Shown here piece after piece: positions 1 to 48,132 of a stretch of 48,132 nt of DNA. Source of the stretch: Synergistaceae bacterium (GTDB lineage Bacteria; Synergistota; Synergistia; Synergistales; Synergistaceae); the NCBI GenBank assembly GCA_031257775.1, contig JAIROA010000062.1:1-48132 (forward strand), written 5' to 3'. How positions within the stretch are numbered: the first letter of the stretch is position 1; every line of letters begins with the position of its first letter. Both the position numbers and the translations under genes were made by a program. Below the pieces are notes generated by a model. The model was not told the origin of the DNA. It saw nothing but the letters and a program-made list of their open reading frames with translations, and did not search any database.

Positions 1-1077
1 CGCCCTGTAGTAGCCGTTCGCGACGGCCTCCCCGCGAAGCCAGAGCCTTCCTTCGCTGTTAAAGGGGAGAAGGTTGCCGTCGCCGTCACGCACCTCAGCC
101 TCGAAACATGGGAGGATCTTCCCGGACGAGCCCTGTTTCGACCGCTCCCCGCTTAAAGTGACGGCGAGGACAGACGAGGCCTCCGTCAGCCCGTAGCCCT
201 CCAGCGGCTCGACGCCGAACACCTCTTTTGCCCGCTCCGCGATGCCCGGCATGAGTTCGCCTCCGCCATAAAAGACGAGCTTCACCTTGCTCATTGGCGC
301 AATCTCGCGCTCCCCGCCCATGAGTATGCTAAGAAGCGTCGGCACGGCCGGAATTATCGTGACCCCGGCGGCGCGTATTGCGGCTATGGTGTTTTTGGGA
401 GGCACGAAAGTCGAGACGACGACCTGCGGCATTCCGGAAGCAAGGGGCATGATGCCGCCGACGACGAACCCAAGCGAGTGATAATTCGGTATAGCGTTCA
501 ATATGACGTCATCCTCGCCAATGGACGGAATCGTCTCGAGTACGGACGACAGGAGGGCGATTATGTTGCCATGGGTGATAGGGACGGCCTTTACATCCCC
601 TCCGGCACCGCCTGTGTGGAACAGCACAGCGTTTTCGGAGTTGTCATCAGGCAGGCTCTTGCGGCCGTCTATAGGCGGGGCGGCGTCGTTTAGCGCGGCT
701 GATGCCGCGGGGATCCCCTCTGAGGCGATATGCCCGACGAGCCCTTCGGATTCCTTGCTCACTATGGCACCGAAGACATCCACTTTCTTCAGGTACTCGG
801 CAAGCGGGGGATGCTTGAGCTGAGGGTTCACCGGAACGACCGCCCCGCCGAGCTTCCACGCCGCTATGCAGGAAGCCAGAAGGAGCGGGCTGTTCGGAAG
901 CACGAGCGCCAGTCGGCAGCCGGATGAAAAGCCGCTCTTTACGAGGCTTTCCTCGCACTCGAGCGCCATTTCCTCAAGCGCGCCCCTCGACCACCACGCG
1001 CCGCGCCACCAAAGGCATGGCTCCGTGGGCGCTTTCGCGAAATTCTGCATGACAAGCTCTTCCAGTCTGTGATTCAT
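1..1077 (-). CDS. AMP-forming acyl-CoA synthetase/ligase, C-terminus cut by the window edge
   Basis: This is a member of the ANL adenylating superfamily, which activates a carboxylic acid as an acyl-AMP and usually transfers it to CoA or a carrier. The 359 codons present cover the large N-terminal domain. The phosphate-binding loop is visible as HTGGAGG-DVKAV followed by PITHGN, a divergent form of the usual TSGTTGxPKG. The aromatic/Thr/Glu motif appears as GYGLTEASS. The reading frame runs off the window at RLWLRGEAVANGYYR, just before the C-terminal lid domain. The ATG start has a GGAGG ribosome site 5 nt upstream and lies 20 nt after the M20 gene, so the two are probably co-transcribed with the CobB-like gene. 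The substrate cannot be read from sequence. The short N-terminus and loose A3 loop make it a divergent family member. Confidence 0.85.
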   Translation of the reverse strand, partial: MNHRLEELVMQNFAKAPTEPCLWWRGAWWSRGALEEMALECEESLVKSGFSSGCRLALVLPNSPLLLASCIAAWKLGGAVVPVNPQLKHPPLAEYLKKVDVFGAIVSKESEGLVGHIASEGIPAASAALNDAAPPIDGRKSLPDDNSENAVLFHTGGAGGDVKAVPITHGNIIALLSSVLETIPSIGEDDVILNAIPNYHSLGFVVGGIMPLASGMPQVVVSTFVPPKNTIAAIRAAGVTIIPAVPTLLSILMGGEREIAPMSKVKLVFYGGGELMPGIAERAKEVFGVEPLEGYGLTEASSVLAVTLSGERSKQGSSGKILPCFEAEVRDGDGNLLPFNSEGRLWLRGEAVANGYYRA

Positions 1078-1097
1078 CGTGCCTCCGTTCCCGCGCC

Positions 1098-2291
1098 CTA
1101 CAGCAACAATCCTAAGTACGCGCTCCACGCCGAGGCGAACGGAAGCAGGTTTTCTGGTATGTCGTACCTTGCGTGATACAGCCCGTACTCCATGCCTGTG
1201 CCGAGGAACATCAGGCACGACGGGATCTGCTCCGAATAAAAAGAGAAGTCCTCTCCAAGAAGAAGAGGGCTTCTCAAAAGCTCCATCGCGTCGTTTCCGA
1301 TCAGCGCCGTACCGTACTTAAAAACGTCGGATACGAGGCTCTCGTCATTCACGACCTGATTATAGTCAAGCATGTACTCCACGGAAGCGGCGATATGGGA
1401 GAGGCGGGCCATGCCCTTCGCGATCTCCTCTATGCGCAGCTTCAAGAGCTTATGGATTTCCCGATCCGTCGCCCGGAGCGTCCCCCAAAGATGCGTCTCC
1501 CTGGCTATCACATTGTATACCTCGGCAGCCTCAATGCGCCCGAACGACAGGACGACGGTCTTCTCGGGGTTCACTTCCCTTGTTATCATGCCCTGCAGGG
1601 CAATCTGCATCTCCGCCGCGAGGTACACGGGATCCGATGTCAGATATGGCGTCGGGCCGTGCCCGCCAGGCCCCGTGAGGCCGATGTGAAGCTTGCTGGA
1701 GAAAGCCGTGACTCCGCCTTTATTCGTTATTATCTGCCCATAGGGAAGGTGCGGCACCCAGTGTACGCAGAGCATTTTTTCTATGTTGAACGAGGCGGCC
1801 AGATCCGCGTCCAGGAGATACTTCGCGCCGCCCTTGCCCTCTTCCGCGGGCTGGAAGATAAACAGCACCGGACGCTTCAAAATGTCCCTGTGCTGGCAGA
1901 TCAGGGTCGCGGCGCCCAAAAGGGACGCCATGTGCGCGTCGTGCCCCTGAACGTGAGAAACCCTGTCGTCGTAGGAGCTGAATGGCAGTCCCGTATCCTC
2001 CCTGACCTCCACGGCATCTATCTCCGCCCGGAACGCGAGCGCGCCGCCCGGAAGATCGCCTCCGAGCCTCCCTATGACACACGTCTGAAGGCCAAAGCCC
2101 TTGAAAACCTCCATTCCCGGCAACGCCTGGAGGAATCCCTCTATCTTGCCGGCCGTCATGTACTCCTCAAGGCTAAGCTCCGGAAACTGGTGAAACCTCC
2201 TCCGGCAGTCGACTATTTCATCTGTCATTCCCTCGGCCTCGGAGAGAAGCCTTACGCCGAGGTCGACAGCCTCATCCAGCTCACCAGTCAT
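1098..2291 (-). CDS. M20D-family amidohydrolase (aminoacylase/hippurate-hydrolase type)
   Basis: A cytosolic 397-aa zinc-dependent amidohydrolase of the M20D group, whose members cleave N-acyl amino acids or related amides. Motifs in order: RAEIDA at about 88-93 (usually RADxDAL), GHDAH at 116-120, FQPAEEGKGGA at 146-156 with the general-base Glu at 150/151, a His at 177 in CVHWVPHLPYG, LGEDFSF near 345-351, and YHARYD with His 373. The metal ligand that precedes the GHDxH motif is normally Cys (CGHDGH). Here it is Gln 115, so one expected ligand is missing while the other four remain. Length is normal for the family. It starts 7 nt after the CobB-like gene and is followed after 20 nt by the ligase, which suggests one operon. 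An acyl amino acid substrate is plausible but unproven. Confidence 0.88.
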   Translation of the reverse strand: MTGELDEAVDLGVRLLSEAEGMTDEIVDCRRRFHQFPELSLEEYMTAGKIEGFLQALPGMEVFKGFGLQTCVIGRLGGDLPGGALAFRAEIDAVEVREDTGLPFSSYDDRVSHVQGHDAHMASLLGAATLICQHRDILKRPVLFIFQPAEEGKGGAKYLLDADLAASFNIEKMLCVHWVPHLPYGQIITNKGGVTAFSSKLHIGLTGPGGHGPTPYLTSDPVYLAAEMQIALQGMITREVNPEKTVVLSFGRIEAAEVYNVIARETHLWGTLRATDREIHKLLKLRIEEIAKGMARLSHIAASVEYMLDYNQVVNDESLVSDVFKYGTALIGNDAMELLRSPLLLGEDFSFYSEQIPSCLMFLGTGMEYGLYHARYDIPENLLPFASAWSAYLGLLL

Positions 2292-2298
2292 GGACTAT

Positions 2299-3687
2299 CT
2301 AGCCCTCCAGCCAGCGCCTGAATGTTTCCGGCGCGCTCCACGGCTCAAGCCTCATGGCCGTGGCAAGAATCCTATCATTGCACCAGCCGTCGAGCGCGGT
2401 CTTTTGGGAGTCATAAGCGTCAACGGTCTGCCAGCACTCGTCCTCCGCTCCGGACTGCGTGAGGGCATATCCGTCCGACGCATAGCCAAAAATGTTTTCC
2501 TTTGAGCCGGAAATGAGCGGATTCGCCTTGCGGCTTCTCGCCCACATTTTTTTGGGGTTTCCGAACACAGGCATCTTGTAAGCGCTGTTAAAAGGCAGCA
2601 CACAGAAGCCTCTCCCCTCGCCGCGCCCTTCCGGGAGGACGATCTTGTCTCCCAGGATGGAAGAGGAGCCCCCCTCCGCGAAGAGGAACGAGCTGCCGGA
2701 CGAACCCCGCGTAAGCATGGTTTTCAGGTAGATGTTGCCGAAAAATTTCGGGAGTGCCATGTAAGCCAGCCCGTGCGGCAGATATACGCCGTGTATGGGA
2801 ACATTGTGGGTTATATTGCCCTCTATGGGGACGTCTATAACGTTACACCCCAGCACTCTCATAAGATGTTCCGTGCCGTCCCCGGCGATGGAGAGCGCTG
2901 GATGCCTCACGACGGCTATGTTGACTTTCCCGCTGTCCGTTATGGGCTCGCTTAAACGCGGCTGACGGCCCCAATTCGGCGCCGCTTGCGCTAAGGCGCT
3001 GAATATCGCCCAATTGATCATCTGGTTCATGCCCATAAGCTGCTTTGCCGCCGAGCGGAGCGGGAGCGCGGCCTGATGGGCCGTGTCGCCGCAAAGCGCC
3101 GTAAGCATCGGCGCGTCTCGCTCAATAATGCTGGGCATGGAGCCGATCGAAAAGGTAGTAAACTGCCGTCCGGCCTCCCTGTCGACCAGTTCGTACTCCC
3201 TGTTGTTTATTATGGAGCGGAACAAGACAGCGCGGACAGGCTTGCCTCCATCTTCAAGCTGACGTATGGCTTCCGCCACGGAGCGGACGGTGAGAGTCGA
3301 GGACGCGTCGCTGTATATTATGGGAACGATATCGCAGTCCAGCCATTCGGAGAGCATCATGCACTCCTTGGGTACCTTGAACGGCGCGTCTTCAAGAATG
3401 CGCCCGCCGAGATTCACAAGGATGAGATTGACGCAGTCCGGACTGGCCGTGCTCTCAAAAAGCCATCGCAGATTCGCCTGACCGCCGCACAGGACGGGAT
3501 CAAGCAGGGTCACGCGCTGATTACAGATTACCTGGAGAGTCTGGATCGTCGCTTCATCAACGTCCCCGACAAAAAGTTTTATTTTGTAACCTAGCCCTTG
3601 GAGGGCGCTTGCTATCAAGACCCCGGACGGAACCTTGCCCGATCTATATTCATCGGCTAATATCAATCTTGGAAAGATCAAAAACAA
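2299..3687 (-). CDS. CobB/CobQ-like amidotransferase-fold protein without the catalytic Cys
   Basis: The C-terminal third resembles the class I glutaminase domain of cobyrinate a,c-diamide synthase: IAVVRHPAL, then GVYLPHGLAYMALPKFFGNI, then FLFAEGGSSSILGD. In true CobB the corresponding stretch is AECGG, with Cys as the glutaminase nucleophile. Here it reads AEGG, so the nucleophile is absent. The N-terminal nucleotide-binding domain is recognisable only by layout (YRSGKVPSGVLIASALQGLG) and has no proper P-loop. An upstream in-frame GTG at 3714 falls almost on the TSS predicted from a TATAAC box. The TTG at 3687 has AGGAGG 5 nt upstream and is preferred, giving 462 aa. It probably heads an operon with the M20 and ligase genes. 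A non-catalytic role, or another substrate, is inference. Confidence 0.6.
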   Translation of the reverse strand: MFLIFPRLILADEYRSGKVPSGVLIASALQGLGYKIKLFVGDVDEATIQTLQVICNQRVTLLDPVLCGGQANLRWLFESTASPDCVNLILVNLGGRILEDAPFKVPKECMMLSEWLDCDIVPIIYSDASSTLTVRSVAEAIRQLEDGGKPVRAVLFRSIINNREYELVDREAGRQFTTFSIGSMPSIIERDAPMLTALCGDTAHQAALPLRSAAKQLMGMNQMINWAIFSALAQAAPNWGRQPRLSEPITDSGKVNIAVVRHPALSIAGDGTEHLMRVLGCNVIDVPIEGNITHNVPIHGVYLPHGLAYMALPKFFGNIYLKTMLTRGSSGSSFLFAEGGSSSILGDKIVLPEGRGEGRGFCVLPFNSAYKMPVFGNPKKMWARSRKANPLISGSKENIFGYASDGYALTQSGAEDECWQTVDAYDSQKTALDGWCNDRILATAMRLEPWSAPETFRRWLEG

Positions 3688-3761
3688 TGCCCCCTCCTGG
3701 CGCACAAATCTCACAAATGATGTTATAGTTTACCACATAATTTTTTTATGGAGGGGTTAAA
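3688..3761. promoter_or_regulatory. divergent promoter region
   Basis: This short AT-rich spacer separates the leftward CobB-like operon from the rightward PPDK-domain gene. On the minus strand a TATAAC box lies about 11 nt upstream of the alternative GTG start at 3714. On the plus strand TATAGT (3725-3730) and CATAAT (3736-3741) are candidate -10 boxes without a clear -35. A GAGGGG ribosome site (3751-3756) precedes the GTG at 3762. Any regulator acting here would probably affect both directions. Confidence 0.4.
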
Positions 3762-5477
3762 GTGGATCAATCTCTCAAAAACTACGACGCGTACAGGGGG
3801 GAATATTTCTTCCGGGAGAGAGGGAATCTTGTCGGGGCGGGACAATGCGGCGGGAAAGCGAAGGGGATAGCGTATGCTCACGGCGCCCTTTCGGGATCGC
3901 CGCTCGAAAACAGGGTAAGCTTTCCTGATCTCACCATCGTGCTGTCCACCGAAATCTTCAGCGATTATATAGCCAGAGGCGGGCTCTCCGACCTCTATGG
4001 CGAGGAAGACTGGGAGAGGGTTCAGAGGAGAATAGATGAAACCCCGCTTCCCCCCTCGATAGTCGCGGAACTTGAGAATATCCTTGACCGCTTTGACAAT
4101 ATCGGCGCTCCTCCGCTCGCAATCCGCTCAAGCTCGCTTATGGAGGATTCCACCACGCTCGCGTTTGCGGGTAAGTACCAGACATGCTTTTCTCCTAACT
4201 GCGGCCCAAAACAGCACCGTCTGTCGGTGCTAGAGGCTGGCGTCCGCACGGTATTCGCCTCCCTCTTCAACCCGTCCGCCAGGGCTTACCGCGAAAAACA
4301 CGGCAAGAACCACAGGGATGAGGCCATTGCGGTGATAATCCAGTCCCTGTCCGGGCAAAACCACGGCAGCTTCTACTATCCGGAACTGGCCGGCACACTC
4401 TTCTCGCGTGTCTTCCGCCGCCCTAACCCCAGGATAAAGAAGGAAGACGGCCTCATGCGCCTCTGTTTCGGCATGGGCACGAGGTCAGTCGACCGCTGCG
4501 CGGCGAGGATTTTTTACCTGACGAACCCATCGTTGCTCTCGGCGGGGAATCTGCCGGAGCAGATCGAGGAGGCAAGCCAGGAGAACTTCGATTACATCGA
4601 CAGGGATTCGTGCGAATTCGCCACAGGCTCTCTGGCAAAATTCACGCGCTTCCTGCAAAAGGAACACAGGAATTTCGGCGCGTATGTCCAGTACTACGCC
4701 GACAACATTTTATATTCCACGTTAGGCGAGCCGGAAGGACCTTCTCGCCCTCTCTTCTCCTTCCCAGAGCTGCATCTGCGGGAGCGCGGGCTATTCGGCC
4801 TCTCTAAGGAGCTGCTTCGCCACATGGAGGAGGTTTCGGGCATACCGGTGGATATCGAGTTCGCCTACGAGACCAGCCCTGAGAGGAGCTTCAGGCTTCT
4901 TCAGCTCCGCCCGCTTGCCGCATACGAAGAGATGAGCAGGGTCGAGCTGCCTGAGGCGCCGGAGGAAAAAATTATTTTCAAGGGCGACCGGATGGTGAGC
5001 AACGGTATGCTGGAGGACATCAGATACCTCGTGTACGTGAACGCCGAGGCATACAAAAATCATTGGGATCCGTCCGCCGCCGCGCTTGCGATAGGGGATC
5101 TCAACAAAAAGCTGGAGGGAACGGGGTATATCTTAGCCGGCCCAGGGAGATGGGGCAGCAGAAACCCGGCATTGGGGGTGCCGGTTCTCTACGCGCAGAT
5201 ATGCAACTGCGGGTGCCTTGTCGAAATAAGCGTCCCAGAGCTGAATTTCTCGCCTGAGCTGTCATACGGGACGCACTTCTTTCTGGACATGGACTCTGAC
5301 GGCACCCTCTACCTGCCTGTCTTCAGCAGGCAGAAAAAGAACAAGATCAACGAGGGCTGGCTTGCCGGTACGCCATATAAAACCGGGGATCACCCGGCGG
5401 TTCGCCTGTATGAGGGGAATTTTTCAGTGTATCTCGATGGAGAGCTGGAGTCGGGCATAATAATGGCGGCGGAATAG
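3762..5477 (+). CDS. PEP synthase/PPDK N-terminal (ATP-grasp) domain protein
   Basis: A 571-aa protein with the nucleotide-binding domain of pyruvate phosphate dikinase/PEP synthase and no phosphohistidine or PEP-binding domain. Visible signatures are GAGQCGGKAKG at 26-36 (the GGKAxxL element), APPLAIRSSSLMEDS at 116-130 with the conserved Arg, FAGKYQTCF at 135-143, GTLFSR at 211-216, PVDIEFAYE at 362-370 and LQLRPL at 380-385. The C-terminal segment GPGRWGSRNPALGVPV and GTHFF is a hallmark of the stand-alone PPDK_N proteins best known from Bacteroidetes. The start is GTG with GAGGGG close upstream. An ATP-dependent phosphotransfer to an unknown acceptor is the likely chemistry. It is transcribed alone and ends in a hairpin that overlaps its stop codon. 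Confidence 0.82.
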   Translation: MDQSLKNYDAYRGEYFFRERGNLVGAGQCGGKAKGIAYAHGALSGSPLENRVSFPDLTIVLSTEIFSDYIARGGLSDLYGEEDWERVQRRIDETPLPPSIVAELENILDRFDNIGAPPLAIRSSSLMEDSTTLAFAGKYQTCFSPNCGPKQHRLSVLEAGVRTVFASLFNPSARAYREKHGKNHRDEAIAVIIQSLSGQNHGSFYYPELAGTLFSRVFRRPNPRIKKEDGLMRLCFGMGTRSVDRCAARIFYLTNPSLLSAGNLPEQIEEASQENFDYIDRDSCEFATGSLAKFTRFLQKEHRNFGAYVQYYADNILYSTLGEPEGPSRPLFSFPELHLRERGLFGLSKELLRHMEEVSGIPVDIEFAYETSPERSFRLLQLRPLAAYEEMSRVELPEAPEEKIIFKGDRMVSNGMLEDIRYLVYVNAEAYKNHWDPSAAALAIGDLNKKLEGTGYILAGPGRWGSRNPALGVPVLYAQICNCGCLVEISVPELNFSPELSYGTHFFLDMDSDGTLYLPVFSRQKKNKINEGWLAGTPYKTGDHPAVRLYEGNFSVYLDGELESGIIMAAE

Positions 5478-5489
5478 AAATCCGCCGCC
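5465..5489 (+). terminator. hairpin overlapping the 3' end of the PPDK-domain gene
   Basis: Perfect 9-bp stem GGCGGCGGA / TCCGCCGCC around a 7-nt loop that contains the TAG stop codon. A T-rich stretch begins about 8 nt after the stem. It lies between two converging genes and could stop transcription from the left. Confidence 0.6.
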
Positions 5490-5524
5490 CGGATGATTTT
5501 TCTAACGTTCAAACTCGGCTATAG

Positions 5525-6250
5525 CTATATCCCCATGAAGTACGCGCCCCACAGGCCAAAACTGAGGCCGACGAGGAAAATAGCCGCGATGAGAGCAGCC
5601 ACGAGCAACAGTTCCTTCACGCCCCTCTTTTTATGCGTGCCAGGCGTGCCATCAGCATAGCTCGCCGCATCCCTTGACGGAAAGCCGGACTCGTCAGGAT
5701 GGATAAAATCCGGGTACGAGTATTCGTTGATTTCCACCTCAAGGAGATCCGCTATCAGCGCGTCAAGCGTTGACGACATCGAATCGAGCTTCTCCTGGTT
5801 CTCGTCTATTATTTCCGGCGGTGCCGGTTCCGTCTCCACATCGGCGCGAGACTCGAACTCCTGCTCCATCCGGTTCAGTTTCGCGATGAAACTCTCGTGC
5901 CGCGTTGACCTTGGTGCCGGATTGCCCGTCTTTATATCGTTTGCCACGGAAATATGCGGATCTTCTTCCATGACCAGCACGGATCCGCTATCCCCGCCGC
6001 GCAAAGCATCTAAGCCTACGGCAGCCGCGACAGGGATCTTTTGCGATGGCGCCCTTTCCGATCTTCTCAATTTCTGCCCGCACGCACGGCAGAAGTTCGA
6101 GTGTTCCTCATTCATGCAGGAACACGCCGGGCAAGCCTGGCCCTCTGTGCGATTCGATCTGTCCGCAATACTCTCCACAGCGCCGCCGCACTTCGCGCAG
6201 AAGCTCGAATCATCTAGATTGGCGTGACCGCAATGATCGCAGTGCAACAT
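5525..6250 (-). CDS. double zinc-ribbon protein with C-terminal membrane anchor
   Basis: A 241-aa protein of unknown function. It begins with two zinc ribbons: Cys 4, 7, 18 and 21 (CDHC...CAKC) and Cys 40, 43, 54 and 57 (CPAC...CRAC). A long polar, acidic linker of low complexity follows, then a basic patch (THKKRGVK) and one hydrophobic helix of about 25 residues ending FGLWGAYFMGI. The layout predicts a tail-anchored protein with the ribbons in the cytosol. A GTG at 6265 is in frame but falls inside the ribosome site GAGGAGGG, so the ATG at 6250 is chosen. It has its own promoter at 6313-6341. Similar zinc-ribbon plus TM proteins are common and rarely characterised. Confidence 0.75.
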   Translation of the reverse strand: MLHCDHCGHANLDDSSFCAKCGGAVESIADRSNRTEGQACPACSCMNEEHSNFCRACGQKLRRSERAPSQKIPVAAAVGLDALRGGDSGSVLVMEEDPHISVANDIKTGNPAPRSTRHESFIAKLNRMEQEFESRADVETEPAPPEIIDENQEKLDSMSSTLDALIADLLEVEINEYSYPDFIHPDESGFPSRDAASYADGTPGTHKKRGVKELLLVAALIAAIFLVGLSFGLWGAYFMGI

Positions 6251-6312
6251 GCAGACCCTCCTCACATCAGAAGAAGTAAAATCTAATCTAAATCGACATC
6301 TTTAACACAAAT

Positions 6313-6341
6313 ATTATAATCCTCTTGCCCTCTTTACGCAA
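6313..6341 (-). promoter_or_regulatory. sigma70-type promoter of the zinc-ribbon gene
   Basis: On the minus strand, -35 TTGCGT (6336-6341), a 17-nt spacer and a perfect -10 TATAAT (6313-6318). It lies about 60 nt upstream of the ATG at 6250. Confidence 0.65.
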
Positions 6342-6563
6342 GTCTTTTTGCTGGTTTTGTTTAGGCCCAAAGTCCCATTTCGCCGCATCTTTAAGTTACG
6401 TAATCCTTGCGGTCAAAATCACCCCACAAGACAAAATCTCGTTTTCGGGGCTGTCGCCCGTCAGCATTTTCGACTGTCTGCGGCAATCTTGGGCAAATGC
6501 CACTCTCCGCCATCTTTTATGCCAGGCCCTTGATTTCGCGAATCGCATGAAGGCGAACTTGCG
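6342..6563. other. intergenic stretch with no clear gene
   Basis: Contains only a possible 50-codon leftward frame (6396-6548) that starts MRFAKSRAWHKRW and is rich in Arg and Lys. It has no ribosome site and no recognised family. In the same frame, past its TAA, reading remains open to the promoter region, which hints at a decayed coding remnant or a repeat-derived sequence. No terminator or RNA is evident. Confidence 0.35.
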
Positions 6564-6776
6564 TTAATCCTCTATCGCTCCGACAAAAAGAGCCCGAAGC
6601 TCCTTATATTTTCCGTAAACCTTTTCGGGGGTCTCGCTCCCGTCTATCTGTCTGGCTAGCAAAAGCATCGACAGCTCGTGAACGAGCTGCGGTTTCGGAG
6701 TCCCATGTACCTCTGCGTAAAGCGAGCTATAAGCGTGCAAACCAATCACACCACTTTCTTCACCAAATTTATTCAA
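6564..6776 (-). CDS. small uncharacterised protein (70 aa)
   Basis: A short acidic-to-neutral protein, not recognised. It starts with TTG one base after the stop of the large TPR gene, with a weak AGGGA ribosome site inside that gene, so translation would be coupled. The sequence is probably helical and has no signal peptide or Cys. Codon use resembles the neighbours. The coupling and the lack of any other explanation for the open frame are the main support. Confidence 0.5.
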   Translation of the reverse strand: MNKFGEESGVIGLHAYSSLYAEVHGTPKPQLVHELSMLLLARQIDGSETPEKVYGKYKELRALFVGAIED

Positions 6777-6777
6777 T

Positions 6778-8175
6778 TTATCCCTGTTTCCCTGTCAGTT
6801 CTTTTGCCTCAATGGCCGGCTGATAGTCCGGGTTTATGTCGAGAGCCCTGTCGAACCAGGCAATAGCCGCGTTTTTATGGCCAAGCCTCAGCGCGGCCAT
6901 ACCGGCCCAATAGGCGGAAAGGTAATTGCCCCTGTAAGTCTCTGAGAGCCTTCTGAAAATGCCGAACGCTTCCTCGTAACGCCCCCTCTCGTACAGATTC
7001 CTTGCCTCCTGCTGCCCTTTATGCAGATTGCTCCTGTCAATCGGCGACAACTGGTACGTCTCTATGACGTCGAGGCCCGTCGAACTGTCGCGATCCACGC
7101 CCGGCTTCCTCGTCACGACAGCGGCGCTTAAAAACGACGGCTTCCGGCTGTCTGGCGAGGTTTCGGCCGGAACTGTCAGATCTCCGCCCGTCTCGCCGCT
7201 CTCCGTAATAGCCCGGATAATGTCCTCTGAAACAGGCGCGTTTTCCAGGGCCGCCGCTTCCTCGCCCTCCGTTTTTTCTTCCCGCGGCGCACGGTTCGCC
7301 ATAATTTTAATGTCCTTCGCCTGAGAAGAGTCTATCTGCTCGATCCTGTCGCCTGGTTGCACAGGTGCCCCCGGCGGGCTCGCCAGTGCGCAGAGGCTGC
7401 CGTCCCTGCCCGCGCTGGCGAGCCGCAGGAGGGCAATCGGGATTTTCTCCCACTGCCAATCCGAAAACACGGCATACAGATTTCCGGCTTTCGCGCCGTC
7501 CGCCGTGCCGATGTTCACCGCATACTGCCCGTCCTTCGCGGATATCACCAGGAAATCTTTCTCTCCGGACAGGCCTCGGAGAGCGCGCCCAATGAGCGAT
7601 ACGGCCGAGACGACGGCGCGGGCTTTAAGCCCGCCGAATTCCTCCTCCAAGGCCTCGCGATCCGGAAGGGCCCTTGGGGAGACGGACAGCGAGGAGCTTC
7701 CGGTTTCCTGAAGGCCAGCCCTCGTCTCGGACGACTCGACATGAATGACCAGCACGTCAAGCGTCGCGCTCGCGAAAGCAGACATCCTGCCGAAGAGGCT
7801 TTCCTCCGCGACGTCGCCGGACGCTTCCTGAGTTTCCGGCTCTGGCGAGACCGGAGGTTCAATTTCGTTTAAATCCTTAAGCGACCAGAGCGCCACATAC
7901 TCCAAGCCCGCCTCGCGTCCAGCCGCTATGGCGTCTTCCAGGCTCAGAGGCCCTGAAGCGCCGGGCGGTACCGAGAACAGCTCGCGCGACGCGTCAATCT
8001 CGCCTGACAGAAGGCCTTCGATCAAAACCGCCTGCCGGGCAGACGCGACGCCCCCCGCGGCCTGAATCACGCCGATCCTGACCGAGGCTTCCACATATCG
8101 CGGATGAATAGCCACCCACAGGAAGACGGCGGTCAATGTAAAAATTCTCGCATAAAAACCGTACGCAATCCTCAT
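6778..8175 (-). CDS. exported protein with C-terminal TPR module, paralogue of the CsgG-like gene
   Basis: A 465-aa exported protein. It has an N-terminal signal peptide (hydrophobic stretch FTLTAVFLWVAI, possible cleavage after YVEA). A domain starting VRIGVIQAAGGVASARQ has the same strand-helix pattern and the GLEYVALWSL element expected of CsgG/TolB-N-like folds. A disordered Pro/Glu-rich middle follows, then a TPR-like C-terminus. The last 70 residues (EEAFGIFRRLSETY, YLSAYWAG, AAIAWFDRALDINPDYQPAIEAK) match the end of the gene at 8563-9588, so the two are paralogues in tandem. A periplasmic or outer-membrane-associated role is likely. A parS-like site lies just upstream. Confidence 0.7.
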   Translation of the reverse strand: MRIAYGFYARIFTLTAVFLWVAIHPRYVEASVRIGVIQAAGGVASARQAVLIEGLLSGEIDASRELFSVPPGASGPLSLEDAIAAGREAGLEYVALWSLKDLNEIEPPVSPEPETQEASGDVAEESLFGRMSAFASATLDVLVIHVESSETRAGLQETGSSSLSVSPRALPDREALEEEFGGLKARAVVSAVSLIGRALRGLSGEKDFLVISAKDGQYAVNIGTADGAKAGNLYAVFSDWQWEKIPIALLRLASAGRDGSLCALASPPGAPVQPGDRIEQIDSSQAKDIKIMANRAPREEKTEGEEAAALENAPVSEDIIRAITESGETGGDLTVPAETSPDSRKPSFLSAAVVTRKPGVDRDSSTGLDVIETYQLSPIDRSNLHKGQQEARNLYERGRYEEAFGIFRRLSETYRGNYLSAYWAGMAALRLGHKNAAIAWFDRALDINPDYQPAIEAKELTGKQG

Positions 8176-8192
8176 GATTATCGCCTTTTCGA

Positions 8193-8208
8193 TGTTTCAC
8201 GTGTCACA
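8193..8208 (+). other. isolated parS-like site
   Basis: The 16-mer TGTTTCACGTGTCACA matches the ParB-binding consensus TGTTTCACGTGAAACA at 14 of 16 positions, including the whole left half and the CACGTG core. It sits in the leader of the TPR gene, 18 nt upstream of its ATG and about 23 kb from parAB. Confidence 0.5.
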
Positions 8209-8223
8209 TTACAGCAATGACGC

Positions 8224-8484
8224 CTATCGCGCGTTTCTCCTGCGCATTAGCAAAATCGAGAGCCAGGCCAAAGCGAGAACGCCGGAAGCGCCGCCGTAAC
8301 AGCCGCCGGCAGCATCTTCTTCGTTTTCTCTTCCGTTGCCGTTACCGTTACCGGAACCGCCGTCGCCTGAAGTCCAAATTAGACGGTTGTCCCACGCGTA
8401 TGATACGCCGCTGCTTGTCCCCTGCGGATCTTCAAATTCGAAGCGGACGCTTATGTAATATAGCACTTTATTGCGCGTTAACAA
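8224..8484 (-). pseudogene. 3' remnant of a Synergist-CTERM surface protein
   Basis: The frame ends with a Gly/Asn-rich spacer (GDGGSGNGNGNG), an acidic patch, GGCYGG, a hydrophobic helix and a basic RRRNAR tail. This is the tripartite layout of the Synergist-CTERM sorting domain. The upstream part is only about 45 residues and resembles the end of an extracellular domain. The only possible start is a TTG at 8484 inside a dispersed repeat, without a ribosome site, and a stop lies just upstream in frame. It therefore looks like the truncated tail of a larger exported gene whose body has been lost, perhaps with insertion of the repeat. A small functional anchored peptide is the alternative. Confidence 0.6.
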
Positions 8485-8564
8485 AAGAACGCTCAGTCAT
8501 TATTCGCATCCTTAGCTATAAGCGCTTTTAACGATCCTAACGTTAGCCCTTTTATTGCAATATC
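8443..8564 (-). repeat. dispersed repeat, copy 1
   Basis: Imperfect copy of the element at 9820-9934. Both share the 21-mer that begins GCGCGTTAACAAAAGAACGC, then CCTT...ATAAGCGCTTT.AACG, CCTTTT and AATATC in the same order. Copy 1 has about 10 extra bases near TTGCGC. Each copy begins at the stop codon of a leftward gene. The shared block includes a short GCGTT/AACGC hairpin. Confidence 0.6.
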
Positions 8565-9588
8565 ATTTTAGCCTCGCTTTTGCGTCAATGGCGGGCCGGT
8601 AACGCGGATTTATGGAGAGTGCCTTGTCAAACCAGGCTGACGCGGCATCCGGCATGTTCATCCGCGCCACGGCCACCCCAGCCCAGTAGGCTGAAAGATA
8701 GTCGAATCCGTATGTCGCAGAGAGCGTCCGAAACTCCGCGTACGCTTCCATATACTGCCCTCCGGCAAGCATGTTCTGCGCCGCGCGCTGACGCGCTTCC
8801 AGGCTGGCGGCGGCGTTCCCGTCGAGAGGAAATGAGTATACGAGGCTCGGATCAGTAGCGCTGTCTGGATCAGCCTTTGGGGCTGACTGCCGGACTTGAG
8901 ACGCGGGCGGCGCATATGACGGCCGCGGCGGCGAACCCAGAGGCTGAAAGCCATCTGCCCGCGAATATTGCCGCGCCGAGTCCTGCCTCGCGGTTCCGGC
9001 AAGATCCTCAAGCACGGCCGCGGCCGCCTGCCTTACCGCGTCAGCGACTGCCCGTTCCTGGAGAGCGTTTAATCCGGTTCTGGCGTATCGCATTCCGGCA
9101 AGGGACATCTCGTCGATGGGATTTTGCGCGTGCCCCGTCACCTTGCCCGAAAAACGCAAGCGGGACGTCTGGCTGTCGATAATCCTGACGTCTATGACCG
9201 CCATGACGTCGCTGCCTGCGCCATAGAGAACCGCGCCCTTTCCGCCGCTTGCGGCATGCAGCGTGACGTTGCCCGTGACGATATATGGCACCCCGGCCAG
9301 TTTGCCGATCCTTGCCGCTTGAGAAGGATCGACAAGCCATGACATGCCTAGGCTCGTCTCCCTGCCTATCGCGTCTATCATCCGTCTCTCGTAAACCTTT
9401 ACGCCCGGCGAGTTTGCAAGCGCGCTGATGAAGATATCCGTTATGATGCCAGCCTGGCGGTCTGAGACGACAGCGTCCCCTGAGCCAAACCTCATCACTC
9501 CGATGCCGGTTACGTCCGACGCGCTGGCGTATTGGGAGAACATACACGCAATCAGGGCAATTAAAAGCGTCCTACGCAAAAACTTCAT
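8563..9588 (-). CDS. CsgG/LpoB-like exported protein with C-terminal TPR
   Basis: A 341-aa exported protein. Signal peptide: MKFLRRT followed by LLIALIACMFSQYASA, with cleavage likely after ASA. The mature N-terminal domain reads GIGVMRFGSGDAVVSDRQAG, then VKVYERRMIDAIGRE, then AGVPYIVTGNVT. This is the order seen in CsgG, LpoB and related envelope proteins, with a helix that recruits a partner and a GADYIVTG-like strand. A Pro/Ser linker and a TPR-like module follow, ending WFDKALSINPRYRPAIDAK and shared with the gene at 6778. No lipobox is present, so it is probably periplasmic and soluble, unlike CsgG itself. The ATG at 9588 has AGGGGG upstream. An in-frame extension to 9672 would put 28 residues ahead of the signal peptide and is rejected. 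Confidence 0.72.
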   Translation of the reverse strand: MKFLRRTLLIALIACMFSQYASASDVTGIGVMRFGSGDAVVSDRQAGIITDIFISALANSPGVKVYERRMIDAIGRETSLGMSWLVDPSQAARIGKLAGVPYIVTGNVTLHAASGGKGAVLYGAGSDVMAVIDVRIIDSQTSRLRFSGKVTGHAQNPIDEMSLAGMRYARTGLNALQERAVADAVRQAAAAVLEDLAGTARQDSARQYSRADGFQPLGSPPRPSYAPPASQVRQSAPKADPDSATDPSLVYSFPLDGNAAASLEARQRAAQNMLAGGQYMEAYAEFRTLSATYGFDYLSAYWAGVAVARMNMPDAASAWFDKALSINPRYRPAIDAKARLK

Positions 9589-9710
9589 TGCAGAGCCCCC
9601 TAATTTTATTCCGGTTACAAACCAGGCAGACAAACACGAGCTGATCCGCAATATCCCCACGCTTAGAGTCATGCGCGATGATTGCCGCGTAAAAATAACA
9701 TAATAAGGAC

Positions 9711-9738
9711 ATTATCCCATCCCGCCCCAGCAAGTCAA
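9711..9738 (-). promoter_or_regulatory. promoter of the CsgG-like gene
   Basis: Minus strand: -35 TTGACT (9733-9738), 16-nt spacer, -10 GATAAT (9711-9716). The predicted leader to the ATG at 9588 is about 115 nt. A dispersed repeat ends just upstream. Confidence 0.65.
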
Positions 9739-9758
9739 GCTCTGGCGACGCTCTAAAG

Positions 9759-9934
9759 GCTCATGATAGAAGTGTATGAGCGGCCCGATTCGCGCAACGA
9801 GCCAGCAGCCCGGTGCTCTGCGCGGCTTACTGAAATATAGCGCGTTAACAAAAGAACGCTGCGTGGCAAATGTTCCGCGTCCTTGCAATAAGCGCTTTCA
9901 ACGGTTTTAACTTCAGGCCTTTTGTTTAAATATC
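9759..9934 (-). repeat. dispersed repeat, copy 2 (composite)
   Basis: The right part (9820-9934) matches copy 1 at 8443-8564. The left part (9759-9801, read on the minus strand as CTCGTTGCGCGAATCGGGCC and on) matches 27213-27255 at 37 of 43 positions. Copy 2 thus links both other copies into one family. It fills the space between the mtnA stop codon and the promoter of the CsgG-like gene. Confidence 0.6.
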
Positions 9935-9935
9935 G

Positions 9936-11009
9936 CTATAACTCGATAGCCATAAAAATTTTTCTCAGGCTTTCGGAGTAAGGGGGGCGCGCTATGCCGT
10001 ATTCAGTTACTATCGCGCTTATCAGGGCGTTCTCAGTGACATCGAAAGCGGGATTATATATCTTGACGCCCGGAGGGACCATGCGCTCGCGATACCACAT
10101 CTCCGTCACCTCGTTTTCGGGGCGCTCCTCTATTACTATGTCTTCCCCTCTTTTAATGGACATGTCGATTGTGGACATCGGGGCGCACACGTAAAATGGC
10201 ACGCCATAATATTTTGCCAGTATCGCGACTCCGGACGTGCCTATTTTATTGCAGGCGTCGCCGTTTGCCGCCACCCTGTCGCAGCCAACGAACACAGCCT
10301 GAACCCAGCCGTTTTTCATAACCTGGGACGCCATATTGTCGCAGATTACCGTCGTGTCGATGCCGTCCGATACCAGCTCGAAAGAGGAGAGGCGGGCACC
10401 TTGCAGCAGCGGCCTCGTCTCGCCGGCAAACACCTTGAACGCATAGCCTTTCTCGCGCCCGAGATGCATCGGCGCCAGTGCCGTCCCGTATTTAACAGTG
10501 CCGAGCTGCCCGGCGTTGCAGTGCGTGAGAATCCCGTCACCGTCCTTTATGAGGCTCAGGCCGTATTCGCCGATTGCGCGGCAGGCCCTTACATCCTCGT
10601 CCCTTATGGCTATGGCTCGGGCGCGCAGCCTCGTCTTGATTTCGGCGACGGGCATCCCCTTGCAATCCGTTACGGTCTTCTCCATGCGGTCAAGCGCCCA
10701 GAAGAGGTTCACCGCCGTGGGGCGGGCAGTTGCCAGATAATCCTTCGCCTTCCTGAATTCGGAATAAAAAACGCTATAGTCATCCGAATCTATCCCCAGC
10801 GCCGCCAGGTAGACTCCGATGGCCGCGGCCACTCCGATTGCCGGCGCGCCTCTGACCTGAAGCAGATAAATCGCCCTGTGGATATCCTCCTGCCGCCTCA
10901 GCGACAGGATTTCGACGCGCCCAGGCAGTTTAGTCTGGTCTATTATCACGAGAGCCTTCCGCTCGTCGTCCAGTGCCACAGTGTCATAATCCATAATGTT
11001 TCCCGGCAT
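9936..11009 (-). CDS. mtnA: S-methyl-5-thioribose-1-phosphate isomerase
   Basis: Cytosolic enzyme of the methionine salvage pathway that isomerises methylthioribose-1-phosphate to methylthioribulose-1-phosphate. The protein is 357 aa, the usual length. Motifs are RGAPAIGVAAA at 53-63, THCNAGQLGT at 162-171 with catalytic Cys 164, and GCDRVAANGD at 242-251 with catalytic Asp 244, followed by NKIGT. No other salvage gene is next to it. MtnA-type proteins also serve related sugar-phosphate isomerisations, so the partner enzymes elsewhere would decide the exact route. The first ATG (11009) has GGGGA at the right distance. The gene has its own promoter and ends at a dispersed repeat. Confidence 0.95.
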   Translation of the reverse strand: MPGNIMDYDTVALDDERKALVIIDQTKLPGRVEILSLRRQEDIHRAIYLLQVRGAPAIGVAAAIGVYLAALGIDSDDYSVFYSEFRKAKDYLATARPTAVNLFWALDRMEKTVTDCKGMPVAEIKTRLRARAIAIRDEDVRACRAIGEYGLSLIKDGDGILTHCNAGQLGTVKYGTALAPMHLGREKGYAFKVFAGETRPLLQGARLSSFELVSDGIDTTVICDNMASQVMKNGWVQAVFVGCDRVAANGDACNKIGTSGVAILAKYYGVPFYVCAPMSTIDMSIKRGEDIVIEERPENEVTEMWYRERMVPPGVKIYNPAFDVTENALISAIVTEYGIARPPYSESLRKIFMAIEL

Positions 11010-11068
11010 TTAAGCGTCCCCAATCATCGCGCTAAAGATTATTTAGTATTTTATTTAAATTAAAATAA

Positions 11069-11096
11069 ATTTTACCACGCGCATCCTTCATGTCAA
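11069..11096 (-). promoter_or_regulatory. promoter of mtnA
   Basis: Minus strand: perfect -35 TTGACA (11091-11096), 16-nt spacer, -10 TAAAAT (11069-11074). The leader to the mtnA ATG is about 50 nt, too short for a SAM riboswitch. Confidence 0.75.
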
Positions 11097-11129
11097 TCAG
11101 AACCGTTGCCCCCGGGTAGAAATTCCCGC

Positions 11130-11157
11130 TTGACAGCGATTGCGATGACGCGATAAT
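11130..11157 (+). promoter_or_regulatory. promoter of the DUF1850 gene
   Basis: Plus strand: -35 TTGACA (11130-11135), 16-nt spacer, -10 GATAAT (11152-11157). The predicted TSS falls on or next to the ATG at 11164, so the message would be almost leaderless. It is divergent from the mtnA promoter. Confidence 0.6.
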
Positions 11158-11163
11158 TATTTC

Positions 11164-11772
11164 ATGAATTTTCTTCCATATATATATACAAAATATGCAA
11201 ATTCGCAGGAGAAAAAGGCAGGGCGGACGCTTCTCTATGGACATAGGCGGGTTCGCGGATTACTGGCTGTCTTTACGAGGGCGGCGTTCGCGTTTTTGTG
11301 CGGGGCATTATTATTGGCGGAACTTCCCGTGAATTACCTCACGATAACCGGGGATGGCGTGAATCTCGCGTCCGCCGTGCCAAACGGCGCTTCTTTCACG
11401 ACTGCCTACGTCCATTCAGTCGAGAAAACCCCAGTGATAGACATGTACAGGATCATTGGCGGGAAAATATGGATATGGGAGGAGAAGGTGCGCTCTCATA
11501 ACGCCGGGCTGCCATTCAGCGCGCCCGAGAGCGGAAGTTTTTTCATAGATTCCGGATGGATGACCGTGAGGGGCGGGCGCTACTCGATGGAACGCATAGC
11601 TTACAGGATCGGGAACGCCGAAATAGGGCGGAATATCTGGAATCTGCCGCCATATGTCGTCAGCGCATACGAGAGATACCCGTCCAGAAGGGCTTTCATA
11701 GAGATGTCAGTCAGGAAGTTCCGCGACGCCCCCCTTATCGGATGGCAAGAAGAAGGCACCCGGCAGCAGTAA
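11164..11772 (+). CDS. DUF1850 protein associated with TRAP transporters
   Basis: About 202 aa. One N-terminal hydrophobic segment (VFTRAAFAFLCGALLLAEL) is followed by a DUF1850 domain. Recognisable elements are FTTAYVHSVEKTPVIDMYRI, IWEEKVRSHNAGLPF and FFIDSGWMTVRGG. In other genomes DUF1850 genes sit beside TAXI-type TRAP transporters, as here. The function is unknown, probably a periplasmic accessory. The only early in-frame start is the ATG at 11164, which lacks a ribosome site and lies at the predicted TSS, so leaderless translation is possible. The 3' end overlaps the converging membrane gene by 38 bp. Confidence 0.72.
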   Translation: MNFLPYIYTKYANSQEKKAGRTLLYGHRRVRGLLAVFTRAAFAFLCGALLLAELPVNYLTITGDGVNLASAVPNGASFTTAYVHSVEKTPVIDMYRIIGGKIWIWEEKVRSHNAGLPFSAPESGSFFIDSGWMTVRGGRYSMERIAYRIGNAEIGRNIWNLPPYVVSAYERYPSRRAFIEMSVRKFRDAPLIGWQEEGTRQQ

Positions 11773-12451
11773 GGGCAACAGGCAGCCATTTCCTCGCGCC
11801 GCGATGACCCTCTTCCAGCCCGTGACGCTTTAAAAACAGACAGCTGATGAGGCATGACAGAATAAATAGCGCGGCCGGCGTCAGGATGGCAGCCATACGC
11901 GGCGTTAGCGGCCAGAAGGCCGAAAAATCAAGCGGAACGAAGACGATTGCCCAGAAGCCGGAGAATGAAAAGGCCGCCATCCGAAACGCTCCGATGTTTT
12001 CCTGTGCCTGCATAAAAGAGAGGGCAAGCCCCGCGGACATAAGGCACATGGCTATGGCTTCGGAAAATCCGCAGAGGCGCAGAATCATGGAAAAACCTTC
12101 TATAGAATAAAGCTCCCCCGGCACGCCTGTCTTATGCATGAATCGGCTCATCGCGGCGGCTGACGCTATCAAGGAAGCGATTAAGAGAGAGCGCGCGGCA
12201 TAGCCGGATGATTTTCCGCCCGGCTGAATGATTATGGCCGCGATTATGGAGGGCAGCCAGGCCCAGGTGCCCACAGCAAAAGGGGACATAAGCGAGAAGC
12301 CGCTCCAGGGCAGGACACACGCGGAAAAAAGCGCCATAACGAAAGCGCCCGCCGTCCTTGCGTCGTCCATGCCCCATCTGCCGGGCCTTTTAATATCGCC
12401 AGGCACGTAAAGAACCAGCAGGAGCGCGATATAGAGCAAGAGGACCGTCAT
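11735..12451 (-). CDS. polytopic membrane protein of unknown function
   Basis: A 238-aa very hydrophobic protein with about seven predicted transmembrane helices, starting MTVLLLYIALLLVLYVP and ending in a helix at LPVALTAAGCLLLAIR. No family was recognised. Charged residues are few and lie in loops, apart from a basic stretch (KRHGLEEGHRGARK) before the last helix. It begins 11 nt after a 74-aa membrane protein, so the two probably form a complex. The converging overlap with the DUF1850 gene and the nearby TRAP permease do not by themselves assign a role. Confidence 0.65.
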   Translation of the reverse strand: MTVLLLYIALLLVLYVPGDIKRPGRWGMDDARTAGAFVMALFSACVLPWSGFSLMSPFAVGTWAWLPSIIAAIIIQPGGKSSGYAARSLLIASLIASAAAMSRFMHKTGVPGELYSIEGFSMILRLCGFSEAIAMCLMSAGLALSFMQAQENIGAFRMAAFSFSGFWAIVFVPLDFSAFWPLTPRMAAILTPAALFILSCLISCLFLKRHGLEEGHRGARKWLPVALTAAGCLLLAIR

Positions 12452-12462
12452 GGCCGCTCAGT

Positions 12463-12687
12463 TCAGAGGTAGCGCGATATGACGTCCACGCCAGCGAAAG
12501 AGCAATAAGCCAGTATCGCCGCACCAGCCAGGAGGAAACCAAGCAGCGTCCTCAGATAGAACACTATCCATTGCCCCCCGGGCCACGTCCCTCTGTAAAT
12601 ATTGGCCACTGCCCTCGCAATGAAGAGCGCGGCTACGAAAAAAGCGAGAGAGAGCAAGGCCTGCAAATTTACAACCGGAATATTCAT
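12463..12687 (-). CDS. small two-helix membrane protein
   Basis: A 74-aa protein with two hydrophobic helices (LQALLSLAFFVAALFIARAV and LRTLLGFLLAGAAILAYCSF) separated by a short Arg/Gly/Trp loop. The frame is open upstream to 12861, but that part includes the promoter region. The ATG at 12687 has GGTGG 6-7 nt before it and is preferred. It is the first gene of a leftward pair with the seven-helix protein. The family is unknown. A small subunit of a membrane complex is an inference from the pairing. Confidence 0.6.
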   Translation of the reverse strand: MNIPVVNLQALLSLAFFVAALFIARAVANIYRGTWPGGQWIVFYLRTLLGFLLAGAAILAYCSFAGVDVISRYL

Positions 12688-12849
12688 TATCCACCACCGT
12701 TTCTGACACATATAATAATACATGAAAATGCTGGAAATACGTGAAAGCGCCTCACAAACGAATTTCCCCACGTCCCCCACCGGGGGTGCGGTTACTTTTT
12801 CAATTGAGGTACTTATGAACCGCCGCGCGAATTTTTGCTTATTATAGGC

Positions 12850-12877
12850 TTGACAGCGCAAATCTCACAAATATAAT
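12850..12877 (+). promoter_or_regulatory. consensus promoter of the TRAP operon
   Basis: Perfect -35 TTGACA (12850-12855), 16-nt spacer, perfect -10 TATAAT (12872-12877). The leader to the ATG at 13044 is about 160 nt. It lies about 160 nt upstream of the leftward small membrane gene's ATG, on the opposite strand. Confidence 0.85.
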
Positions 12878-13043
12878 TCCACTAAGGTGTGTGCCGCTTA
12901 TTAAGATAGTTTAACAAAAACAAATATTTATAGAAATTACATTGTCTGAACATATTTTCATCATGAATTTCAAGAACGCGCCATTATCACGACGCACACA
13001 GCGGACAGCAGCATAATCTTAAAGAAGCACTGGAGGTAATGTA

Positions 13044-15029
13044 ATGGGTGCCACAGAGGATCGGATCAAGAAAGAACCCGTAGCTGAAACTGAGGGGGGG
13101 ATCGACTTTGATGAACTGATGCGCAAGTTCGACACGGAGTCGCGCTTCAGGACCCCGCCCGGATGGCAATTGAAGCTGATTGTCTTCCTTTGTATCGCTA
13201 TGTCCTGTTTCCACTTCTATACAGCCGGGTTCGGGCTGCTTCCGGCACAAAAGCAAGGCGCAGTTCATCTGGCATTCGTTCTCGTCATCGTTTTTCTGCT
13301 TTATCCGATTAAATCCTCAATGCCCAAAAACTCTAAAATACCCATCTACGACTTCGCTTTGGCGATATTCGCCGCCACCCCGCTCGTTTATCTCGTCATG
13401 CAGATAGACGTGATAGCGATGGAGCGCTCCGGATTGCCGACCACAACGGACATCGTGATGGGCTTCATGCTCATTGCGGCTCTGCTTGAGGCAACGAGGC
13501 GGATATCGAACCCGATTCTTCCCTGCCTTGCCATAATATCCCTCCTTTACTGCTACTTCGGCAGATACATGCCAGAAATGCTCTCTCACAGGGGATTCAA
13601 CATAAACCGGATAGTTAACCACATGTACCTCGGCACGGAAGGCATATTCGGCACGCCCCTCGAAGTGTCGTCGACGTTTGTATTCATGTTCATTCTCTTC
13701 GGCTCCGTTCTTGAAAAGACGGGCATGGGCAAATTCATCATAGACCTGTCCATAGCCCTTGCCGGATGGTCGACAGGCGGCCCGGCAAAAGTCGCGGTCG
13801 TCGCGAGCGGGCTCATGGGCACCATATCTGGCTCATCGGTCGCTAACGTCTGTACGACCGGAATGTTCACCATCCCTCTCATGAAGAGCGTCGGCTACAA
13901 GCCGTATTTCGCCGGGGCTGTTGAAGCCGTCGCGTCAACAGGAGGACAGATCATGCCCCCGGTAATGGGCGCCGGCGCTTTCATCATGGCGCAATTCTTA
14001 GGCGTGAGCTACCTTGAAGTGGCCTTAGCGGCGGTAGTCCCGGCCCTTTTGTACTACTTCGCCGTCATGGTTCAGGTTCACTTCGAGGCAAAGCGCCTGG
14101 GGCTCCAGGGGCTTTCACGCGATAAGCTCCCAAAGATAGGGAAGCTCCTCAAGGAAAAAGGCTTCCTCCTTATACCGCTCGTCGCGATCGTCTATCTGCT
14201 CATAGCCGGATACACCCCGCTCTACGCCGCTTTCTCCGGCATAATTGTCAGCTTCGTCCTCTCATGGCTCAACAAGGAAACCCGCCTCACGCCCGTGCGC
14301 CTCATGGAAGCGTTTGAAGCCGGCGCCAGGGGCGCGCTCGCTGTGGCCTGCGCCTGCGCCTGCGTGGGAATGGTCGTAGGGATGGGAACGCTCACCGGAC
14401 TTGCCCTGCGCATAGCCAACGCTATAGTGACGCTTGCAGGCGGCAAACTCATCCTCACTCTCTTCTTTACAATGTGCGCGTCCATTATCCTCGGGACCGG
14501 CCTTCCCACGACGGCCAATTTCATAGTGACCAGCACGATGGCGGCGCCTGCGCTGCTCCAGCTTGGCGTGCCTGCTATGGCGGCCTATATGTTCGTCTTC
14601 TACTTCGGGATAGCGGCCGACCTTACGCCGCCGGTGGCCCTTGCCGCTTATGCCGGCGCCGGCATCGCGGGCGACGACCCGATGAGGACGGGCGGAACGG
14701 CTTTTAAACTTGCCCTGGCCGGTTTCCTCGTCCCTTACATTTACGTGTACAACCCCATGCTGCTCTTTATCGGCGCAACGCCGCTGCCTATGATTCAGGC
14801 CATTTGCACGGCCATGATCGGCGTTTTCCTGCTGGCGATGTGCACGATAGGCCATTACAAGGCGCCGTTGCACTGGCTCGTGCGCATAGTAGCCCTGATA
14901 GGGGCTATCGGACTGCTGGATCCAGGGACTTCAACCGACATCGCCGGGCTCGTCATTTTGGCTGTAATCTACTTCATCCAGAGCGTGAAAGCCAAGGCGG
15001 CAGGAAACACCGGCACCTCGGCACAATAA
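13044..15029 (+). CDS. TRAP transporter permease, fused small and large subunits (TAXI type)
   Basis: A 661-aa inner-membrane protein in which the DctQ-like four-helix part and the DctM-like twelve-helix part form one chain (the 4TM/12TM fused family). It uses an ion gradient, usually sodium, to import a solute delivered by a periplasmic TAXI protein. Features are a hydrophilic N-terminus of about 50 residues, VMGFMLIAALLEATRR, GLMGTISGSSVANVCTTGMFTIP (the conserved DctM segment), ASTGGQIMPPVMGAGAFIMA, and a second matching half with GTGLPTTANFIV and AADLTPPVALAAYAGAGIA. The start has GGAGG 7 nt before the ATG. The binding protein follows 93 nt later. Substrates of this class include glutamate and C4-dicarboxylates, but the sequence does not settle the choice. 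Confidence 0.93.
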   Translation: MGATEDRIKKEPVAETEGGIDFDELMRKFDTESRFRTPPGWQLKLIVFLCIAMSCFHFYTAGFGLLPAQKQGAVHLAFVLVIVFLLYPIKSSMPKNSKIPIYDFALAIFAATPLVYLVMQIDVIAMERSGLPTTTDIVMGFMLIAALLEATRRISNPILPCLAIISLLYCYFGRYMPEMLSHRGFNINRIVNHMYLGTEGIFGTPLEVSSTFVFMFILFGSVLEKTGMGKFIIDLSIALAGWSTGGPAKVAVVASGLMGTISGSSVANVCTTGMFTIPLMKSVGYKPYFAGAVEAVASTGGQIMPPVMGAGAFIMAQFLGVSYLEVALAAVVPALLYYFAVMVQVHFEAKRLGLQGLSRDKLPKIGKLLKEKGFLLIPLVAIVYLLIAGYTPLYAAFSGIIVSFVLSWLNKETRLTPVRLMEAFEAGARGALAVACACACVGMVVGMGTLTGLALRIANAIVTLAGGKLILTLFFTMCASIILGTGLPTTANFIVTSTMAAPALLQLGVPAMAAYMFVFYFGIAADLTPPVALAAYAGAGIAGDDPMRTGGTAFKLALAGFLVPYIYVYNPMLLFIGATPLPMIQAICTAMIGVFLLAMCTIGHYKAPLHWLVRIVALIGAIGLLDPGTSTDIAGLVILAVIYFIQSVKAKAAGNTGTSAQ

Positions 15030-15122
15030 GAAATAATATTGAAAGCTTGCCCGTAAAGGAGGTGTCCGTTAACGGCAAAAAGCTCTAATCACATTACATG
15101 ACATATCATTAGGAGGAGGCGC

Positions 15123-16100
15123 ATGAAAATGACAAGAAAAAGCAGGATTAAGATGTTAGTCATCGCAATATTCGTCGTTACTGCCACCATCGTCACGTCA
15201 GGGGCGGCTTTCGCGGCAGCCAAGACATTCCTCTCCATAGCGACTGGCGGCACGTCCGGAACCTATTACCCGATCGGCGGTGCCATTGCTCAGGCCGTGT
15301 CCAAGGGAACAAACATCCAGGCGACAGCGGAGACGTCTAACGCGTCTGTGGCCAACGTAAACCTGGTGGCAACGAAGGAGATAGAGATCGCGTTCGTTCA
15401 GAACGACATCACCTTCTGGGCCTATACGGGAAAAGTCATGTTCAAGTCGCAGCTGCGCAACTTGCGCTCCATTGCCGCTCTCTACCCTGAGCATATCCAG
15501 GTCATAACGACGAAGGATGCAAGCGTCGCCACTATCGACGACCTCAAGGGCAAGAGGGTTGGCGTAGGCGCCCCCGGTTCCGGTACTGAAGGGGACGTCC
15601 GCGCGATACTCCAGGTCGCGGAGCTCAAGTATGGCGACATGAGGACGGATTTCCTCGATTTCGGGGCAACGACGAGCCGCTTTAAGGACAATCAGATCGA
15701 CGCCGGCTTCGTAGTGGCAGGCTATCCTACGGCTTCCGTTATGGATCTCGCTACGACGAAGGATATATCTCTCCTAAATTTCACCCCAGACTTCATGAGC
15801 AAACTCACGAAGGAGTTCCCGTACTTCGTCAGCAGCACAATTCCGGCGGGCACATACAGAGGCGTTGACAAGGACATCACGACGCCAGCCGTCATGGCGA
15901 TGCTCATCACCCACGACGAGATCCCCGAGGAGGTCGTATACGAGTTCACTAAGGCCATGTTTACGAACATAGCCGACGTTCACGCCGCTCACGCCAAGGG
16001 CAGGGAGATAACGCTGCAGACAGCCCTTAGCGGGCTCACCGTGCCGCTCCATCCAGGCGCTGCCAGATTCTACAGGGAACAGGGGTTCAAGGTAGACTGA
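15123..16100 (+). CDS. TAXI-family TRAP solute-binding protein
   Basis: A 325-aa periplasmic binding protein. The signal peptide covers roughly residues 1-32 (MLVIAIFVVTATIVTSGAAFA, cleaved after AFA). The mature protein starts with the family hallmark FLSIATGGTSGTYYPIGGAIAQ, then QATAETSNASVANVNLV, IAFVQND, GKRVGVGAPGSGTE and LVTKD-type segments, ending PLHPGAARFYREQG. This is the normal family length. It delivers its ligand to the permease encoded just upstream. The start has GGAGGAGG close by. In the 93-nt gap there is a second AAAGGAGGT that precedes only an 8-codon frame. A strong bidirectional terminator follows. Confidence 0.93.
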   Translation: MKMTRKSRIKMLVIAIFVVTATIVTSGAAFAAAKTFLSIATGGTSGTYYPIGGAIAQAVSKGTNIQATAETSNASVANVNLVATKEIEIAFVQNDITFWAYTGKVMFKSQLRNLRSIAALYPEHIQVITTKDASVATIDDLKGKRVGVGAPGSGTEGDVRAILQVAELKYGDMRTDFLDFGATTSRFKDNQIDAGFVVAGYPTASVMDLATTKDISLLNFTPDFMSKLTKEFPYFVSSTIPAGTYRGVDKDITTPAVMAMLITHDEIPEEVVYEFTKAMFTNIADVHAAHAKGREITLQTALSGLTVPLHPGAARFYREQGFKVD

Positions 16101-16136
16101 CCTTTAACAACGGCCAGTTACGTTTGCGATATTCAA

Positions 16137-16176
16137 AAAAAGCGGGACCCGTCCGATTCGGACAGCCCCGCTTTTT
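16137..16176. terminator. bidirectional Rho-independent terminator
   Basis: Outer stem AAAAAGCGGG (16137-16146) pairs with CCCGCTTTTT (16167-16176). An inner stem GTCC/GGAC closes the top. A- and T-tracts on both sides let it serve the TRAP operon from the left and the V-ATPase operon from the right. Confidence 0.9.
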
Positions 16177-16195
16177 GCACTGAATAGATTATCCT

Positions 16196-17572
16196 TTATG
16201 GATTTTCCTTTATGTGTTCTTTAATCTCGTCAAGAGATACCCGAGTCAGGTCTCCTCTCGGGAGAGTCCCCAGAATTTCCCATGACATGTCGAGGGAAAA
16301 TCCGATCTCGCGATCCTCATCGCCGCCCTGCCGCAGGAATTTGTTCTCGAAAAGCCCTCCAAATTCAAGGGAGAGCTTGTCCGTCTTTGACAGCTCGTCC
16401 TCGCCGACGACGCCCGCGAGCGAGCGCACGTCCTGCACACGGCTGTATGAGGCAAAGAGCTGACTCGCTACCCCAGGGTGATCGTCGCGCGTGAAGCCCT
16501 TTCCGATCCCGTCCTTCATAAGACGCGAAAGGCTTGTGAGGACGTCTATGGGCGGGTATATGCCCTTCCCGTCGAGATCGCGGCTCAAGACTATCTGCCC
16601 CTCTGTTATGAAGCCGGTGAGATCCGGGATCGGGTGGGTTATGTCATCGTTCGGCATCGTCAGTATGGGGATCTGCGTCACGCTGCCGGAAACACCGCGC
16701 ACGACGCCCGCCCTCTCGTATAAAGACGCGAGATCGCTGTAAAGGTACGCTGGGTAGCCTTTGCGGCTCGGGACTTCGCCGGCCGCGACGCCAAGCTCGC
16801 GTAACGCCTCGCAATAGCTCGTCATATCCGTTATGACGACCAGGACGTGCATTCCCAGCTCATATGCCATATATTCGGCGGCGGACAGCGCCATGCGCGG
16901 CGTCGCGATGCGCTCAATTACAGGATCGTCGGCCAGGTTGAGGAACGTCACGATGTTGTTCGATCTCCCCTTCTCCGAAAGCTCCCGAAGGAAGAACTCC
17001 GCGTCGTCGTGCTTTATGCCGATCCCGGCAAAGACGACCGCGAAATTCTCTGAGGTCATGAGCCTCGCCTGACGCGCTATCTGAACCGCCAGCTGGTTAT
17101 GCGGCAAGCCGTTGCCTGAGAATATCGGCAGCTTTTGCCCGCGGATCAGCGTCGTAAGCGTGTCGATCGCCGATATGCCTGTGTGGATGAAATCCTTCGG
17201 GTACTGCCGGGCCATCGGGTTGAGCGGCATCCCGTTCGCGTTGACCCGGCGGCCTCCAAAGACCGGGCCGCAGCCGTCAGTAGGCTCGCCTAAGCCATTA
17301 AAGGTGCGCCCGATGATATTTGGCGCAAGCTGAATCTCAAGAGCCCTGTCAAGGAAGCGGACTCTCGTTTCGTTCGGAACGAGGCTGTCCGTGCCCCCGA
17401 AAACCTGTACGAGCGTGGCTTTCTCGGAGAGCGATATTACGCGCCCGCGCCTTGCTTTTCCGCTAGGGACGCAGACATCCACCAGCTCGCCCAAAAAAGC
17501 GTCCGGGGTGCTTTCAAGCAGTATGAATGGCCCATTGACCTCGCTTATTCCGATATATTCGGACAAAGGCAT
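16196..17572 (-). CDS. atpB: V-type ATPase subunit B
   Basis: Non-catalytic nucleotide-binding subunit of the V1 head, 458 aa, which alternates with subunit A in the hexamer. The usual landmarks are visible: FGGTDSL and [10 protein letters not shown] near the start, [37 protein letters not shown] in place of a P-loop (as expected for B), [14 protein letters not shown], and [18 protein letters not shown]. It is the last gene of the nine-gene operon and starts 4 nt after subunit A. The terminator lies 20 nt beyond its stop. The atpB symbol follows V-ATPase naming, not F-ATPase naming. Confidence 0.96.
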
Positions 17573-17575
17573 TAT

Positions 17576-19366
17576 CTATGCACCCCCCTGTTCCCTGGTA
17601 CGCTCTGTCTCCACTCTGTTCAGGTGGGCATCGAGCTTTGCCCGGGCATCATCGAACGACGATTTGTCCTCAGACGGTATCTCCCTTAAATGAACGAGGT
17701 TTTCCACAGCGTCGCTTTGCCTTATGAGGGATATGGGAACGCCCTGCCTCACCAGCTCCATTCCCCTGTCGTAAAAGTACATTATTAAATCGAGTATGGC
17801 AAAGCCCTTCGATGGCGGAGAATATGAATCCGACCCGAAGGCGGCCTGCTGAAGATACCCGTTTTTGACGAGAAACGCGGTGTAGGCAAGCAGTCTCTGG
17901 TCATCAGGGAGGACATCCTCTCCGACAAGCCTGATGACCTGCTGGATTTTTTCGTCCTCAAGGAGAATGGCCCGCGATTTTTCCCTCAGCTCTCCCCATC
18001 GCGGCTCAACGTTGCCCTCGAACCATTCCTCCACTTCCTTGGCGTACTCGCTGTATGAGTCGAGCCACGAAATTGCCGGGAAGTGGCGGGCGTTTGCAAG
18101 GTTTTTATCGAGCCCCCAGAAACAGCGTATGAACCGCTTCGTGTGACGCGTCACCGGCTCGGTAAAGTCCCCGCCCGGAGGCGACACGGCGCCTATTATT
18201 GATACGCTGCCATTTTCACCGTACTGCGTTACGACCCTTCCGGCGCGTTCGTAAAACTCCGCGAGGCGCGACGGAAGATAGGCCGGAAAGCCCTCCTCAG
18301 CCGGTATCTCCTCAAGCCGCCCGGATATCTCGCGAAGCGCCTCCGCCCAGCGGGAAGTCGAATCGGCCATTAAAGCGACGTCGTAGCCCATGTCTCTGAA
18401 ATACTCCGCTATGGTTATCCCTGTGTAAATAGATGCCTCCCTTGCCGCGACCGGCATGTTCGACGTGTTCGCCACAAGTATCGTCCGCTCCATCAGCGGC
18501 CTGCCCGATCTTGGATCCTCAAGGACGGGGAACTGCTCGAGCACGTCCGTCATCTCGTTGCCGCGCTCGCCGCAGCCTATATAAACCACGATCTGCGCTT
18601 CGCTCCATTTGGCAAGCTGATGCTGAGTGACGGTCTTGCCTGTGCCAAATCCTCCGGGTATGGCGGCGGTCCCGCCCTTCGCTATCGGGAACAGCCCATC
18701 GATGACCCTCTGCCCTGTTACAAGCGGCTCGTCCGGAAGCAACCGCTGCCTGTACGGGCGCGGCATACGCACAGGCCAGCGCTGTGTCAAAGGCACATCC
18801 AAAATTTTCCCCGAGGCGACCCGCACTTTAGCCGCCACCTCGCCGCTCGTTATGCGCCCCTCAGGGACGACCCAGGTCAGCTCGCCCTCGATATTTGACG
18901 GGCAGATCACCCTATGAAGGACCAGCCCCGTCTCCTGTACCGTGGCGATAAGCGTTCCCGCAGTGGCCACCTCTCCGGCTTTCGCGACCGGCGTGATCTC
19001 CCAGGCTTTTTCCGGGTCTATCATAGGGACTTCAACCCCGGGCGTTATATACATCCCCTCTTTGTCCAGAAGCGCTCCGAGGGGACGTCCGATGCCGTCG
19101 AAAAAGCCCCCGATAAGGCCGGGGCCTAAAGACACGGATAGCGGCTCGCCCGAGCCCTCGATCTCCTCGCCTACTTTCATGCCCTGGGTGTCTTCGTATA
19201 CCTGTATGGTGGCCGAGTCGCCATTCATGCGGATTATCTCGCCCAACAGGCGCTTTTCGCCTATATGCACCATTTCCCGCATGGCGAAATTCCGCATACC
19301 TTCGGCATTTATGACAGGCCCGTTTATCATAGCGACCCGCCCGAGCCGGGCATCGTCATTATCCAA
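17576..19366 (-). CDS. atpA: V-type ATPase catalytic subunit A
   Basis: Catalytic subunit of the V1 head, about 596 aa. The P-loop GGFGTGKT lies at about residues 238-245. The A-specific non-homologous insert (residues about 110-200, GVEVPMIDPEKAWEI onward) precedes it, and YIGCGERGNEMTDVLEQFP, ADSTSRWAEALREISGRL and SVSIIGAVSPPGGDFTEPVT follow. The frame opens at GTG 19384, which overlaps the end of subunit E but has no ribosome site. The TTG at 19366 has AAGGGGGAG 6 nt upstream and is preferred. Both starts precede the conserved GRVAMINGPV strand. Together with B it drives ATP hydrolysis or synthesis coupled to ion flow through the K ring. Confidence 0.95.
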   Translation of the reverse strand: MDNDDARLGRVAMINGPVINAEGMRNFAMREMVHIGEKRLLGEIIRMNGDSATIQVYEDTQGMKVGEEIEGSGEPLSVSLGPGLIGGFFDGIGRPLGALLDKEGMYITPGVEVPMIDPEKAWEITPVAKAGEVATAGTLIATVQETGLVLHRVICPSNIEGELTWVVPEGRITSGEVAAKVRVASGKILDVPLTQRWPVRMPRPYRQRLLPDEPLVTGQRVIDGLFPIAKGGTAAIPGGFGTGKTVTQHQLAKWSEAQIVVYIGCGERGNEMTDVLEQFPVLEDPRSGRPLMERTILVANTSNMPVAAREASIYTGITIAEYFRDMGYDVALMADSTSRWAEALREISGRLEEIPAEEGFPAYLPSRLAEFYERAGRVVTQYGENGSVSIIGAVSPPGGDFTEPVTRHTKRFIRCFWGLDKNLANARHFPAISWLDSYSEYAKEVEEWFEGNVEPRWGELREKSRAILLEDEKIQQVIRLVGEDVLPDDQRLLAYTAFLVKNGYLQQAAFGSDSYSPPSKGFAILDLIMYFYDRGMELVRQGVPISLIRQSDAVENLVHLREIPSEDKSSFDDARAKLDAHLNRVETERTREQGGA

Positions 19367-19380
19367 TAAAAACTCCCCCT

Positions 19381-19995
19381 TCACAGCATGGCCAGGAGCC
19401 GGTCGGCCAGTGTATCCGAAACTTCCTGCGTCCGCGACTGCCAGTCGGAGTTTATCTGGCGTCTGCCGTCAGATGAGATAATCCAGCATCCGCCTAATAT
19501 TGGAGCAGGCTCATGTGAAAATTCCATCCCAGCCTGCGGAAATTTAGCGTTCACCTCGGCAGCTACCTCATCGCCAAAGCGTCCGTCTATCGCGGCAAGG
19601 CGAAGCTTCACCGGCTCGAAGCCCTCCAGTCTGCGCGCGCCATCCAACGCGAGGGCGGTCAATATATTGACGTAGTCGGAGCGATCCCTCAGTTTGACCA
19701 GCCCGTCGAGAAACTGTTTTAGCGCCTGCTGCAGCAACCTGTTCTGCTGGCGAAGCGCTTCAGTGGACTTCTGGCGCTCAGCGGCCAGTATCTGCCTACG
19801 ATGAACATCCTCGGCTCTCTTCTTTGCGTCTGCCAGAATCATTGCCGTCTCCCTGTCCAATTTCGACATTTCGCTCGCCAGCCATGATTCCGATTCCTTC
19901 CTTGCGCCCTCAGCAAGCTCAAATTTTTGAGAGCTGGCATTCTGCAGTATAAGGCTCTGCAATACGGAAATTTTTTCGCTCGTCGTCTCGTTCAT
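19381..19995 (-). CDS. atpE: V-type ATPase subunit E (peripheral stalk)
   Basis: A 204-aa peripheral-stalk subunit that pairs with the G-type subunit. The N-terminal half is a long charged helix (KFELAEGARKESESWLASEMSKLDRE, then KKRAEDVHRRQILAAERQKS). The C-terminal half is the globular domain that contacts subunits A and B. Length and layout fit bacterial and archaeal E subunits, although sequence identity in this family is always low and the call rests partly on position. The ATG overlaps the stop codon of subunit F (ATGA). Confidence 0.85.
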   Translation of the reverse strand: MNETTSEKISVLQSLILQNASSQKFELAEGARKESESWLASEMSKLDRETAMILADAKKRAEDVHRRQILAAERQKSTEALRQQNRLLQQALKQFLDGLVKLRDRSDYVNILTALALDGARRLEGFEPVKLRLAAIDGRFGDEVAAEVNAKFPQAGMEFSHEPAPILGGCWIISSDGRRQINSDWQSRTQEVSDTLADRLLAML

Positions 19996-20303
19996 TCCAT
20001 CTTCACCCCGATAGCGTCCCTTACATATCTCGTGAGAAAGTCGGAACCGCGTTTTGTGCCGTGTCTGTCAGGTATCTCGACAACTATCGGCAAGTCGCCG
20101 TGTTCGCGCAGATTCTGCATGATCTCCGGAACAAGCGCGGCTGCCTTCTCCGTAATCGCGAGGATCGCCACATCGCTTTCGACCAGCACTTCCTTCATGG
20201 CACGCGACGTTTCGTCGTACCCGTGAACCACCACGCCCTCTATGCCGGCAAGCCTCATGCCGACAAGAGTGTCGTGATTGTCGCTGATGAGATACGCTCG
20301 CAC
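19992..20303 (-). CDS. atpF: V-type ATPase subunit F (central stalk)
   Basis: A 103-aa central-stalk subunit that binds subunit D. The Rossmann-like pattern is visible: AYLISDNHDTLVGMRLAGIEGVVV at the start, VESDVAILAITEKAAALVPE in the middle and LPIVVEIPDR near the end. This is standard length. It starts with GTG and ends in an overlap with subunit E. It lies between the membrane ring subunit K and the stalk subunit E, as in other bacterial V-ATPase operons. Confidence 0.9.
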   Translation of the reverse strand: MRAYLISDNHDTLVGMRLAGIEGVVVHGYDETSRAMKEVLVESDVAILAITEKAAALVPEIMQNLREHGDLPIVVEIPDRHGTKRGSDFLTRYVRDAIGVKME

Positions 20304-20313
20304 GGCCGCAGAC

Positions 20314-20751
20314 CTAAGCCAGCTTGCTCAATATGATTATCGAAATAACGATGCCGTAGATTGCTACGCCTTCCGCGAGGCCCACGTAAATGAGCGTAGT
20401 CCCTATCGCTCCCGGCTGTTCGCCGACGAGGCCAAGCGCGGCTGAACCGACGCTTCCGACAGCAATGCCGGCACCAATGCAGGCAAGCCCGGTCGCAAGC
20501 GCCATTCCGAGAAACCCTAACCCATTGTTAGAAGCGTCAACGGGGGCCGAGGATGCCGCATCGGCGGCAAATGCCGGCGCTGAAGCCAGCGGGACAATCG
20601 CGCCAGCCACAAGGAGGCAAAACGATAGCGCGACAATCGCGGCAAAGAGCCCCTTGCCGCCCCTAAAACCCGTTTTCCTCATCAAAACCCCCAGCCCTAT
20701 CGTGCCAGCCACTGTGGCAGTGCTTAAAAACAACCCGACCACAAACATCAT
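20314..20751 (-). CDS. atpK: V-type ATPase subunit K (membrane ring c-type proteolipid)
   Basis: Ring-forming membrane subunit, 145 aa. The last two helices are the ion-carrying hairpin: GLGFLGMALATGLACIGAGI and TTLIYVGLAEGVAIYGIVIS, with the essential carboxylate at Glu 127 in LAEG. Two more hydrophobic segments precede it, separated from the hairpin by an Ala/Ser/Asp linker (APAFAADAASSAPVDASNNG). Only one ion-binding Glu is present in the chain. Whether H+ or Na+ is carried cannot be settled from these residues alone. Two successive ATG codons follow AGGGGAG directly, so the exact start may shift by one or a few codons. Confidence 0.9.
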   Translation of the reverse strand: MMFVVGLFLSTATVAGTIGLGVLMRKTGFRGGKGLFAAIVALSFCLLVAGAIVPLASAPAFAADAASSAPVDASNNGLGFLGMALATGLACIGAGIAVGSVGSAALGLVGEQPGAIGTTLIYVGLAEGVAIYGIVISIIILSKLA

Positions 20752-20796
20752 CTCCCCTTAATTTTTCTTATAGCGCTTATGTCGGCAGTGTTTGCT

Positions 20797-22764
20797 TTAT
20801 TTTATGGTGCCCTGAACGCGCTGGAAGCCCTTGTCTTTCTTCCATGTGACAGGCTTGAAAACGTTTCCGCCGCCCCGGTAGAATTTGCTGAAAAACTCAT
20901 AATATTCAAGGCGCAGCACCTGTATGAAAACTATCAGCCCCTCCAGGCATACTATGAATATATTGCCCAGCACAAACAAAAGGGCCTTTAAAAATAGTCC
21001 GCCAGGCAGCCTTTCAAGCATCCCCGCAAGTATGAGCACAGCCATCGAGAGAGCGACATGATTCAGCGCGAACGCCGCCAGCCTCACGAAAGAAGCCGTG
21101 TTCGTAAAGTAGTTCATGAGGTTATGAAGCACCTCGAATATCTTGAGCGTGGCGGACTCCTCCTCCGCTTTCTGGTGCAGAAGCGTCCTTGCCAAGGTAT
21201 CCCTGAAGAGCGTCAGGATCACAAGCCCTAAGATCGCGTACCAGAGATAGCTTACTGAAAAAGGAAGAGGCAAATCGAATATGGATATGCAGATCGCCCC
21301 CGCCGCTCCCCAATAGACCAAAAGCCCGGCAAGCCCCTGCCCGTCAAAGAGAAGCCGTCCGAAGTCCTTGTCCCTGTAACGGGATATCATGTTCAGGATC
21401 ATCCCGGCGCTTATCATAACGACGCCGGCGATAATGGCGATCGAGAAGAGCAATCCCGTATTGTGCATAGGCGATAGCCATAGAGGCTTGAAGAAAAAGC
21501 CCTCCACACCCATCACGCTTCCGTAAAGAAGGCCAAATATGAAAGCGCTGCAGGACGCGCACTTCATGACATAGGCGAGGGATCTGTTTAAAATACGTTT
21601 TTTATCCAGGTAGCTCGCGGCTAGGAAAAGCAATATCGCGTGCCCGACGTCGCCGAACATGAACCCGAAAAACAGGATGAACGTAAATGCCACAAACGGC
21701 GCCGGGTCGACTTCGCCGTAAGACGGAACGCTGTACATCGCTACGATAGACTGAAAGGCCTGCACAAGCTTGTTATTGCGGAGCAGCGTCGGCACGCGGA
21801 CGCCAGTGAACGGTATATCGCTCACCTGCTCTACGATGATGGCAGAAAGAGGCGCGTCATTCCCTATCGTTTTCCTGACGGCATCGTAAGTATCCTCCGG
21901 TATCCAGCCAGAGAGGATATACATACCGCACACCTCGCCCCTGCCCTTGCAGAGGTCGTATACCCGCTGCATGGTATAAAGCCTTGAAAACAGTTCCTCG
22001 CACTGAGACCGGTTATCCTTCAATATGCTAAGAGCCGATTCTTCCAGATCATTTATAGAGCGTTTGTGAAACTCGATGCTCTGTTCTATCTGCCCAAGCG
22101 GGTCGTCCTTTGAAAAATGCTCGGCGACATCCTGAAGGGAGAATTCCTTGAAGTAGACAGCGTCCAATATTTTCTTTGTGCCCTCCGCATAGGCGGGAAC
22201 CGTGAAGACGAGCGCCCATACCATGCCTTTGGAGTTTAAAAGCTCCAGGGCCAGGATCGGGGCATCCACGATCGACTCGTTCAGCCTGACGAAATTCTCC
22301 TGCGCCAGGCACCCGAAATGCGCGGTCGCAAAGCGCGCCGCGGCAAGCTCACTAGGCTTCATCCGCAGATTTGTGAGGGCCATGATGTATATTCGGGCCG
22401 CCTCGAGCATTTCAAGCTCCTCGGTCAGAAACTCTTTGCGGCTCTCCCATATCTCCAGCTGACCGGTCGTCTGCTCAACCATCCTTTGCGCCTCCTGCAA
22501 GTTGAAATCCTTGCCAAGCGGCACCGGGACAGGTTCGGGCATCGTCTCGCCCGCTATCCTCCACAGCATGGTCATTTTATTCAGAAGATCGTCGTATGGG
22601 TTCTCCGACTCTGTAGTGATCCTTGCCCTCAAGCTCCTGTCATTTACCAGGTAATCGAGCGGCAGAGGCTGAAAACCTCCCGATAGAACCATCTGCCGCG
22701 CGACCGGCTCCATCTCATCGTGAGGGCCAACCATAGTCAGTGCAACCATTTTCAGTATCGCCAT
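20797..22764 (-). CDS. atpI: V-type ATPase subunit I (a-type stator subunit)
   Basis: A 655-aa stator subunit that forms the ion half-channels. The N-terminal half (about 1-340) is cytosolic and helical and begins MAILKMVALTMVGPHDEM. The C-terminal half has seven or so membrane helices, starting near FVAFTFILFFGFMFGDVGHA, a signature of the family. The segment SFVRLAAFALNHVALSMAVL contains the conserved Arg that faces the ring Glu. The ATG has GGAGG upstream and overlaps the end of subunit C by 13 nt. Downstream, subunit K follows within 45 nt. Confidence 0.93.
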   Translation of the reverse strand: MAILKMVALTMVGPHDEMEPVARQMVLSGGFQPLPLDYLVNDRSLRARITTESENPYDDLLNKMTMLWRIAGETMPEPVPVPLGKDFNLQEAQRMVEQTTGQLEIWESRKEFLTEELEMLEAARIYIMALTNLRMKPSELAAARFATAHFGCLAQENFVRLNESIVDAPILALELLNSKGMVWALVFTVPAYAEGTKKILDAVYFKEFSLQDVAEHFSKDDPLGQIEQSIEFHKRSINDLEESALSILKDNRSQCEELFSRLYTMQRVYDLCKGRGEVCGMYILSGWIPEDTYDAVRKTIGNDAPLSAIIVEQVSDIPFTGVRVPTLLRNNKLVQAFQSIVAMYSVPSYGEVDPAPFVAFTFILFFGFMFGDVGHAILLFLAASYLDKKRILNRSLAYVMKCASCSAFIFGLLYGSVMGVEGFFFKPLWLSPMHNTGLLFSIAIIAGVVMISAGMILNMISRYRDKDFGRLLFDGQGLAGLLVYWGAAGAICISIFDLPLPFSVSYLWYAILGLVILTLFRDTLARTLLHQKAEEESATLKIFEVLHNLMNYFTNTASFVRLAAFALNHVALSMAVLILAGMLERLPGGLFLKALLFVLGNIFIVCLEGLIVFIQVLRLEYYEFFSKFYRGGGNVFKPVTWKKDKGFQRVQGTIK

Positions 22765-23852
22765 TCAGATTCACCTCCAAAAGCGACTGGCATCACAAGG
22801 TACGCTGCGGCCTTTCGCTTGTCATATCCATAGCGCACGCACTCAATTACTCTTGTTATATCGGCGATTTCAGAATTTCTTAAAATAAAATATGCCATCG
22901 CCGTATGAAAATCAGGAGATCCGCTGCTAAAGACCTTCCGTGCCTGTATATATATGTATCTCTTGAAATTCCGCTCAAGGACGAGCTGTGTTTCCTCTGG
23001 GTTTTCCGCGCCCTCAAGAAGCGCGGCGTAGGCCGGGAGGCGCTCCTTGATGAACGACGCAAGCACCTCGAACGATTCAAAGCGAACCGCCTCGCGCAAC
23101 ATCGCAAGTGAAATTCTATAACGGACTGGAAGAAGCCTGTTCAGCGTTTCCTCTGGAGTAAGTTCGTAAAAAACAATCGCCCGATATAGGCTGTAAAGAT
23201 TGTACGAATCGACCCTGGTGCCAAAAATCGGCAGAAGGACATTGCGCTCTTCGGGCTCAAATCTGCCAAGAGCCTTAAAAATCGCAGATTCTACGAAGGA
23301 ATCAAGAGCCATCTCCGCTGGGAAAAGCGATGTATCGTCGCCTGAAGCCAGCCTGCGAAGCGGTTCGGCCAGCACCTTGTAAAAGCGGGTACCGCGCAGC
23401 GTGTCGGCCACATCCGAGAAGCTTTTCGAGAGCAAAAGCTTCTCAAGCGATATCTTAGTCGCCGTGATCGGATAGAGCCTTCGCCTCAAATCATCCCTCG
23501 ATGAGCGCCCCGCCATGAGGTTCCGGAAGACGCTTTTCAGGTTTTCAGCCTCGAACAGCGAGAACCACGCTTTAAAAAGCCTATTCCTCGGGTTTCCCAG
23601 GTGAAGCATGAAATTCTCGGCATGGCGGATCAGCGTCGACTTCACGGCGGCCTCTATCTCATGCCTGTGGCTTTCGCTGGTGAGGGAAACCAAAAATTCC
23701 CCATACGCGGTCGACTTCAGTTTTTCCAATGCCTGAGGCACGCTTTCGCTGTCAAGAAGCATCAGATAATCATCAGCCGTCAGGAGTCTGCTATAAAGCA
23801 CCCTCGCCTTGACCCCTATTGAAACCCTCTCGCCGAGTGACGCGAAAGACAA
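22752..23852 (-). CDS. atpC: V-type ATPase subunit C
   Basis: A 366-aa subunit of the AtpC/NtpC group (homologue of eukaryotic subunit d). It caps the K ring and holds the central stalk. It is predicted to be all-helical, with the usual opening VSIGVKARVLYSRLLTADDYLMLL and repeated Arg/Leu helices. The start is TTG with GGAGG 8 nt upstream. The stop of the G-type gene lies between the two. Length is normal. It follows G and precedes I, as expected. Confidence 0.88.
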   Translation of the reverse strand: MSFASLGERVSIGVKARVLYSRLLTADDYLMLLDSESVPQALEKLKSTAYGEFLVSLTSESHRHEIEAAVKSTLIRHAENFMLHLGNPRNRLFKAWFSLFEAENLKSVFRNLMAGRSSRDDLRRRLYPITATKISLEKLLLSKSFSDVADTLRGTRFYKVLAEPLRRLASGDDTSLFPAEMALDSFVESAIFKALGRFEPEERNVLLPIFGTRVDSYNLYSLYRAIVFYELTPEETLNRLLPVRYRISLAMLREAVRFESFEVLASFIKERLPAYAALLEGAENPEETQLVLERNFKRYIYIQARKVFSSGSPDFHTAMAYFILRNSEIADITRVIECVRYGYDKRKAAAYLVMPVAFGGESEWRY

Positions 23853-23853
23853 A

Positions 23854-24192
23854 CTACGCGCCTCCGGCCAGAATGCTGTCCACTGTCTCCGCCAGAACGG
23901 TCGCCACGACGGTATCGACGTTTTCCTGGAAACGTTTGTTTACGCGATCACGCTCTTCCCTGCCAAAATCCAGAATTTGCCTGGCTTCAGCTTCCGCTCC
24001 GGTCAAGGCGTTCTGCATAAGGCCTTTGGCCTGCTCTCGGACGGAAGACATCCTGTTTTCCCTGTTCGGGATGAAAATGTCCTGAGTCGTCCTAAGCACT
24101 GAAGCAGACTCCCTTTTAGCCTCCTCTACAACCCTCTTCGCCTCGCTTTCCGCGCCTAACAGCACTGTCAGTACTTCCTGCACCGCGCTCAT
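23854..24192 (-). CDS. V-type ATPase G/H-type stalk subunit
   Basis: A 112-aa highly charged helical protein in the position of the G/H peripheral-stalk subunit. The segments LLGAESEAKRVVEEAKRES and GAEAEARQILDFGREERDRV have the alternating Ala/Glu/Arg pattern of a right-handed coiled coil. It would pair with subunit E. Sequence identity among these proteins is low, so location between subunits D and C carries much of the weight. Confidence 0.8.
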   Translation of the reverse strand: MSAVQEVLTVLLGAESEAKRVVEEAKRESASVLRTTQDIFIPNRENRMSSVREQAKGLMQNALTGAEAEARQILDFGREERDRVNKRFQENVDTVVATVLAETVDSILAGGA

Positions 24193-24206
24193 CCGTCACA
24201 CCCCCG

Positions 24207-24854
24207 TCATGCTTTAACTATGTTGCGGTTAGCTGGCTTATTTTCCCTGCCTTGCTTGGCAATTTTCATCCTTACGAAGTCCTCTCGGTCGCCTTCCTCC
24301 AGAACACCGTTAATAAAAACAGATTCCGCGATGCTTGAAGGGATAACCACCTTTTCGAGCGCGTTCACCCTCCTGTGGGTCTTCCTAATCTGCACAGCCA
24401 AGCGGTATACGCTCGTCTCGACCTCGGCTAGTTTTGCCAAGATCATGAGAACCTGCCTGAATGACCTATACGCTTCGTCCATAGCGCTCGTTGAGCCATA
24501 AAATGAGTAACTTGGCTTGACAGATTCGTCAAGCTCGTCAATATCCGGTATCTCCACCCCCATGACAGAGCGTAAGCGAACTATTATTTCTCTCGTCAGC
24601 GGGACTGAATTGGCAATATCCTCCACCGTGTCGATCCCGAGCGAGAGGTTCGCCCTTTCAAGGGCCCTGTAAGCCTTCGCGAAAACATCCGACACGTCCT
24701 TTTGAATATTTTTCGCCGTGTCTATGTGCGAAACCAGCTCCATCATAAGCACCTGCCTCTTTTGCTCAAGCAGGTCATGGCCACTCTTAGCTTGCCTGAC
24801 GGACTTTTCGAGCTTTACGAGGTTTCCCCTTGTTGGCGCCAATTTTTTTGCCAT
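24207..24854 (-). CDS. atpD: V-type ATPase subunit D (central stalk rotor)
   Basis: A 215-aa rotor subunit, equivalent in role to gamma of F-ATPases. The N-terminal signature APTRGNLVKLEKSVRQAKSG and HDLLEQKRQVLMMEL is clear, as is the C-terminal helix RLAVQIRKTHRRVNALEKVV. A TTG six codons upstream is in frame, but the ATG at 24854 has AGGTGGGG 7 nt before it and matches the family start (MAKKLAPT). It is the first gene of the operon D-G-C-I-K-F-E-A-B, an order in which D comes first and the head subunits A and B last. Confidence 0.95.
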   Translation of the reverse strand: MAKKLAPTRGNLVKLEKSVRQAKSGHDLLEQKRQVLMMELVSHIDTAKNIQKDVSDVFAKAYRALERANLSLGIDTVEDIANSVPLTREIIVRLRSVMGVEIPDIDELDESVKPSYSFYGSTSAMDEAYRSFRQVLMILAKLAEVETSVYRLAVQIRKTHRRVNALEKVVIPSSIAESVFINGVLEEGDREDFVRMKIAKQGRENKPANRNIVKA

Positions 24855-25115
24855 CTTTGCCCCACCTGCCAATGAACCTAGAGATATTATTATATTGTTA
24901 TGATAAAATTACGTCGTTAAATTATTAATCTATAATGTCCGATTCTACGCCAGACTGAGCAAAAAATACAAGAGGTTTTTGCGAATTTCAGGGCGTTAAA
25001 AAGCTAAATCAATATTTAAAATAGCAAGAAAAGCACCTTATTTTCAAAATTTATCCAAAGCGCTCATAAATATCACTTGTTTTTCTCAATAATAAGGCGA
25101 ACGGAGGCTACAAAG
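24855..25115. other. AT-rich intergenic region upstream of the V-ATPase and BtuCD operons
   Basis: About 260 nt with no gene. On the minus strand TAGAAT (24942-24947), with TTGTAT 18 nt upstream, is the best candidate V-ATPase promoter. On the plus strand TATAAT occurs at 24931-24936, but it is 180 nt from the next start. No cobalamin riboswitch core or strong hairpin was seen ahead of the BtuCD-like genes. Confidence 0.35.
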
Positions 25116-25358
25116 TTGTTTTATTTGCTCACCAGCGGCACCGAAATATCGAAAATCCCAGGGTGCCCAGCTGCCGGCACCAGTCCAGAAATAGCGCCGC
25201 TTACTTCTCTGGCGGACGCCGAGCGCGGTTACGTCAAGGACAAGGCAGGCACCGGAGGATCCGTCCTTTACTCAGCAAAGCCAGGAATCCCTGTAAGCGC
25301 CGTGATCGAAAGGACGAATGCCCTTTACGCCAAGGTATCCGCTAAAAACGCCGCATGA
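25116..25358 (+). pseudogene. N-terminal fragment of a CobT-like phosphoribosyltransferase (80 aa)
   Basis: The sequence FYLLTSGTEISKIPGCPAAG, then TSPEIAPLTSLADAE, and further on PGIPVSAVIERTNAL, fits the first 80 or so residues of the archaeal-type nicotinate-nucleotide phosphoribosyltransferase used in cobalamin lower-ligand activation. Full proteins are about 330-350 aa, so some three quarters are missing. The fragment still has a convincing start: TTG at 25116 with CGGAGG 8 nt upstream. Its stop overlaps the ATG of the permease (ATGA), so it may survive as a translated leader that couples to the importer. The GIPVSAVIERT segment suggests the deletion is downstream of that point. A short unrelated protein is the alternative. 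Confidence 0.55.
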
Positions 25359-26344
25359 TCCGGTTAGGAACGCATCGCGTTCGGCCGATGTGGGGTTATT
25401 TAGTTTTATCGCTGTTTTTGCTAATTTCCGCCGCCTTCGGGCTATATATGGGCGACGTGGAGGTAACGCTCGACAAACTATTTGGAATGCTCATGCTCGG
25501 CCCGTTTGGCAAAACAGACGATGTTTTCCTGCAAAGCGTCGTCTGGCAGATAAGGTTTCCCCGTGTCCTGTCGACTATCATCTCGGGCGCAGTGTTAGCC
25601 GCTTCCGGGGTAGCGTATCAATCTGTCCTACGCAATCCCCTAGCTGAACCATATACGCTTGGCGTTGCTTCCGGAGCGGCATTTGGTGCCGCATGCGCGA
25701 TCATAGCCGGTTTGCCTGGGGTGAGTGCTGCGGCATTCGCCGGCAGCATAGCGTCGCTATTTATCGTGTGGATTCTCGGCGAGAGAAAAAACGCCCCTGA
25801 CATATCGAGAATTATCCTTGCCGGGGTCATCGTGGGCAGCATACTTAGCGCCGGATTGACATTCCTAAAAGCACTCGCCGGTGACAGGGTATCCGTCATT
25901 GTTATATGGCTTATGGGAAGTTTTTCTGCCGCAAACTGGCTTGACGTGTTTCCGCTCACGTTAGGGCTTTTCGTGCTGCTGCTCTTCTGCGCATCAAATA
26001 TGAACGAGATGGATATTATGGCGTCCGGCACAAACGCGGCTTCATTGGGGCTCGACCTATCCACGAGGCGGCTTTTAATCCTTGGCAGCGCCTCCTTTGC
26101 GGTATCGTTCGTCGTCAGCCGGTTCGGGATCATTGGCTTTGTCGGTCTTGTGATCCCGCATATCTTGAGAATATTATTTGGCCCATCGCACAGAAGCCTC
26201 ATCCCCCTCTCACTCATAGGCGGAGGCGCTCTTCTCTGCGCTGCTGATACATTAGCCAAAATGTTGAACGAAATACCAGCGGGAGTTCTGACCGTATTGA
26301 TCGGCGGTCCCGTCTTCTGCGCCATTCTTTGGAATCGAGGCTGA
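25355..26344 (+). CDS. BtuC/FecCD-family ABC transporter permease
   Basis: A 329-aa inner-membrane permease of the iron-chelate/cobalamin importer family with about ten helices. Diagnostic elements are IRFPRVLSTIISGAVLAASG (the RxPR start of the family), NPLAEPYTLGVASGAAFGA, VIVIWLMGSFSAANW, and GFVGLVIPHILRILFGPSHR close to the C-terminus, the loop that engages the ATPase. It overlaps the CobT-like fragment and is followed 4 nt later by its ATPase. No binding protein is encoded nearby. The CobT remnant makes a corrinoid substrate plausible, but heme or a siderophore cannot be excluded. Confidence 0.9.
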   Translation: MIRLGTHRVRPMWGYLVLSLFLLISAAFGLYMGDVEVTLDKLFGMLMLGPFGKTDDVFLQSVVWQIRFPRVLSTIISGAVLAASGVAYQSVLRNPLAEPYTLGVASGAAFGAACAIIAGLPGVSAAAFAGSIASLFIVWILGERKNAPDISRIILAGVIVGSILSAGLTFLKALAGDRVSVIVIWLMGSFSAANWLDVFPLTLGLFVLLLFCASNMNEMDIMASGTNAASLGLDLSTRRLLILGSASFAVSFVVSRFGIIGFVGLVIPHILRILFGPSHRSLIPLSLIGGGALLCAADTLAKMLNEIPAGVLTVLIGGPVFCAILWNRG

Positions 26345-26348
26345 TCAA

Positions 26349-27122
26349 ATGATTCTTTCTATAGATTCCCTCTCCGTTTATCTCGGCTATAAGGAGATAT
26401 TAAAGGGAGGCGCGATGTCATTTACCGCAAATGGCGGAGAAATTATAGGCATTCTCGGGCCGAACGGCAGCGGGAAAAGCACACTGCTCAGGGCAATAAG
26501 CGGCATAATCAAGAATGACGCGGGACGAATCACTTTCGACGGGAAGGACACAGAGCCGTTAAAAACGAAGGAGCGCGCCCGAATATTCGCGCATGTCACC
26601 CAGAGCGAGCATTTCGCCGCTGCCTATACTGTCCTTGAAAGCGTGCTTATGGGGCGATATCCGCATCTAAGGCGGTTTGAAAACTACAGCGCCCAGGATA
26701 TTGAAATAGCCCGCATTTCCATGCGGAGGCTTTCTCTGGAGGGGTTTGAGAAAAGAATAGTCACAGAGCTGTCAGGAGGCGAAAGCGCAAGGGTCGCGAT
26801 AGCAAGGGCTCTTGCCCAGGACACGCCGGTTTTGCTCTTAGACGAGCCAACCGCAGCTCTTGATCCTAAATACTCCCTCAATATAATGCGCGTCGCAAGA
26901 GAGCTTGCGGATGAAGGAAAGATAGTCATTGCGGCCATACACGACATGAACCTTGCCATGCTGGCCACAGACAGGCTTATTTTCCTAAAGGAGGGGACGA
27001 TTATATCAGACAGAGCATCAGGCGATGTGGATGGAAGGATACTGGAATATATTTACGATATCCCATGGGAACTGTTCACGACAGGGACAAATAACCGAAA
27101 AGTCGCCTTCCCTCTTGAGTAG
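26349..27122 (+). CDS. BtuD/FecE-family ABC transporter ATPase
   Basis: A 257-aa cytosolic ATPase that powers the adjacent permease. Walker A is GPNGSGKS (37-44), the Q-loop is HVTQSEHF (82-89), the signature is LSGGE (141-145) and Walker B is LLLDEP (162-167), followed by AAIHDMNLAMLATDR with the switch His. The length is normal for this family. The C-terminal tail (VDGRILEYIYDIPWELF) is typical of BtuD/FecE proteins. It is the last gene of the operon and ends just before a NBS-like palindrome and a large inverted repeat. Confidence 0.92.
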   Translation: MILSIDSLSVYLGYKEILKGGAMSFTANGGEIIGILGPNGSGKSTLLRAISGIIKNDAGRITFDGKDTEPLKTKERARIFAHVTQSEHFAAAYTVLESVLMGRYPHLRRFENYSAQDIEIARISMRRLSLEGFEKRIVTELSGGESARVAIARALAQDTPVLLLDEPTAALDPKYSLNIMRVARELADEGKIVIAAIHDMNLAMLATDRLIFLKEGTIISDRASGDVDGRILEYIYDIPWELFTTGTNNRKVAFPLE

Positions 27123-27143
27123 CCGCGAATTGCCAACACGTAA

Positions 27144-27158
27144 TATTCCCCGGGAATA
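27144..27158. other. palindromic TATTCCC-C-GGGAATA site
   Basis: First of five copies of the motif TATTCCC-N(1-2)-GGGAATA clustered around parABS. It lies just after the ABC ATPase gene and before the large inverted repeat. Confidence 0.55.
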
Positions 27159-27164
27159 ATTTTT

Positions 27165-27314
27165 ATGGCTATCGGGTTACATCAGAAGGCTGCCAAGACG
27201 CTGAGTTCCCGACTCGTTACGCGAATCGGATCGCTCATACATCTCTATCCTGAGCTAATTCGCCACACTCGTTCGATAACTCAGCGTCTTCTGTCGCGCA
27301 AACTATATAGCCAT
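27165..27314. repeat. 150-nt imperfect inverted repeat between converging genes; dispersed repeat copy 3
   Basis: Outer arms ATGGCTAT/ATAGCCAT (27165-27172, 27307-27314) and perfect 13-nt inner arms AAGACGCTGAGTT/AACTCAGCGTCTT (27195-27207, 27278-27290). Arm similarity continues inward around CTCGTT/ACTCG. The centre (27213-27255) matches 9759-9801 at 37 of 43 positions. An 89-codon frame crosses it without a ribosome site. It may be a MITE-like element or a structured RNA, and it could also act as a terminator for both neighbours. Confidence 0.65.
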
Positions 27315-27321
27315 GTAATTT

Positions 27322-30300
27322 TTAGAACGACAAAAGACCGTTTAGCGCGTGTTCTAACACCTGCCCTCCTATTTGGCTTCCGATACCGTTGCTATGTCCA
27401 TCGCCTCCTGGACCGACAGGGAATTCCAAATTGAGCCTTAACATTTCGTCATTTTTTTCTCTCCTCTGCTCCGCTTCGTTAAGCGCGGGAGACAGATCGT
27501 TCTTCGCTGGCTCGGCAATCATTACTTTTTCAAAAGAAACATCAGATGAAGACGCTATCACCGACAGGCTAACATCCCTAAACTCATCTTTCGTGAGACC
27601 TGTTATCGCTCCGCCAAGGAAGTTCTGGAAAGTCAAGCCGGATGTGCCTTGATCCATTGCAGAGGAGACAAGTCCGCGCATGCCTCCGACGAAGCTGTTG
27701 AGCGCCCTGATGTTGACGTTCCCAACACAGAAAAGATTTAAATCTTTCTCCATCGAAATGCTGCCGTCTGCCATGATATACTTGAAAACAGGATCTGCTT
27801 TCGGTGCGGCAACACGGCTTCCAGGCAGAAGATATATGTTTTTACCATCCACGGAAAAAGAAGCGTTCAACACATCGAAACGAAGAGGTTTTCCGCCAAG
27901 GAGCTTCGAGACCGCCGCAGCGCCGCTAAAGCCAGAGACTTCCCCGTTCCTAATCTCAATGCTCCCATCGCCATTCAACATGCTAGTTCTCTTGGTGTTG
28001 CCGGCAAGATGGATGCGCAGATCCACGCTGCCGCTAACTAAGCCCTGTGAGTCAGGAACAAGATCCATCAACGCGGGCGCGGTATCAGCGCTTTTAATGT
28101 ACAGAGTGCCTCCCCAGTCAGACATTTGTATGTCCTTTGCTAGCTGCGCGTTTACCTTTCCCCCATAGGCCAAAGCAGATGAATCCTCAATAAAAACGTA
28201 ACCATCCCCGACCCAGAATGGCGCCTGCAATTCAGAAAGCTTAACGCCCATTACGGAAAGCTTTGGAATCACAGCTTTCCCTTCTCCTTCAAAGGAATTG
28301 ATGCCGCCTCTTCCCGCAAAATCAAAGTCGAGGCTTCCGGCTATATCTATTTTTCTCTCATAGTCTAGCGGTGCCATAAGGCTTCTAATATCCACGCCAC
28401 GCCCTGTTGCGCTAACGGTGCCAATCCACTCGTCGCCAGATTTCACCAGGTCAGCGTCGGCACTAATGAGCCCTCTCCCCACCACAGCCCTCGCCTTGGG
28501 TATGTGAATCTCATCCATATCGCCGCTAAAGGACTCAACACGTATAAATGGCAAAAATAGGCCAAATGCATTGACGCCGTAAAGGAAGCCGTCTGCTTTA
28601 AATTTTGGGTCGGCCAGTGTTCCGGTTATATCGGCGCTGGCGTTCAGAAAACCTTGATATCCGCGAGACTCCGGCATAAATAGCCTTGATATTCTCCCTA
28701 TGTCCGCGCTAGATCCCGTTACCTTTATATCTATAGGAAGCCCATCCGGAGCAATATTATCGAAGCTCCAGTTTCCGGGCCCAGGAAGGTTCGCAACTGT
28801 CCCGCTTATGCTCAGATTGCCGATATTCATTCGGCTTCTAAGCTTTTCGAACGTCAACACGCCATCAACCAGCGCGGCAGAACCATTGATCTCAGAAAAA
28901 TTCAGATTGCTGTAGGAGAGCTTCGAGTCACGTAGGAACACCCTCGCCCCTGTGCTGTTTTTATCATCCCAGAGCCTGAAATCCCCTGCCAGCGCGCCGC
29001 CGATATCCTCTGATATCAAGCCGTTTTCCTTGAGCAAAGATGCCTCCACTCCATAAAAGCTTCCTTTTATATTGTACTCCAATGGAGAGGTTTCCGCGGG
29101 AAGTTTTACGAAGCCTCCTGCGGAGAGCTTTGCACTGCCGAAAGAGCAAGATGAGGAAATTATATCGAGCGAGCTAGTCTGGTAGCTTAATGCCGCGGTG
29201 AAGTCAGATAGATTCTGTCCGCTTACGGCAAGCGACGGGATATTTATGTCGGCTGAGGCCGATGGATCAGAAGGCTTCCCGCTCAAGCTCCAATTCGCTG
29301 AAAGAACGCCGTCGATTCCAAGTCCGCGAAGCTGTGGAGCTAGAACATAGAGCGAGGAAAGGCTTAGATCGGATATTTTCCCGGTGAATTTCAACGATCC
29401 CTGAGAAGCTCCGCCTAAAGCCGCAAGCTGAATGGGCTGATCGCCGGAGGCAGTAAAATTAGCCCCGTCCCATTGGGCGCTGATGCCTTTTATCAAAAGC
29501 CCGCTGTTTGAATATTCGAATTCAGACGATACCTTCTGGAGATTAATATCGCCGCTTACCGCAAGGGCATCAGCGGCAACTGCCCCGGAAATGACGAGAT
29601 CCCGCACTGGCCCTTTAACCTTAGCGCTAAGGCTGAGATCGCCCGATGCGCCGGTATTCTTGATTTCAGGATATTTCCCCGCGATAGATTCAACGGAAAT
29701 GGGCTGCGCTCCTATGTTTAAATCAAGAGCCGTTTCAGGAGCGATGGCGATGTCTCCGTTTGCCCTCACTTCGGCACCTAGGGCTCTGCTAAAAAAAGAC
29801 AGACGCATCTGATAGGTGTTTTTCAAGTCGATCCTGGCGGCGATTTTCTCAAAATCAAAGTCGAAGGCGTTCACCCTGGAAGCGTATATGCCAATCGGGC
29901 CCGACAAAGAATCGGAAGGGCCGCTTATATCGCAAGAAATCAAGTCAATAATGCCATTAATTCCTTCTAACCACGGATATTTATTTGTAATATTATTAAT
30001 ATTCAGGTTTTTAGCGACGAATTTTAAATCCAATTCAGGCTTATCGGTCTTGGAAATATCTATCGAGGCACCGCCTACGAGCGGCGTGTCATAAACGCTC
30101 GTCATCACATCGCTTAATGTCAAGAACCCGTCCGAGTAAGCATAGCGAGCGGCAAGGCTGTCATAAGGTATTTCCCGAATGGCGCCTCTTTCCGAAGTCA
30201 ATTTGCCAGCCACGTGGAGCCCTTCTCGGGACGAGATCCTTAAATTCGTGTCAAACACGCCCTCCATTCCCGCGTCCTTTATGGACGGGAGGATCTCCGC

Positions 30301-30990
30301 TGCTTTAGCGACATCCAGATTCCCTATCGCGCAATCGAGGCTTACAAATGGCGCGACAATACCTTCCGCCGCCACGCTCATCCCATTCCACTCAGCCTCA
30401 AGGCCGGATATCTCTGAAGACTGCGGAAGCGTGACCGCCGAAAGCGTGACCGACGCATCGGAATCCCTGAACTTTCCATCATAAGAGATGCTATATCTGT
30501 TATCATCGATTGTGACCAGCAAGCGACTGAGCTCCGCTTCTCCCCAGGGCGTCGAAAGTAAAGAATCGTACAGTGCAAGCGTCTCTAACGCTGGAGGCCG
30601 GGAAGATTCTTCGCTTTGCGCCGGTAAATGGGCAGATATTGTATCGAAATCAGCGGTCAACCTTCGAAGCGCCAGAATGGAGAGTTTAGGGTTTGCGGTA
30701 AGCACCGAGGATAGCATCGGGCGAATGTCGATCTCATCAGCTTTGGCTATGAGAACTCCTTCATGGATTATACGAATATCGCGCCCTTCCACGCCTGTGA
30801 TAGGATTGCCCGCAATGGAAGCGATTTCAAGCGAATATCCTCCGGCTTCGGTAAAGGCGTCAGCTACTTTCTGAACGACGAGGCCAGCATAAAACGTGGT
30901 TCTGGCTAAGACAAGATAAACTATTCCGCAAAATATCGCCGCGGATATTGCTAGACTCGAAATCACTTTCGTTTTAATGCGTGCCGGCAT
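27322..30990 (-). CDS. large AsmA/TamB-like envelope protein
   Basis: A 1222-aa protein with one N-terminal membrane anchor (ISSLAISAAIFCGIVYLVLA) and a long periplasmic part made of repeated beta-strands. The start after the anchor (GGYSLEIASIAGNPITGVEGRDIRI) is typical of AsmA-like proteins. Repeats of the type SGDINLQKVSSEFEYSN, GSLKFTGKISDLSLSSL and AGSLDFDFAGRGG run along the chain. The C-terminal region DGSIEIRNGEVSGFSGAAAV and FVLNASF-like strands are AsmA/TamB-type. Such proteins bridge the inner and outer membranes in diderms and take part in lipid transport or outer-membrane protein assembly. The start has GCAGGAGG 6 nt before the ATG. The partner TamA/BamA is not in the window. Confidence 0.8.
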   Translation of the reverse strand: MPARIKTKVISSLAISAAIFCGIVYLVLARTTFYAGLVVQKVADAFTEAGGYSLEIASIAGNPITGVEGRDIRIIHEGVLIAKADEIDIRPMLSSVLTANPKLSILALRRLTADFDTISAHLPAQSEESSRPPALETLALYDSLLSTPWGEAELSRLLVTIDDNRYSISYDGKFRDSDASVTLSAVTLPQSSEISGLEAEWNGMSVAAEGIVAPFVSLDCAIGNLDVAKAAEILPSIKDAGMEGVFDTNLRISSREGLHVAGKLTSERGAIREIPYDSLAARYAYSDGFLTLSDVMTSVYDTPLVGGASIDISKTDKPELDLKFVAKNLNINNITNKYPWLEGINGIIDLISCDISGPSDSLSGPIGIYASRVNAFDFDFEKIAARIDLKNTYQMRLSFFSRALGAEVRANGDIAIAPETALDLNIGAQPISVESIAGKYPEIKNTGASGDLSLSAKVKGPVRDLVISGAVAADALAVSGDINLQKVSSEFEYSNSGLLIKGISAQWDGANFTASGDQPIQLAALGGASQGSLKFTGKISDLSLSSLYVLAPQLRGLGIDGVLSANWSLSGKPSDPSASADINIPSLAVSGQNLSDFTAALSYQTSSLDIISSSCSFGSAKLSAGGFVKLPAETSPLEYNIKGSFYGVEASLLKENGLISEDIGGALAGDFRLWDDKNSTGARVFLRDSKLSYSNLNFSEINGSAALVDGVLTFEKLRSRMNIGNLSISGTVANLPGPGNWSFDNIAPDGLPIDIKVTGSSADIGRISRLFMPESRGYQGFLNASADITGTLADPKFKADGFLYGVNAFGLFLPFIRVESFSGDMDEIHIPKARAVVGRGLISADADLVKSGDEWIGTVSATGRGVDIRSLMAPLDYERKIDIAGSLDFDFAGRGGINSFEGEGKAVIPKLSVMGVKLSELQAPFWVGDGYVFIEDSSALAYGGKVNAQLAKDIQMSDWGGTLYIKSADTAPALMDLVPDSQGLVSGSVDLRIHLAGNTKRTSMLNGDGSIEIRNGEVSGFSGAAAVSKLLGGKPLRFDVLNASFSVDGKNIYLLPGSRVAAPKADPVFKYIMADGSISMEKDLNLFCVGNVNIRALNSFVGGMRGLVSSAMDQGTSGLTFQNFLGGAITGLTKDEFRDVSLSVIASSSDVSFEKVMIAEPAKNDLSPALNEAEQRREKNDEMLRLNLEFPVGPGGDGHSNGIGSQIGGQVLEHALNGLLSF

Positions 30991-31151
30991 GACTGACCTC
31001 CTGCGTAAAACTGTTCTAGACTTTACGAATAAATCTTATCATCGCTCACCATATTTGAACAGTCCTATAATTGTGTAAAAATGCATTGATTTATTTTCGC
31101 ATTCGCTGCCTAATATTTTGCAAAAAACTCGTCATTTTTATCCCGAAGGGC

Positions 31152-31157
31152 TATAAT
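31152..31157 (+). promoter_or_regulatory. -10 box of the parAB operon
   Basis: Perfect TATAAT 26 nt upstream of the parA ATG. The best -35, TCGTCA (31129-31134, 17-nt spacer), is weak. This may reflect autoregulation or an activated promoter. Confidence 0.5.
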
Positions 31158-31182
31158 ATGCCCAACTCTTCTGGGAGGTGCT

Positions 31183-31956
31183 ATGGTGAGAATTACGGCG
31201 ATCGCGAACCAAAAAGGTGGCGTCGGCAAGACTTCCACTTGTGTAAATCTTTGCGCCGGTCTTGGGCTTCTTGGCAAAAAGGTTCTATTGGTGGACATGG
31301 ATCCTCAGGCCAACAGCACAAGCGGCGTGGGGATTGAACGGAAATCCCTCGAATCAAGCATCTACGATCTTTTAATCGACAATGCTCCGCTCGATGACTG
31401 CGTGATTGCTACGGCATGGAAAGGAGTTTCAATAATTCCGGCTATAATTGACTTAGCTGGCGCCGAAATTGAGCTTGTCTCTGCAATTAGCCGCGAGACA
31501 AGGCTGAAAAAGGCGCTAAGACAACAAAATTCCTTTCAGCACGTCATTATCGACTGCCCCCCTTCCCTCGGTTTGCTGACGCTTAATTCCCTTGTAGCCG
31601 CTGAATCGATAATCGTGCCGATACAGTGTGAATACTACGCTCTCGAAGGCCTATCACAGCTCATGAACACAATCGAACTCGTAAGATCTCATTTAAACGC
31701 GACTCTTGCCTTGGACGGGCTTCTTATGACGATGTACGACTCAAGGACGCGCCTGTCAAAAGATGTCGCGACAGAAGTAAAGTCCCGCTTCGGCGATAAA
31801 GTCTACAAGAACACTATCCCCCGCAACGTCAGAATAAGCGAAGCGCCAAGCCACGGTATGCCAATACAGTATTACGACTCTGACAGCCCTGGCAGCACGG
31901 CGTATAATAAATTTGCTAAGGAGGCACTTAAAAGATGGCAAAGCAAAGAGGATTAG
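31183..31956 (+). CDS. parA: chromosome-partitioning ATPase ParA (Soj)
   Basis: A 257-aa ParA-type ATPase that binds DNA nonspecifically when ATP-bound and moves ParB-parS complexes. The deviant Walker A is KGGVGKTS at about 11-18, followed by LLVDMDPQANSTSG (A' motif) and VIIDCPPSLGLLTLN (Walker B). Residues QCEYYALEGLSQLMNT are typical of chromosomal ParA. No HTH extension is present, so it is the short, chromosomal form. GGGAGG lies 6 nt before the ATG. The 3' end overlaps parB by 22 nt. Chromosomal parAB normally lies close to oriC, which suggests that this window may be origin-proximal. Confidence 0.96.
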   Translation: MVRITAIANQKGGVGKTSTCVNLCAGLGLLGKKVLLVDMDPQANSTSGVGIERKSLESSIYDLLIDNAPLDDCVIATAWKGVSIIPAIIDLAGAEIELVSAISRETRLKKALRQQNSFQHVIIDCPPSLGLLTLNSLVAAESIIVPIQCEYYALEGLSQLMNTIELVRSHLNATLALDGLLMTMYDSRTRLSKDVATEVKSRFGDKVYKNTIPRNVRISEAPSHGMPIQYYDSDSPGSTAYNKFAKEALKRWQSKED

Positions 31957-32855
31957 GGAAAGGGCTTTCCTCCCTCATACCTACGGAATCCGAAGAACTC
32001 GAAAGGGTATCTGCCATAGTAGATGAGCCGGTTGACGATTTAAAAATCCCACAGGAGCTTGTCGATAAAAATAGCCTTTTCCCTAACCCATTTCAGCCAA
32101 GAAAGGCAATGAACGAGGAATCCCTGGATAACCTCGCGGCATCTATCAAAGAACATGGCATCATACAGCCAGTTTTAGTCCGCCGCGCGCAGTCGGGTTA
32201 CCAGATCATAGCGGGAGAAAGGCGCTGGAGGGCAGCTCAAAAAGCCGGCCTTAATGAAATCCCGGTAAGAATTCTCGACATTACAGACAGCCAGGCTATG
32301 GAGCTTGCTCTTGTTGAAAATCTCCAGAGGGAAGACTTGAACGCGATTGAAATAGCTCAAGGCATTCAGGAAATATTGTCAAAGCTGTCAGTAACCCATG
32401 AAGAGATAGCAAAAAAAATAGGTTTCAGCAGAACCTCGGTCACAAACAAGTTAAGGCTTCTTCAACTCCCTGAAAAAGTCATTATGATGCTGGAGAACGC
32501 CGAGATAACAGAAGGACACGCGAGAGCCCTGTTAGCGCTTCCAAGCGCCGACAAGATAATCGAATTCGCGAACATTACCAAAGAAAAATCCCTCAACGTG
32601 CGCCAGCTTGAACTGCTCGTTAAACAATCAGCGGCCGCCGCTAAAATAGACGCGGCATTCCCTAGAAAAGCCGAAACGCTCTCTGAATATAAAGACGAAA
32701 TAGAAAGATTTAAAAATACGTATAAACTGATGCTAAAAATAGATGGAGGGCGCAAGGGAATGGGCATACAGATAAAAGGGCTCAAAAAATGGCAGCTCCA
32801 GATGTTGATCGAGTATATCGATACACACTCTGAAGAATTATTCCCCCGGGAATAA
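31935..32855 (+). CDS. parB: chromosome-partitioning protein ParB (Spo0J)
   Basis: A 306-aa DNA-binding CTPase that loads at parS and spreads. The N-terminus (KQRGLGKGLSSLIP) is the ParA-stimulating tail. The ParB/Srx domain contains NPFQPRK, GERRWRA (94-100, CTP site) and ENLQREDLNAIE (128-139). The HTH region reads KKIGFSRTSVTNKLRLL (160-176) and EGHARALLAL (193-202). The GHARALL element is the ParB type. Noc proteins usually have GHGRTLL. The C-terminal dimerisation domain ends at WQLQMLIEYI. The last codons overlap a TATTCCC-CC-GGGAATA palindrome. Two parS-like sites lie 1.3-1.6 kb downstream. Confidence 0.96.
   Translation: MAKQRGLGKGLSSLIPTESEELERVSAIVDEPVDDLKIPQELVDKNSLFPNPFQPRKAMNEESLDNLAASIKEHGIIQPVLVRRAQSGYQIIAGERRWRAAQKAGLNEIPVRILDITDSQAMELALVENLQREDLNAIEIAQGIQEILSKLSVTHEEIAKKIGFSRTSVTNKLRLLQLPEKVIMMLENAEITEGHARALLALPSADKIIEFANITKEKSLNVRQLELLVKQSAAAAKIDAAFPRKAETLSEYKDEIERFKNTYKLMLKIDGGRKGMGIQIKGLKKWQLQMLIEYIDTHSEELFPRE
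32839..32854. other. palindromic TATTCCC-CC-GGGAATA site over the parB stop codon
   Basis: Second copy of the clustered palindrome, with a 2-nt spacer. It includes the last codons of parB (FPRE and stop) and ends just before the HIT ribosome site. Confidence 0.55.
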
Positions 32856-32870
32856 ATGGAGGCAAATATT

Positions 32871-33380
32871 ATGGACGTCTTAAGGGCACCGTGGCGAATG
32901 GAATACATAAACTCAACTAAGCAGAACGGTAATGAAGAAAGTTGCATTTTTTGCTTTTATCCAACTTTGGCCAATGACGCTGAAAACCTTATCATCGCAA
33001 GAGGGGAAACTTGTTTTGCTCTTCTAAACAAGTTTCCGTACAGCAACGGACACATACTAATCGCTCCATATCGTCATACCTCGGAGATGACTTCTCTTTC
33101 GGATCAAGAAAAACTTGAACTCTTGTCATTTTCGCAATACTCGATAAACGCTTTAAAATCCGTCATGAACCCCGACGGCTTCAATCTAGGAATCAACCTC
33201 GGGAAAGTCGCGGGTGCCGGTATTGACCAGCACATACACCTCCACGTAGTCCCCAGGTGGAAAGGCGATACTAATTTCATGTCCGTAACCGCAGAGACAA
33301 AAGTCCTCCCCGAAGCCCTTTCCGATACGAGGATAAAACTCGCCGAAGCCTGGCACTGCTCAGAAAAGCCTGCTTCATAA
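32871..33380 (+). CDS. HIT-family nucleotide hydrolase/transferase with CxxC
   Basis: A 169-aa protein of the histidine-triad superfamily. The catalytic triad is HIHLHVVPRW with His 121, 123 and 125. The N-terminal CIFC (25-28) and a downstream His (PYRHT) match the zinc-binding form of Ap4A-hydrolase-like or ADP-ribose-phosphate-type HIT proteins. Typical HIT elements are LNKFPYSNGHILIAPYRH and GFNLGINLGKVAGAGIDQH. An ATG at 32856 is in frame but forms part of the ribosome site ATGGAGG, so the ATG at 32871 is preferred. It follows parB by 15 nt and is probably co-transcribed. The natural substrate is likely a dinucleoside polyphosphate or a related nucleotide. Confidence 0.88.
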   Translation: MDVLRAPWRMEYINSTKQNGNEESCIFCFYPTLANDAENLIIARGETCFALLNKFPYSNGHILIAPYRHTSEMTSLSDQEKLELLSFSQYSINALKSVMNPDGFNLGINLGKVAGAGIDQHIHLHVVPRWKGDTNFMSVTAETKVLPEALSDTRIKLAEAWHCSEKPAS

Positions 33381-33411
33381 GAAATCACTATCAACTTAAA
33401 CGTTCCGCGAT

Positions 33412-34065
33412 ATGGCTCAGTCAAAAAACAGCGACACAATACCAAATCAAAAGTTCCTTTCCATTGTCTCCTCTATTGATGTGGAGTTAACAGTACAACG
33501 TTCACGATTTATAGCTTCGCTAAGGCAAGTGGACAATCGCCCTGAATTTGATGCCGCGCTAAAAGGCATTATTTCCCGATATCCTAAAGCCACGCATTAT
33601 TGCTGGGGATATAGGTTTTTCGAATCCCCCGTCATCGAACACTCTTCCGACGCGGGAGAACCAGCGGGAACTGCCGGAAGACCTATTTTAGGTGCCCTTA
33701 AAAAACACTCCCTTCAAAACATAATGGCAGTCGTCACTCGATATTACGGCGGGATAAAGCTTGGCGTAAAAGGACTGATTGCCGCATATGGAAATTCGAC
33801 GCTCTTGGCGATAGAAAAATCAACTATCATCACAGACGAACCAAAATCTCTTCTCCGTTTTAAATGTTCATATGATCTTTATAATATCTTCACATCACGT
33901 CTTGAACGATGCCTTGATGATTGTTCATCTCTTAAAGCGGAATTCACTGAGATCGTTTCCGGGACTGTTCTTATTCCAGATTCAATATTGCCTTTTTTGG
34001 GTGCCGAGCTTGACTCGCTTTTCCCGGACGCGAAGTCTTTTATTTACGACATACTCCAATCATAA
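33412..34065 (+). CDS. IMPACT/YigZ-family protein
   Basis: A 217-aa protein of the YigZ/IMPACT family. The signature HSSDAGEPAGTAGRPIL is clear, preceded by KATHYCWGYRF and followed by NIMAVVTRYYGGIKLGVKGL and AYGNSTLLAI. The C-terminal half is the second ferredoxin-like domain found in YigZ. Length is normal. In eukaryotes IMPACT regulates Gcn2. The bacterial role is unclear, and an RNA- or translation-linked role is only inferred. It lies 31 nt after the HIT gene and has no obvious ribosome site, so its start is less certain. Confidence 0.88.
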   Translation: MAQSKNSDTIPNQKFLSIVSSIDVELTVQRSRFIASLRQVDNRPEFDAALKGIISRYPKATHYCWGYRFFESPVIEHSSDAGEPAGTAGRPILGALKKHSLQNIMAVVTRYYGGIKLGVKGLIAAYGNSTLLAIEKSTIITDEPKSLLRFKCSYDLYNIFTSRLERCLDDCSSLKAEFTEIVSGTVLIPDSILPFLGAELDSLFPDAKSFIYDILQS

Positions 34066-34105
34066 AAAAATAAATTTGAGATGCGTTTAAGAATTCGAAA
34101 TCAGA

Positions 34106-34121
34106 TGTTCCATGTGAAACT
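34106..34121 (+). other. parS-like site 1
   Basis: TGTTCCATGTGAAACT matches the consensus TGTTTCACGTGAAACA at 13 of 16 positions. It sits in the 376-nt non-coding stretch between the parAB-HIT-IMPACT genes and pbpC. This stretch holds no gene but two parS-like sites and one TATTCCC palindrome. Confidence 0.7.
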
Positions 34122-34182
34122 ATAAATTACTCTTTCACAATATCGTTTTTTGATACGAAAATATTTATAAACACACAATCCT

Positions 34183-34198
34183 TATTCCCAGGGGAATA
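34183..34198. other. palindromic TATTCCC-AG-GGGAATA site
   Basis: Third copy of the clustered palindrome (2-nt spacer), located between the two parS-like sites in non-coding DNA. Confidence 0.6.
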
Positions 34199-34396
34199 TC
34201 TTGCACAGCCTAGGAAGCTCTCGGTTATATTAAAATTCTTAAACACCGCTTATTTCCCCCTGATACTTTTTCCGACTCGTCAATTTTATCCGTTAAAACA
34301 TGCCTCATGATTCCGTATGACGCGTACGGATGGTAATTGACATCACGGCACCAATGCGGGATAGGATATAAAATGCGGCGGTGTATCGATAGCTTA

Positions 34397-34412
34397 TGTT
34401 TCATGTGAAACC
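34397..34412 (+). other. parS-like site 2
   Basis: TGTTTCATGTGAAACC matches the parS consensus at 14 of 16 positions. The mismatches are the central C to T and the last base. It lies 30 nt from the 3' end of pbpC and 291 nt from site 1. Confidence 0.75.
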
Positions 34413-34441
34413 TTAAATTTTTAATCGCTTATCCTGAGCGG

Positions 34442-36709
34442 CTATTTTTCAGGAACAAGAACTTTTAATCCATCCTTCGTTGCGGTAACGTCTGCGGATA
34501 TTATTTCAAACTGGCGATCGTCGCTCTCGCTGCCTGAAAGAACGCTGACCTTATGCCGGCCGGCCGGGACATCTGCCAATAACCCGCCGCCCGTTGTGTC
34601 GGCGGATAAAAATTTACCATCCAAATACCAATAATGAGGGAGTCGGCCCTCCGCAGCGAAAAGTACTTTAGCCGTCCCTTTATCGTTATCATGCATAATA
34701 ATTTTTCTGTTTTGAAAAGGACGCGTTATCTTTATCCCGGAAGAGGGGATATCTGATCGCCCTCTGGTTTGCATCCATACGTCGAGTTCCTTCGGTAATT
34801 GCGTTACAATGCGACCACCCGAAAATTTATGAATATCGCAAAGCGATACGTCTGAAACGTCCTTTATTGCAAAATCCATAATCGTTTGCGGACAATATTT
34901 CCCCGCCGGCGCTCCAGAAAGCGAGCAAACCTTTCTGGCATAGATTCCGGCAGGGCGTGGCGCTTCTATTCCGTCCCTTTCACTCGAGATTTCCTTTAGA
35001 ATATGCAACATTGCTGGAGCGGCAAGCTCAAGGCCAACAAGCCGGCCGTCGGGGGTTCCGTCAGGCGCGCCGAACCAGACGACGACAGTGAAACTATTCG
35101 AAAACCCAGCTGACCACGCATCCCTGAGTCCATGAGACGTGCCAGTTTTAAAGGCTATGATCCGGTTGGTTTCTTTAAATATTTGCTGATATAGCGGCGT
35201 CAGTCTCTTTTCGTCCTGCAAGATGTTCGCTGTAAGCCATGCCGCTTCCACTGAAAATACCTCCCGCGCTTTTAACGATCCGTCTTTTGTCCATTTCAAG
35301 GGAGTAAACTTCCCGCTGCCGGCAAGCGCTCTGTAGGACGCGGCGAGCTGGAGAAGTGTCACTTCGCATCCGCCAAGAACGAGCGAATCGGTATAGTGTG
35401 AGCTTTCTTTGTCGATATACGAAAACCCGAGTTCATTAAAAAGCGATCGAATCTTTGAATATCCGAGTTTCCTCAATACTCTTACGGAGGGTGTATTCAG
35501 CGAAAGAGAAAGGGCTGTTCTTGCACTCACCGCTCCTCTGTGCGTCATATCATAATTACGGGGCGCGTTGCCGCTGAACGAAATCGGCGTGTCGGATAAG
35601 AGTGATGCCGGAGTCAATAAGCCCGTCTCAAAAGCTCTGGCATAAACGAACGGTTTTAATGTAGATCCGGGGGATCGCGGCGCGTCGCCGCAATCGACCT
35701 GCGCGGTCGGCAGCGCCTGGCCATGACGAGCGTTTCCTATGTAAGCCAATATTTGGGCGCTCTCGTTATGCACAATGACCCCAGCCGCGGTTATCTTATT
35801 GGGGAGAGGCGATAGCGCTCTTTCGAGATTTTCCCGCAGAATCTGTTGGTATTTAGCGTTAATAGTCGATCTTATCACATCCGAACCGCTTGAATTTTCT
35901 AAGGCGTGTTTTGAAGCCATAGCGTTTCGGCGCGGCATGTTGAATCTATACTGCGCTACAGGTTCGGCAATTGCGAATTTCATGTTTTCCTGGGAAATGA
36001 CATTTCTCGACAAGAGATATGATAAAAGGGCATCGCGAGAGGTTTTCGCTTTTTGGGCATAGCGATCCGGCCGTCTGGTACTGGGGGACTTCACGAGTGA
36101 TATCAATAGGGCGCTTTCAGAAAGAGAAAGGGCGTTTGCGCTTTTATTGAAGTAAGCCATTGACGCCGCTTCTACGCCCCGAATGTTTCCGCCAAAGGGC
36201 GCTCTGTTAAGATACATCTCTAAAATATCCCTCTTGCTGAACTTAGTTTCGAGCCTTAACGCAGCCCAGAATTCTATTAACTTCACAACGAATGTGCGCG
36301 GCCTCGGATGTGAAATGCGTATTAGCTGTGTCGTTATTGTTGAAGCTCCCGAAACAATTCTTCCGGCTTTAATATTATCGAACGTGGCTCGCGTAACCGC
36401 CAGAAGATCGACTCCGTGATGATTATAGAAGCGTTTATCCTCAGCCGCGATTGCAACTGCTTCTGTCCACCTCCCCATTTTATCGAGAGAAACAGGAATA
36501 CACCACTCGTCCCTTGCGGAAAGGTACGCGCTCATTATCTTTCCATTGCTATCGAGGACAGAATGGGAAACATCAAACTTTTTTATGCTGTTCGAATCAA
36601 CGCTTTGAGTCTCCAGGTAAAACAGACAGAAAAAGGCAAGCGCCATAATAACGACGCTCGCCCCAACCGCGGTAAATCTCAAGGTACTGACAAAACCATG
36701 TCTTTTCAT
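34442..36709 (-). CDS. pbpC: penicillin-binding protein 1C
   Basis: A 755-aa bifunctional peptidoglycan synthase anchored by one N-terminal helix (about 15-32). The glycosyltransferase domain has catalytic Glu 90 in AAEDKRFYNHHG and SGASTITTQL at 120-129. The transpeptidase domain has Ser 349 and Lys 352 (SxxK in SPGSTLKPF), SLN at 403-405 and KTGT at 521-524. A C-terminal beta domain of about 100 residues (GIKITRPFQNRKIIM onward) is the PbpC-specific BiPBP_C module. All catalytic residues are present. It starts 9 nt after the alpha-2-macroglobulin gene, the same pairing as yfhM-pbpC of E. coli, where the two are thought to act together in envelope defence or repair. Confidence 0.93.
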   Translation of the reverse strand: MKRHGFVSTLRFTAVGASVVIMALAFFCLFYLETQSVDSNSIKKFDVSHSVLDSNGKIMSAYLSARDEWCIPVSLDKMGRWTEAVAIAAEDKRFYNHHGVDLLAVTRATFDNIKAGRIVSGASTITTQLIRISHPRPRTFVVKLIEFWAALRLETKFSKRDILEMYLNRAPFGGNIRGVEAASMAYFNKSANALSLSESALLISLVKSPSTRRPDRYAQKAKTSRDALLSYLLSRNVISQENMKFAIAEPVAQYRFNMPRRNAMASKHALENSSGSDVIRSTINAKYQQILRENLERALSPLPNKITAAGVIVHNESAQILAYIGNARHGQALPTAQVDCGDAPRSPGSTLKPFVYARAFETGLLTPASLLSDTPISFSGNAPRNYDMTHRGAVSARTALSLSLNTPSVRVLRKLGYSKIRSLFNELGFSYIDKESSHYTDSLVLGGCEVTLLQLAASYRALAGSGKFTPLKWTKDGSLKAREVFSVEAAWLTANILQDEKRLTPLYQQIFKETNRIIAFKTGTSHGLRDAWSAGFSNSFTVVVWFGAPDGTPDGRLVGLELAAPAMLHILKEISSERDGIEAPRPAGIYARKVCSLSGAPAGKYCPQTIMDFAIKDVSDVSLCDIHKFSGGRIVTQLPKELDVWMQTRGRSDIPSSGIKITRPFQNRKIIMHDNDKGTAKVLFAAEGRLPHYWYLDGKFLSADTTGGGLLADVPAGRHKVSVLSGSESDDRQFEIISADVTATKDGLKVLVPEK

Positions 36710-36718
36710 GAAGATAGG

Positions 36719-39700
36719 TCACCGCTTCTTTATGGTAATCGATGAAGTAGGGCCTATGCTTTTAATTCCCGGGGAATACATTCCTTCCGCGTATATTGGC
36801 GGGAGAGTGAATTCCCCGACCGTGACAGCTCGCATTGAAAATTTCCATGTGAACTTTTTGCCGACTCTCTCAAGGAAAACCAGCAGCCTATCGTCTCTCA
36901 TCTCATAGTGCATCCCGTAGATTTCTTCGTCCTGAGAATAGGGATCATTTTCAGCGGGATCCATCAGCCTTGGATTTTCTATTTCGATACCACCGGCCAG
37001 AGGCAAGGAAATAGCTATATTCCTGACTTCTCCGGAAAATGGCTCCACTGTTATCCGGCCCTGTATACGTTCTCCCTGCGCGACACTTGGCGCGGACGGA
37101 AGCGTATTCCCATCGGACGATAAATACTGAACACTTACGCGCATACCCATGTCCTGAGCAGACGGCGCTTTTAACGGAACGCCGTTTGCAACCCAGTAAA
37201 CGTATCCATTTCCTGTCCCGTTATTTTTAACGGTTAGCTCATTCATTTGTTCGTCTATTCTAGAACTTATTGCCTTGTCTTGGCTTGTTACGGCTATAGT
37301 ATTTTCACCCTGCCCGAGTAGTTCAAGAATTGCCGTTCCTGAAGCGGAATTATGCGCAAAAAAATCCGCTAACGCGGGAAGCGCGAAACCTAATTCCTGG
37401 GTTGTGAGGTATTTATTGCCCTTGAGGGAATCAAGCAAATTCGACGCGGCGTTTACGGCATTGGCAGATGAAGGTTCCAGCTCATTCCATGCCAGGAGAG
37501 AAAGCGCCAAGTTTCTCGTGCTGGAATCAAAATTAGGCTTTTCCGATTCAGGCTGATTTTTTGGCGTTAGAGCGGGCAGACTGTCACCCAAAATAGAGCG
37601 CGCGACTGCTTTTTCACCGGATCTCGCGTAAGCCGCCGCAAGAAAATAACGGCCGTACGCAGGAATAGAAGAAATGTTATCCCTGAGATATGACATCCAT
37701 GCAAGGGGAGGTTCCTCCTTAAGAGAAATTACGTAGGAGGCGTAAGCCATCTGCCCCAGAGATGACGAGTATAACGTGTCTGTATATCCTTGCGGAACGG
37801 ACGAAATCAACAGCCTCAAGTTGTTCATTGCCGAGGAGAGAGTCTCTTTCGGCACAGTGACCCCGCGTTTTTCACAAGCGATTAAAAAATGAGTCGCAAA
37901 AACACTGGCCCACTTGGACTCACCGGTACCAGGCCACATTGAGAACGATCCGTAGTAGTTCTGCAAAGACTGAATGATGGCTATACGTTTCGCAAGCGCC
38001 GCCTCGATCTGGGAGAGGGTCGCCAGATTCGGGTCTATAGCTCTGACCAGATCAGGCTGAGAGAGAAGCGCCCACCCGGAAGAAGTCGTCTGTTCAAGGC
38101 ATCCATAGGGATAGTAAAGCAAAAAATCGAGCGCTTCAGTGATCCCAATCTCCGGAAGGCCGGACAAGGTCACGCTTGCTCGCCGCGTGCCCGGCATCAA
38201 ATCGCTGGGAAGTTGTATTTTTGCCTCGTCGTTCGGCTTTACGACAAGTCCGCCGCCTTCCGTGACACTGGAAAACGGAGGGCGAACCGGCATTTCCGTA
38301 AGCACTCGGGTTGTCCCTCCGGGGTAACGCGCCACAGCGGAGATTTTGGACACCCCAAACCCCGCGTCGGCGCCTAGTGAAAGAGGAATGACGAACGCCC
38401 TATCAATCCCCGGCAGGGAAAGACTCGTTGTCATGGTTTTTCTCATGTCTCCCGAAGCGGTTCGCGTTCCGGCTATAGAAAGAGGTCCGTCCAGCGTCAC
38501 TTCAAGGTCGACGTCGAGGGAAGCTCCCGTCTTATTGAAGAGCATTATCTGGGACTCAAACAAATCTCCCGGCGCAACCGCGCGAGGAAGCGAATGTTCC
38601 AGGACGACGCTGTCGGATACAGTGAAAAATTCCTCCCCGGCACCGAAGGCGTTCTTCGAGGCCGCTACCGCCATCAAGCGCGCCCGTCCAGAAAATTCTG
38701 GAATAGCAAATGAGAAATTGGCATTTCCCTTATTATCTGTAACAATTTTTTGACATAGAGTTAAAATTTCAAACCTCTTAGCCCTCACAGGAGATAGAGA
38801 GACATTGCCCAGAACGCTCTCATCGGCAACGCCGCCGCCGGGTTTCAGAAGTTTCAGGTCGTCCTTTGGAATCGGTATGAGCTGATCATAAACGTCATAC
38901 GTAAACATACCGAGAGCGCGGCGCTTTGTGAAGTAGAGGAATGGGTTTGGCGTTTCGAATCTGGTTAAATCAAGAACTCCGTCATCCACCAACATAAGCG
39001 TGACCTCTCCCATTACTCCATTTCCCGCGCTATCCGTCAGCTTGACGGAGAAGTCATTTTTGGCTCCGGGTTTGAGTTTTTGTGGCACCGTTATATCCAC
39101 GCCCAAGGCATACCGTGACATATCGACATTGAGCGGAACGGCGCCAAAAGCGCGGTGAGCGCTCCAGGTCTCTTCCCGCGACGCGGCTGGCCGAACCAGG
39201 TGCGCCGTCACCCATGAATTTGGCGACATTTCTTCCGTGACTTCCCAGGCAAATTCAGCTCCTTTTTCTCTGGTGACAGCCACTTCATAGTAGAGAGTCT
39301 TGTCTGTATCAACTGTAAGGAGAACCATGCCGTCAAAATTGCCTGATATCCTAGCGCTTGCTTTTTCACCGGGGCTGTAGGCATTTTTATCCAGTTTTAT
39401 ATCGAGAGTCTCCGCCTGTACCGCACCGGTATCTCCATACCGCCATCTTTGATCCCCGACCCAGAAGGTTAGTGAAGCGGAAGCATCGGAACTTTCAAGC
39501 GTGATCCGATAGTATCCGTATGATGGGAACTTCACTTCCGCCAGCGCTTTGCCGTTATCAAAACGGATCTTTATTTTTTCAAACCCGTCTACCGGCATCA
39601 ACTCTCTGGCTATCTCGGTGTGCCGGCCTTCTTCGTCAGTAGTCGTAATGTACCTATTTTCTACCTTGGAAAGAGAAAACTCCGCTTCCGGCGAAAGCAA

Positions 39701-42130
39701 CTCCCCATTCCGAGATATAGCGGCAAACGCGAAGGGTATCGCCGTGCCCGTAGAGATGTTTCCATCCGGAAGCCTTATGCCCAATAGCGTATCTTTTGGG
39801 TAATAAGGAATTGAGAGAGTTTTATAAACCCATCTGCCGCCATCCTGCATGACGCCTGCCTCAAATATTATGTCAAGCATAGACGGTGGGGTTAGGCGCG
39901 GCACGCTGAAGTCAACGCTGGCGGCCCCTGACGCGGAAAGGGTTCCTTGGGTGAGCGTCAAGGATTCAGGAGAGAAGGAGACGCGATTATCAGAAAAAAC
40001 ATATCCGGGCCAATCCGAATTTGTATATTCCCTGGGAATAAATCTCTCCCTTATCTCATAGTTCAAACCGTCCGCCGGAGCGCCGAAAAGATATTCAGAA
40101 AACAAAAACAGCTTGGCGTCTTCGCCGCTCGATAGTTCCTTCTTATCGGAATTCAATTCGACGCTTATTCTCGGCGGAGCGAAATCCTCTACCAGAAATG
40201 ATGTTTCCGCGATAAAATCCCGTTCTCCCGGTATATACGCCTCTACCCTCCATATGCCTGTCCGAGCGGCATCCGAAAGCAAAAATTCGCAAGACGCCAT
40301 CCCCATAGCGGACAGCGTCTCTGTTGATTCACCCCAAAGCCGCCCGTCCGGCATTTTGATCTTTATTTGCACAGGGAACGGCTCTTTTATCGATGATTGA
40401 TGCTCATCACGCAGCAGAAGGGAAACCGGAACGTTCTCGCCGGGGCGAAAGACGCCTCGCGGCGTGTAGCACATGACTTGATAAGCGCCGGACGGATAAC
40501 CCACCCCTGAAAAATCACCACTGTACATCTGGCTGATTCCGGAATCCAGCAAAAGCACAGACGTATCGCCGTCTTTAGTGAAAATAACGATATGAGGCCT
40601 CGACGAACCTTGCCATTCGCGATCCCTCGTGTGCGTCCATACGCCATCGGCGTTAGTTGAGCCTTCGGCAAGTATTTGGTTGCTACTCGAATATACCTTG
40701 ACATTCACACCTGAAATAGGCTTGCCCAGCGCGATTGAATTGACCCAAGCGATCAGGCTTGTATCAGAGAACTTCATCATTCCGGCCATATCCGTAACAT
40801 TAACCGTCGCGCGGCCCCACGGCCAGAAATTTGGCCCCCTTGCGCTGACAGTGAAAAGCCCTTTCGCGCCGCCTATGATTTTTTTAAAATCAATGGCGTT
40901 GCGAACCGTCTCATTGGGCTCGGACTCCACCATATACGATTCCATGGAGACGTTCTCGACAAGATTGTCAATGACATACGGCCAGCCCTGCAACATAACG
41001 AACGAAACGTTATTGTCGTAAACACGGTTAACTTCTATTTCCAATTTTTCTAAATTTATCGTCGAGATAGGGAGAAGGAGTGATTCAGCGGCAGGCGAAA
41101 AAAAGTGCCCGTTAATCGGGAAAAAAACGTTCGGATCCAAGTCCGGAAAGATAAACGAACGCCCCCAACTCTCGGCGAGAGCGGGACCGTTTTTAGCCGG
41201 CAAACCCTTGCGCAAATTGACTGTAACTCGGTCGCGAGGTTTAAAATCACTGAATATGTTCAAATGTGCTCCATAAGATTCAAGCCTATAATCCTTTTTT
41301 GGCGTAATATCTATAAATGACTTAACCTCACTTATATCTATATTGGCATTAAGATTAATGGAAATAAAGGATTCTCCGGAATAATTTGCGCCAGCCCAGG
41401 ATTCGAGAATCTTTAGGCCGAGATCGCGATCAACCTTTATCGACACGTCATCCTCAAGGCCTAGCGTTCCCGTCTCAGGCATAAAACCCTTACCGATCCG
41501 CATTTCAATGGGAGTGGCGTCTTCCGCTGAAATTCGTACCGAAACTACATTCTTGCTGCCTCTATTTACGATGGAAAAATCGACGGGAGTGCCGGAGGCG
41601 CTCTTCACGGTTAGAAACTCTCCCAGTTTTGCCGCGCTCACCCGCGTGGAAAAAGAGAGTTCATAATCAACATACCCGCCGTTTACATCGAAATTCGTCT
41701 GTCGGACAGCGATAAAAGCGAGGGGCGCGGTGAAAAATACAAATTCGCGCGCGCCTGTTATTAAAGATCCGTTTATATCGCGCAAGCCATCGTTTATCGC
41801 GGCGGTATAGGACGTGGCATCACTCATGACAGAAGGGACGAAAACGAACGTGGCGCTGTCGGTCCACCTGCCGTAGCCGCCAAGCGGAGGGCTTATCGAT
41901 ATGGGCAGATCGTCCTTCCCAAGCGTCCTTCCGACGTCGCCGCTCGAAATGACGTCCGAGGTAAATGTTATCCTTATGGATTCGCCGTCCTTTATTAAAC
42001 CAGCGGGCGCGAAGCTCCTGACAGAAAATTGTTTAGCCGAGTCCATCCGAGCCATTGCCGCGAACCAGCTAAACAGTAACAGCAGCGTAATAAGCCCCAG
42101 GAAAAAACGGAAGTTTTTTTTAGAAAGCAT
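36719..42130 (-). CDS. bacterial alpha-2-macroglobulin (YfhM-like) with thioester
   Basis: A protein of about 1803 aa. The N-terminal hydrophobic segment (FFLGLITLLLLFSWFAAMA) is a signal anchor. No lipobox Cys is present, unlike the E. coli lipoprotein. Several beta-sandwich MG domains follow, with a bait-like stretch. The thioester motif is YPYGCLEQTTS, with the Cys near residue 1344 and Gln three residues on, so the bond should form. Alpha/alpha-toroid repeats (LAKRIAIIQSLQNYYGSFSMW) follow the thioester. Such proteins trap proteases in the periplasm. The frame opens at GTG 42139, but GGGA spacing favours ATG 42130. It contains two of the five TATTCCC palindromes and precedes pbpC by 9 nt. 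Confidence 0.9.
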   Translation of the reverse strand: MLSKKNFRFFLGLITLLLLFSWFAAMARMDSAKQFSVRSFAPAGLIKDGESIRITFTSDVISSGDVGRTLGKDDLPISISPPLGGYGRWTDSATFVFVPSVMSDATSYTAAINDGLRDINGSLITGAREFVFFTAPLAFIAVRQTNFDVNGGYVDYELSFSTRVSAAKLGEFLTVKSASGTPVDFSIVNRGSKNVVSVRISAEDATPIEMRIGKGFMPETGTLGLEDDVSIKVDRDLGLKILESWAGANYSGESFISINLNANIDISEVKSFIDITPKKDYRLESYGAHLNIFSDFKPRDRVTVNLRKGLPAKNGPALAESWGRSFIFPDLDPNVFFPINGHFFSPAAESLLLPISTINLEKLEIEVNRVYDNNVSFVMLQGWPYVIDNLVENVSMESYMVESEPNETVRNAIDFKKIIGGAKGLFTVSARGPNFWPWGRATVNVTDMAGMMKFSDTSLIAWVNSIALGKPISGVNVKVYSSSNQILAEGSTNADGVWTHTRDREWQGSSRPHIVIFTKDGDTSVLLLDSGISQMYSGDFSGVGYPSGAYQVMCYTPRGVFRPGENVPVSLLLRDEHQSSIKEPFPVQIKIKMPDGRLWGESTETLSAMGMASCEFLLSDAARTGIWRVEAYIPGERDFIAETSFLVEDFAPPRISVELNSDKKELSSGEDAKLFLFSEYLFGAPADGLNYEIRERFIPREYTNSDWPGYVFSDNRVSFSPESLTLTQGTLSASGAASVDFSVPRLTPPSMLDIIFEAGVMQDGGRWVYKTLSIPYYPKDTLLGIRLPDGNISTGTAIPFAFAAISRNGELLSPEAEFSLSKVENRYITTTDEEGRHTEIARELMPVDGFEKIKIRFDNGKALAEVKFPSYGYYRITLESSDASASLTFWVGDQRWRYGDTGAVQAETLDIKLDKNAYSPGEKASARISGNFDGMVLLTVDTDKTLYYEVAVTREKGAEFAWEVTEEMSPNSWVTAHLVRPAASREETWSAHRAFGAVPLNVDMSRYALGVDITVPQKLKPGAKNDFSVKLTDSAGNGVMGEVTLMLVDDGVLDLTRFETPNPFLYFTKRRALGMFTYDVYDQLIPIPKDDLKLLKPGGGVADESVLGNVSLSPVRAKRFEILTLCQKIVTDNKGNANFSFAIPEFSGRARLMAVAASKNAFGAGEEFFTVSDSVVLEHSLPRAVAPGDLFESQIMLFNKTGASLDVDLEVTLDGPLSIAGTRTASGDMRKTMTTSLSLPGIDRAFVIPLSLGADAGFGVSKISAVARYPGGTTRVLTEMPVRPPFSSVTEGGGLVVKPNDEAKIQLPSDLMPGTRRASVTLSGLPEIGITEALDFLLYYPYGCLEQTTSSGWALLSQPDLVRAIDPNLATLSQIEAALAKRIAIIQSLQNYYGSFSMWPGTGESKWASVFATHFLIACEKRGVTVPKETLSSAMNNLRLLISSVPQGYTDTLYSSSLGQMAYASYVISLKEEPPLAWMSYLRDNISSIPAYGRYFLAAAYARSGEKAVARSILGDSLPALTPKNQPESEKPNFDSSTRNLALSLLAWNELEPSSANAVNAASNLLDSLKGNKYLTTQELGFALPALADFFAHNSASGTAILELLGQGENTIAVTSQDKAISSRIDEQMNELTVKNNGTGNGYVYWVANGVPLKAPSAQDMGMRVSVQYLSSDGNTLPSAPSVAQGERIQGRITVEPFSGEVRNIAISLPLAGGIEIENPRLMDPAENDPYSQDEEIYGMHYEMRDDRLLVFLERVGKKFTWKFSMRAVTVGEFTLPPIYAEGMYSPGIKSIGPTSSITIKKR
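36764..36778. other. palindromic AATTCCC-G-GGGAATA site inside the alpha-2-macroglobulin gene
   Basis: Fourth copy of the clustered palindrome, with a single mismatch at the outermost left base. It lies in coding DNA, in the C-terminal region. Confidence 0.5.
40025..40039. other. palindromic TATTCCC-T-GGGAATA site inside the alpha-2-macroglobulin gene
   Basis: Fifth and rightmost copy of the palindrome, with a 1-nt spacer, also in coding DNA. Confidence 0.5.
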
Positions 42131-42215
42131 AACACGCACATCCCGTCAATTAAGATATTGTTCACACTCGGGTCTCGTAAATACCGGCATCTCGGACAAA
42201 ATTCGGTGCCGGATC

Positions 42216-42710
42216 TCAATCAGGAGAGCGAGGCGGCTCGTAGTTGCTTCCCATAAGTTTTTTCCAGTCTACGTTGTCGTCAAGGAGATTTGGGATCGTA
42301 GCGTTCGGGTAAAACCAGTGCGGCCCGAGCCCCATCAGGACCTGCCACCAATCGTGGATGTCCGGGGGGATTATCTGCCCCTCTGCCCCTATCCTGCGAA
42401 GCTCCCTATAAATCAGAGCCGTCATCTGATTCTCATCCAGGCACGCGGTCGTCTTCCCGTAGAACTCTATTATATAGAAGTAAGAACATGCGCCTAGCTG
42501 AAAAAGAATGTCCCGCCACTTATCTGGCACCCTTCCCGTGCGCGCCAGCACAATTTTGCCCTTGCTGCCTCCGGATTTATGATTGACAACGAATAGTATC
42601 TTGCTCACGTCAATGTGACGAAGTTCCTCGTACTTCTTGATTAGATCGTCGGCTATGGGCATGATGCGGCTGTTGCATATCTCAAAATCGAATTCGTGAC
42701 TTGGCTCCAT
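42216..42710 (-). CDS. putative phage-type metallopeptidase-fold protein with degenerate active site
   Basis: A 164-aa soluble protein. The order ADDLIKKYEELRHIDVSKILFV, then a strand-rich middle, then MTALIYRELRRIGAEGQ and PPDIHDWWQVLMGLGPHW, resembles the putative phage metallopeptidase family (short gluzincin-like proteins with LIYHELxHI and a third His in HD). Here the HExxH position reads RELRR (102-106), so both zinc His residues are replaced by Arg. The third-ligand region keeps His 119. It is therefore probably not an active protease. The family assignment is from motif layout only. It is the first gene of a leftward group with the alpha-2-macroglobulin and pbpC, 85 nt upstream. Confidence 0.5.
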   Translation of the reverse strand: MEPSHEFDFEICNSRIMPIADDLIKKYEELRHIDVSKILFVVNHKSGGSKGKIVLARTGRVPDKWRDILFQLGACSYFYIIEFYGKTTACLDENQMTALIYRELRRIGAEGQIIPPDIHDWWQVLMGLGPHWFYPNATIPNLLDDNVDWKKLMGSNYEPPRSPD

Positions 42711-42742
42711 GTAACGTTCAGCTCCTTATTTTTGCTCTCTCA

Positions 42743-42748
42743 ATTATA
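42743..42748 (-). promoter_or_regulatory. -10 box upstream of the metallopeptidase-fold gene
   Basis: Perfect TATAAT on the minus strand, about 35 nt upstream of the ATG at 42710. No clear -35 is present (best TGCGCT at a 16-nt spacing). Confidence 0.45.
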
Positions 42749-42854
42749 CAACGGGGGAGAAGCAAGCGCATAAAGATCAATATAAATCAATCGTTTCATT
42801 CTCTTTTTATTGCTATAAATGACGGAGGATCCCCCAAAATGTATTTTACTTATT

Positions 42855-43048
42855 AAATACGGCGATCAGACTGTCTCAACCAGCCGCTTATAAAGAAGGA
42901 ATTATCATGTTTTAAGGGAGCGCTGACTTGAATGAATGGGGCGAGCGTTTTGGAACATGGCGCCGTAGGTGTTTAAATCTTCATTTACACGAAAAAAGAT
43001 GCCTCGTTAGTTGAAAAAACCTGGAAATACGGCTATCAGCCTGTCTCA
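42855..43048 (+). repeat. 24-nt direct repeat around a decayed coding remnant
   Basis: The 24-mers at 42855-42878 and 43025-43048 (starting AAATACGGC, ending CTGTCTCA) differ at two positions. Between them a plus-strand frame reads MNGASVLEHGAVGV, a stop, then IFIYTKKDASLVEKTWKYG and on to a stop at 43081. This looks like the broken 3' end of a gene. The family is not recognised. The whole 42711-43088 spacer has no intact gene. Confidence 0.45.
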
Positions 43049-43077
43049 GGTTCGTTATCCAAAGACAAGCTGATAGC
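43032..43077 (-). terminator. hairpin downstream of bioY
   Basis: Stem GCTATCAGC/GCTGATAGC plus TGTCT/AGACA with one mismatch between. On the minus strand a run of six T follows 11 nt later. It starts 12 nt beyond the bioY stop, so it may end that transcript. Confidence 0.5.
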
Positions 43078-43088
43078 GTCATAAAAAC

Positions 43089-43712
43089 CTACCGATTATT
43101 TTCGAATGGACGCCAGCCGTGTTTTGCGAGGCGGTTTGAAATCGCGCCGCCGATAATTACAGCCACGGCAAGTTTAATGACATCCGTGACGAGAAATGGA
43201 AAGAGTCCGGCGGAGAGCGTCTGCCCGACAGTCATCGCGCGCCCCACGATATTGTTCAAGTTGAAATATAGCCAGGCGCAGCCAACTAAATCGTAAGCGA
43301 CCATGCCGGCAAAGCAGGCAAGCAATCTTACCGCCGTATCGCGAAACGATTCGCCGCGCATCTTTAAAATCTCACAAACGCGCCCGGTCAACCACCCGGC
43401 GGGGATAAAACCCACTATGAATCCAAACGACGGCGAAAGCAAGCTGTGAAAGCCGCCGCCTCCGGCAAATACCGGCAGGCCGAGCAAGCCTAGCAGCATA
43501 TACATCGCCATTGCCACGGATGCCCTCCTTGCCCCCAAAAGCAAACCGCCCATCAGCACCAAAAGAGTTTGAAGAGTTAGCGGGACGTACGGCAACGGTA
43601 TTCTGATATTAGCCCCTACCCCTGTTAAAACGGCAAAAAGGGCACAATATGCCATTTCTTTTGTCGATAACCAAGGTCGAGCGGCTGCCGCGTTCTTTTC
43701 GATTCCTGACAT
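43089..43712 (-). CDS. bioY: biotin transporter BioY
   Basis: A 207-aa inner-membrane S component of a biotin ECF transporter with six helices. The family signature is visible near the N-terminus: TGVGANIRIPLPYVPLTLQT and LLVLMGGLLLGARRA. Later segments FIVGFIPAGWLTGRV and VAYDLVGCAWLYF and the polar C-terminal helix (FLVTDVIKLAVAVIIGG) fit. The A and T components (BioM, BioN) are not encoded nearby, so it either uses a shared ECF module or works alone as described for some BioY proteins. No BirA operator was recognised upstream. The ATG is preceded by GGGGGG at about 8 nt. Confidence 0.95.
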   Translation of the reverse strand: MSGIEKNAAAARPWLSTKEMAYCALFAVLTGVGANIRIPLPYVPLTLQTLLVLMGGLLLGARRASVAMAMYMLLGLLGLPVFAGGGGFHSLLSPSFGFIVGFIPAGWLTGRVCEILKMRGESFRDTAVRLLACFAGMVAYDLVGCAWLYFNLNNIVGRAMTVGQTLSAGLFPFLVTDVIKLAVAVIIGGAISNRLAKHGWRPFENNR

Positions 43713-43972
43713 TACAAGCCCCCCAAATTATTTAAGAATACTTAGAATATGGCCCGCACGATTTTAACATGAATATGCCGGGCCAACGCCGCCCTTTTAT
43801 CTGATTTTGCAGAGCAAGAAGTGTTTATTGCTAATGACTTTTATTGACCTTAACTCCTTCTCTCGGCGGAATCTTCATAAAAATCCATATAGCCAAGACG
43901 GGGCGCGGCGAAAGCAATGTTCGTCCAGAGAGTTTCCAAACATGCGGTTAAATTCGAAAAATAAGGCCAAAT

Positions 43973-44013
43973 AAAAACGCCGAGTGAAATTTCCAATTTC
44001 ACTCGGCGTTTTT
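43973..44013. terminator. strong bidirectional terminator downstream of ftsZ
   Basis: Perfect 18-bp stem AAAAACGCCGAGTGAAAT/ATTTCACTCGGCGTTTTT around the loop TTCCA. It lies 31 nt past the ftsZ stop. The rest of the 43713-43972 spacer, upstream of bioY, shows no gene. Confidence 0.92.
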
Positions 44014-44044
44014 ATTCTCTTTGTCCATCAATTTATATATTTTA

Positions 44045-45187
44045 TTAAAATTTACGATTTCTATCTTTCATTCTTAAATAAGCAGGGACATCAATGGGCG
44101 ATGCCATGTCAAAAAAAGACTCCTGCGGCTTGTCAGCCTGCCCGTTTCCCCCGTCATTACCGCTGTCGGAGTCAAGCTCGAAGCCCGTGGCTATTACGAT
44201 CATCTGAACCTCGTCCGCCATATCCTCGTCGTACACCATGCCCCATATAAAGGTCGCGTCTGGATCTATCAGGCTCTGCAGTTTCGCCGCCGCGTCCTGA
44301 ACCTCCATCAGCCCTATGCCTGAGCTTGCCGTTACGTTCAATATGACGCCTTTTGCCCCGTGGACGGAACTCTCCATCAGCGGCGATTCCATGGCCTTCC
44401 GGAGCGCGTCGTCCGTCCGCCTGTCGCCTTTTCCCACGCCTATCCCCATAACCGCGCCGCCAGCGTGCTTCATTATGCTCTTCAGATCCGCAAAGTCCAC
44501 GTTCATTTCCCCTGGCTTCGTGATGAGGTCGGTGACGCCCTGCACGGCCTGGCGCAGGACATTGTCAGCCATCGCAAAGGCATCGGCAAGGGATGTGGTG
44601 CGGTCGGAGAGCTGAAGAAGGCGGTCATTTGGGACGACGATAAGCGCGTCAACGAATTGCTTGAGTTTCTCTATGCCCTGATCGGCGTGAGATTTGCGCT
44701 TCTTGCCCTCGAAGGAGAAAGGGCGCGTTACCACGGAAACGGTGAGGATTCCCATGTCCTTCGCGATCTCCGCTATGACCGGAAGCGCTCCTGTCCCCGT
44801 CCCGCCGCCCATTCCCGCTGCCAGGTATACCATGTCGCACCCCTTGAGGAATGACCTGATTTCCTCCCGGGATTCAAGAGCCGCGGACTCGCCAATCTCC
44901 GGGCGCGAACCAGCCCCAAGACCTCTTGTCAGTTTCTCGCCCAGCATGAGCTTTTCTACCGAAAGGCACTTTTCAAGGCAGTGGGCATCTGTATTTACCG
45001 CCAGGAACTCGACTCCCTGCGTGCCGTTCCTGATTATGTGGTCGAGGGCATTATTGCCGCCCCCTCCGACTCCTATTATCTTTATCCTTTCCCTGATATG
45101 CGGGGCAGGCGTATCTATCGAATTGCCCTTTTCATTATTTAATAGGGGCTCGTCATCCAACGCAAAATCAAGAGCGGAATCCACCAC
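44045..45187 (-). CDS. ftsZ: cell-division protein FtsZ
   Basis: A tubulin-like GTPase of 380 aa that forms the division ring. The GTP-binding signature GGGTGTG lies at 127-133 (AAGMGGGTGTGALPVIAE). IKIIGVGGGGNNAL precedes it, and NVDFADLKSIMKHAGGAVMGIG with the T7-loop region follows. The C-terminal tail PIDVPAYLRMKDRNRKF is the conserved peptide that binds FtsA and other partners. The frame opens upstream (MCWLRRRSIE), but that part overlaps the ribosome site AAGGAGGAG, so the GTG at 45187 is chosen. An N-terminal extension of about 30 residues precedes the core. ftsA and the division/cell-wall cluster are not adjacent. It has its own promoter and terminator, so it is a monocistronic unit here. 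Confidence 0.96.
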   Translation of the reverse strand: MVDSALDFALDDEPLLNNEKGNSIDTPAPHIRERIKIIGVGGGGNNALDHIIRNGTQGVEFLAVNTDAHCLEKCLSVEKLMLGEKLTRGLGAGSRPEIGESAALESREEIRSFLKGCDMVYLAAGMGGGTGTGALPVIAEIAKDMGILTVSVVTRPFSFEGKKRKSHADQGIEKLKQFVDALIVVPNDRLLQLSDRTTSLADAFAMADNVLRQAVQGVTDLITKPGEMNVDFADLKSIMKHAGGAVMGIGVGKGDRRTDDALRKAMESPLMESSVHGAKGVILNVTASSGIGLMEVQDAAAKLQSLIDPDATFIWGMVYDEDMADEVQMIVIATGFELDSDSGNDGGNGQADKPQESFFDMASPIDVPAYLRMKDRNRKF

Positions 45188-45246
45188 CTCGATACTCCTC
45201 CTTCGCAGCCAGCACACCCAATTTCTTGAGCAAGCTTACGCTTTGT

Positions 45247-45276
45247 ATCATATAAAAAAGGTAACGTCCATGTCAA
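45247..45276 (-). promoter_or_regulatory. promoter of ftsZ
   Basis: Minus strand: perfect -35 TTGACA (45271-45276), 18-nt spacer, -10 TATGAT (45247-45252). The leader to the GTG at 45187 is about 50 nt. Confidence 0.7.
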
Positions 45277-45396
45277 GCAAAAGACATATCGGAGATGTCG
45301 AACATACCAAACAGGGCATCCTTGGAAAGAATTGGCCATGATACAGGCTTCTGGCGATAAATCAGTCCTTCTGAGGCATGCCCGCCTTTAAGATTG

Positions 45397-46686
45397 CTAC
45401 TCGATTTTTTCCCACTCGCTGCCATCCAGCCTTGAAAGCGGCATATCACCGCTGTAGACAACCAGCGAGCTGTTATCCCCCGACAGGAAAAACGCCAGGC
45501 CTCCTTCTTTTAGGATATATCTGTACAGGGTGGTCGCGTCCCCCACCCGTGCCATCCACTTCTCGAACCTGCCGGCGTACTTAGGCTCCATAAAGTTCGC
45601 TATGCCAAGCCCGTCTTCGGTCTTGAAGCCCTTGCCGCTCGTCACTATCTCAATAACGGCGTCGTCTTCCATATAAACGAACGTCTCAGGTGCCTCCGGG
45701 CTTCCGCCATATCCCCAGACGGAATGCTCCCCCTCGGATACCTTCTCTTGAGGCGGGCCCCAATTTGAATCCGCTATGAGATCGCTGCTGCTTATGCCGA
45801 TCGCCACGCTTCCGATAGCGCTGCCCGGCGCGATGACTAAAGCCGGGTCGGTTGGCCAGCCCAGCATCGCCTTAGCCGCGTTTGAGGCGTGAAACGCCCT
45901 CATATCGCCGGACACGGCATTCCTGCCCATCTCCGTAAAGCCTTCCAGCGCGTCGCGATAATACCCAAGGCGCATCAATGCCCTGGAGGAGGCATAGAGC
46001 AGCTCCGCGTCTCCCTCGCTCCGGCGCATCGCCTCGATGTAGTTCTCATACGCCGACTCAGGATCGCCAAGCGTCTCCGTCGCGACTCCAAGCATATAGT
46101 CCGCGCTCGCCGGCACCTCATGTGCCTTTGCTTTTAGCAGCGTGCCCCGCGCCTCCCGGAACATATCGCGATTGAAATAAAGCGTTCCAAGCCTGAAGAG
46201 CGCATCCTTGTCGTCAGGCTCATTCCTGAGATGCGCCACATACGCGTCTATCGCGCCCGCATCATCGCCCTGCCGCTCCATCGAGTAGCCCATTTTGAAT
46301 AGCTCGTCGCGGCGCTGAGGCTTTAGGGCAAGCACCCTGCGGTAATTTTCCAGGGCCGCCCCGTAGTCGCCTTCCTCAAAGCTGCGCTCCGCGGACCGCA
46401 ACAGCTTCTCCGGCATGACGTTGTCCCTATAATAGTACGTGCCGCTTATCGCGATGATTATTATTACCGCCACGACCGCGGCGTAAAATACCGTCTTCGG
46501 AATAAGGTTATTTTCTTCTTCCGGCACCGGAATGGCTGCCTTCGAGACATCGCCGATAGTGCCGTCAGCTAATGGAGCGGCTTGCGCGGCGCTTTGTCCT
46601 GAATTTTCATTGACTGCCGCATCTTCGCCTGAATTATTCAAAACCGCGCTTTCCACGGAGCGCGCTATTTTTTCGTCTTTCCCCAA
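45397..46686 (-). CDS. membrane-anchored TPR protein
   Basis: A 429-aa protein. A cytosolic N-terminus rich in Ala, Ser, Asn and acidic residues (about 1-75) precedes one helix (TVFYAAVVAVIIIIAISGTY). Several TPR repeats follow, for example AERSFEEGDYGAALENYRRV and DALFRLGTLYFNRDMFREA. The C-terminal 150 residues form a separate domain that starts about GWPTDPALVIAPGSAIGSVA and is not recognised. The TPR part is therefore outside the cytosol. The start is TTG at 46686 with GGGGGAGG 4-5 nt before it. An upstream in-frame ATG at 46746 is less likely. Its role is unknown. Proximity to ftsZ is not evidence of function because the two have separate promoters. Confidence 0.75.
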   Translation of the reverse strand: MGKDEKIARSVESAVLNNSGEDAAVNENSGQSAAQAAPLADGTIGDVSKAAIPVPEEENNLIPKTVFYAAVVAVIIIIAISGTYYYRDNVMPEKLLRSAERSFEEGDYGAALENYRRVLALKPQRRDELFKMGYSMERQGDDAGAIDAYVAHLRNEPDDKDALFRLGTLYFNRDMFREARGTLLKAKAHEVPASADYMLGVATETLGDPESAYENYIEAMRRSEGDAELLYASSRALMRLGYYRDALEGFTEMGRNAVSGDMRAFHASNAAKAMLGWPTDPALVIAPGSAIGSVAIGISSSDLIADSNWGPPQEKVSEGEHSVWGYGGSPEAPETFVYMEDDAVIEIVTSGKGFKTEDGLGIANFMEPKYAGRFEKWMARVGDATTLYRYILKEGGLAFFLSGDNSSLVVYSGDMPLSRLDGSEWEKIE

Positions 46687-46820
46687 TTTTCCTCCCCCTG
46701 TCGCGGGCCACTTTTGCCAGCCACGAATATATGCATCTACTCGCAATCGCCCATCGCAGCGCTAAAATACGTTAAAACCATCAAGGCGTCACGAAAAATA
46801 TTCACATAGATATTGTTATT

Positions 46821-46848
46821 ATTTTAGCAGGACGATCAGGAAGTTCAA
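46821..46848 (-). promoter_or_regulatory. promoter of the TPR protein gene
   Basis: Minus strand: -35 TTGAAC (46843-46848), 16-nt spacer, -10 TAAAAT (46821-46826). The predicted leader is about 125 nt. Confidence 0.65.
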
Positions 46849-46924
46849 TATTCAAATTATACTCTTCTCGCAGCGGTCTAAATATGCTAAAGTAAGGTCA
46901 TAAAAGCGACTTGGAGGCATATTT

Positions 46925-47821
46925 GTGAGACTACTTTTCAAATCGGTGAATCTTGACACTGTCATTCCCTACTTGGAGTTATGGAAAAAAACACCGCAAA
47001 AATCGTCAGACTATTCGTCGGGCGTCCTGCTCTGCTGGGAAAGGGCTCTGGGCTACCAGTTAGCGTTTGAGGAGGATGACGATCTAGTATGGATCCGCGG
47101 GAAATTCCCGAAGGAACACTATCTGGCGCCGATCGGCAAATGGGATCGCTCAGACTGGGGCGACATACTCAGGGCACGGTTCGTCAGCCCGGCCGTCTTT
47201 GAGCTTGTCCCGGAAGCGTTGCTCGATATCTGGCGCAATCAGATGGGAGATGCCGTCGCGGTTAAGGAAAACAGGGCAAGCTGGGAATATCTCCATAGGG
47301 CCCGTGATTTATCTGAACTGTCAGGCAATAAATACGTCAAAAAACGCAATCGGATAAACCAGTTCATCAAACAGAATCCATATAATTACCTTAAAATCAC
47401 AGAGGAATTATTGCCAAGAATCGTGGAGTTTCAGAAAAAATGGTGCGATTCGTACCGGGTTTTCAATGAATCCGGCAGCATAGAGATGGAGAGCGAGGGC
47501 ATTATCCGCAACATACTGGGCAACTGGTCCCGCCTGCCGCAGATGACCGGGGGTGCGATAGAGGTGATGGGGGAGATCGCCGCCTACACCATCGCCGAGA
47601 ATATCGGAAACGAAATACTCATGATTCACTTCGAGAAAGCAAGCCTTGAATATAACGCCGCATATCAGGTAATCAATCACGAATTTCTGCTTCATGAGGG
47701 CGAAGGCTTCACGACAGTGAACCGTGAGGAGGACATGGACGATCCGGGGCTGCGCGACGCCAAGATGTCCTATCATCCGATGGACTTCATTAAAAAATAC
47801 ACCGTGAGCGTCGCGCTTTGA
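46925..47821 (+). CDS. DUF2156 (phosphatidylglycerol lysyltransferase C-terminal-like) protein
   Basis: A 298-aa cytosolic protein that matches the DUF2156 fold: two GNAT-like halves, as in the catalytic part of MprF/LPG synthases. Elements are a YSSGVLLCWERALGYQLAFE-type opening, YVKKRNRINQFIKQNPYNYL (helix with a typical Lys/Arg run), GAIEVMGEIAAYTIAENIG and MIHFEKASLEYNAAYQVINH, then GFTTVNREEDMDDPGLRDAKMSYHP near the end. MprF proteins also have a flippase domain, which is absent here, so this is the soluble stand-alone type. The acceptor is unknown, perhaps a lipid or a small amine. GTG start with TTGGAGG 8 nt upstream. Confidence 0.85.
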   Translation: MRLLFKSVNLDTVIPYLELWKKTPQKSSDYSSGVLLCWERALGYQLAFEEDDDLVWIRGKFPKEHYLAPIGKWDRSDWGDILRARFVSPAVFELVPEALLDIWRNQMGDAVAVKENRASWEYLHRARDLSELSGNKYVKKRNRINQFIKQNPYNYLKITEELLPRIVEFQKKWCDSYRVFNESGSIEMESEGIIRNILGNWSRLPQMTGGAIEVMGEIAAYTIAENIGNEILMIHFEKASLEYNAAYQVINHEFLLHEGEGFTTVNREEDMDDPGLRDAKMSYHPMDFIKKYTVSVAL

Positions 47822-47916
47822 GGCGTTTTCGGCAAAATGGGCTGTTGCTGTCAGGGGCTCGCATGTGCGCTTCTTCGCTATTCGCGCTCGTTTAAATCCA
47901 TCGTTAGCCCGCCCTT

Positions 47917-48040
47917 ATTCCGATTCTAAATCAGAATGAACCATAATTTGATTTAGAATCGGAATAGCGCAACGCAATGTTGCGCCCAACACGAAGTGTT
48001 GAGGTTTTTTCCAAATCAACTCGTCTGTTATGAGTTGATT
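47917..48040. repeat. row of four hairpins at the window end
   Basis: Four adjacent inverted repeats. H1: 17-bp perfect stem (47917-47933 with 47949-47965, starting ATTCCGATTCTAAATCA). H2: GCGCAAC/GTTGCGC (47967-47985). H3: CAACAC/GTGTTG (47987-48001), followed by six T (48005-48010). H4: AATCAACTC/GAGTTGATT (48014-48040). H3 with the T tract can act as a terminator for the DUF2156 gene. The others have no obvious role. No gene is seen between 47822 and the window end. Confidence 0.7.
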
Positions 48041-48132
48041 GGGAATTAGAATTAGAGCTGTCAAAATAGTGTGAATGACGCCTGACCAAATTAAATTAAT
48101 GTGGCTGTTGAGTTATCTAAGTAAAGCGCGCA

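Follow-up and report, generated by a model that had tools for sequence, protein, structure and literature searches.

An old MITE relic, probably of an IS1595-driven family, in a Synergistaceae genome: family copies carry a conserved, folded body resembling CsrA-binding RNA

The inverted repeat between two converging genes at positions 27165–27315 of the window (the whole 48,132-nucleotide stretch of Synergistaceae DNA analysed here) is best read as an old, decaying MITE whose ends are recognised by an IS1595 transposase from elsewhere, which moves the element and leaves an 8-bp AT-rich duplication; we put the probability of this reading at roughly 0.9. The family to which it belongs is new among MITEs but of a familiar type, with IS1595 as its probable driver. 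It is of wider interest than a new MITE because its conserved body looks like a CsrA-binding RNA. The preliminary description had left open a MITE-like element or a structured RNA, and both suggestions found support and may hold at once, since a MITE can have a body with the look of a structured RNA module, as this one does.

The window copy is 151 bp long, with ends at 27165 (or 27164) and 27315, which refines the earlier span of 27165–27314, and is given here in the family reference 'plus' orientation; the body model built for the family (R1) matches it at 27193–27291 (E 2.8e-13). On direct reading it is flanked by two copies of the 8-bp target-site duplication TAATTTTT. For the left copy (27157–27164) the frame is uncertain by a single base that could equally be the repeat's terminal T, and the right copy (27316–27323) overlaps two bases of the stop codon of the AsmA-like gene described below; 8-bp duplications also flank relatives, so that the search for target-site duplications was positive. 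The terminal inverted repeats lie at 27165–27185 (plus strand) and 27295–27315 (minus strand). Inside them, the 13-nt arm at 27195–27207 is the perfect complement of 27278–27290, within longer inner arms (27195–27212 with 27273–27290) that are 89% complementary, and outer arms pair 27158–27172 with 27307–27321. The inverted repeat reported earlier, with its perfect 13-nt arms and additional outer arms, is thus real, and on either strand the fold of the 171-nt region is more stable than that of any of 200 shuffles (z −3.1 and −4.3). A conserved core occupies 27213–27255 (plus strand), as judged by alignment and by the conservation comparisons below, and contains a core hairpin at 27233–27255 whose minus strand carries AGGA (27251–27248), the sole A(N)GGA site in this copy. 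The second of two hairpins present in the family has been lost through a deletion, and the only open reading frame over the element is one of 89 amino acids, with no transposase gene. The window copy is an old, decayed relic, and is probably inert, doing nothing essential.

The search for other copies was also positive. BLAST of the genome from which the window comes (G000; 2.12 Mb in 144 contigs) gave 14 places including the window copy, the best of the 13 further matches at E 3e-21, and a search of 60 genomes gave matches in five, namely G000, three congeners and G029, which belongs to another genus of the same family. Body model R1, run on 14 genomes, found 5 places in G000 (E ≤ 0.01), 9 in G001, 2 in G002, 22 in G069, 3 in G070 and 10 in G074; in G003 it returned 70 rows, 17 of them the reverse reading of a listed place, leaving 53 places, and in G029 six rows, two of them likewise reverse readings, with no match in the other six genomes. 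G069, G070 and G074 were not used in building the model, and their elements were found with E values down to 1.5e-14. G003 holds young, intact copies of about 188 bp, with ends TATGACTATCCAATTGTCTCA and perfect 8-bp target duplications; few of the copies in G000 retain both ends. Across the family the elements measure 151–225 bp, with ends of about 21–25 bp, and a perfect 8-bp duplication at zero offset accompanies 22 of 54 candidate end pairs, a denominator that takes in false short pairs and one pair lacking its right flank. The family thus shows terminal inverted repeats, duplications of constant length and multiple short, dispersed copies free of a transposase gene. ERIC, Correia and RUP-type repeats are likewise short, palindromic, dispersed and intergenic, with other hosts, termini and target duplications.

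Beyond these genomes, a pattern for the core matched 33 stretches of genome contigs, 29 of them in Synergistaceae MAGs and four in unrelated bacteria (one betaproteobacterium, two Pseudomonas and one Mycolicibacterium), the latter being about what chance would give by a hand estimate. The terminal pattern was present in 18 of 52 Synergistaceae genomes. Viral carriage was considered and set aside, the core pattern having no match in viral contigs.

The preliminary description had placed the centre of the hairpin in one repeat family with positions 9759–9801 of the window, and the match is confirmed at 37 of 43 positions (86.047% over 43) on the opposite strand. Judged by this alignment, the 9.8-kb core is a degenerate relative of the MITE in the other orientation; R1 does not match it at E ≤ 0.01. 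The 43-nt core is common to both places because few segments of the family body are as well conserved. That the inner arms are unrecognisable at 9.8 kb also stood, yet a 26-nt piece of outer terminus is found nearby at 9939–9964 (minus strand; 24 of 26 positions like 27154–27179), and is possibly the end of this degenerate relative, or of another.

The genes on either side converge, as had been described. An ABC transporter ATPase (26349–27122, plus strand; PF00005, E 1e-33) ends at 27122, and an AsmA/YhdP-like gene (27322–30990, minus strand; three Pfam matches, all below the curated cut-off) has its stop codon at 27322–27324. The insertion adjoins this stop codon and leaves it intact. If transcription reaches that far, the minus strand of the element would form part of the 3′ end of the AsmA-like mRNA. 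The syntenic space in two congeners is an empty site, and the insertion is therefore polymorphic: in G003, window segments 26001–27085 and 27317–28491 align to a single stretch in which some 72 nt separate them, against 231 in the window, and the orthologous intergenic space of G002 has its own sequence and no element.

The convergent setting could also mean that the element terminates transcription of the two genes from both directions, or directs the processing of their 3′ ends. Among 15 copies with enough flank, eight lie between convergent, five between tandem and one between divergent open reading frames, one being inside a crude ORF call, and the right duplication yields a T run; both observations suit such a role. 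We nevertheless consider it improbable, since a search of 27050–27420 gave no terminator-like site (and no promoter pattern either), the congeners do without the element at the same place, and a conserved palindrome alongside, ATTCCCCGGGAAT, is more likely to be a native signal. This palindrome, at window positions 27145–27157 and 36765–36777, has 8 matches with at most two mismatches where 2.07 are expected and is conserved beside the empty site in both G002 and G003; it is possibly a regulatory or terminator-like site.

The assignment to IS1595 comes from the ends. The proposed course of events is that an IS1595-family DDE transposase made elsewhere would recognise the terminal repeats of the MITE, which in intact relatives are close to TATGACTATCNARTTGYCTCA, and would move the gene-less element in trans, duplicating 8 bp of AT-rich target. 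IS1595 is the probable driver because elements with IS1595 transposases in the same bacteria share near-identical ends (up to 20 of 21 positions). Two contigs fetched by the terminal repeats held IS1595-transposase-like pieces, and a search for PF12762 found this domain in 4 of 12 genomes. G065 holds a complete 946-bp IS with ends TATGACTATCCAACTAACTCA and TATGACTATCCAATTAACTCA (of TATGACTATCCAAYTAACTCA type) and an open frame of 307 codons (PF12762, 5e-26; PF12760, 6e-18). In a G070 contig the end TATGACTATCAAGTTGCGTCA adjoins the start of PF12760 (1.2e-11); in a G001 contig the end TATGGCTATCCAATTAGCTCA adjoins a PF12762 fragment (4.4e-9); and in G019 an end adjoins an IS1595 fragment that scores below the cut-off (E 0.037). 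The MITE ends of G003 are identical to the IS1595 ends of these four genomes at 17–20 of 21 positions. Termini are thus shared with IS1595 elements at the level of the family; the ends of the window copy itself match at best 16 of 21 (left) and 14 of 21 (right), values reached by shuffled ends with frequencies of 2e-5 and 3.6e-4.

Several results count against the drive by IS1595. Besides the low score of the G019 fragment and the scarcity of G000 copies with both ends, PF12762 was not found in G003, the genome with the youngest copies, in the 12-genome search, and the complete IS of G065 has no clear target duplication. The IS1595 element of the own genome (G000:C105, locus L168, 1365–2373) has ends TATGGTTATTCCMTTTACTAA and an 8-bp duplication, ATAATAAA; its ends agree with the left end of the window copy at only 12 of 21 positions and its transposase contains an in-frame TGA, both of which count against it as the driver of that copy. 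Among 20 regions around unpaired termini in G003 and G001, no autonomous copy was recognised except in G001:C57, which has a transposase fragment. An 8-bp duplication is also what has been published for a MITE of Haloquadratum walsbyi related to ISHwa6, which is described in the portion of the report available to us as 165 bp long with 25-bp inverted repeats and 8-bp direct repeats and is placed in family IS1595 (PMC3852290). The Synergistaceae elements resemble it in their length, their ends of about 21–25 bp and their 8-bp duplications; they differ in belonging to another phylum and in having a body that folds and is conserved across genera, a feature that this portion of the report does not mention for the ISHwa6 MITE. 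Membership of the family among MITEs moved by IS1595 transposases is, on these comparisons of ends and duplications, well supported, and we infer from them the movement itself, IS1595 transposases presumably acting in trans.

A MITE is commonly regarded as a pair of ends around a stretch that has no meaning. In this family that stretch ranks with the best conserved parts, both between genera and among the copies of one genome, and it keeps both a fold and a one-stranded motif of a protein-binding type. The family body folds into a rod closed by hairpins. One fold is common to 12 elements from four genomes, with standard pairs in 95.2% of 476 cells, and pairing falls to 27–37% when the partners are slid by 1–3 columns. 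The covariation analysis was positive: 19 of 41 pairs have changed on both sides, a count that none of 500 shuffles reached (their mean was 11.0), and so have 25 of 55 pairs in the full-length alignment. The arms of an element pair better with each other than with the best arm from a foreign genome in 22 of 24 representatives, both G074 elements being the exceptions.

In most of our alignments the core hairpin is better conserved than the ends. The consensus of the G003 copies is identical at 23 of 23 core-hairpin positions to G001 element L019 (the two ends at 17/22 and 18/22) and at 21 of 23 to the window copy (ends 14/22 and 13/22); for three G029 elements the gap is smaller (core hairpin 18–20/23, ends 13–17/22). 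Within G003 itself, 23 full-length copies (of about 53 places) have variable columns at 8 of 54 core positions versus 59 of 135 elsewhere (Fisher p 1e-4). Assembly smoothing of the centre of a repeat could mimic core conservation in G003, but a neighbouring hairpin is nearly as central and yet variable (8 of 18 columns), which makes this less likely.

Complementary arms may also be kept without any RNA function. In quasipalindrome correction, one arm is copied onto the other through hairpin-templated repair or through template switching at replication forks, and this would explain compensatory arm changes in a selfish element. We regard it as a plausible account of the covariation, though one with the odds somewhat against it. 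In the 23 G003 copies, conservation differs little between paired and unpaired sites (divergence 4.1% and 4.8%), which accords with arm correction and counts against structural constraint on single copies, and the mismatch cells (39 A-C, 24 G-T) have no clear strand preference, as arm correction would also have it. However, it leaves unexplained the conservation of core and loops, both across genera and within copies (the 8/54 versus 59/135 above), and the one-strand bias of A(N)GGA.

This bias is the basis of a further reading, which adds to the MITE reading and does not replace it: that the body is also a functional RNA, with minus-strand transcripts (for example 3′ UTRs) whose predicted CsrA-binding A(N)GGA loops act as a site or a sponge. 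We hold it only tentatively. Although the elements are largely palindromic, the minus strands of 24 representatives hold 57 A(N)GGA sites and their plus strands 2. Of 256 patterns of this form, none but A(N)GGA occurs in 23 or more of the 24 elements on one strand while occurring in 3 or fewer on the other; five of the 256 exceed A(N)GGA in raw strand excess. Twenty later-fetched elements have 35 versus 2 sites, in 19 of 20 versus 2 of 20 elements (third of 256 by element excess); all these counts overstate independence because the elements share descent. The GGA is unpaired with a mean probability of 0.68 (background 0.30), above 0.5 at 39 of the 57 sites, and the stems around the GGA loops vary between copies (gggcaAGGAtgccc, cgacaTGGAtgtcg, agcacATGGAAgtgct). 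One-strand hairpin loops with A(N)GGA are a property of the family; the window copy keeps one such site. A published SELEX consensus for CsrA, RUACARGGAUGU, has its GGA in a hairpin loop that is mostly a hexaloop (PMC7652899), and CCGAC-AAGGAT-GTCGG in some G069 copies is the hexaloop form of it. Core conservation likewise speaks for this reading; against it stand the equal divergence of paired and unpaired sites in G003, the promoter search at 27050–27420 noted above, and three G069 representatives with CGA instead of GGA in one loop. A csrA gene is present in 10 of 14 genomes, G000 included, and was not found in the element-carrying G070 and G074 assemblies, which are 84% and 82% complete.

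Comparison with Rfam points in the same direction below the level of formal recognition. At curated cut-offs the whole window has no match, and the window site has none up to E 5. A permissive scan of seven loci matched RsmY to a G069 element (L135; E 6e-4, or 9e-5 when scanned alone) and TwoAYGGAY to a G003 element (E 0.77), both on the family minus strand and both from clan CL00106; two other matches were to a CRISPR-repeat model, and RsmY did not match elements L132, L134, L136, L137 and L138 of the same G069. A further 20 loci gave six matches. Three were to TwoAYGGAY, the best of them (E 0.062) spanning the entire model; the remaining three, to a snoRNA model once and a microRNA model twice, are chance-like. 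Searched against 14 whole genomes (E ≤ 1), TwoAYGGAY (RF01731) hit four places, all four MITE copies and none above the cut-off, and 14 control genomes gave no match to it. No match reached its gathering score (26.8 of 57 for RsmY; at best 31.5 of 43). That palindromes of this kind also weakly match microRNA and CRISPR-repeat models weighs against reading these likenesses as CsrA binding. Separately, three elements of 121 bp in G014 (L141–L143) resemble the family in their ends and their 8-bp duplications but lack the body, and two of them weakly match a microRNA model, a caution on Rfam matches to palindromic MITEs in general.

CsrA binding has been put forward for TwoAYGGAY (PMC4333381), and the MITE family shares with this motif an outer stem around two GGA-loop hairpins (model hairpin CCGGACAUGGAUGUCCGG, MITE hairpin CCGACAUGGAUGUCGG). 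It differs in that the MITE matches stay below the gathering score and that TwoAYGGAY is not termed a transposon in the accessible parts of PMC4333381 and PMC2864571, the latter listing it for human gut, gamma-Proteobacteria and Clostridiales. With RsmY and CsrB-type sRNAs the family has in common one-strand GGA motifs in hairpin loops, and the RsmY model spans one G069 copy at full length; unlike these, the copy matched by RsmY scores 26.8 where 57 is required, and the copies of the family are dispersed and mobile instead of forming one gene. The family body looks, from its motifs and predicted fold, like a CsrA-binding RNA, and actual binding is conceivable, if rather doubtful. The same guarded expectation extends to the broader proposal that IS1595-driven Synergistaceae MITEs with a covarying RNA module scatter predicted CsrA sites, as a mobile sponge or a 3′-UTR tag. 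CsrA-binding sRNAs were first identified in Gammaproteobacteria (PMC4333381); were CsrA to bind here, a mobile element would be seeding the target sites of a global regulator into a genome outside that class. The portions of the literature on CsrA or RsmA and miniature inverted-repeat elements available to us, PMC4383904 included, describe no such element, and a search for Synergistetes with MITEs found no paper, a looser search giving only unrelated papers among the matches listed.

Two other readings of the body were rejected. The minus strand has a local resemblance, by eye, to a tRNA D-arm (AGCTCAGGATAGAG), which would suggest a tRNA-derived or tRNA-like element; this is extremely unlikely, as ARAGORN finds no tRNA across the window, Rfam has no match at the site and the fold is without an anticodon or T arm. 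A coding role was considered because several copies have an open frame on the core's plus strand (RIGSLIHL...), but the encoded amino acids change with the base differences between genomes, and in the Po218 copy a stop codon interrupts that frame.

Elsewhere in the window, positions 43970–44016 hold an inverted repeat whose 22-nt arms match perfectly across a 3-nt spacer, and a second dispersed palindromic repeat has a copy at 47917–48052, with ends ATTCTAATTCCAAATCAA and ATTCCGATTCTAAATCAA. This second repeat is probably another MITE; its ends are matched 98 times in the own genome, 17 times in G001 and 3 times in G003, and it is far commoner here than the 27165–27315 family. At one locus of the own genome (L167; G000:C60:4250-4640) it is nested within a copy of the 27165–27315 family, and the second family would therefore have moved later.
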